Assembly (NCBI RefSeq): GCF_015690345.1
Contig: NZ_JADPUN010000437.1
Coordinates: 1 to 33,242 of the forward strand
Source of the DNA: Plantactinospora alkalitolerans
Lineage (GTDB): Bacteria; Actinomycetota; Actinomycetes; Mycobacteriales; Micromonosporaceae
Direction of reading: 5' to 3'
DNA length: 33,242 nucleotides
Position 1 is the first letter of the stretch, and the number at the start of each line of letters is the position of its first letter. The notes beneath the pieces are model-generated. The model did no database searches. It saw nothing but the letters and a program-made list of their open reading frames with translations, and was not told the origin of the DNA. This document shows positions 1 to 33,242 of the stretch, piece by piece. Made by a program: the position numbers and the translations under genes.

Positions 1-253
1 CCCACACAGGGGGCCAGCCCAGGTCAATCGGGGCGATGACCACGGTGTCCGCGTGCGCCAGTGCCTGGCTGTCGTGGTTGACCGTAATGGAGAAGCCAGC
101 GTTGGTCATCACTGGCTGGCCGTCAAGTGTGCAGGTCGCGACTTCGTACAGCGGGGCGCCATCGCAACCTTTGGCGCCGCCGAAGACCCGTGCGGGTATG
201 CCGAGATCGAACGGATAGACGCCTGCAAGGGCGAGGACGGCGACACGGTGCAT
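1..253 (-). CDS. GlxA-type (DJ-1/PfpI + AraC) transcriptional regulator, N-terminal fragment
   Basis: Reading leftward from an ATG at 251-253, the frame stays open to the window edge (84 codons, no stop), so the gene is cut by the window. It opens MHRVAVLALAGVYPFDLG and continues through GIPARVFGG and DTVVIAPIDLGW. This is the usual start of the DJ-1/PfpI (class I amidotransferase-like) sensor domain of GlxA-family regulators. In that family the sensor is followed by an AraC-type helix-turn-helix, which would lie outside the window. It is divergent from the oxidoreductase at 374, with 120 bp between the starts, so it may control that gene and itself. No clear ribosome-binding site precedes the ATG. 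The family call is good; the regulated target is inference. Confidence 0.8.
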   Translation of the reverse strand, partial: MHRVAVLALAGVYPFDLGIPARVFGGAKGCDGAPLYEVATCTLDGQPVMTNAGFSITVNHDSQALAHADTVVIAPIDLGWPPVW

Positions 254-286
254 GGCCCGATCTTTGCAGATCATGACACTCGGGCC
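254..286. promoter_or_regulatory. Nested inverted repeats between glxA-like gene and oxidoreductase
   Basis: Outer arms GGCCCGA (254-260) and TCGGGCC (280-286) are perfect inverted repeats. Within them lies GATCT-TTGC-AGATC (259-272). The structure begins one base upstream of the putative regulator start and lies in the divergent intergenic region. It could be an autoregulatory operator or an mRNA hairpin hiding the start codon. No binding protein can be assigned from sequence. Confidence 0.35.
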
Positions 287-373
287 ACTGTCGGATGTCC
301 GGGGAGTCCGGCAGCGTGGGGCCGGCGACGCGGGAGGCGGCGCTGTCCCTGGATTTTGAGAGGTAGTCGCGCC

Positions 374-1336
374 ATGTACAACGCCGTCGAAGCGCATCAG
401 ATGAAGGCGATCAGCCAGGATGTTCTCGGTGGGCCGGAGGTCCTCAAGCAGGTGTGGATGAACCGGCCCCGGGCCGGGGTGGGCGAGATCCTCGTGCGGG
501 TACACGCAGCCGGGGTCAACCCGCTGGACTGGAAGACTCGCGCCGCGGGGCTCTTCCTCGGACGTCCGCCGTTCATTCTTGGCTGGGACGTATCCGGCGT
601 GGTCGAAGCGGTCGGCGTAGGAGTAACGCTATTTCGGCCTGGGGACGAGGTCTTCGGAATGCCACGCCTTCCGCACCAGGCGGGGGCGTACGCCGAGTAT
701 CTGGCAGCCCCGGCCCGCCACTTCGCTCGCAAACCGGCGGGGATCGATCATGTTCACGCTGCAGCGCTGCCACTGGCGTCGCTGACAGCCTGGCAAGCCA
801 TGACGGAGACCGCGAATGTTCAGCCAGGGCAACGCGTGCTGATCCACGGTGCGGCCGGCGGGGTCGGCCACGTCGCCGTACAGATCGCCAAAGCCCTGGG
901 CGCCCAAGTGATCGGTACGGCCAGCGGCCCCAAGCACACCTTCCTGCGCAAGCTCGGAGCTGACGAACTCATCGACTACACGACTGTGGCCTTCGAAAAG
1001 GTCGCCAGCGAGGTCGATGTGGTGATCGACCCCATCGGCGAGGACTACGGACCACGCTCCCTGCAACTCCTGCGTCCAGGCGGCACCCTGGTGTCGCTGC
1101 CGCACCCAGCGGAGGACCGTCTGGTTCCGCAGGCCGCAGAACGCGGCATCCGGGCGGGTTACCTGCTCGTCGAGCCCGATCACGCCGGACTGCAAGCGAT
1201 CAGCGACCTCGTACAGTCCGGCCGACTACGCGCAAAAGTCGGCACGGTGCTACCGCTCGCCGAGGCCGCCGAGGCTCACCGGCTCGGCCAGACCGGACAC
1301 ACAACCGGCAAGATTGTCCTCGCCGTGGGCGCCTAG
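374..1336 (+). CDS. NADP-dependent oxidoreductase (zinc-independent MDR / quinone reductase family)
   Basis: A 320-residue cytoplasmic medium-chain dehydrogenase/reductase. An N-terminal GroES-like half (GEILVRVHAAGVNPLDWK, about residues 35-55, then GWDVSGVVEAVG) precedes a Rossmann half with HGAAGGVGHVAVQIAK starting at about residue 158, the NADP-binding signature of quinone oxidoreductase-like enzymes. It ends with the family's typical EAAEAHRLGQTGHTTGKIVL. The structural-zinc cysteine cluster of alcohol dehydrogenases is absent. The ATG at 374 follows GAGAGG at about 358-363. A second ATG at 401 (MKAISQ) gives the length most relatives have, so either start is possible. Family members reduce quinones or enones using NADPH; the substrate here is unknown. 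It stands alone, divergent from the GlxA-type regulator. Confidence 0.9.
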   Translation: MYNAVEAHQMKAISQDVLGGPEVLKQVWMNRPRAGVGEILVRVHAAGVNPLDWKTRAAGLFLGRPPFILGWDVSGVVEAVGVGVTLFRPGDEVFGMPRLPHQAGAYAEYLAAPARHFARKPAGIDHVHAAALPLASLTAWQAMTETANVQPGQRVLIHGAAGGVGHVAVQIAKALGAQVIGTASGPKHTFLRKLGADELIDYTTVAFEKVASEVDVVIDPIGEDYGPRSLQLLRPGGTLVSLPHPAEDRLVPQAAERGIRAGYLLVEPDHAGLQAISDLVQSGRLRAKVGTVLPLAEAAEAHRLGQTGHTTGKIVLAVGA

Positions 1337-1400
1337 TCTTGGTTTTTAACCTTCGGTGCTCTCGCCTCATGTTTTGCGCCGTCGAGAGTGGACATCGAGG

Positions 1401-1459
1401 CGGCCTTCGGTGATCATGTCGTCTCGCCAAAGAAGAACATGACTCACAATCGAAGGCCG
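1401..1459. repeat. Long imperfect inverted repeat just upstream of transposase start
   Basis: CGGCCTTCG (1401-1409) is exactly complementary to CGAAGGCCG (1451-1459). The pairing extends with one bulge through GTGATCATGT (1410-1419) against ACATGACTCAC (1438-1448). The downstream arm touches the start codon of the transposase fragment. It is probably part of the IS 5' end, where such stems limit read-through translation. Confidence 0.45.
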
Positions 1460-2007
1460 TGATGAGCAGTGTGCCCGACCCCGCTGGCCGCGTCGAGTCG
1501 CTGCGGCGACTCGCAGGGTTCCGGGAAGAGTTCTACAGCTGTCTGACCCGTCGGGCGGACGCGCTGTTCGAGCTGACCGACGCGGTGTCGTGCGCGGATG
1601 GCCCGGTGGACAGCTTGGTCGGGTTGAGCCTGACCGCCGAACATCGCCGGGGTCATGGGGCGCTCTACGATGCGGTCAACCACGGGCGTCTGGAACTGGC
1701 CCCGTTGCGCCGGGCCGTGGCCGCGGCCGCGTTGTCGGTCCCGCTGGCCGCTGATCGGCGGATCGTGCTTGCGGTGGACGTGTCCGCGTGGCTGCGCCGG
1801 GAAGCCCACACCAGCCCGGACCGGCTCTACTGCCACGTGACCGGGCAGACCCGCACCCAGGACCAGCGAGTCCCCGGCTGGCCGTACTCGATCGTGGCCG
1901 CCCTGGAGACCGGCGCCGCCTCCTGGACCGCGCTGCTCGACGCGGTCCGGCTAGTCGGACCGGGTTTTGACCACGAGCAGCGGGGAGAGGGCGAACGCCG
2001 GTCATGA
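1459..2007 (+). pseudogene. DDE-superfamily transposase, 3'-truncated
   Basis: GTG at 1459 is followed at once by ATG at 1462. The protein has VPDPAGRVESLRRLAGFREE, VAAAALSVPLAADRRIVLAV and VDVSAWLRR, then HVTGQTRTQDQRVPGWPYS and SWTALLDAVRL. This is the N-terminal third of a large actinobacterial DDE-superfamily transposase family (I believe the NF041680 type, usually above 400 residues). The first catalytic Asp region (LAVDVSAW) is present. Similarity ends near 1960, the remaining residues to the stop at 2007 look random, and the DDE core is lost, so it cannot be active. The cut lies next to another IS remnant that begins at about 2105. Confidence 0.75.
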
Positions 2008-2104
2008 CAGCCATCGATTCCGGCCGCGAGCGTGGCAAGCCATTGTGCGGCGGCAACGTCGAGGCGACGGGTGCCGGCAAGACTGCACCAGACCCGCCAG
2101 GTGG

Positions 2105-2848
2105 GTGTACCGTCTCAAAATCCTGTTCACGGCTGTGACCTGGTCTTTCGAGGATCTGATCCGGCTGCCCGGTGGTACTCGTTGACCACGCCGCCAAGCC
2201 GTCGTCGGCGCCGTACGGGCCATCCGTCGAGATGACGACGGTCGGGTCGTGGTGGGGCGGCAACTGTTGCAGGCCCTGATGTGGGCGGTGCTCGTTGACG
2301 TGCTGCACGTACTCGTTGACCACCGCCGCAGCGTGCCGTTCGTTGTAGACCAGGACGTGGTCGGTGCACTCCTGGCGCAGGCTTCGGCCCCAGCGCTCGA
2401 TGAACGCGTTCGCCCGCGAGGTGCGCGGAGGAATCGTGACTTCTCCCGGACCAGCCGCAGGACCAGGTCACGGATCTCGTCGCTGACCCGCGGCCGGGCA
2501 GCCCGGTCGGGGTACGTCCAATGACAGCGCACCAGCCGACGGTGCCAGGCCAGCAGCGTGGCCGGGGTGACGAGGCGATGCGCCCGCACCGCCTGCGGCA
2601 GCAGCCGGCCGAGCGCGGCCAGCACCGCCCGATCCGGCCACGACAACCGGGGACGGCCGCGGATCTGCCGGCGCAGCACCGCCACCTCCTGCCGCAGCGC
2701 AAGCGCCTCGACCAGCAGCGCCCTGTCGCCACGAGCCAGCAGCCCCAGTCCACCGAACACACGGATCACCGTCAGGTACAGCAGCCGTACCAACACACCG
2801 ATGATCGTCACTGCCACCCTTGCGGTTACGGCTCACAGCGTGTGCGAC
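2105..2848 (-). pseudogene. Internally deleted integrase-core (rve) IS transposase with both IS ends partly kept
   Basis: On the minus strand the frame from 2817 reads [19 protein letters not shown] and [15 protein letters not shown], closely matching the intact IS at 27277-28467. After [13 protein letters not shown] (near 2440) it jumps in another frame to [20 protein letters not shown] and [17 protein letters not shown]. About 150 residues holding the first two catalytic Asp residues are deleted; only the Glu block remains. A further frameshift lies before the tail [17 protein letters not shown]. The left IS terminus resembles CTGTACCGTGCC (from 2105). The right end retains GCTCACAGCGTGTGCGAC (2831-2848) but lacks the terminal repeat. 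Confidence 0.8.
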
Positions 2849-2871
2849 CTGTTCCCACCCGGGCGACCCGA

Positions 2872-2981
2872 ATCGATCTTCAAAACACCAGGCCACCGCA
2901 CCCAAGCGGGATTTTGACACGCTTCACAGCTTCGACTAACACCAGCTCACCGACCATGCGACGAGTTTTGGCACGGCATAG
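2872..2981. repeat. Two abutting IS end fragments
   Basis: 2872-2929 resembles the 3' end of the 1191-bp IS group read on the plus strand (GATCTTCAAAACACCAGG, ending ATTTTGACACGCTTCACAG). 2940-2981 resembles the 5' end read on the minus strand (GCGACGAGTTTTGGCACGG, then CATAG). They lie back to back without transposase DNA between them. The 200 bp from 2849 to 3048 holds no gene that I can support. Confidence 0.55.
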
Positions 2982-3048
2982 GCCCGGCCCACCGACCCGC
3001 AACGCCGTACCTTCGACCAGTACGACTGACGCCACTTCAAACACTCAC

Positions 3049-3450
3049 TTACCAAGTGCGCCATTCATCAGTTAGGTCCTCGCGTGGAACGCCGTGACGG
3101 GCGGATAACACGTCGAGGTCGACGCCCGCCTCGCTAATCGTTCGATCAATGTAGTCGCACAGTACAGTGCGCTCGCCAGTGGCAATCGCATCAGAATCGC
3201 AATCCTCATTCAGAGCATTTAGCGCATAGACCACATTTCGAATGAGGGAAAGGACTTCGCCATCTGTCGGAACGCTAAGCCCGGCCACATCTCGCTCGAA
3301 GACATCAAAAATCTCATCGAAACGCTGGAGCAAATCCGGCGGAAATAGCCCCTCCATGACTGCAAACTCCTGCTCCAAGGCGCCTACAGCAACGAGACGC
3401 GCCTCTTCAGCGGTTCCGTCACGCCATTCACTTGACGGCCTGATCGCCAC
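3049..3450 (-). CDS. Acidic hypothetical protein, candidate immunity protein
   Basis: This 133-residue soluble acidic protein starts at GTG 3450 after a good ribosome-binding site (AGGTGA, 4 bases before the start) and ends DEWRTW at 3051. It has no signal peptide, membrane segment or family motif that I recognise. Its helix-rich character (LLQRFDEIFDVFERDVAGL, LIRNVVYALNALNEDCD) and many Asp/Glu fit the style of small immunity proteins of polymorphic toxin systems. It begins 11 bases after the stop of an upstream, IS-truncated frame that looks like a toxin C-terminus (3462-3648). Base composition is lower in GC than the neighbours. The gene itself is well supported; the immunity role is inference from arrangement. 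Confidence 0.7.
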   Translation of the reverse strand: MAIRPSSEWRDGTAEEARLVAVGALEQEFAVMEGLFPPDLLQRFDEIFDVFERDVAGLSVPTDGEVLSLIRNVVYALNALNEDCDSDAIATGERTVLCDYIDRTISEAGVDLDVLSARHGVPREDLTDEWRTW

Positions 3451-3461
3451 TTACTCACCTA

Positions 3462-3648
3462 CTAACATGTGACACCGCCAGGAGCTTTTCCGCTCCCAGG
3501 ACCGCTACCATAAATCTTGTACATGGCGGGATTATTTGTGTTATAGGGAAGTTTAGCCTTTCCGCCGAATTCGTCGAAAACGTTCGATTTCGTCACGGAT
3601 AGTGATCTGATTTGCAGGCAAATCGCCGGCTCAATGTAGATGCACGGA
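3462..3648 (-). pseudogene. C-terminal remnant of a possible polymorphic toxin, cut by IS
   Basis: A minus-strand frame of about 62 codons ends at TAG 3462-3464 with VFDEFGGKAKLPYNTNNPAM and then YKIYGSGPGSGKAPGGVTC. The upstream side stops at an IS terminus (TTGGCACGGTACAG, 3649-3662), so the start and main body are gone. The stretch is clearly richer in A and T than the surrounding DNA. A short Gly-rich tail, low GC, and a tightly following small acidic gene are typical of a variable toxin tip with its immunity gene. I do not recognise the toxin fold, and a plain hypothetical gene is the alternative. Confidence 0.45.
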
Positions 3649-3895
3649 TTGGCACGGTACAGGCACGCACAGACCGTGGTCAACGAGTACGTGGACCACT
3701 TCAACAACCACCGGCCACACCAAGGACGACAACAGCGCCCACCCAACCACGACCCGACCGCCATCATTCCCATGGACAAGCCCGTACGGCGTCAACGACG
3801 GCTCGGCGGAGTGATCAACGAGTACCACCGAGCAGCCTGAACCGATCTTCAAAAGACCAGGTCAAGGCCGTCGTACCAATTTTGGCACGCTACAG
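3649..3895 (+). pseudogene. C-terminal fragment of 1191-bp-type IS transposase
   Basis: The plus strand encodes [20 protein letters not shown], then [19 protein letters not shown] and [13 protein letters not shown] with a stop at 3838-3840. This is the last 60 or so residues of the transposase seen intact at 27332-28411. The right terminus TTTTGGCACGCTACAG (3880-3895) is kept. The fragment is preceded by TTGGCACGGTACAG (3649-3662), which is a right-end sequence and not the left end expected here. It is therefore a rearrangement scar and not a simple truncation. The right terminus abuts an ISL3 transposase frame at 3896. Confidence 0.75.
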
Positions 3896-5313
3896 GTGAT
3901 CGATCTGCTGGTGCGCCGCTTCAAGTGCGTGTCCGACACCTGTCCTGCGGTGACGTTCGCCGAACAGGTGCCGGGCCTGACGCATCCGCATGGACGGCGT
4001 ACGCCGGTGCTGCAGCACCGGTTTGCGGTGGCGCTCGCGGCCCGGCCGGCGGCCCGGCTCGCCCGGCGGCTGGGCGTGCCGGTCGCCAAGGACACCCTGC
4101 TGCGGCTGGTCCGTGCCCTGCCGGACCCGCCCGCCGGTGACGTGCGGATCGTGGGCGTCGACGACTTCGCGCTGCGCCGCCGCCACGTCTACGCCACGAT
4201 CATCGTGGACCTGCAGACGCGGCGCCCGGTCGAGGTGATCGAGGGCCGCGACGCCGGACCGATCGCGGCGTGGCTGGCCGGCCATCCCGAGATCGAGGTG
4301 GTCTGCCGCGACCGCGGCCGCGCCTATGCCGAGGCCGCCCGGGCCGGTGCTCCTCAGGCCCAGCAAGTCGCTGACCGGTGGCATTTGTGGCACAACCTGT
4401 GCGAGGCGGTGGAGAAGACCGTCGCGGCCCACCACAGCTGCATCGAAGCCGCGTTCGCCGTGGCAGAGCCGCCGGTGGAGTGCCAACGCCGCTACCGTTG
4501 CCGGATGCGCACTGCGGCGTCCGTGGCCGGCCACGCGCCCTCGTCGCCCGCACCACCGAGCGCCACCACGCCGTGCAGGAACTCGTCGCGGCCGGCCGTT
4601 CGCTCAAAGGCATCAGCCGCGACCTGAACCTGGACTACTACGCCGTGCGCCGCTACGCCCGTGCCACCAGCCTCGACGAACTCATCGCGCCCGCGATCCA
4701 CCGCCGCTCCGTGCTAGATGCGTTCAAGCCCTATCTGTACGAGCAGTTCACCCAGGGCCAGCACAACGCATTGCACCTGTACCGACAGATCCGCCAGCAG
4801 GGATACACCGGCAGCAGCAGCACCGTCGGCCTCTACGTCCACCTGCTCAAACGCGGCATCACACCACCGCCACCACCACGACCCATCCCGGCACCCCGCA
4901 CCGCAGCAGCCCTGCTGCTCACCCGCCCGGACCGGCTGCAACCCGAGCAGACGCTCAGCCTGAACGACGTCCAAGCAGCATGCCCCCACCTGACCACCAC
5001 CACCCAGCACATCCGCGCCTTCGCCGCAATGCTGACCAACCTCACCGGCCACCATCTACCCGACTGGATCAACACCGTCCGCAACGACGACCTGCCCCAC
5101 CTGCGACAGTTCGCCGACGGGCTCCGAACCGACTACAACGCCGTCCTCGCCGGCCTATCCACCCCCTGGAGTTCAGGACAGGTCGAAGGCCAGAACACCA
5201 GAGCCAAACTCGTCAAACGCATCGGCTACGGCCGCGCCAACTTCGACCTTCTCCGCAACGCATCCTTCTGCGCGCCTGACAACCGTCACAAGATCAGCGA
5301 CAGAGCCCGATGA
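3896..5313 (+). pseudogene. ISL3-family transposase, 5'-truncated and frameshifted
   Basis: The frame opens mid-protein at [20 protein letters not shown], the end of the ISL3 zinc-finger region. It continues through [34 protein letters not shown] (first catalytic Asp), [20 protein letters not shown] (second) and [18 protein letters not shown]. At about 4510-4540 reading moves to another frame, resuming [20 protein letters not shown] and ending with SGQVEGQNTRAKLVKRIGYG, which contains the catalytic Glu. The N-terminus was removed by the IS fragment ending at 3895. The right IS end is probably 5308, where AGATCAGCGACAGAGCCC resembles ISL3 termini. It cannot be functional. Confidence 0.85.
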
Positions 5314-5360
5314 CGTGCACAGGTTGCGTTCGGGGTCGGAGCTGCTTGGTACCTTGCGGT

Positions 5361-5939
5361 GTGCTCGTATTGTGGCCGGATTTGGCGGACATCCTCCGAG
5401 GTCTTCTCCGACAACATGGCCTTGATCCGAACCGGGTAGAGAACCCCGAGTTGGCCTGGCGGGTGTTCTGGGCCTTCCTCGCCATTGAGATCGATGGGCT
5501 GGAGTCGGAACCGGACAGCAACGCCGACGGGTTCGACGTGTCCTGGGGTCGCTATAGCTGGAGTGACGAGCTACCGACCCTGTCGTTCAACAGGCATCTG
5601 ATGGTCGACGAGGCGCGGCCGGATTGGTATCAGCCGGAACGCTGGAGGCTCAGCTTTGACATGGTATTTCCGGATTTGCCCGCTTTCGCTGACGTCGGTG
5701 AGCTCAACACTCAGAGCAGCGGTATTTATTACGAACGCCCAGGTTCTGGGATGGACGATGCCGTGCGTGAGGCGTTGTGGGAGGTCGAGCGGTATCCGGC
5801 GTTGCAGGCGCTGTGGACGAGTACGCCGCTGTGGAGCGTGATCGGCTTCGGCTCTCGGCACCCACGTGTGGGAGACGTGGGTGCCTTCGATGCCCAGCAG
5901 CAGGTCGCCTATCTTGAGTGGCGCGCCCGTTACGGTTGA
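5361..5939 (+). CDS. Hypothetical protein, no recognised domain
   Basis: From a GTG at 5361 the product is about 192 residues: LADILRGLLRQHGLDPNRVE, AWRVFWAFLAIEIDGLE, VSWGRYSWSDELPTLSFNR, YQPERWRLSFDMVFPD and SSGIYYERPGSGMDD. It is soluble, rich in Trp and acidic residues, with no signal peptide or membrane segment. The frame is open further upstream to 5310, immediately after the ISL3 end, so the native start is uncertain. TTG at 5370 is also possible, and the native promoter may have been displaced. I recognise it only as resembling uncharacterised actinobacterial proteins. Its position beside a toxin/immunity remnant would allow an immunity-like role, but nothing in the sequence shows this. 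Confidence 0.55.
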   Translation: MLVLWPDLADILRGLLRQHGLDPNRVENPELAWRVFWAFLAIEIDGLESEPDSNADGFDVSWGRYSWSDELPTLSFNRHLMVDEARPDWYQPERWRLSFDMVFPDLPAFADVGELNTQSSGIYYERPGSGMDDAVREALWEVERYPALQALWTSTPLWSVIGFGSRHPRVGDVGAFDAQQQVAYLEWRARYG

Positions 5940-6009
5940 AGTTGTCCGCGCTCGCCGATCAAGCGCTGCTCGTGGTGTCAGGCACCGCTGGCTCGGGCTT
6001 GGCTTGGTC

Positions 6010-7200
6010 CTGTACCGTTCGAGAACGCGGCTTCGGCTACGCGGCCTGCTCGTACTCGTTGATCAACCCGTGGACCACCTTCCTGCGCCGTACCCGCACC
6101 GCACCGCACCCAAATCAGCAACCATCGCCGGAAGCCTGTCCCGCTCAGGTGGGCGTTGCCCGCGGGCCTGGTGCGGCCGATGCCCGTTATAGTGCGCCAG
6201 ATACTCGTGCAGCACGGCGAGTAGCTGCCGCGTGTTGTAGATCAGGAGCCGGTCCAGGCATTCTCGCCGGACCGTACGCACCCAGCGCTCCGCGAACGCG
6301 TTCGCACGGGGCGCCTGTGGCGGCGTCCGGAGCACCTCAATACCCCCGGCCCGGAACACGGTGTCCAACATCGCGGTGTACTTGGCGTCCCGGTCCCGGA
6401 TCAGGAAACGGAACCGGTTGGCCCGTTCCCCCAGGTCCAGCATCAGGTTGCGGGCCTGCTGCGTCACCCACTCACCGGTCGGATTCGTGGTGGCGCCCAG
6501 CAGGTGGACTCGCCGGGTGGCGACCTCCATGAGGAACAGTACATAGACGCGGGTCATGCCGATGGTGTCTACATGCAGGAAATCGCAGGACAGGATGCCT
6601 TTGGCCTGCGCGGTGAGGAACTCGGTCCAGGCCGGTCCCGCCCATCGCGGCGCCGGGCCGGCACCAGCCCTGGTCAGGATCGCCCAGACCGTGCTGGCCG
6701 CGAGTCGGTAGCCCAGGCCGGCCAACTCGCCCTGGATACGCCGACAACCCCAGGTCGGGTTGTCCCGGGCCAGCCGCAGCACCAACTGGCGCACCTCGGC
6801 CGTGACCGGTGGACGACCCGCACGCCGCCTCGGATAGGTCCACCGCCGCGCGATCAGGTTGCGATGCCAACGCAACAAGGTGGCCGGAGTGACGAAGAAC
6901 GCTGGCCACCGCGTCCGCGGCGGCAGCCTCGACAGCCCGGCCAGCACCACCCGGTCGGCCGGTTCCAGATCCAGCCGGCGCACCTGCCGACGGAGTACCG
7001 CGACCTGGTGCCGCAACACGAGCACCTCGACCGCGTTGGCGTGCCCACCGCGAGCCAACAGGATCACCAACCGCAGTGCCTGCCGAAGAATCAGGTAGCC
7101 GAACGACAGGATCATGACCGGCAGCATGACACCACTCGTCGATCCCACGATGGACAAAGTCCCACGTCAGCGCCCGTGGCCGAGTTTCCGAACGGTACAG
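6010..7200 (-). mobile_element. Intact 1191-bp IS, copy 1 (integrase-core transposase)
   Basis: The left end CTGTACCGTTCG (6010-6021) is the inverted repeat of CGAACGGTACAG (7189-7200). The single transposase is on the minus strand. The element is the same length as those at 14590, 21326 and 27277. It is nearly identical to 21326-22516: I find two differences, the third terminal base (G here, A there) and A/G at the position equivalent to 22206. No obvious target-site duplication flanks it. Confidence 0.85.
6063..7157 (-). CDS. Integrase-core (rve) transposase, IS481/IS3-like, with altered C-terminus
   Basis: A 364-residue DDE transposase. It has a helical N-terminus (ILRQALRLVILLARGGH, then VLRHQVAVLRRQVRR), an HTH/linker region (FVTPATLLRWHRNLIARRW, WGCRRIQGELAGLGY) and an rve catalytic core with Asp in ILSCDFLHVDT, Asp in [10 protein letters not shown] and Glu in NAFAERWVRTVRR. 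Relatives end with a conserved KVVHGLINEYEQAA-type tail. Here that tail is present in the DNA but in a different frame, because the pentamer GCACC is repeated three times at 6096-6110; two copies would restore it. The protein instead ends GCGYGAGRWSTG-like (after AVR) at 6063. The same change is in the second copy, so the enzyme probably remained mobile with it. Confidence 0.85.
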   Translation of the reverse strand: MSIVGSTSGVMLPVMILSFGYLILRQALRLVILLARGGHANAVEVLVLRHQVAVLRRQVRRLDLEPADRVVLAGLSRLPPRTRWPAFFVTPATLLRWHRNLIARRWTYPRRRAGRPPVTAEVRQLVLRLARDNPTWGCRRIQGELAGLGYRLAASTVWAILTRAGAGPAPRWAGPAWTEFLTAQAKGILSCDFLHVDTIGMTRVYVLFLMEVATRRVHLLGATTNPTGEWVTQQARNLMLDLGERANRFRFLIRDRDAKYTAMLDTVFRAGGIEVLRTPPQAPRANAFAERWVRTVRRECLDRLLIYNTRQLLAVLHEYLAHYNGHRPHQARGQRPPERDRLPAMVADLGAVRCGYGAGRWSTG

Positions 7201-7218
7201 CCTGTGCCCCGACTTCCA

Positions 7219-7248
7219 CCTCCCGTCACGACGGACCGCGACGGGAGG
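7219..7248 (-). terminator. Stem-loop terminator after the secreted hydrolase
   Basis: CCTCCCGTC (7219-7227) and GACGGGAGG (7240-7248) form a perfect 9-bp stem with a 12-base loop. It lies 11 bp beyond the stop of the minus-strand hydrolase. There is no long T tract, as is common in actinomycetes. Confidence 0.6.
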
Positions 7249-7258
7249 GCGAAAGGGT

Positions 7259-8626
7259 TCACTGGCGCAGGAACGCCTTGGCGTCGCCGGTCACGTAGCC
7301 GGCGTACTCCCGGGGGAACCACCCCTGCTTGACCAGCTCGTGCAGGCTCTTGTGGACCTTGCTGACGTACTGGCCCGGGTTCCGGTAGAGCGATTTGATC
7401 GTCGCTTGCGGAAGCGGCGTCTGGTAGCCGGTCTGGTAGCAGAGTCCAGGACCGCTGTTCGGAACGGTGTAGCGGGAAACCGGTACCTCCAGGTACGGCG
7501 TACGGACGCCGCCCAGGGCGTTGCCGTACCGGTCGAGCGCCACCCGGGTCCCGTCACCGAGGTCGTCGTCCACGTCGAGGTATGCGGCGTGCGGCGGTAC
7601 GGTGCCGTCCCGCACCCAGTCGAGCAGGTGCTGCACACCCATGAACATCATGGCGCCGAACGGGAACTGGCTGAGTGGATGGTCGCACCCGCCGGCCGGG
7701 AACGCGGGGTTCTCCCGCGAGTCGTTGTGCGCCATCCCCGCTACCTCGTACAGGCGGAACTGGTTACCCGGGACGTCGCTGTCCGGGCGCCGGTAGGCGT
7801 CGGTGCTGTTCACCTCGAACTGGGTCGGCATCTGGATCGTCGGCACGTCGGTCTGTTCGACCGGCGCGGCGCCCAGCGTCGACCCGACGAAGTAGCCCTG
7901 ATAGATCGGGCGACCGTCCGGCATGCGGTAACTCGCGTGGCCGCCGGCCATGAATGAGCGGGTTGCCGCCGACGAGTCCGACGATCCGGTCAGGACCAGG
8001 TTGCGTACGGGAAAGTGGGCGAACGGCCCGCTGGGCAGGTTACTCCGGATCAACCGTCCCACCTGCGCGATAATCTCGTTCGACTGGCTGGCGGAGACCT
8101 GGAAATCCCCGTACCTGGCGGGGTTGAACGGCTGCAGTGACGAGGTCGGGCTGTTGCCATTGTTGAGGTTGATCGGCCGGGCCGCGATCTCCAGGCATCC
8201 GTGGCCGCGCTGAGCGATCCCGTAATGCGCGAACTGGCAGGTCAACGCATTTCCGCCGCGGTGCAGCGGCTCGGCGACAACCTCGCCACTGAATTTCCTC
8301 GCCTTGGCCGGATGCCGGACCAGGATGCGCGTTTTGTACGGCGCCCCGTTCGCTATTCCAGAGACGAAATACTCTTCCGAGACGTAGTCGAAATCCTCCA
8401 AATTCGTGCCGGCCGCACCGGGACGGATGCCAGGGAACATCGGTCCCGGACCGGCGATCGGACCCTCGACCGTGGGCAGGGCCGGAACGGCGACCGGGGC
8501 CACGGCCGTCGCGGCAACGCCCGGACTGGCTGGCAGCGTGGCCAGCAGAGCCGGTCCGGCCAGCGCGGCGGCCAGTCCCACCACGACCGGCCGAACGAGG
8601 GCGGGAAGACGTCTAGCGAAATCCAT
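7259..8626 (-). CDS. Secreted alpha/beta hydrolase domain protein (Abhydrolase_10 type)
   Basis: A 455-residue protein with an N-terminal export signal (basic MDFARRLPALVRP, a hydrophobic stretch to about residue 38, Ala-rich cleavage region). It is followed by an alpha/beta hydrolase domain of the kind grouped as PF20091. The likely nucleophile is the Ser of LVLTGSSDSSAATRSFM (family consensus G-x-S-x-S). The likely catalytic His is in LYEVAGMAHND. It ends KAFLRQ naturally, 58 bp short of the neighbouring IS. AGGAGAG (8634-8640) sets the ATG at 8626. The substrate is unknown; family members are annotated as esterase-like. Palindromes upstream suggest LacI-type control (8628-8637 and 8752-8767), so a carbohydrate ester is a reasonable but unproven guess. 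Confidence 0.85.
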   Translation of the reverse strand: MDFARRLPALVRPVVVGLAAALAGPALLATLPASPGVAATAVAPVAVPALPTVEGPIAGPGPMFPGIRPGAAGTNLEDFDYVSEEYFVSGIANGAPYKTRILVRHPAKARKFSGEVVAEPLHRGGNALTCQFAHYGIAQRGHGCLEIAARPINLNNGNSPTSSLQPFNPARYGDFQVSASQSNEIIAQVGRLIRSNLPSGPFAHFPVRNLVLTGSSDSSAATRSFMAGGHASYRMPDGRPIYQGYFVGSTLGAAPVEQTDVPTIQMPTQFEVNSTDAYRRPDSDVPGNQFRLYEVAGMAHNDSRENPAFPAGGCDHPLSQFPFGAMMFMGVQHLLDWVRDGTVPPHAAYLDVDDDLGDGTRVALDRYGNALGGVRTPYLEVPVSRYTVPNSGPGLCYQTGYQTPLPQATIKSLYRNPGQYVSKVHKSLHELVKQGWFPREYAGYVTGDAKAFLRQ

Positions 8627-8627
8627 A

Positions 8628-8637
8628 AGAGCGCTCT
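8628..8637. promoter_or_regulatory. LacI-type operator-like palindrome AGAGCGCTCT overlapping the RBS
   Basis: A perfect 10-bp palindrome centred on GC lies between the ribosome-binding site and the start codon of the hydrolase. Actinobacterial LacI-family repressors commonly bind GAGCGCTC-centred sites. A bound repressor here would block the gene directly. Confidence 0.45.
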
Positions 8638-8751
8638 CCTATCGACAACACTGGCTCACAGTGGAATGTCATCGCATCCCTCGGTAATCTCTGGACCATT
8701 TCGACTGGACGGACACCTTCCCAGTAGCAGGCCGTGCTACCGCAAGTTGAT

Positions 8752-8784
8752 CGAGAGCATGCTCTCGCGGCTAGGCAAAATCAA
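8752..8784 (-). promoter_or_regulatory. Possible promoter overlapped by a 16-bp palindrome
   Basis: CGAGAGCATGCTCTCG (8752-8767) is a perfect palindrome sharing the GAGAGC/GCTCTC arms with the site at 8628. On the minus strand TTGATT (8784-8779) is 17 bp from CATGCT (8761-8756), a weak -35/-10 pair whose -10 lies inside the palindrome. This is the arrangement of a repressed promoter for the hydrolase. The leader would be about 120 bp. Confidence 0.4.
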
Positions 8785-8910
8785 GACACTCGGAAGCGAT
8801 TCTTCGATCAGGAATTCCGGATCCCGGAATAGTCACTCACAGTCGAATCGACCGGGGTGGAGGACTGGGTTTCCAAACAGGACCGAAGCCGGTTGTCGGT
8901 GGCACTAGGG

Positions 8911-9186
8911 TGACGCCGGTCGAGGTGGTCACCGATGCTGCCTGCGGTTCCCGACGACCTCGTCCCGTCGGCCTGGCACCACGTCGAGCGGTACGCCAAC
9001 GACCCGGTCGAGGCCGACCACAGCCAGCTCAGGCACCGGTTACGGCCGATGCGCGGGCTACGGACCGACGGGACCGCGCAGATGATCATCGCCGGACATG
9101 CCTTCGTACGGAACCTGCGACGCGGACACCACGAACTCGGACACGAGACGCCGCCCGCGCTCCGCGTCGCCGTAGTTGTCTGCTGA
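8911..9186 (+). pseudogene. IS6-family transposase, C-terminal remnant
   Basis: The remnant begins TPVEVVTDAA in one frame, then continues one frame over as VPSAWHHVERYANDPVEADH and SQLRHRLRPMRGLRTDG, then AQMIIAGHAFVRNLRRGHHE, ending at 9186. These are the last 80 or so residues of an IS6-type DDE transposase. The frameshift near 8930, the missing first two thirds and the absence of IS ends make it inactive. Confidence 0.75.
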
Positions 9187-9539
9187 CGACCCGGGCGGCG
9201 TTGGCATGCCGTACGGCCGCGACCGTTGGGCCTTGCGCGGGCGCCGCATCCACTTGCGCCACGGCACGCGTGTGAGCTGGGCAAGTGCGTCGTGGACATG
9301 TCCACGACCAGATCAGGATGATCATCTCCGTCGGTGCCAGCTGACGCCTCGCGGGGTCGACCGATCCTTACGTCAGGTCGCCGTCGACTCCTGTCGTGCT
9401 GGGATGGGCCGGTGTTGCGGTGCCGGCGTTAGGCAACTCTGGAACCTGCTCTGAACCCCGCAGCAGTGCCTCCAGTCGCGGCGCGCCTGGGTCGAGCGGG
9501 CGGGACGACTCCGACCGAGGGAGCGCCCGAATCAAGCAG
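9187..9539. other. Gene-free stretch with one long palindrome
   Basis: I see no supportable gene in these 353 bases. The only structure that stands out is the 20-bp palindrome at 9289-9308. The frame of the downstream cREC gene is open back to 9396, but that part has no recognisable domain content. Confidence 0.5.
9289..9308. promoter_or_regulatory. Perfect 20-bp palindrome
   Basis: GTCGTGGACA followed directly by its complement TGTCCACGAC. It lies about 100 bp after the IS6 remnant and 230 bp before the cREC gene. It could be a dimeric repressor operator for the downstream cREC/YaaC genes or a leftover IS or recombination site. There is no spacer, so as RNA it would not form a normal loop. 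Confidence 0.4.
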
Positions 9540-9944
9540 ATGCGGATGTCGGATTATGACGGCGCCAGGCATCATCATCGCGTGGATACCCGCCGAACGA
9601 TCGTCCTGGTCGATGACCTCCGCTCGTTCGTGGACGGCCGTAGCGCCGAGGTAGCCCGCACCAGCACCGCCGGAGTTGAACTCCTCGATCGGTACCGGGA
9701 CCGGCGCCTGGACGAGCTGTGGCTGGACCACGATCTAGGCGGGGACGACACGATCTGGCCGGTCGTGGAGGTCCTGGAACGGGCCGCCTTCGACAAGCGC
9801 CCATTCGACGTCGGCGTCATCAACGTCCACTCCGCCAACCCGGCCGGCTCCGCGAAGATCGCCCAGGTCTTACGGCACTGGGGGTATCGCGTCCACGTCG
9901 CGTCGGGCTCCACGGACATCGGCTATCTCGACGGCCCCGCGTGA
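9540..9944 (+). CDS. Cyclic-phosphate-processing receiver (cREC) domain protein
   Basis: About 134 residues. The core RTIVLVDDLRSFVDGR, then DELWLDHDLGGDDTIWPVVE, VINVHSANPAGSAKIAQVL and GYRVHVAS matches the compact receiver-like fold named cREC (PF20274). The acidic pair after the first strand (VDD) and the LDHDLG loop are the conserved acidic sites of that family. Comparative genomics has linked the family to RNA cyclic-phosphate processing and conflict systems; no enzymology is implied here. ATG at 9540 has only a distant GAGGGAG; ATG 9546 and GTG 9582 are alternatives, the last starting just before the first strand. It is followed 141 bp later by a YaaC-family gene on the same strand. Confidence 0.7.
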   Translation: MRMSDYDGARHHHRVDTRRTIVLVDDLRSFVDGRSAEVARTSTAGVELLDRYRDRRLDELWLDHDLGGDDTIWPVVEVLERAAFDKRPFDVGVINVHSANPAGSAKIAQVLRHWGYRVHVASGSTDIGYLDGPA

Positions 9945-10085
9945 ACTGACCGGCTCGAACGCGTCGCCCGACGGCTGTCACACCCGGACGGCGGCATGAC
10001 AGTGCCCTGGCCTGGCCAAGGCACGCGGGCGACTTGCCGACTCGTGCGGCACCTCTTCTGCAACGGTCGCACCGAAGGAGATCGG

Positions 10086-11138
10086 TTGGCTTCCCATTGG
10101 GACGTAGCAGACGATCGTCGGGTGGCGGCGAAGGTAGATATTGATCTTGTTTGGGCGGCGCTTCGGTCAACCCGGGCCGAGCCGCCTGCCGGTATCAGAG
10201 GGGGCCGCCGCAAGACCTATGTCGCCGCGCTGGAACAGGCGCAGCAGATGTTCACTGCGGCCGCGAACGTGGGTGTCGCGACTCGTCCGCTGTTGCTGTT
10301 CTACGCCCTTTCGCAGGGTGGCAGGGCCATCGCAGCCGCCGCCAAGCACGTCAACAACAACGACTACCCCCTGGTCGGGCACGGCATCAAGGTCAACCCC
10401 TCGACGCTCGTCGGTCCCATCGCCAAGGCTCAGGTGTTCGGCGACAACACCACCGCAGGCAGTTTCACCCGCCTGTCGAAGTTCCTGAACTCGCCGACCT
10501 GGGACAGCACCGCGCCCGTGTCACTGGGAGAGCTGTGGAACACCCTGCCGGAGGGCAGCGAGTTCCCCTTGGAACGTTCAGTCGGCGCGGTTCCGCTTCC
10601 AGTGAGCGTCGATGAGTACCGTGGGTTGTATCAGGCTCAGACGGCGTCACCCGTGCAACTCATCGTCACAGGCATTTCGACCGACATCGCGCCGCCGCCC
10701 CAGCACACGGGCCCGGCTCCGGCGCTGGAAGCCTTCCTGAGCCAGTACCCGAAGCTCGCTGGACACACGGCGATCTACGTCAAGGGCGTGTATCCCCATG
10801 GCCAAGGCGGCACCGTCCACCTCGCGTATCCGTCCAGCCAAAGCGGTTACGGCGAGCGCACCGCCGACGCGCTCGCGCACAGCACTCTCTACCGCCTGCA
10901 TGATCGGTACGTCTTCCCCGCTGTTGGCGTGAACACAGACTCCCTCCACCCAGTCATGGCGTGGTGGGCCGTCCTGTTCGCGTTGTCGATGCTCGCCCGA
11001 TACCAACCAGAAACATGGGCGGACCACATCGCCGTGGACAGCAGCAAAGTCGCGGTACCGATCGAGCAATTACTGACCGAAGCGCTGACCGCAGTGTCGG
11101 AACTGTTGCTTCAAACGATCGTGGACGTGTCGCAGTAA
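10086..11138 (+). CDS. YaaC family protein
   Basis: A 350-residue cytoplasmic protein. TTG at 10086 is chosen because AAGGAG lies five bases before it; the frame is open further upstream but has no such site. The stretch VATRPLLLFYALSQGGRAIA, followed by AKHV and GHGIKV, is the hallmark of YaaC-like proteins (PF14175). The C-terminus contains YVFPAVGVNTDSLHPVMAWW and LLTEALTAVSELLLQTIVD, a helical tail. The molecular function is unknown for the family. It lies downstream of, and is probably expressed with, the cREC gene, and both sit between an IS6 remnant and a LysR locus. Possible involvement in a conflict or RNA-repair system is inference from the neighbour only. Confidence 0.8.
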   Translation: MASHWDVADDRRVAAKVDIDLVWAALRSTRAEPPAGIRGGRRKTYVAALEQAQQMFTAAANVGVATRPLLLFYALSQGGRAIAAAAKHVNNNDYPLVGHGIKVNPSTLVGPIAKAQVFGDNTTAGSFTRLSKFLNSPTWDSTAPVSLGELWNTLPEGSEFPLERSVGAVPLPVSVDEYRGLYQAQTASPVQLIVTGISTDIAPPPQHTGPAPALEAFLSQYPKLAGHTAIYVKGVYPHGQGGTVHLAYPSSQSGYGERTADALAHSTLYRLHDRYVFPAVGVNTDSLHPVMAWWAVLFALSMLARYQPETWADHIAVDSSKVAVPIEQLLTEALTAVSELLLQTIVDVSQ

Positions 11139-11334
11139 GCCCACTCGGCCGACAACCGCTACCTGGGTAGATAGGCGCGGATCGCGGCAATAGCGTGCGT
11201 CTGCTGGCCGAGGTGCGACCAGTGGCGAAGCCGGGGAGTTCAGCAGAGAAGCTTGCGCGGCCGCTAGCACACCGGCTTTGCTGCTGTGTATCGAGTGGGC
11301 CGCGTCGTACGCAGCAGCAGGGGCGTCTTCCAGC

Positions 11335-12249
11335 TCAGCCGGGTGACGCGGGTGGGGTGGATCGACGTGGGCCGAATGCTGACACGAGTTGGTCGAGCAG
11401 CGGCGTTGCGGATGGGTGTGGGGCGCGACGTGGTGTGATCATGTAGATACCGCGGGTTGGGGGATCGACGAGAGTCACCGTAGTGACGTCGGTCCGTAGT
11501 GCGGATGTCAGTACCCCGGGTATCAGGGCGATGGCGTGGCCGGTTGCGACCAGGGCGATCTTGCCGGGTAGATCGGCCGCGGTGAGGTCGATACGGGTGG
11601 TTACTCCGGCGCGGGCGGCGTGTTGGCGCAGCAGCGCGGCCGAGCCGTCGTTGTCCTCGACCCAGGTCTGGTCGGCAAGCGTCTGGATGTGCACAGGCCC
11701 GCGTCTGGCCCGCGGATGACCGACGGGCAGCACGACAACCATCTCGTCCATCCCCAGGAACCGTCGTTCGACACGCGGGTCATTGGGTAGCCCCGGTGGC
11801 GCGTCGGTGACGACGGCGACATCGAGGTCGCCAGCGATCACGAGGTCGTGCAGTTGTGCGCTCAGCCCGGGTGACAGGCTCCACTGGAGAGGGCCGGCCC
11901 TGTCCAGCAGGCTGCGGATCGCCGCAGGCACTATCCCGGCTGCCAGAGACGGAGTCGCGCCGACGGTCAGCGGCCGGCTGAGCGCCCCGTCACGAACATC
12001 CCGTACGGCGCTTACCGCGCGGTCGATCTCCTTCAGCGCGACTTGGGCGTGGTGGTGGAACACCTCGCCGGCAGGCGTCGGATGCACGCCGCGCGCGTGC
12101 CGTTGTATCAACGGCGTCCCGATCCGGCGCTCCAGCCCGGCGATCTGCCGGGAGACGGCGGATTGTGTGTAACCGAGTTCGGCGGCCGCCGCCGACAGCG
12201 AACCGAGTTGGCACGCCGTCACAAACGTCCGCCACGCCGTCAACTCCAT
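11335..12249 (-). CDS. LysR-family transcriptional regulator
   Basis: 304 residues from ATG 12249. The N-terminal winged HTH reads LTAWRTFVTACQLGSLSAAA, then ELGYTQSAVSRQIAGLERRI and RGVHPTPAGE, a textbook LysR DNA-binding domain. It is followed by a periplasmic-binding-type effector domain (LTVGATPSLAAGIVPAAI, DLDVAVVTDAPPG, TWVEDNDGSAALLRQHA, ATGHAIALIPG). It is divergent from the dehydrogenase/NTF2 fusion starting at 12345. A perfect inverted repeat with T-N11-A form lies between them at 12272-12286. LysR proteins usually activate the divergent gene in response to a small molecule and repress themselves. The effector is unknown. Confidence 0.9.
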   Translation of the reverse strand: MELTAWRTFVTACQLGSLSAAAAELGYTQSAVSRQIAGLERRIGTPLIQRHARGVHPTPAGEVFHHHAQVALKEIDRAVSAVRDVRDGALSRPLTVGATPSLAAGIVPAAIRSLLDRAGPLQWSLSPGLSAQLHDLVIAGDLDVAVVTDAPPGLPNDPRVERRFLGMDEMVVVLPVGHPRARRGPVHIQTLADQTWVEDNDGSAALLRQHAARAGVTTRIDLTAADLPGKIALVATGHAIALIPGVLTSALRTDVTTVTLVDPPTRGIYMITPRRAPHPSATPLLDQLVSAFGPRRSTPPASPG

Positions 12250-12271
12250 CGCACGAGTATGCCCAGCCGAT

Positions 12272-12286
12272 ATGCGTATCCCGCAT
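12272..12286. promoter_or_regulatory. LysR-type binding box, T-N11-A
   Basis: ATGCG-TATCC-CGCAT is a perfect 5-5-5 inverted repeat in the divergent region, 23 bp upstream of the lysR start and 58 bp upstream of the fusion gene. The form and location fit the recognition site of the adjacent LysR regulator. Confidence 0.6.
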
Positions 12287-12344
12287 GGCAGTCCTGCTAA
12301 ATCTGCGCTTGTCGCACCCTTCGCGGTGTCCCATAGTGCGATCC

Positions 12345-13508
12345 ATGACCGCACCACACACGATCGCCGTCCTCGGTCTGGGCCGAATGGGCTCCGCGAT
12401 AGCGACACGACTCGCCCACCAGGACTGGAACGTCGTCGGATGGACACGTTCCGGGCGCACGGGGGCCGCTGTCGAGACGACCGGCGACCCGAACGAAGCC
12501 GTGGCCAAGGCCGACATCGCACTCCTGGCGTTGTTCGACGGCAAGGCGTGCCAGCAGGTCGTCGAGCGGGTCCGCGGATCGCTGCGACCGGACACGATCG
12601 TGCTGAACACCAGCACGGTCGCGCCCGCGGAAGCGTCGCAGTTGGCCCGGCGGCTCGGTCCGTCCTACGTCCACGCACCCGTGCTCGGCTCCGTACCGGC
12701 TGCCACCGCCGGCGCCCTGCAGATTCTCGCCGCCGCCGACCAAGACACGCTCGACCGGGTCCAGCCGGTACTGGAAGCGCTCGGCACCGTACGGCACGTC
12801 GACGACGTCACCGCCGCCGCCGCCCTCAAACTGGTCGCCAACAGCAGTCTCGCAGGCGCCGTCCTCGCGCTGCGCGACTCACTGCGGCAAGCCGACGCCT
12901 TGGGCCTACCACGCGCCCAGGTGCTGGACGTCCTCGAACTCGGCCAACTCGGCGGACTCGTCGCTCGCAAGCGAAGCTTCCTCGCGAGCCAACCAACCGC
13001 TGCCACTGCCAGAGCCGAATTCACGATCGGCGCCCTGGCCAAGGACATGGCACTGCTGGCCGCCGCGTCAAACACACCCCTGCACAGCGCACTCGGCCTG
13101 ACCGACACCCCCGCCGACCCTGAGGCAGACATCGCCGTTGCCGCCACCGTCCCCGCCGTGGCTGGCGCCATCCTCGAACCGCTACGCGCCTACATCCGCG
13201 GACACGCCACCGGAGACCCCACCCACTTCCGCGACGCGTTCTTGCCCACCGCTCACATCGAGGGGATCCGGAATGGCGAATTCGTGTCGTGGCGCCTGGA
13301 CGAGTACTGCGCTCTCTTCCACGGCCGGCCAGCCCCGGACGAACCAAGCCGCTCTCGCCGCATCGACGCCATCGACGTCCACGGCACTGTTGCAACCGCG
13401 TCGATGACGCTCTGGCACGGCGCGGACACGTTCACCGACATCTTTCTACTGATCAGCGCCGACGGCAGTTGGCGCATCGCCAACAAGGCTTACCACCGGA
13501 GCGCCTGA
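12345..13508 (+). CDS. NAD(P)-binding beta-hydroxyacid dehydrogenase-like / NTF2-like fusion protein
   Basis: 387 residues from ATG 12345. Residues 1-270 resemble the 6-phosphogluconate / 3-hydroxyisobutyrate dehydrogenase family: TIAVLGLGRMGSAIATRL with GxGxxG at 11-16, LNTSTVAPAEASQLAR, YVHAPVLGSVPAATAGALQI, and Lys162 in ALKLVANSS, the usual catalytic lysine position. Residues from about 270 to the end (LEPLRAYIRGHATGDPTHFR, then FLPTAHIEGIRNGEF, VHGTVATASMTLWHG, ISADGSWRIANKAYHRSA) form an NTF2-like, lumazine-binding-type cone domain. Such cones often bind or turn over small hydrophobic ligands, so the fusion may do a reduction plus an isomerisation or hydration on one substrate. It is probably controlled by the divergent LysR. 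Confidence 0.85.
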   Translation: MTAPHTIAVLGLGRMGSAIATRLAHQDWNVVGWTRSGRTGAAVETTGDPNEAVAKADIALLALFDGKACQQVVERVRGSLRPDTIVLNTSTVAPAEASQLARRLGPSYVHAPVLGSVPAATAGALQILAAADQDTLDRVQPVLEALGTVRHVDDVTAAAALKLVANSSLAGAVLALRDSLRQADALGLPRAQVLDVLELGQLGGLVARKRSFLASQPTAATARAEFTIGALAKDMALLAAASNTPLHSALGLTDTPADPEADIAVAATVPAVAGAILEPLRAYIRGHATGDPTHFRDAFLPTAHIEGIRNGEFVSWRLDEYCALFHGRPAPDEPSRSRRIDAIDVHGTVATASMTLWHGADTFTDIFLLISADGSWRIANKAYHRSA

Positions 13509-13711
13509 AGGACGGAAAACGCTGGCGACCGCCATCTACCATCCGCTCATCGGCATTGAGCTATTCCACGTAACGGGGCGTGGACGGTAGGTAGTCGTTG
13601 GTGTCGGTGGTTGAGACACATCGAACCCGTTGCGATACAACGTAGAGACGCGGAACCCCGGTATGAAGGTGGTCCTCTCGCAGATCAACTTCACAGGGGT
13701 CCCGCGTCGCC

Positions 13712-14536
13712 ATGAGTGTTACATCCACCGCCACGTTGACCGTGCGCGAGCAGACCGTGCTGTTCGTCTCCGGCCTGCTGCACACCGAACGCCTGCGACG
13801 CGGTACCCGCACCGGTAGCCGCGCCCTCGGTTGCTTCAAGCAGGCGGTCCTGGTCATCCGGTGGTTCCTGGACGGCACCCGGATCAAGCAGTTGGCAGGC
13901 GACAACGCGATCAGCAAGTCCACCGCCTACGACTACCTCCACGAGGGCATTGGGGTGCTCGCCGCCCACGCCCCGAACCTGAGACCAGCGCTGTTGGCCG
14001 CGAAGCTCGCCGGCTACTCCCACGTCAACATCGACGGGACCGTGATCGAGACCGACCGGTGCCGTACCCCGGGACCCACCCCGGATGTGGACCTCTGGTG
14101 GTCGGCCAAGTGCGACAACCACGGCGGGAACATCCAGGTCATCACCGCCCCGGACGGGTGGCCGCTGTGGACCTCCGACGTGCGCCCCGGCCGCGAGCAC
14201 GACACCACCGCACTGCGCGAGCACGCCGAGATCCTGCCCCTGCTGTCCACGTGGACCGGCGATCACCTGCGGATCCTGGGCGACCTGGGCTACGAAGGCG
14301 AGGCAGCCACCATCACGGTTGCGTTCAAGAAACCCAAAGACAGTGAACTCACCGACCTCCAGAAGACCTTCAACAAGGCCCACAACGGCATACGCGCCGT
14401 CGGTGAACGCGGAAACTCCCTGCTCAAGACCACCTTCAAAGCCCTACGCAACGTCAGCCTCTGCCCCTGGAAGATCGGCAAGATCGCCGCAGCCGCACTC
14501 GTGCTTCTGCACTTCGAACACGGCCGCACCACCTGA
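13712..14536 (+). CDS. IS5-type transposase (DDE_Tnp_4 superfamily)
   Basis: 274 residues. An N-terminal HTH-like part (FKQAVLVIRWFLDGTRIKQL, then ISKSTAYDYLHEGIGVLA) precedes a DDE domain with Asp in SHVNIDGTVIETDR, Asp in LRILGDLGYEGEA and Glu in IRAVGERGNSLLKTTFKALR. The reading frame is full length, so it may be active. Terminal inverted repeats could not be defined with confidence. Only 53 bp separate its stop from the next IS at 14590. It lies downstream of the dehydrogenase fusion without interrupting it. Confidence 0.8.
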   Translation: MSVTSTATLTVREQTVLFVSGLLHTERLRRGTRTGSRALGCFKQAVLVIRWFLDGTRIKQLAGDNAISKSTAYDYLHEGIGVLAAHAPNLRPALLAAKLAGYSHVNIDGTVIETDRCRTPGPTPDVDLWWSAKCDNHGGNIQVITAPDGWPLWTSDVRPGREHDTTALREHAEILPLLSTWTGDHLRILGDLGYEGEAATITVAFKKPKDSELTDLQKTFNKAHNGIRAVGERGNSLLKTTFKALRNVSLCPWKIGKIAAAALVLLHFEHGRTT

Positions 14537-14589
14537 TCACCCAGCGCATCCAACCGTTACTCGGAAAGCAGGACAGGTTGAAGCGCAGG

Positions 14590-15780
14590 TTGTGCGGTGC
14601 CAATACCTGTCGCACTCGCTGTGAGCTGGGGCTTCGTGAGTTTGGGGCACCTTCGTGGCCATGGTGCTCCGATTGGTCTATCTGGTCGCGATCCGCATAT
14701 TCGACGCCCTGCTGCGCGCGACCCGTAGCGACAACGTCGTGCTCGCGGAACTGCTGGCCCTTCGCCATGAGGTCGCGGTGCTACGCCGCCAGATCCACGG
14801 CCGCCCACGCCTGTCCTGGCCAGACCAGGCGATCCTGTCCGCGCTGTCCCGCCGCCTGCCCCGCGCGGTCCGCATCCACCGGCTCGTGACCCCGGCAACC
14901 CTGCTCGCCTGGCACCGCCGCCTGGTCCAACGCCACTGGACCTACCCCCAACGCGGCGGCCGACCACCCGTCAGCGACGCGATCCGCGAGCTCATCCACC
15001 GAATGGCCCGCGACAACCCCCGCTGGGGCCACAAGAGAATCCAAGGCGAACTGCTCGGACTGGGCCACCGCGTCGGCCTCGGCACCATCCGCCGAATCCT
15101 GGCCCAAGGTCGCCTCGGCCCCGCGCCCCGCGACACCGACACCTCTTGGCGGAGGTTCCTGCGTACCCAGGCCACCAGCCTGCTGGCCGCCGACTTCTTC
15201 CACGTCGACACCGTGTGGCTATGCCGCTTGTATGTGCTGGTCGTCATGGAGATCGCCACCCGCCGGGTGCACCTGCTCGGCGTGACCGAACACCCGACCC
15301 AGGCGTGGGTGACCCAGCAGGCCCGCAACCTGCTCATGGAACTCGGCGAACGGGCCAGCGACTTCCGGTTCATGATCCGCGACCGCGACACCAAGTACGC
15401 CACATCGTTCGACGCCGTCCTCGCCGACGAGGGCGTACAGATGGTGAAGACACCACCACGTACACCGACGGCGAACTGTTTCGTCGAGCGCTGGGGTCGC
15501 AGCATGCGCGAGGAGTGCACCGACCACGTCCTGGTCTACGGCCAGCGGCACGCCAGGATAGTGCTGACCGAGTACGTCCGACACTTCAATGACCATCGGC
15601 CGCACCAGGGGCGCGGGCAGGTACCGCCTAACCGTGGGCCCGGCATCGTGATGCCGGTCGACGGCGTTGTCCGACGCCGAGGACGACTCGGCCGGGTCAT
15701 CAACGAGTACTACCGGGCCGCTTAAACGGATCTACGAATCCGCAGGTCAGCGACCGGAACCTCGTTTTGGCACCCTACAG
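14590..15780 (+). mobile_element. Intact 1191-bp IS, third type
   Basis: The left end TTGTGCGGTGCCA (14590-14602) is an imperfect inverted repeat of TGGCACCCTACAG (15768-15780). The subterminal GTGAGCTGGG matches the element at 27277. The length is exactly that of the other three intact members. No clear target duplication was seen. Confidence 0.8.
14655..15725 (+). CDS. Integrase-core (rve) transposase, IS481/IS3-like
   Basis: 356 residues from GTG 14655 (or ATG 14661). [38 protein letters not shown] and [20 protein letters not shown] form the N-terminal half, and [18 protein letters not shown] the HTH. The catalytic core has Asp in [13 protein letters not shown], Asp in [10 protein letters not shown] and Glu in [14 protein letters not shown], with D(34/35)E spacing. 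It ends with the intact family tail [17 protein letters not shown]. The protein is complete and closely related to the one at 27332-28411. Nothing suggests inactivity. Confidence 0.85.
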
Positions 15781-15907
15781 GCTTCCTCGGTGAGGGAGTC
15801 ACCGGTCGGCGCCACCCCCGCTGATGGGTCGGATGTGGACCGTACGGTCTGGTCCACCCGATGGACGCATGCCCCGCAGCCGAAGGTCGAAATCTCATAG
15901 ATCGACA

Positions 15908-15936
15908 TTGATGTCATGTGAGCACTCCCGTAACAT
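15908..15936 (+). promoter_or_regulatory. Predicted promoter of the GH62 gene
   Basis: TTGATG (15908-15913), a 17-bp spacer, and TAACAT (15931-15936) form a reasonable housekeeping-sigma promoter 79 bp upstream of the start codon. The spacer is filled by the operator-like sequence at 15917-15930. Confidence 0.5.
15917..15930. promoter_or_regulatory. LacI-type operator-like site within the promoter spacer
   Basis: TGTGAGCACTCCCG resembles the GAGCGCTC-centred dyad bound by actinobacterial LacI-family sugar repressors, with two imperfect positions. Its placement between -35 and -10 would give repression. Confidence 0.45.
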
Positions 15937-15949
15937 GCAGGACACCGAT

Positions 15950-15961
15950 GATAGCGCTCAC
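15950..15961. promoter_or_regulatory. Second LacI-type operator-like site
   Basis: GATAGCGCTCAC has an AGCGCT core, about 33 bp centre-to-centre from the first site, downstream of the predicted transcription start. Paired sites on the same face could support cooperative repression. Confidence 0.35.
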
Positions 15962-16014
15962 AAGAAATAACCCACACCTTGCCGCAGGTGGCAGCCATAC
16001 CGGGAGGATGCCTC

Positions 16015-17412
16015 ATGGCTAGATCCAGAGCGGTCAATGCCGGTCTGTTGTCGGCCGGCATTGCGCTGCTGGCGTCGGCGATGGTTGTCGTAGCGATGCC
16101 GGCTGCCGCGACCGCCGGCTGTTCGGTGAATTACACCGTCTCGTCGCAGTGGCAGGGTGGATTCCGCGCCAACGTCACGATCACCAACCCAGGCGAGCCG
16201 TTGACCAGTTGGACGTTGACGTGGTCGTACGGCGCCGGGCAGACGGTCACCCAGGCGTGGAACGCGACGGTAACCCAGAGCGGTTCGACGGTGACCGCGC
16301 GGAACATGAGGTACAACGGTTCCATTCCCACAAACGGCACGATGTCGTTCGGTTTCAACGGGACGTGGACTGCCAGCAACCCCGCGCCAACGGGTTTCTC
16401 CCTGAACGGCGTTGCCTGCACCGGTGACACGGCGCCGACCACCCCGCCGACGTCGGGTCCCACCACCGGTCCCACGACGGGCCCGACCACACCACCACCG
16501 GGCAACACCTGCCCACTGCCGTCGTCATACCGGTGGTCGTCAACGGGCCCGCTGGCCCAGCCGAAGCCGGGGTGGCTCTCCCTTAATCATTTCGCCGCCG
16601 TCCCGCACAACGGCCAGCACCTGGTCTACGCGTCGACCTTCTCGGGAACGTCGTACGGTTCGATGAACTTCAGCCCCTTCACGAACTGGTCGGAAATGGC
16701 CACGGCCAGCCAGAACGGGATGTCTTTCGCCGCCGTCGCGCCCACCCTGTTCTATTTCACCCCGCGCGACATCTGGGTGCTGGCCTATCAGTGGGGGCGG
16801 TGGCCCTTCCTCTACCGGACGTCGAGCGACCCGACCGACCCGAACGGCTGGGGGCCGGAGCAGCCGCTCTTCACCGGCAGCATCTCCGGTTCCGGCACCG
16901 GCCCGATCGACCAGACGCTCATCGCCGACGAGCGGAACATGTACCTCTTTTTCGCCGGTGACAACGGCCGGATCTACCGCTCCAGCATGCCGCTCGGGAA
17001 CTTCCCGGGCAGCTTCGGCTCCGACTACACCACGATCATGACCGACAAGCAGGTCAACCTCTTCGAGGCGGTGCAGGTCTACAAGCTCCGGGGCCAGCAC
17101 CGGTACCTCATGCTCGTCGAGGCGATCGGCGCGAATGGCCGGTACCTGCGCTCGTTCACGGCCACCAGCCTGGACGGCACCTGGACTCCGAACGCGACCA
17201 GCGAGAGCGACCCGTTCGCCGGCAAGGCCAACAGCGGCGCGGCCTGGACGAACGACGTCGGCCACGGCGAGTTGCTCCGCACCAGGGCCGACCAGACCAT
17301 GACCGTCGACCCCTGCAACCTGCAACTGCTCTACCAGGGACGAGAATCAAGGCCCGGCACTGCTTACGATCCGCTGCCGCACCGGCCGGGTCTGCTGAAC
17401 CTGCAACGCTGA
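16015..17412 (+). CDS. Secreted CBM2-GH62 alpha-L-arabinofuranosidase with altered general base
   Basis: 465 residues. GGGAGG seven bases upstream fixes ATG 16015. Order: signal peptide 1-34 (cleavage after AAATA); CBM2 about 35-137 ([53 protein letters not shown]); a Thr/Pro linker to about 164; and a GH62 domain ([64 protein letters not shown]). GH62 enzymes remove arabinofuranosyl side chains from arabinoxylan by inversion. The conserved LKDF motif, which carries the general-base Asp, reads LNHF here, so His192 occupies that place. Asp299 (GPIDQ) and the acid Glu351 (NLFEA) are kept. The enzyme may therefore be weakened or inactive while still binding polysaccharide through CBM2. Operator-like sites upstream suggest sugar-responsive control. 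Confidence 0.92.
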
Positions 17413-17457
17413 CGGCAACACCCTCCGGTGCCCCCGACGCGAGGCCGGATGGACCCG

Positions 17458-17494
17458 CGAGGGCGGGCTCGGCACAACGCCGGGCCCGCCCTCG
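17458..17494 (+). terminator. Strong stem-loop terminator after GH62
   Basis: CGAGGGCGGGC (17458-17468) pairs perfectly with GCCCGCCCTCG (17484-17494), an 11-bp GC-rich stem, 45 bp after the stop. It is followed by TTCTCC rather than a long T run. Confidence 0.7.
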
Positions 17495-17605
17495 TTCTCC
17501 GGGTCTGTCCGCACGACGAGGCGTACGGATCCGCACGGATTACCCTGAGCAGCCCACCTCCGGGATTGCAGCCCGAATCCGTCGACGGCCGAAGGTAGAT
17601 CCGCG

Positions 17606-17911
17606 CTAACGCAGCATCCGGCTGATGTCGGCGGCCAGCGTCACTGACGCGTCGATTTCCTCCTTGCGGATCGAGACGCTCTCCACGTTGAACCCGAGGG
17701 GGATCCCGATCCCACGGCAGAAGCCGGTGAGCTCACGCGCGTTGGCCTGGCACTGGCCCAGCGACTCGGTCAATGGGTCCGGAGCATGAACAAGCGCGTT
17801 CTCCAACCAGCGAGGCACAGCGACGCCGAGCCGGCGCAGGAACGCCAGCGTCTTCAACGACCCACACACCGACAACGTGAAGATCACCGGCTGCGGCTCC
17901 AACCCTGTGAG
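17606..17911 (-). pseudogene. Methylenetetrahydrofolate reductase-like protein, C-terminal fragment cut by IS
   Basis: About 100 codons on the minus strand: LTGLEPQPVIFTLSVCGSLK, TLAFLRRLGVAVPRWLENAL, GFCRGIGIPLGFNVESVSIR and a terminal ISRMLR, stop at 17606. I recognise this as the C-terminal part of methylenetetrahydrofolate-reductase-family proteins of the mycobacterial/actinobacterial type (one-carbon metabolism). The upstream part is missing: similarity stops at 17911, where the IS terminus TGCCGAAAA begins. The apparent start Met near 17926 belongs to the IS end. The DNA beyond the other IS end (19162 onward) does not continue the gene, so an adjacent deletion also occurred. Confidence 0.65.
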
Positions 17912-19161
17912 TGCCGAAAACCTCATCCGTCCTGGTCGCAGCCATCTAAATCATCGAGGTGGAAGGCTCCGCTGAAGACGTGGAGCCTCTCGGCTGGATC
18001 GCGACGGTTGTCTACGTCGAGAACTGCGCGACGATGGGGTGTGCTGTTCCGACTGGCCTACCTCGGCGTGACCAACACCCTCGCCCGGCTACGACTGCTA
18101 CCCATGAGCGACCACGACAAAGACGCCGAAATCCTCGCGCTCCGGCACCAGATCACGGTCCTCGAACGACAACTGCACGGCGACCGGGTCCAATTCACCT
18201 CGGCGGACCGGGCATGGTTGGCCGCCCTGCCGCACCCGTTGCCGCGAACCGCAATGAACCACCTGCGGCTACTGGTCAGCCCCGAGACGGTGCTGCGCTG
18301 GCACCGGGACCGGATCGCCCTCCGACACGCCAGACGTTCCCGCCCCCACCAAGTCGGGCGACCACGAACAGTCCGGTCCATCCGTCGGCTCGTCCTGCGC
18401 CTGGCCTCGGAGAACACCACCTGGGGATACCGCCGCACCACGGCGAACTGCTCGTCCTGGGCGTCAAGGCCGCCGCCTCCACCGTCTGGGAGATCCTGAA
18501 GGATGCCGGAATCGATCCGGCACCTCAGCGCACCAGCAGCACGTGGGCGGTGTTCCTACGATCCCAGGCGCAGGCCGTCATCGCCGCCGACTTCTTCGAA
18601 ACGACCACCCCGACCGGCACCCGCCTCTACGTCCTGGCGGTCATCGAACACGCCACCCGCCGCATCCGGATCCTCGGCGCCACCGCACATCCCACCGCAG
18701 CCCGGGTGACCCAGATCGCCCGGAATCTGGTCATGGACCTCGAAGACGCGGGCCGCCCGGTGAAATACCTGATCCGCGACCGGGACGGCAAATACCCAGC
18801 CCTGTTCGACCGGGTGCTCGCCGACGCCGACATCACCGTGGTGCACACAGGCGTCCGGATACCCCGGATGAACGCGATCATGGAACGCTGGATACGGACC
18901 TGCCGACGTGAACTCCTCGACCGGACACTGATCCTCAACCAGCGACATCTACTACACGCGCTCCGCGAGTACGAGGTCTTCTACAACGAACACAGGCCTC
19001 ATCAGGGCGTCGCCAACGCCCGGCCACTCGCCCCACTGCCCGAACCGATCACCGCCCCGGACCGGATCGCCCGCCTGAACATCCACCGACGTGACCGCCT
19101 CGCCGGCACCATCCACGAGTACGAACATGCCGCCTGACCTGCCTGGATGACATTTTCGGCA
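17912..19161 (+). mobile_element. IS481-like element of 1250 bp with frameshifted transposase
   Basis: The left end TGCCGAAAACCTCATCC (17912-17928) and the right end GGATGACATTTTCGGCA (19145-19161) are inverted repeats with two mismatches. The element separates a methylenetetrahydrofolate-reductase-like fragment from the VOC region. No target duplication was seen. A 3'-end remnant of a related element lies at 23612-23694. Confidence 0.75.
18041..19137 (+). pseudogene. Integrase-core transposase with one -1 frameshift
   Basis: GTG 18041 starts VLFRLAYLGVTNTLARLRL, then ILALRHQITVLERQLHGD and VSPETVLRWHRDRIALRHAR, up to NTTWGYRR. At 18436-18438 one base is missing, because the expected RRxHGELLVLG requires a single extra base. 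Reading resumes in the next frame: HGELLVLGVKAAASTVWEI, VIAADFFETTTPTG (Asp), YLIRDRDGKYPALFD (Asp), MNAIMERWIRTCRRELLDRT (Glu), [14 protein letters not shown] and HEYEHAA, stop at 19137. Relatives are single uninterrupted frames, so this is loss of function (or a sequencing slip) rather than programmed frameshifting. Confidence 0.8.
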
Positions 19162-19242
19162 GGTACAATGCCATTCCCGATTCGCATGGCTTTGTGGCGA
19201 GTCAGGCTATCCGTTCGTGTTGGCCAGACATCGCGGTCGGCG

Positions 19243-19359
19243 TCAGCATCTGCGCGCGACCAGGTATCCCTGCGGCGAACCCTCTCCCTCCTCGGCCGGA
19301 CGCCCGCCCCAGAACAGTCCTACCGCGAAGGCCAGGAAGACCAGCTCGCCGTGGTTCAT
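19243..19359 (-). CDS. Possible small single-pass membrane protein
   Basis: A 38-codon frame opens MNHGELVFLAFAVGLFWGG, with a short hydrophobic helix, then RPAEEGEGSPQGYLVARRC and a stop. Its start overlaps the proposed -35 of the divergent VOC gene. No good ribosome-binding site (only CCAAG) and no family are visible, so this may be chance. Confidence 0.22.
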   Translation of the reverse strand: MNHGELVFLAFAVGLFWGGRPAEEGEGSPQGYLVARRC

Positions 19360-19383
19360 CTTGGTGTTTGCTGGGCATAGGGT
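19355..19383 (+). promoter_or_regulatory. Possible promoter for a leaderless VOC transcript
   Basis: TTCATC (19355-19360), a 17-bp spacer and TAGGGT (19378-19383) end seven bases before the ATG at 19391. Transcription would begin at or beside the start codon. The lack of a ribosome-binding site before this ATG fits a leaderless mRNA, common in actinomycetes. The -35 is poor. Confidence 0.35.
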
Positions 19384-19390
19384 CGGCGGC

Positions 19391-20128
19391 ATGGCGCTGC
19401 GACTTGTTCAGGCGAATTTCAAGGCTCGGGATGACTCGGCGCTTGGCCGGTTCTGGGCGGAGGCGCTCGGTTGGGTTTCCCGCTCGGGTCCCGGTGCGAC
19501 CAGCGCTGCACCCGCGGGCTTCGTCTGGACGGACCCCGACGCTCCGGTCTGCGTCGATGTCATAGCCATCCCGGACCCCGAAACGGTGAAGTATCGCGTG
19601 CACCTCGAACTCGCCACCACCTCTGCGGCCCATCAGACGGAGTTGGTCGCTCGCCTGAAGGATCTCGGTGCGACGCCCGCCGATGTGGGCCAGGGCGACG
19701 TCCCGTGGACGGTGCTGGCCGACCCGGAGGGCAACGTGTTCTGTGTGCTGGAGCCTCGAGAGATCTACCGGGACACCGGGCCGATCGCTGCGGTGGTGCT
19801 CGACTGCACGGACCCGCGGGCCATGGCCCACTTCTGGGGCGAGGCGATGGACTGGACCCTGCACGAGGTAACCGACGATCATGCGCTGCTGCGCTCCGCG
19901 AAGGGTGTCGGGCCGTATCTTGAGTTCCTCCGCACGCCCCACCTGAAGGACATACGGCACCGCGTCCATCTCGACGTGGTGCCGTATCCCGGTGACGATC
20001 AAGCGGCGGAGGTGGCCCGGCTGCAGACCCTCGGCGCGACGCCCGCCGACGTCGGCCAAGGCGACGTCCCGTGGATCGTCCTCGCCGACCCCGAGGGCAA
20101 CGAATTCTGCGTCCTCGCTCCGGCCTGA
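19391..20128 (+). CDS. VOC family protein with two tandem glyoxalase-like domains
   Basis: 245 residues. The first domain (about 1-120) runs ALRLVQANFKARDDSALGRF to VLADPEGNVFCVLEP. The second (about 125-245) runs AAVVLDCTDPRAMAHFWGEA to VLADPEGNEFCVLAPA. Each has the VOC ending DPEGNxFCVL, of the glyoxalase-6-like subgroup, where the Glu is a typical metal ligand. The two domains share LGATPADVGQGDVPW exactly, so they came from an internal duplication that is still very similar at this point. The substrate is unknown; relatives include resistance and dioxygenase-like proteins, and many are uncharacterised. It stands alone between two IS remnants. Confidence 0.85.
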   Translation: MALRLVQANFKARDDSALGRFWAEALGWVSRSGPGATSAAPAGFVWTDPDAPVCVDVIAIPDPETVKYRVHLELATTSAAHQTELVARLKDLGATPADVGQGDVPWTVLADPEGNVFCVLEPREIYRDTGPIAAVVLDCTDPRAMAHFWGEAMDWTLHEVTDDHALLRSAKGVGPYLEFLRTPHLKDIRHRVHLDVVPYPGDDQAAEVARLQTLGATPADVGQGDVPWIVLADPEGNEFCVLAPA

Positions 20129-20304
20129 CGCGGAGCCTCCCCCGCCCGCGTGCCGGACAAGCGGCAAAGCCGCTCGGCGTACTACTCGATCTCCCGACGC
20201 TAGGAGCATGGGCGATTGGTTGCGAGAAAACCCACCGAATAGTCCCTGGGCAATGCGTCCACCAAGCCACTCCCACCCTGTACGACCCTGTTGCCTAATT
20301 CTGG

Positions 20305-21325
20305 TTAGGCGGCGAGGGCGAGTTGTGCGGGGTGGGTGGTTCGGGTTCGTTGTAGAGGTGTGCCGGTCCACCAGGCGTTGAGGCGGTTGAGGTTGATGGC
20401 GGTGGCGGCGAAGACGTGCTTGAGGTGGACCTTGCCGAAACCGGTGTAGCGGGCTTTGCGGATTCCGGTGAGCGCGATGGTTTGGCTGATGGTGCCTTCG
20501 ATGCCGGCGCGGGCGCGGTAGCTGGCTTTCCAGTCGTCGGTGGTCTGCTCGGTGTGGGCTTTTCGTAGGGCCTCGTGGAGGTGTCGGGGGCGGAGGGTGA
20601 GTTGGCGGCGGCGTTGCTTCGAGGTGGTGCACTGTGTGCGGACCGGGCAGGGGATGCAGGTGCTGGCGGGGAAGGTGACCACGATGACGTCCTCGCCGGC
20701 GTAGCGGGTTTCGTTCCACATGGTCGAGACAGCCCGCTGCGGGCAGATGGCGTGTTTGTGGTCGAAGTCGATGGTGAAGGCGTCGCGGGCGAAGCCGGTC
20801 TTGGCGCGGGCTTGGTGGGAGTGGTCAGCCCGGACCGGGGTCACCAGCCGCACCCCGTGTTCCGTGTGGCAGGTGAGGATGTGCGGGGCGGAGGCGTAGC
20901 CGGCGTCCATCAGATGCTCGGCGGGTAGTAGCTCCCGCTCTGCAAGGTCGCGGTGGATCGGCAGGGTCATCGTGGAGTCCGCGACGGCGGCGTGGGTGGT
21001 GACCACATTGGTGATCAGGTTCGGTGGTTGGCCATTGTCGTCACCGCTGTCGCTGGGGATGTTGTCGCAGGTCTCGCTGATATGAATCTTGTAGCCCGAT
21101 CAGCCGTGACCGCGATTCTCGCTGTGCCGGGCGTCGGTGTCGTACGGAGAGACGAGCACCGTTCTGCCTGGCGGGAGCCCGTGTGTGGTGGTGTCCCGCC
21201 AGATCACCCCCGGCCCGTTCTCGTCGCGGACGTACTGCTGCACCCACACCCGGCGCAGGACCTCGACCGCCGGGATCTGCCACAGCCAGTCCGGGGTTCG
21301 TTTCCCGCCGAGGGCCCGTAGTAGC
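20305..21325 (-). pseudogene. IS1182-family transposase, nonsense-mutated and 5'-truncated by IS
   Basis: The minus-strand frame enters at the IS end (21325) with RTPDWLWQIPAVEVLRRVWV, then WRDTTTHGLPPG and LVSPYDTDARHSENRGHG. An in-frame TGA (21102-21100) follows, where relatives have Trp before TGYK. The frame continues SGYKIHISETCDNIPSD, PNLITNVVTTHAAVADS, PAEHLMDAGYASAPHIL, PCPVRTQCTTSKQRRRQL and YRARAGIEGTISQTIALTG, to the stop at 20305. The N-terminal part is absent and is not found beyond the IS at 22517. Confidence 0.8.
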
Positions 21326-22516
21326 CTATACCGTTCGAGAACGCGGCTTCGGCTACGCGGCCTGCTCGTACTCGTTGATCAACCCGTGGACCACCTTCCT
21401 GCGCCGTACCCGCACCGCACCGCACCCAAATCAGCAACCATCGCCGGAAGCCTGTCCCGCTCAGGTGGGCGTTGCCCGCGGGCCTGGTGCGGCCGATGCC
21501 CGTTATAGTGCGCCAGATACTCGTGCAGCACGGCGAGTAGCTGCCGCGTGTTGTAGATCAGGAGCCGGTCCAGGCATTCTCGCCGGACCGTACGCACCCA
21601 GCGCTCCGCGAACGCGTTCGCACGGGGCGCCTGTGGCGGCGTCCGGAGCACCTCAATACCCCCGGCCCGGAACACGGTGTCCAACATCGCGGTGTACTTG
21701 GCGTCCCGGTCCCGGATCAGGAAACGGAACCGGTTGGCCCGTTCCCCCAGGTCCAGCATCAGGTTGCGGGCCTGCTGCGTCACCCACTCACCGGTCGGAT
21801 TCGTGGTGGCGCCCAGCAGGTGGACTCGCCGGGTGGCGACCTCCATGAGGAACAGTACATAGACGCGGGTCATGCCGATGGTGTCTACATGCAGGAAATC
21901 GCAGGACAGGATGCCTTTGGCCTGCGCGGTGAGGAACTCGGTCCAGGCCGGTCCCGCCCATCGCGGCGCCGGGCCGGCACCAGCCCTGGTCAGGATCGCC
22001 CAGACCGTGCTGGCCGCGAGTCGGTAGCCCAGGCCGGCCAACTCGCCCTGGATACGCCGACAACCCCAGGTCGGGTTGTCCCGGGCCAGCCGCAGCACCA
22101 ACTGGCGCACCTCGGCCGTGACCGGTGGACGACCCGCACGCCGCCTCGGATAGGTCCACCGCCGCGCGATCAGGTTGCGATGCCAACGCAACAAGGTGGC
22201 CGGGGTGACGAAGAACGCTGGCCACCGCGTCCGCGGCGGCAGCCTCGACAGCCCGGCCAGCACCACCCGGTCGGCCGGTTCCAGATCCAGCCGGCGCACC
22301 TGCCGACGGAGTACCGCGACCTGGTGCCGCAACACGAGCACCTCGACCGCGTTGGCGTGCCCACCGCGAGCCAACAGGATCACCAACCGCAGTGCCTGCC
22401 GAAGAATCAGGTAGCCGAACGACAGGATCATGACCGGCAGCATGACACCACTCGTCGATCCCACGATGGACAAAGTCCCACGTCAGCGCCCGTGGCCGAG
22501 TTTCCGAACGGTACAG
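21326..22516 (-). mobile_element. Intact 1191-bp IS, copy 2
   Basis: This is the second copy of the element at 6010-7200, in the same orientation, 15316 bp away. The left terminus is CTATACCGTTCG (the third base differs from copy 1) and the right terminus CGAACGGTACAG ends at 22516. It joins a broken IS1182 transposase on its left to a broken integrase on its right, so DNA was lost at insertion or afterwards. Confidence 0.85.
21379..22473 (-). CDS. Integrase-core (rve) transposase, identical in protein to 6063-7157
   Basis: The 364-residue product has the same sequence as the first copy, including the altered C-terminus caused by three GCACC units (21412-21426). The single coding difference I see, at 22206, is silent. 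The DDE residues lie in [21 protein letters not shown] and NAFAERWVRT. Because both copies carry the changed tail, it was present before the element copied itself. A recombination-made second copy is the other explanation. Confidence 0.85.
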   Translation of the reverse strand: MSIVGSTSGVMLPVMILSFGYLILRQALRLVILLARGGHANAVEVLVLRHQVAVLRRQVRRLDLEPADRVVLAGLSRLPPRTRWPAFFVTPATLLRWHRNLIARRWTYPRRRAGRPPVTAEVRQLVLRLARDNPTWGCRRIQGELAGLGYRLAASTVWAILTRAGAGPAPRWAGPAWTEFLTAQAKGILSCDFLHVDTIGMTRVYVLFLMEVATRRVHLLGATTNPTGEWVTQQARNLMLDLGERANRFRFLIRDRDAKYTAMLDTVFRAGGIEVLRTPPQAPRANAFAERWVRTVRRECLDRLLIYNTRQLLAVLHEYLAHYNGHRPHQARGQRPPERDRLPAMVADLGAVRCGYGAGRWSTG

Positions 22517-22952
22517 GTTCTTCCGACAACCGTGGACCAATAGCGACGCCGGCTATCGGATGGTCGTGTTGCCCCGGTTCGCGGTCGGCATGCTCCTGGC
22601 CCGCAATCTCGTCGCTGCCGACAACCCACATGATGCGATCTTCGCCTCCCGACGCGGCACATGGCTGTCACCCAACAACGTCCGTCGTCAGTGGCGCCAA
22701 GCCCGTGCCGACACCGACCTCGCCTGGGTCACCCCACACACCTTCCGCAAGACCGTCGCCACCCTCATCAAGGACGAGGCGGACACCAAGAGCGCGTCGG
22801 CGCAGCTTGGACACTCCAGCGAAGAGGTCACCGACACCTACTACATCGCCAAGCCGGTTCAAGCCCCGGACGTCTCCGAGATCCTTGAACGCCTCGGCAC
22901 CGGCCCTGACGGCGCCCCCGAAGCTGTAGGGAGCAACGATGCACACGGATGA
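22517..22952 (+). pseudogene. Tyrosine recombinase (phage/AICE-type integrase), C-terminal fragment
   Basis: The frame is open from the IS edge: MVVLPRFAVGMLLARN, FASRRGTWLSPNNVRRQWRQ, WVTPHTFRKTVATLIKDE, SASAQLGHSSEEVTDTYYIA, ending at 22952. HTFR (HxxR), LGHSS and the Tyr of TDTYY are the C-terminal catalytic boxes of tyrosine recombinases. The N-terminal DNA-binding half and the first catalytic Arg are missing, removed at the IS junction. The gene's 3' end lies 111 bp from the tRNA-derived repeat at 23064, the usual int-att arrangement of actinomycete integrative elements. It therefore probably belonged to an element extending leftward from that att site. Confidence 0.8.
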
Positions 22953-23023
22953 CGAACCTGGTTGCCGAGACCCATAAATGGGGGGTTTTCGGGGGGAGGT
23001 TCAAAACTCCATAGACAAATATT

Positions 23024-23061
23024 AAAGCCCTGACCAGCGTTTCTGCTGGTCAGGGCTTTTT
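23024..23061. terminator. Perfect 15-bp stem terminator, usable on both strands
   Basis: AAAGCCCTGACCAGC (23024-23038) and GCTGGTCAGGGCTTT (23045-23059) pair completely with a 6-base loop, followed by TT. It would end the integrase transcript on the plus strand. On the minus strand it sits 3' of the partial tRNA-Pro, so it may be the ancestral tRNA-Pro terminator. Confidence 0.75.
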
Positions 23062-23063
23062 GT

Positions 23064-23109
23064 CTGTCGGGACGGCCGGATTCGAACCGACGACCCCTTG
23101 ACCCCCAGT
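23064..23109 (-). repeat. attL-like direct repeat (partial tRNA-Pro 3' half)
   Basis: 46 bp identical to 28689-28734. It covers the tRNA from the anticodon loop through the T arm and acceptor 3' strand. The 5' half is replaced by unrelated DNA from 23110, so this is an attachment-site copy and not a tRNA gene. Confidence 0.8.
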
Positions 23110-23218
23110 AGTCCGGTGGCCCAGCGGCATGCTCACGCACGTTTGCCCAGGTCACCCAAAGCATAAACCGGCCGAGTAAAGGAGTCGTACGCCGACGGCT
23201 CCGGGCGGCCCGTCCGGC

Positions 23219-23562
23219 TCAGGAGGCCGGCCGCGCCAGCGACGCAGCGGCACGCCGGGCAGCGTCCAGATGCCACACCAACTCGCCGAGCTGATCGGGC
23301 GCGACGGAGCCCCGATGCGCCGCTACCCACTCCTCGATAATCTGCCGCATCAGCGTCGAAGCGCCGACGCCCCGAGCCACCGCGGCTGCCTCGATCTCCG
23401 CCTGGATATCCATGTCGGTACGCAGCGCGGTCACCATCTTCGCCGGCCGGCGCTCCCGCACCACCTCAGCCTGATCGAACACATGTCCGAGGTCGTGGTC
23501 CATCGCGTACGCGCGGCCTCCTCCGCGGTCATGCCAGCCAATCCTTCCCGCGGCTCGTTCAT
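23219..23562 (-). pseudogene. Ribbon-helix-helix (CopG/antitoxin-like) protein, frameshifted near N-terminus
   Basis: ATG 23562 follows GGAGGAAG and opens MNEPREGLAGMTAEEAAR. About 17 codons in (near 23509-23514) the frame must shift by one base to continue as YAMDHDLGHVFDQAEVVRER, VTALRTDMDIQAEIEAAAVA and GASTLMRQIIEEWVAAHR, stop at 23219. The middle part has the look of a ribbon-helix-helix DNA-binding domain (strand VTALRT, then two helices), as in CopG-type antitoxins. An internal ATG at 23503 could still start a 95-residue protein, but without a ribosome-binding site. No toxin partner is next to it. Confidence 0.5.
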
Positions 23563-23611
23563 GACGTGTACTTCCTCCACATCGCCCGCTCACTCATGCT
23601 TGCGTCCCGCG

Positions 23612-23694
23612 CCCCGACGATCGTCCATCACCTCGGCGGGCTGCTCCACGAGTACAAACACACCGCTTGAACTGCCCGGATAGGATTTTCGGCA
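23612..23694 (+). pseudogene. 3'-end remnant of an IS481-like element
   Basis: The plus strand encodes HHLGGLLHEYKHTA and a stop, like the tail HEYEHAA of 18041-19137. This is followed by CTGCCCGGATAGGATTTTC and GGCA, matching that element's right terminus. Nothing else of the IS is left. The terminus lies against the integrase fragment at 23695. Confidence 0.6.
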
Positions 23695-24157
23695 CCCGCA
23701 AGGTCGACTTCGTGAAGGGTGAGCCCGGCGGTGTGGAGGTGTGCGCGTGGACCTTGGGTCGCTTCACCCCCGTGGCTGGGTTGCGGGCCACCCGGCCGTC
23801 GGTGTTGGCCACCAGGTGGTTGTACCAGCTGGACACCGATGCGAGGGCTCGGGCGACCGTGCTGGCCTTGGCGGCGCGCCCGCCGCCAAGTTCGCGCCAC
23901 ACCTTGAACTGGCTCAGGTCGGTCGGCCGGGCGTCGAGCGGGTCCAGGCGCTCGCGGACGCGCACCAATCCAGGTAGGTGGAGAGGTCTCGGCGGTGCGC
24001 GATCGCGGTGTGCCGGGAGTTGCCCCACGAGTCAAGGTTCCAGGCGACGGTGAGGCGGCGGACGCTGTACCGGCTGCCGTCGTCCGGGGGCAGGCCGGGC
24101 AGGCCGGCCACCCCGGCGGCGATCTGCCGAATCGCGGCGACCAGGGCGCCGTCCGGA
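23695..24157 (-). pseudogene. Tyrosine recombinase, middle fragment with frameshift
   Basis: Minus-strand reading from the miniature Tn3 element edge gives ALVAAIRQIAAGVAGLPG, SRYSVRRLTVAWNLDSWGN and SRHTAIAHRRDLSTYLDWC. One base is then missing near 23960. It continues VRERLDPLDARPTDLSQFKV, WRELGGGRAAKASTVARALA, SSWYNHLVANTDGRVARNPA and TGVKRPKVHAHTS. This is the SAM-like core-binding domain of a phage-type integrase. The N-terminus is cut at 24157 and the catalytic domain at 23695 by the IS remnant. It differs from the other two integrase fragments. Confidence 0.65.
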
Positions 24158-24194
24158 GGCCCGCCCGTAGTTTCCAGACCAAAACAACGGTAAG
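24158..24194 (+). repeat. Left terminal inverted repeat of the miniature Tn3 element
   Basis: 37 bp, one A shorter than the right copy in the run after CCAGACC. The outer end GGCCCG faces the integrase fragment. Confidence 0.75.
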
Positions 24195-24202
24195 CAGTTG
24201 AT

Positions 24203-24643
24203 CTAGGCCCTAACCTGGGGCCCCCTCGCCCGGGCGAACAGGAACTCGTCGAGGTCCTTCCACTCTGCGGTGTCCATCGACCGCCAGCCGGCGTAGCCGG
24301 CCACCTCGCGCAGATGATCCGTCCGGGTCTGCTCCCGCTCGCCGTACCCGCGCAGCTCACCCATCGCGATCCCGAGCCGCTGCGACAACCGGCCCACCAC
24401 GGCGGCCGGCGCCGCCGCCACCTGATCGGGCACGAACCCGAGCCACGGCAGCGTGCACAGCTGGACCGCCACGCCCAGCACGTTGCGGCCCGTGCGGAAC
24501 TGACGCACGAACGCCTCGTCCGCACCAGTCAACGTGAAGTACCGGATCAGCTCGCCCCGGTTGATCTCCGGGAAGCCCCGAAGCCACGCCAGTTCCTCCG
24601 CCGAGAACACGTCCTGAGTCGCCACGAACCACCACCCGAGCAT
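24203..24643 (-). pseudogene. Tn3-family transposase (TnpA), N-terminal DUF4158 fragment
   Basis: From ATG 24643: VATQDVFSAEELAWLRGFPE, INRGELIRYFTLTGADEAFV, GVAVQLCTLPWLGFVPDQVA, GELRGYGEREQTRTDHLREV and WRSMDTAEWKDLDEFLFARA, with similarity ending near 24215. This is the N-terminal DUF4158 domain of Tn3 transposases, normally about 1000 residues with a distant DDE core that is absent here. The fragment lies just inside the right terminal repeat, the native position of a tnpA start. Confidence 0.8.
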
Positions 24644-24705
24644 CGACCGTCACCAAACGGAACGGCACGCTACGGCCCGGGATAGAGCTTGATCAACCCT
24701 CAGTT

Positions 24706-24743
24706 CTTAGCGTTGTTTTTGGTCTGGAAACTACGGACGGGCC
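24706..24743 (-). repeat. Right terminal inverted repeat of the miniature Tn3 element
   Basis: 38 bp; the inner edge CTTAGCGTT faces tnpA and the outer edge ends GACGGGCC at 24743. Confidence 0.75.
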
Positions 24744-24878
24744 AAGCGTTGAGCCGCCGGTCCGCTGCGGAACTACGAGCCGGCCCGCAATGCGCCTGCC
24801 CCGGAACAGTCGCCACCCCGAGTTCTTCCTTGGCGCTCGCCCGGCGACTTGATCGATCCAGGTGAAAAAGGTTCGGTG

Positions 24879-24907
24879 TTGACGGCCCGTGTGCCAAAGC
24901 ATAGATT
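24879..24907 (+). promoter_or_regulatory. Predicted promoter of the CotH-family gene
   Basis: TTGACG (24879-24884), a 17-bp spacer, and TAGATT (24902-24907) are close to the housekeeping-sigma consensus. The start codon lies about 84 bp downstream. Nothing resembling a repressor site is seen nearby. Confidence 0.6.
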
Positions 24908-24990
24908 GGCGTCAATATCACGATGGCCTGCCCCCATCGACGACGCCAGCGGTGCCTCGATCAATCGCCAGTCTCGATCAAGGACGAAGG

Positions 24991-26805
24991 GTGCCTTCCG
25001 TGCGAAGAACCAGGATGAAAGTAATCGGCGCGCTGGCCGTACTGACGGTCGTCACGGCGGGATGTGCCGGCGGCGTCTCCAGCCCAGCCGGGCTGACCAG
25101 TGCGGCGGAGTTGGCCGTCAACGCTGCCCGGCATGGCCCGCCGGCCGACCAGCGAGCCGTGGACGCCCTCGGCGGCTCGGGGTCGGCCGGCGTCGACCCG
25201 GCCGCCGCGACTGCCCAGACCAGGCAGCAGCAGGCGATGCTGGAGGGCGACATCCAGTTCTCCGTGCCGAGCGGCACCTTCCAGGGCCAGCAGTCGGTGC
25301 AGCTGAGCACCAGCATCGCGAACGCGCAGATCAGGTACACCACCGACGGCACCGCGCCGACTGCGGCCTCGCCGCTCTACCAGGGCGCGATCACGCTACA
25401 GCGCACCGCCCAACTGCGTGCTCAGGCCTTCGTCGACGGCGCGGCCAGTGGTGCGATGGGCACCTCGGTCTACGTCGCTCGGACGATCGACGCGGAACAC
25501 GACCTCCCGCTGGTCGTGTTGGACGCCTACGGCGGCGGCAAGCCGGCCCGTGACTACCGGGACGTCGCCGTGATGGTGATGGACCGGCAGAACTCCGTGG
25601 CCTCGTTGGGACAGCAGCCGGCCGTCGCCACCCGGGGTGGCTTCCATCTGCGCGGTCAGTCGTCCAGCAACTTCGCGAAGGCGCCCTACCGGCTCGAGTT
25701 CTGGAACAACGAGGACAAGGACGCCGACTACCCGGTGCTAGGCATGCCGGCCGACTCCGACTGGGTGCTGCGTGGCCCGTTCCCGGACAAGACCCTGATC
25801 CGGGACGCCTTCGCCTACAGCATCGGCCGGGACATGGGGCTGCGGGCGCCGCGGTTCGCGTTCGTCGAGGTCTATCTCAACCTGGACGCCCAGCCATTGG
25901 CGGCAGACGACTACCAGGGCGTCTATCTGCTGGTAGAGACCCTCAAGAACTCGCCGGACCGGATGAACCTGCAGAAGCTCAAGAAGTCGGATATCACCGA
26001 ACCCGCGATATCCGGTGGCTACGTCATGCAGTTCAACGCGCTGGCCGCCGAGCCGCCGATCCTGACTTGTACCAGGAAGCCGCCGAGCAACGCCTGCTGG
26101 AGCGACCTCGAGGTCAACGATCCGGATGAGCTGCAACCGGAGCAGCTGGCCTGGATCACCGACTACATCCAAAGGTTCCATGACTCGTTGCGGAGTGCGA
26201 ACCCGTCCGATCCGACGACCGGATATCCGGCCTACATCGATGTCGACTCGTGGGTGGACCGGATTGTGCACAACGAGCTGGCGCGGGAGCCTGACGCCTA
26301 CATCCGCAGCACCTACTTCTTCAAGGACCGGCAGGGCAAGCTCGTCGCCGGTCCATTGTGGGACTACGACATCGGTTACGCCGCGTACACCGGCTTCGGC
26401 GGAGCGACCACCACCGGGTGGCAGTTCCAGCCCGGCTTCGGCAGCAACACAACCGACTGGTTCATAAGGCTGATGCAGGATCCCGCCTTCGCCGCTCGCG
26501 CGAAGACCCGCTGGGAGGCGCTGCGCACCGGCATCATGTCCGATGCGCAGCTCGGGGCGCGGGTCACGACGTTGAGTGCGCCGCTGATCAACGCGGCCCA
26601 GCGCAACTTCACCAAGTGGCCGATTCTGAACCAGCGTGTCGTCGGTGGTTTCCAGACCCAGGTCAGCCAGACGTGGCAGCAACAGCTCGACATCATGCGG
26701 CAGTGGTTGATCGCCCGCACGGCCTGGCTGGACTCCTCCGGGTGGACGCCTACCGCGACGGCGCCGGCGGACGCCGTACCGCCGCCGCAGCTGACGGCGA
26801 GATGA
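24991..26805 (+). CDS. CotH kinase family lipoprotein with N-terminal beta-sandwich domain
   Basis: 604 residues from GTG 24991 (AGGA six bases upstream); GTG 25000 and ATG 25015 are alternatives. A signal (VIGALAVLTVVTAGC) with a lipobox-like TAGC suggests a surface lipoprotein anchored at Cys25. A chitobiase-C-terminal-like beta domain follows (IQFSVPSGTFQGQQSVQLS, IRYTTDGTAPTAASPLYQG, about 85-155). The CotH domain fills the rest: RGGFHLRGQSSSNFAKAPYR, DKTLIRDAFAYSIGRDMGLR, YQGVYLLVETLKN and PLWDYDIGYAAYTGFGG, where Asp458 and Asp460 of the WDYD motif fit the metal/catalytic site. Spore CotH phosphorylates coat protein; the target of this secreted form is unknown. It lies inside the tRNA-Pro element, facing away from the Tn3 relic. 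Confidence 0.85.
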   Translation: MPSVRRTRMKVIGALAVLTVVTAGCAGGVSSPAGLTSAAELAVNAARHGPPADQRAVDALGGSGSAGVDPAAATAQTRQQQAMLEGDIQFSVPSGTFQGQQSVQLSTSIANAQIRYTTDGTAPTAASPLYQGAITLQRTAQLRAQAFVDGAASGAMGTSVYVARTIDAEHDLPLVVLDAYGGGKPARDYRDVAVMVMDRQNSVASLGQQPAVATRGGFHLRGQSSSNFAKAPYRLEFWNNEDKDADYPVLGMPADSDWVLRGPFPDKTLIRDAFAYSIGRDMGLRAPRFAFVEVYLNLDAQPLAADDYQGVYLLVETLKNSPDRMNLQKLKKSDITEPAISGGYVMQFNALAAEPPILTCTRKPPSNACWSDLEVNDPDELQPEQLAWITDYIQRFHDSLRSANPSDPTTGYPAYIDVDSWVDRIVHNELAREPDAYIRSTYFFKDRQGKLVAGPLWDYDIGYAAYTGFGGATTTGWQFQPGFGSNTTDWFIRLMQDPAFAARAKTRWEALRTGIMSDAQLGARVTTLSAPLINAAQRNFTKWPILNQRVVGGFQTQVSQTWQQQLDIMRQWLIARTAWLDSSGWTPTATAPADAVPPPQLTAR

Positions 26806-26884
26806 GCTGGTGAGAGAGCGCCGGACGCGGTCGTCGGCCATCGCCGGTGGCCGCATCCGGTCGGCGGGTGCCGTGAGATCACTC

Positions 26885-27035
26885 GCATTGAATCTCCGAT
26901 TCCTGCATAATATGTTGTCTGCACGATCGAGGCTCGGTGGTGGGCGCACACCACGTCGGCGCCGCGCACCTCGATTGCCTTGTCCATTGCGATTACCGCC
27001 CGCGCCTCGTCGGTTATGGTCGGCGTCTCGGTCAC
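26885..27035 (-). pseudogene. Small coupled gene, 3' end probably lost
   Basis: From GTG 27035 the frame reads TETPTITDEARAVIAMDKAI, EVRGADVVCAHHRASIVQTT and YYAGIGDS. Beyond about 26885 the frame continues as unconvincing antisense of the CotH gene. The start overlaps the stop of the upstream small gene (GTGA), a sign of translational coupling. I do not recognise the family; small coupled genes of this kind are usual in actinomycete integrative elements. Confidence 0.4.
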
Positions 27036-27276
27036 CTGGTCAGCCCCGGGTCTTCGTGGTCAGGCCGGTAGGTGTCGCACATCTCGCCGTCCTGGATGGC
27101 CCGGTCGGCGGCGATGTCTCGACGGGATCGCCTGGCCCTGAGCGGCCGCTTCATAAGGGCGATGAACGCCAGAACGATGTTCCATAGCGAAGAACCGGCA
27201 CCGCGCGAGGCGGCGACGGGCACCGGGTCGGAAGCGGCCAGCTGGTCGCCCTCGGCGTCGCCGCCGGGCTGCTGCC
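27032..27276 (-). pseudogene. Small gene, 5' end removed by IS
   Basis: The open frame from the IS edge reads GSSLWNIVLAFIALMKRPLR, ARRSRRDIAADRAIQDGEMC and DTYRPDHEDPGLTR with a stop at 27032. A short hydrophobic helix (WNIVLAFIALM) followed by a basic stretch suggests a membrane-associated small protein. The N-terminus was lost at 27277. Its stop overlaps the start of the next gene. Confidence 0.45.
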
Positions 27277-28467
27277 CTGTACCGTGCCATAACCTGTTTT
27301 CCGGGCGTGACCTGGCGTTTTGAAGATCGTGTCAGGCTGCTCGGTGGTACTCGTTGATCACCCCGCCGAGTCGTTGTCGGCGTCGTACGGGATTGTTGAT
27401 GGGGATGATGATGGCCGGGTCGTGGTTGGGTGGGCGTTGCTGTCGTCCTTGGTGGGGTCGGTGGTTGTTGAAGTGGTCGACGTACTCGCCGATCATGGCC
27501 AGCGCGTGGCGCTCGTTGTAGATCAACATGTGGTCGGTGCACTCGTCGCGGAGGCTGCGTCCCCAGCGTTCGATGAAGCAGTTCGCCTGTGGTGTCCGGG
27601 GTGGGGTCTTGACCACGGCGATGCCCTGGGCGGTGAAGACATCATCGAAGGCGGTGGTGTACTTGGCGTCGCGGTCGCGGATGAGGAATCGGAACCGGTT
27701 GGCGCGCTCGCCCAGGTCGAAGACGAGGTTGCGGGCCTGCTGGGTCACCCACTGCCCGGTGGGGTGCGCCGTGACGCCGAGGAGATGGATCCGCCGGGTG
27801 GCTACCTCCATGACCACCAGCAGGTACAGGCGTCGTAGCAGGATCGTGTCGAGGTGGAAGAAGTCGATGGCCAACAGGCCGGTGGCCTGGTTACGCAAGA
27901 AAGTCCGCCAGCTGGCGTCCTGCTGGCGAGGCGCGGGGCCGAGGCGCCGGTGGGTCAGGATCCGCCGGATCGTGCCGGCACCGATCTGATGGCCGAGCCG
28001 CTGTAGTTCGCCCTGGATCCGGCGGTGTCCCCATCGCGGGTTTTCTCCTGCCGTCCGCAGCACGAGGTCCCGGATCTCGTCGCTGACGCGTGGGCGGCCG
28101 GGCCGGTTCGGGTAGGTCCAGTGGCGTCGTACCAGGCGGCGGTGCCAGGCCAGCAACGTGGCCGGGGTGACGATCCGATGGTTCCATATCCGGCGGGGTA
28201 GCAGGCGGGCCAGGGCGGACAGGACCGCCCGGTCCGGCCAGGACAACCGCGGCCGGCCGTGGACCTGCAGACGGAGCACCGCTATCTCGTGCCGCAGCAC
28301 GAGGACCTCGATCAGCAACGCCCTGTCGCTGCGGATCAACAATCCCAGACCGTTGAACAGGCGGATCATCCCCAGGTACAGCAACCGCACGACCATACCG
28401 ACGATCATCAACCCAGGCCGAGAACTCCCAGCTCACAGCATGTGCGACGAGTTTTGGCACGGTACAG
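27277..28467 (-). mobile_element. Intact 1191-bp IS with perfect 13-bp terminal repeats
   Basis: CTGTACCGTGCCA (27277-27289) and TGGCACGGTACAG (28455-28467) are exact inverted repeats; CC/GG flanks could extend them to 15. The element interrupts a small gene on one side and an integrase on the other. These are not parts of one gene, so DNA was lost at this site. Confidence 0.85.
27332..28411 (-). CDS. Integrase-core (rve) transposase, IS481/IS3-like
   Basis: 359 residues with all family blocks: [74 protein letters not shown], then the DDE core with Asp in [13 protein letters not shown], Asp in [16 protein letters not shown] and Glu in [14 protein letters not shown], and the tail [17 protein letters not shown]. 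This is the best-preserved member of the group and the closest intact relative of the remnants at 2105-2848 and 3649-3895. It is likely active. Confidence 0.88.
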
Positions 28468-28578
28468 GGTGGTCTGCGGGTAGTTCCCGGCGCGCAGTGA
28501 CCGGTCCCAGTCCCGCAGGAACCCGGCCCAGCCCCGCGGCAGGCCGGCGGTGAGCTTGTGAAGATCCAGTAGTGGCAT
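28468..28578 (-). pseudogene. Tyrosine integrase, N-terminal fragment cut by IS
   Basis: ATG 28578 opens MPLLDLHKLTAGLPRGWAG, then FLRDWDRSLRAGNYPQTT, and stops at the IS end. The pattern (a Leu-rich start, then a DWDRSLRAGN..TT block) is the first helix of the SAM-like core-binding domain of phage-type integrases of actinomycete mobile elements. It begins 113 bp from the tRNA-Pro 3' end, as expected for an integrase gene next to its attachment site, and reads into the element. The rest is missing. Confidence 0.55.
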
Positions 28579-28644
28579 GGCAACCTGCCCGAGTCAAGGA
28601 GTCCAACAGCGGCGTGCTAGACCGGGCATTCATGCCGAGCTATG

Positions 28645-28686
28645 AAAAGAGGGCTTCCGCAAGTCTCTGACCTGCGGAAACCCTCT
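28645..28686 (-). terminator. Terminator downstream of tRNA-Pro
   Basis: AGAGGGCTTCCGC (28648-28660) pairs with GCGGAAACCCTCT (28674-28686), leaving TTTT on the minus strand. In this position it would end the tRNA transcript. It belongs to the inserted element, because the 46-bp repeat separates it from the tRNA 5' half. Confidence 0.65.
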
Positions 28687-28688
28687 CG

Positions 28689-28765
<77 letters not shown>

Positions 28766-29069
28766 TTGCTGTCGTCCTGTGCTCCGTGCGACAGCCGGTA
28801 CAGCGTAGCGCAGGCCCGCTTCGTACGCGCACAGGCCTACCGTGCCTCGTCGACTGGCCTCGGTCCGTTACGACTCCGACACACCCCCTAAGGCATCCTA
28901 GGAAGATAGGTTGTCTCCGCAGCTCGGCATGGCGTGCAAGTGGCCCCGCCGGATCCCGCCCGACGGGGCCACCACAGACGACCAGGCGGGGACCCGCGAA
29001 AGGGTCAGACGCAGGATCGACACCGCTCAGGGGCCGTACGACCAGTCGGCCAAGCCCTCCGTACGCCGA
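28766..29069. other. Gap between tRNA-Pro and der
   Basis: I see no gene in these 304 bases. The tRNA promoter should lie at the left end (minus strand, upstream of 28765). The right part follows the der stop codon and shows no stem strong enough to call a terminator. Confidence 0.5.
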
Positions 29070-30473
29070 TCAGCCGTGCGGCTTACCGCGACCGCCCGCG
29101 CCGATCTTCTTCCTCGGCTTCACCGACACCTCCACCGGGCTGCCGACGAAGCCGAACTCCTCCCGGAGCTTGCGCTCGATGAACCGCTGATAGCCGGCGT
29201 CGAGCGGCGCAGTGGTGAAGAGCACGAAACGCGGCGGGGAGATGCCCGCCTGGGTGGCGAAGAGAATCCGTGGCGCACGACCACCGCGTACCGGGTGCGG
29301 TGTCCCCTGTACCAGGGCGGTGAGCCACTGGTTGAGCTGCCCGGTCGGCACCCGTGTCTCCCAACTCGCCAGGGCGGTACGGAGTGCCGGTGCGAGCTTG
29401 TCCACGGCCCGACCTGTCTTGGCCGAGACGTTCACCCGGATCGCCCAGGGGATCCGGCGCAACTCCCGCTCGATCTCCTTGTCCAGGTAGTAACGCCGGT
29501 CCTCGTCGACCAGGTCCCACTTGTTGAAGGCAATGACGAGAGCCCGGCCGGTCTCGGTGACCGTGGTCAGGATCCGCTGGTCCTGTTCACTGATCGGTTC
29601 GCTGGCGTCGAGCAACACGACCGCCACCTCCGCCGCCTCGATCGCGGCGGCGGTACGCAGGCTGGCGTAGTACTCCGTACCGCTGGCCTTGCCGACCCGC
29701 TTGCGCAGCCCCGCGGTGTCTACCAGTTGCCAGGTCTCCCCGCCGATCTCCACCAGGCTGTCGACCGGGTCGACGGTGGTACCGGCGACGGCGTCCACCA
29801 CCGACCGCTCCTCCTTCGCCAGTCGGTTGAGCAAACTGGACTTGCCCACGTTGGGACGGCCCACCAGGGCCACCCGGCGCGGCCCTCGCGGACCGGCCTC
29901 GCTGATCGGCGGCGCGTCCGGCAGCGCCTCGAGAATCGCGTCCAGCAGGTCACCGGAGCCCCGGCCGTGCAACGCGGAGACGGGACGGGGTTCGCCGAGC
30001 CCGAGCGACCACAACGACGTCGCCTCGACCTCCGTGGCCGCGTTGTCGGCCTTGTTCGCGACGAGCAGGACCGGCTTGGCGCTGCGCCGCAGCATCCGTA
30101 CCGCCGCCTCGTCGACGTCGGTGGCCCCGACCACGGCATCCACCACGAACAGCACCACGTCGGCCGTCGCGACGGCGATCTCGGCCTGCGCCGCGATCGC
30201 GCCGGCGCGGTCCTTCGCGTCCGGCTCCCAACCGCCGGTGTCGACCACCGTGAACTGCCGGCCCGACCACTGGGCGTCGTACGGGATCCGATCCCGGGTC
30301 ACCCCGGGAGTGTCCTCCACGACCGCCTGCCGCCGACCGATGATTCGGTTCACCAGGGTCGACTTGCCGACGTTCGGACGTCCGACGACGGCGACCACCG
30401 GCGTCGGGCCGGTCGCCTCGTCCTCGTCGACGTCCGGCTCCCGCAGTTCGATCCAACCGTCCCCCGTGCTCAC
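29070..30473 (-). CDS. der: Ribosome biogenesis GTPase Der (EngA)
   Basis: 467 residues from GTG 30473, with AAGGAGG four to five bases before it. Two tandem GTPase domains: the first begins [18 protein letters not shown], with DTGGW and NKAD; the second begins [17 protein letters not shown], with DTAGLR and NKWD. The C-terminal KH-like domain ends in a basic tail ([16 protein letters not shown]). Der acts in late assembly of the 50S subunit and is essential in most bacteria. It lies 67 bp downstream of cmk on the same strand, its usual partner in actinobacteria, so co-transcription is likely. Confidence 0.95.
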
Positions 30474-30540
30474 GCCGCCTCCTTGCCCTGCCGGGTACGA
30501 CCCCGGTCCGCTACCTCACCGATCCAGCCACGCCACCGGG

Positions 30541-31224
30541 TCACCGACCCGGCCGCCGTCCGGCGAGCAGTTCGTGCAGCCGTGCCACGACCTCGTCGAT
30601 GCCCAGGGCGGTGGTGTCGAGCACCACCGCGTCCGGCGCCTGCCGCAGTGGATCGGCGGCGCGGGTGGAATCGAGCCGGTCACGCCGGGCGAGGTCGGCC
30701 GCGGTGGCCGCGACATCTGCGGAGTTTTCCGCGCTGCGCCGGTGCGCCCGTGCCTCGGCCGAGGCGGTCAGGTAGACCTTGAGGTCCGCATCCGGGGACA
30801 CTACCGAGCCGATGTCCCGGCCCTCCACCACGATTCGGCCGGCCGCCTCGATGATCTCCCGCTGCAGTGCGACGAGTTGTTCGCGTACAGCGGGCACGGC
30901 CGACACCGCCGACACCGCACCGGTGACCTCGGCCCCTCGGATATCCCGGTCGATGGCAATCCCGTCCGCGGTCACGCTCGGCGCCTCCGGATCCACACCG
31001 ATCTTGAGATCTGTCTCCCCCACCACCTTGGTGACCGCCTCGGCATCCTGGGGGTCGACCCCGGACCGCAGCACCGCCCAGGTCACCGCCCGGTACATCG
31101 CCCCGGTGTCCAGGTAGCGAGCGTCGAGCGCGGTTGCCAGCCGCCGGGAGACGGTGGACTTCCCCGAACCGGACGGGCCATCCACGGCGACCACACATCG
31201 CCTGGTCCGTTCCTTTTCCGCCAC
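30541..31224 (-). CDS. cmk: (d)CMP kinase (cytidylate kinase)
   Basis: 227 residues. GTG 31224 is preferred because AAGGAG lies six bases upstream; an in-frame GTG at 31239 overlaps that site. The P-loop is VVAVDGPSGSGKSTVSRRLA. LDTGAMYRAVTWAVL is the CMP-binding region, and IVVEGRDIGSVVSPDADLK plus YLTASAEARAHRR form the lid region. The enzyme phosphorylates CMP and dCMP using ATP, mainly to recycle CMP from RNA and lipid turnover. It is in line with rluB and der. Confidence 0.95.
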   Translation of the reverse strand: MAEKERTRRCVVAVDGPSGSGKSTVSRRLATALDARYLDTGAMYRAVTWAVLRSGVDPQDAEAVTKVVGETDLKIGVDPEAPSVTADGIAIDRDIRGAEVTGAVSAVSAVPAVREQLVALQREIIEAAGRIVVEGRDIGSVVSPDADLKVYLTASAEARAHRRSAENSADVAATAADLARRDRLDSTRAADPLRQAPDAVVLDTTALGIDEVVARLHELLAGRRPGR

Positions 31225-31593
31225 CGTTCTCTCCTTCACCGATCAAGGGGCAATCTGCCCGGCTCTGCCGAGTCGTGCGGGCAGCCGGCCGTGGCGGCGC
31301 CTCCGCGTTTCGCTGTCCATCATGCCCCGTCCGCCGTACCGGCCCGCGCCCGACCGGCCATCGCCGCCAGGAGACGAGCGCCGACCGGACTTCGAGCGGT
31401 CACGCGCCCGACAGCGGCCGTTCACCGCGCTGCTCCGGGCCGACCGAGTCGACGTCAGCCCGCGCGGGCCGCATCCCGTACACCTGGGGGACGGGGTTCG
31501 CCCGGCAGCAGGCCTGCCTATCGTTCAGGGCCACCGGCGACCGCGCCACCGAGCACGGCCACCAACGAACACCGGCCACCAGGGCCGCCGGCC
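31225..31593. other. Gap between the pseudouridine synthase gene and cmk
   Basis: I see no supportable gene in these 369 bases. The minus-strand frames here are Arg/Gly-rich and lack ribosome-binding sites. In some actinomycetes an extra gene (prephenate dehydrogenase) occupies this place; none is here. The gap could hold a promoter for cmk-der, but I cannot identify one. Confidence 0.45.
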
Positions 31594-32343
31594 TCAGTCG
31601 CCGACCGCCTTGAAGAGCGCCGCGACTTCGGCGTTCGTCAACCGACGGGTACGACCGGGGCGCAGGTCGCCGAGCCGGATCGGTCCGATCGCGGTACGTA
31701 TCAGCCGCGACACGGGATGCCCGACCTCGTCCAACAGCCGCCGTACGATGTGATTGCGCCCTTCGTGCAGGGTCAACTCCACCTGGGCCGTACGTCCCAA
31801 GGTGTCCACGAGGCGAAAGTCGTCCACCCGTGCCGGGCCGTCCGCCAACTCGACCCCGGCCTTCAGCCGTCGGCCGGCGTTCCGGGCCAGTGGGCCCGCC
31901 ACCTCGCACAGGTATGTCTTCGACACCCCGTACGACGGATGCATCAGGCGGTGGGCGAGCGTGCCGTCATTGGTGAGCAGCAGCAGTCCCTCGCTGTCCG
32001 CGTCGAGGCGGCCGACGTGGTAGACCCGCTCCTCGACCCGGCCGAGAAAGTCTCCCAGCGCGGTGCGTCCCTTCTCGTCCGCCATCGTCGAGACCACACC
32101 GCGCGGCTTGTTCATCGCGAGGTAGATCAGGCGGGTGTCGGTGACCAGCCGCTCGCCGTCGACGTAGATGACGGCAGAACTGGGATCGACCTTGTCCCCG
32201 AGCTGGGCGACCTGCCCGTCCACGGTGACCCGGCGCCGGAAGATCAGGTCCTCGCAGGCACGTCGGGAGCCGACGCCAGCGGCGGCGAGCACCTTCTGCA
32301 GGCGCTCGGCGCCGGGGGCGCCGCGGTTGTCATCGTGGGGCAT
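31594..32343 (-). CDS. rluB: rRNA pseudouridine synthase, RluB/RsuA family
   Basis: 249 residues from ATG 32343. The N-terminal S4 RNA-binding domain reads ERLQKVLAAAGVGSRRACED, then LIFRRRVTVDG. The catalytic domain contains YLAMNKPRGVVSTMADEKG and VYHVGRLDADSEGLLLLTND, whose Asp in GRLD is the catalytic residue of this family. HEGRNHIVRRLLDEVGHPV and LIRTAIGPIRLGDLRPGR complete the family pattern. It modifies uridines in ribosomal RNA; by synteny with scpB this is the RluB-type enzyme (23S rRNA), though RsuA-type specificity cannot be excluded. Its start overlaps the scpB stop by 14 bases, showing translational coupling. Confidence 0.9.
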   Translation of the reverse strand: MPHDDNRGAPGAERLQKVLAAAGVGSRRACEDLIFRRRVTVDGQVAQLGDKVDPSSAVIYVDGERLVTDTRLIYLAMNKPRGVVSTMADEKGRTALGDFLGRVEERVYHVGRLDADSEGLLLLTNDGTLAHRLMHPSYGVSKTYLCEVAGPLARNAGRRLKAGVELADGPARVDDFRLVDTLGRTAQVELTLHEGRNHIVRRLLDEVGHPVSRLIRTAIGPIRLGDLRPGRTRRLTNAEVAALFKAVGD

Positions 32344-33242
32344 CGGCAATCTCTTCCACGTCGTCGGGCAGGAACGGGGCCAGCGGCGGTAGTTGGTCGA
32401 CGGTGTCGAGCCCGAGTTTCTCCAGGAACAGCGTCGTCGTCCGATAAAGGAAGGCGCCGCTCTCCGGCTCGGTGCCACACTCCTGGACCAGTCCGCGAGA
32501 GACCAGGGTACGGATCACCCCGTCGCAGTTGACACCCCGGATGGCCGAGATGCGCGACCGGGTCACCGGTTGCTTGTAGGCGACCACCGCCAGCGTCTCC
32601 AGCGCCGCCTGGGTCAACCGGACGGTTTGCCCGTCCAATACAAAGCGCTCGACGTAGCTCGCGTATTCCGGCCGGGTGTAGAGACGCCAGCCACCCGCTG
32701 CCCGACGTAGCTCAAAACCGTGACCCGCCGCCGTGTAATCGCGGGCCAGCCGGTCCAGTATCGCCGACACCCGTTCCGTCGGCTGCTCCAGGACCTGCGC
32801 GAGCAGGATCTCCGCGACCGGCTCGTCCACCACCAGCAGGATGGCCTCCAGGGCTCCGCGCAGCTCGTCCTCGTCGACCAGCGTCAGCGTCGCGGCCTGC
32901 GGGTCGGCCACGTCGGGCACCGGAACCGCCGCCGGCTCCCCGACCGCCTCCCCGCCCTCATCTCCGGGTACGTCGGCGGCCTCCGCCTGCGCCACCTCGG
33001 GCTCCTCCGCCACGGCCGACCCCGCCGGGTCCTCCTCGACGGAAGGCTGCGCCAGTTCCGCACCATCCCGTTCCACAGCCGGCCCCGACCCGACCAGCTC
33101 CGGACCAACCGACTCCGGACCAACCGACTCCGGACCAACCGACTCCGGACCGACCAGCTCCGGACCAACCGACTCCGGACCGACCAGCTCCGGACCGACC
33201 AGCTCCGGACCAACCGACTCCGGACCGACCAGCTCCGGACCG
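32330..33242 (-). CDS. scpB: SMC-Scp complex subunit ScpB, N-terminus beyond window
   Basis: The conserved part starts at about 32890: LRGALEAILLVVDEPVAEIL, FELRRAAGGWRLYTRPEYAS, ALETLAVVAYKQPVTRSRIS and RGVNCDGVIRTLVSRGLVQE, the two winged-helix domains of ScpB. ScpB dimers with ScpA form the kleisin complex that loads SMC for chromosome segregation. The stop is at 32330 inside rluB. The frame is open through an acidic Ala/Glu/Pro-rich stretch and the repeat array to the right edge. GTG 33076 exists but has no ribosome-binding site, so the true start probably lies outside. A long low-complexity N-terminal extension is variable in actinobacterial ScpB. Confidence 0.88.
   Translation of the reverse strand, partial: GPELVGPESVGPELVGPELVGPESVGPELVGPESVGPESVGPESVGPELVGSGPAVERDGAELAQPSVEEDPAGSAVAEEPEVAQAEAADVPGDEGGEAVGEPAAVPVPDVADPQAATLTLVDEDELRGALEAILLVVDEPVAEILLAQVLEQPTERVSAILDRLARDYTAAGHGFELRRAAGGWRLYTRPEYASYVERFVLDGQTVRLTQAALETLAVVAYKQPVTRSRISAIRGVNCDGVIRTLVSRGLVQECGTEPESGAFLYRTTTLFLEKLGLDTVDQLPPLAPFLPDDVEEIADAPR
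33092..33242 (-). repeat. 15-bp tandem repeat array encoding GPE(S/L)V pentapeptides in ScpB
   Basis: About ten 15-bp units in two variants (GGTCCGGAGTCGGTT and GGTCCGGAGCTGGTC on the minus strand) run in frame to the window edge. They encode alternating GPESV and GPELV. Because the units are multiples of three, copy-number change would not break scpB. Confidence 0.85.

Follow-up and report, generated by a model that had tools for sequence, protein, structure and literature searches.

A GH62 protein of Plantactinospora alkalitolerans with histidine in place of the catalytic general base: a possible pseudoenzyme

Can a secreted GH62 protein that lacks the catalytic base of its family still be an enzyme, and, if it is not one, why does its gene remain open? 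These questions are raised by a gene on the forward strand at 16015..17412 of a 33,242-nucleotide stretch of Plantactinospora alkalitolerans DNA (contig NZ_JADPUN010000437.1; hereafter the window). Its uninterrupted frame of 465 codons, preceded on direct reading by a ribosome-binding-site-like GGGAGG (16002..16007, + strand), specifies a signal peptide, a CBM2 domain, a linker and a GH62 domain. The secretion signal (residues 1-35; 16015..16119, + strand) was recognized by eye as a hydrophobic N-terminus that aligns with the same region of relatives. The CBM2 domain (residues 36-135; 16120..16419, + strand) matches the Pfam profile PF00553 over positions 1-101 of 101 with 112.8 bits (E 1.1e-32), and its W47, W82 and Y101, which we take to be the aromatics of the binding face, are as in most relatives compared. 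The GH62 domain (residues 166-435; 16510..17319, + strand), seen in both the profile search and an AF2 model, matches PF03664 over its full length (1-272 of 272; E 6.8e-144; 478.6 bits against a cut-off of 22.1), and homology continues to residue 465. By this profile match, the protein belongs to the GH62 sequence family.

The departure lies in the catalytic center. The LKDF motif of the family reads LNHF in the window protein, with Asn191 (AAT, 16585..16587, + strand) in place of the lysine and His192 (CAT, 16588..16590, + strand) in place of the general-base aspartate. The initial annotation had described this from the letters alone, and its coordinates, frame, motif, CAT codon and spacing of 159 residues between His192 and Glu351 are all borne out. 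In the Streptomyces coelicolor structure 3wmy, an aspartate (chain residue 165) and a glutamate (chain residue 324) that are also 159 residues apart align to His192 and Glu351, and the aspartate is present in all 216 other GH62 domains compared as well as in seven GH62 crystal sequences; the claim that His192 replaces the base thus holds. We assume that the base and acid of the S. coelicolor enzyme ScAraf62A are numbered D202 and E361, the agreement with the window protein being one of spacing alone. The general acid Glu351 (17065..17067, + strand) is kept, according to the alignment, and so is Asp299 (16909..16911, + strand). The latter had been named beforehand as a possible alternative base, which would have undone the observation; it is ruled out as a replacement, as it aligns with the second aspartate of the catalytic triad (Abf62C D171; T. 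pinophilus D160) and is aspartate in all 216 other domains.

The description of the domain as otherwise canonical stands for the acid and the second aspartate, but it missed K191N, S416G and F378L. The basic residue ahead of the base is lysine in 216 of 216 other domains and arginine (R51) in the T. pinophilus structure 6f1j. At Gly416-His417 (17260..17265, + strand), the SHG motif has become GHG, with the histidine itself kept and the serine found in all 216 others; this serine is noted as conserved in GH62 (PMC6556953). The motif is not absolute, since the solved GH62 structure 6f1j reads SSG, departing at the histidine of the motif. The column of F378L has 214 phenylalanines and two tyrosines in the other domains. 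Thus, among the residues expected of an active GH62 arabinofuranosidase, the acid glutamate and the second aspartate are present, and the base aspartate, the basic residue preceding it and the SHG motif are absent.

The biochemistry of related enzymes indicates what such losses should mean. GH62 enzymes are inverting: a water below the furanose ring is activated by the base aspartate, and the leaving oxygen receives its proton from the glutamate; in T. pinophilus, it is Asp52 that holds the nucleophilic water, and it also touches the sugar (PMC6096477). The naming varies, in that one sentence of the Scytalidium Abf62C study calls Glu230 "the general base residue" (PMC4408175), whereas the T. 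pinophilus study has Asp52 as base and Glu212 as acid (PMC6096477); we follow the latter in calling the aspartate the base and the glutamate the acid, and both papers treat the aspartate as catalytic. In Abf62C, alanine at Lys54, Asp55, Asp171, Glu230, Tyr77, Arg259, Tyr338 or His303 results in complete inactivity (PMC4408175). When these residues are mapped on the window protein, only Lys54 (N191) and Asp55 (H192) are changed; the others are kept as Y214, D299, E351, R376, H417 and Y451. By analogy with mutants of other GH62 enzymes, the window protein is likely inactive, the mutants coming from the other GH62 subfamily, in which the core differs in places: the column of Abf62C Tyr77, for instance, is tryptophan in 126 of the 205 closer relatives of the window protein. 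The expectation of the initial annotation that base loss should abolish or strongly reduce hydrolysis is accordingly supported as a prediction from sequence, and is strengthened by the lost lysine and the altered SHG motif. The substrate groove, on the other hand, is mostly retained. In T. pinophilus, the xylan chain is lined by Trp121, Asp177, Phe211, Arg237, Tyr312 and Asn313 (PMC6096477); the first five correspond to W260, D316, F350, R376 and Y451, which are kept, and the equivalent of Asn313 is Asp452. This position is often aspartate in one GH62 subfamily, and N339A abolishes the activity of Abf62C (PMC4408175).

The AF2 model of the GH62 domain has a mean pLDDT of 81.0 (57.0-81.0 across five models) and a pTM of 0.86. 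Its best PDB match is 3wmy (TM 0.94), and the predicted fold is the five-bladed propeller of the family. Mean pLDDT is 88 in the block that contains the strand with N191 and H192 (model residues 31-32), and the stretch just ahead of the SHG site (model residues 242-253) falls below 50. The model speaks to the backbone and is uninformative on side-chain chemistry.

How unusual is this center? Among 217 distinct GH62 domains, lysine-aspartate occupies columns 191-192 in all 216 others and asparagine-histidine occurs in the window protein alone, so the count across the family that the initial annotation had proposed comes out in favor of its observation. The 216 domains (205 with at least 55% identity and 11 with less) were selected for their similarity to the window protein and come from its own genome, six genomes of the same genus, 80 named loci, part of the family matches and a class sample. 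The family search gave a match in 265 of 354 genomes, part of the listed matches being taken into the comparison; the even class sample gave one in 37 of 394 genomes at E <= 1e-60, with at most five candidates scored per genome and all listed matches compared. Set apart from the 216 are eight short matches at contig ends of the same genome, representing six places, of which three show aspartate at the column and three end short of it. No orthologue sharing the asparagine-histidine pair was found in this sample, making the window protein a singleton, and no relatives were found in the viral contigs searched; 13 plasmid records match the query, none of them over 80% of its length. A literature search that took in few subscription papers found nothing on point for a natural GH62 pseudoenzyme or an aspartate-to-histidine base. 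The protein also departs from its relatives elsewhere: in a leave-one-out count over 147 sequences, it differs at five columns that are invariant in the rest, against one for the next sequence and a median of zero. At columns conserved to at least 98% and at least 95%, the counts are eight against six and eleven against nine for the next sequence, so that the protein stands out clearly only at the most strictly conserved columns.

The codons themselves bear on how and when the change came about. All 146 relatives compared have AAG GAC at positions 191-192, and the window has AAT CAT, after CTT. Three or more substitutions across the two neighboring codons therefore separate them, and neither a one-base change from GAT to CAT nor a single miscalled base is an explanation; the suggestion of a recent one-base mutant is contradicted by the relatives. 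An error of sequencing or assembly at this codon is the least probable of the readings considered here. The assembly is a draft (441 contigs), and other GH62 copies in it are interrupted at contig ends, yet such an error would have to account for three or more altered bases in AAG GAC as well as independent changes elsewhere. Moreover, in the 190 bases surrounding the codon, identity to the contig-end copies is only 76%, so the locus is no mixture of these copies.

In a quick protein tree of the 147 sequences, the end branch of the window protein is the longest (0.61; median 0.039), its placement being marked as unsure. The next-longest branch (0.29) belongs to the only other complete GH62 of the same genome (C91), in which the base is intact. 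A branch codon model, run with a custom script on 12 chosen sequences of the 147, estimates dN/dS at 0.103 for the branch of the window protein against 0.048 elsewhere (LRT 7.36) and rejects neutrality on that branch (lnL -4880.2 versus -4858.0; 2 x delta lnL about 44). Seven of the 12 end branches exceed an LRT of 3.84 when compared with one common rate, five with lower dN/dS and two, the window protein and C91, with higher. Since C91, with its base intact, has a similar value (0.096, LRT 6.71), the modest rise is not in itself a signature of base loss. In the CBM2 part, the rate is not clearly altered (0.083 versus 0.052, LRT 0.81). Thus, the protein has been constrained during most of its separate history. 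The value of 0.10 averages the whole branch, including the time before the base was lost, and so does not imply present-day maintenance; these data are compatible with either maintenance or decay.

The genome has other GH62 genes, whose redundancy may have buffered the loss of the base. Besides C91, it holds three N-terminal and three C-terminal GH62 pieces at contig ends, and LKDF is present in C91 and in all three N-terminal pieces. The genes on contigs C53, C78, C79 and on C4, C234, C435 break at the same two places, and the pieces look as if the assembly had failed to resolve about three almost identical copies. The query has 57 matching stretches across the genome, for the most part within its CBM2 region. 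Regulatory-looking sequences flank the gene. A promoter/operator-like stretch, CCGTAACAT ... TGATAGCGCTCACA (15928..15962, + strand), is similar to one ahead of L019, a CBM2-GH62 gene of the same genus (genome G006); a looser version lies upstream of a CBM2 gene on contig C78 of the P. alkalitolerans genome, and in the alignment none was seen ahead of C53 or C91. It resembles operators of the LacI type and may be one. The 11-mer TAGCGCTCACA within it (15952-15962) occurs in 20 of 179 loci, some of them overlapping, and looks like a shared operator; the C53 and C78 loci also carry it on the opposite strand, farther upstream. A search of the window for a looser palindromic operator pattern found nothing, and a search of the window for a copied source of the odd 12-mer CTTAATCATTTC found only its own site. 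Past the stop codon, an inverted repeat forms a terminator-like, G+C-rich hairpin (17458..17494, + strand), and a similar one, seen by eye, follows the L019 gene.

The gene sits between insertion sequences. Upstream, Pfam identifies an rve_3 transposase (14655..15725, + strand), with another transposase farther upstream (13712-14536). Downstream, about 420 bases past the hairpin, begins an insertion sequence (17912..19161, + strand) with an rve_3 transposase and 26-nt terminal inverted repeats that are 77% complementary. No further carbohydrate enzyme was seen among the nine neighboring ORFs scanned with Pfam. The wider window has features of its own. Two transposase genes (6063-7157 and 21379-22473, both on the - strand) have, by eye, an identical 364-residue translation and represent a recent repeat of one insertion sequence. 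A large CotH-kinase-domain protein with Fn3-associated and CHB_HEX_C_1 domains is encoded at 24889-26805 (+ strand). The insertion-sequence-rich stretch abuts a housekeeping block (29070-33241, - strand) with a Der/EngA GTPase gene by Pfam and cmk-, rluB- and scpB-like genes by eye; a frame at this edge of the window carries a VGPELVGPES-type repeat.

Within the sample, then, the substitutions and their uniqueness are plain, and it is their meaning that must be weighed. With confidence slightly better than even, we read the protein from its sequence as a GH62 pseudoenzyme, perhaps maintained as a secreted binding protein. The exported CBM2-GH62 protein would fold as the usual five-bladed propeller and would lack useful arabinoxylan hydrolysis because the base aspartate, the lysine ahead of it and part of the SHG motif around the calcium-site histidine have given way to His192, Asn191 and Gly416. 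The catalytic loss may have been tolerated because the genome has other GH62 genes with the base intact, which would cover the function. The CBM2 domain would still dock the protein on cellulose, and the kept groove (W260, D316, F350, R376 and Y451, with E351 and D299) might still hold a xylan chain. Since most of the residues of the xylan-backbone groove and the CBM2 domain are kept, binding is the most plausible function, and the protein may serve to anchor to, mask or help sense arabinoxylan. The polysaccharide-binding pseudoenzyme of the initial annotation is compatible with this retention and with a dN/dS near 0.10. In favor of a role are also the open frame and the promoter/operator- and terminator-like flanks resembling those of L019. 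This reading is only modestly favored over decay, according to which the gene is a redundant paralogue that lately lost its catalytic center, is functionless and will become a pseudogene, its low dN/dS coming from an earlier active period. Decay is a serious possibility, if a less probable one. It draws on the presence of LKDF in four further GH62 genes or pieces, of which contig ends truncate three; on the position between insertion sequences, away from other carbohydrate enzymes among the scanned neighbors; on the largest number of conserved-residue departures of the 147 sequences; on a DNA identity to relatives of only 0.63-0.65 over residues 438-455; and, marginally, on a GC3 of the GH62 part (0.91) just below the 0.916-0.970 of seven relatives. 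It sits less easily with 465 codons free of stops and frameshifts, with the ordinary look of the CBM2 rate and regulatory flanks, and with the retention of the acid, the second aspartate, the calcium-site histidine and most of the xylan groove.

That the protein is still an arabinofuranosidase, with His192 or a relayed water acting as base, or with a rearranged pocket permitting slow hydrolysis, appears improbable. In its favor, Glu351 and Asp299 are present, the substrate groove is largely preserved, the predicted fold is normal, and mutation of the base in some inverting glycanases is reported to leave some activity (PMC4599007). Against this, the adjoining lysine, independently essential in Abf62C (PMC4408175), is lost as well, the SHG motif is altered, and histidine as base is found in none of the 216 other GH62 domains, nor was one met with in the literature search. 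Still fainter is the prospect of a secreted arabinofuranosyl phosphorylase or transferase, in which the pocket opened by the histidine and asparagine would admit a nucleophile that needs no base, such as phosphate, another anion or a sugar hydroxyl. This would be, by analogy, the reverse of a switch between phosphorylase and hydrolase known in GH130, itself a five-bladed propeller family. Among the GH130 mannoside phosphorylases and hydrolases, carboxylates that replace basic phosphate-binding residues yield hydrolases, the nucleophile switching between phosphate and water (PMC4599007). The apo crystal of Abf62C does have phosphate in the pocket, contacting Lys54 (PMC4408175). The window protein belongs to a different family from GH130 and has lost, not gained, the lysine that makes this contact, which speaks against the easiest form of new chemistry.

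Comparison with known proteins sets the finding in proportion. The closest characterized relatives are the Streptomyces enzymes ScAraf62A (3wmy), the best match by both sequence (E 6.2e-157) and predicted fold (TM 0.94), and SthAraf62A (4o8n), with which the window protein shares the fold, the acid, the second aspartate, the calcium-site histidine and most of the xylan groove. It differs from them in having asparagine-histidine for the lysine and base aspartate, GHG for SHG and an N-terminal CBM2 domain. L019 has the same architecture at 74% identity over 465 residues and similar flanking sequences; unlike the window protein, it retains LKDF and SHG, and no transposase was seen, by eye, beside it in the sequence covered. 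A parallel for a binding role may be drawn with the tobacco defective invertase Nin88, which belongs to GH32, a related family of five-bladed-propeller glycosidases with a retaining mechanism. Nin88 is secreted, has lost key residues and sucrose hydrolysis, and is proposed to act by competitive binding (PMC11821009). Family, mechanism and kingdom all differ in that case, and the parallel is one of analogy and not of homology of the event.

The window protein represents a real departure from the GH62 catalytic center, unique in the sample and a single case, not a new system. In a weaker form of the finding, it would be an ordinary dying duplicate. Should the finding be confirmed, the protein would be a natural GH62 without a base, in a family that is described as comprising arabinofuranosidases only, with one GH62 module having an added endoxylanase activity (PMC6556953). 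It would also be a warning, as automatic annotation would label the protein an active enzyme. More generally, the protein is a natural experiment on two questions: how well an inverting propeller hydrolase can withstand losing its base, and whether CAZyme paralogues that are secreted get recycled as binding proteins.
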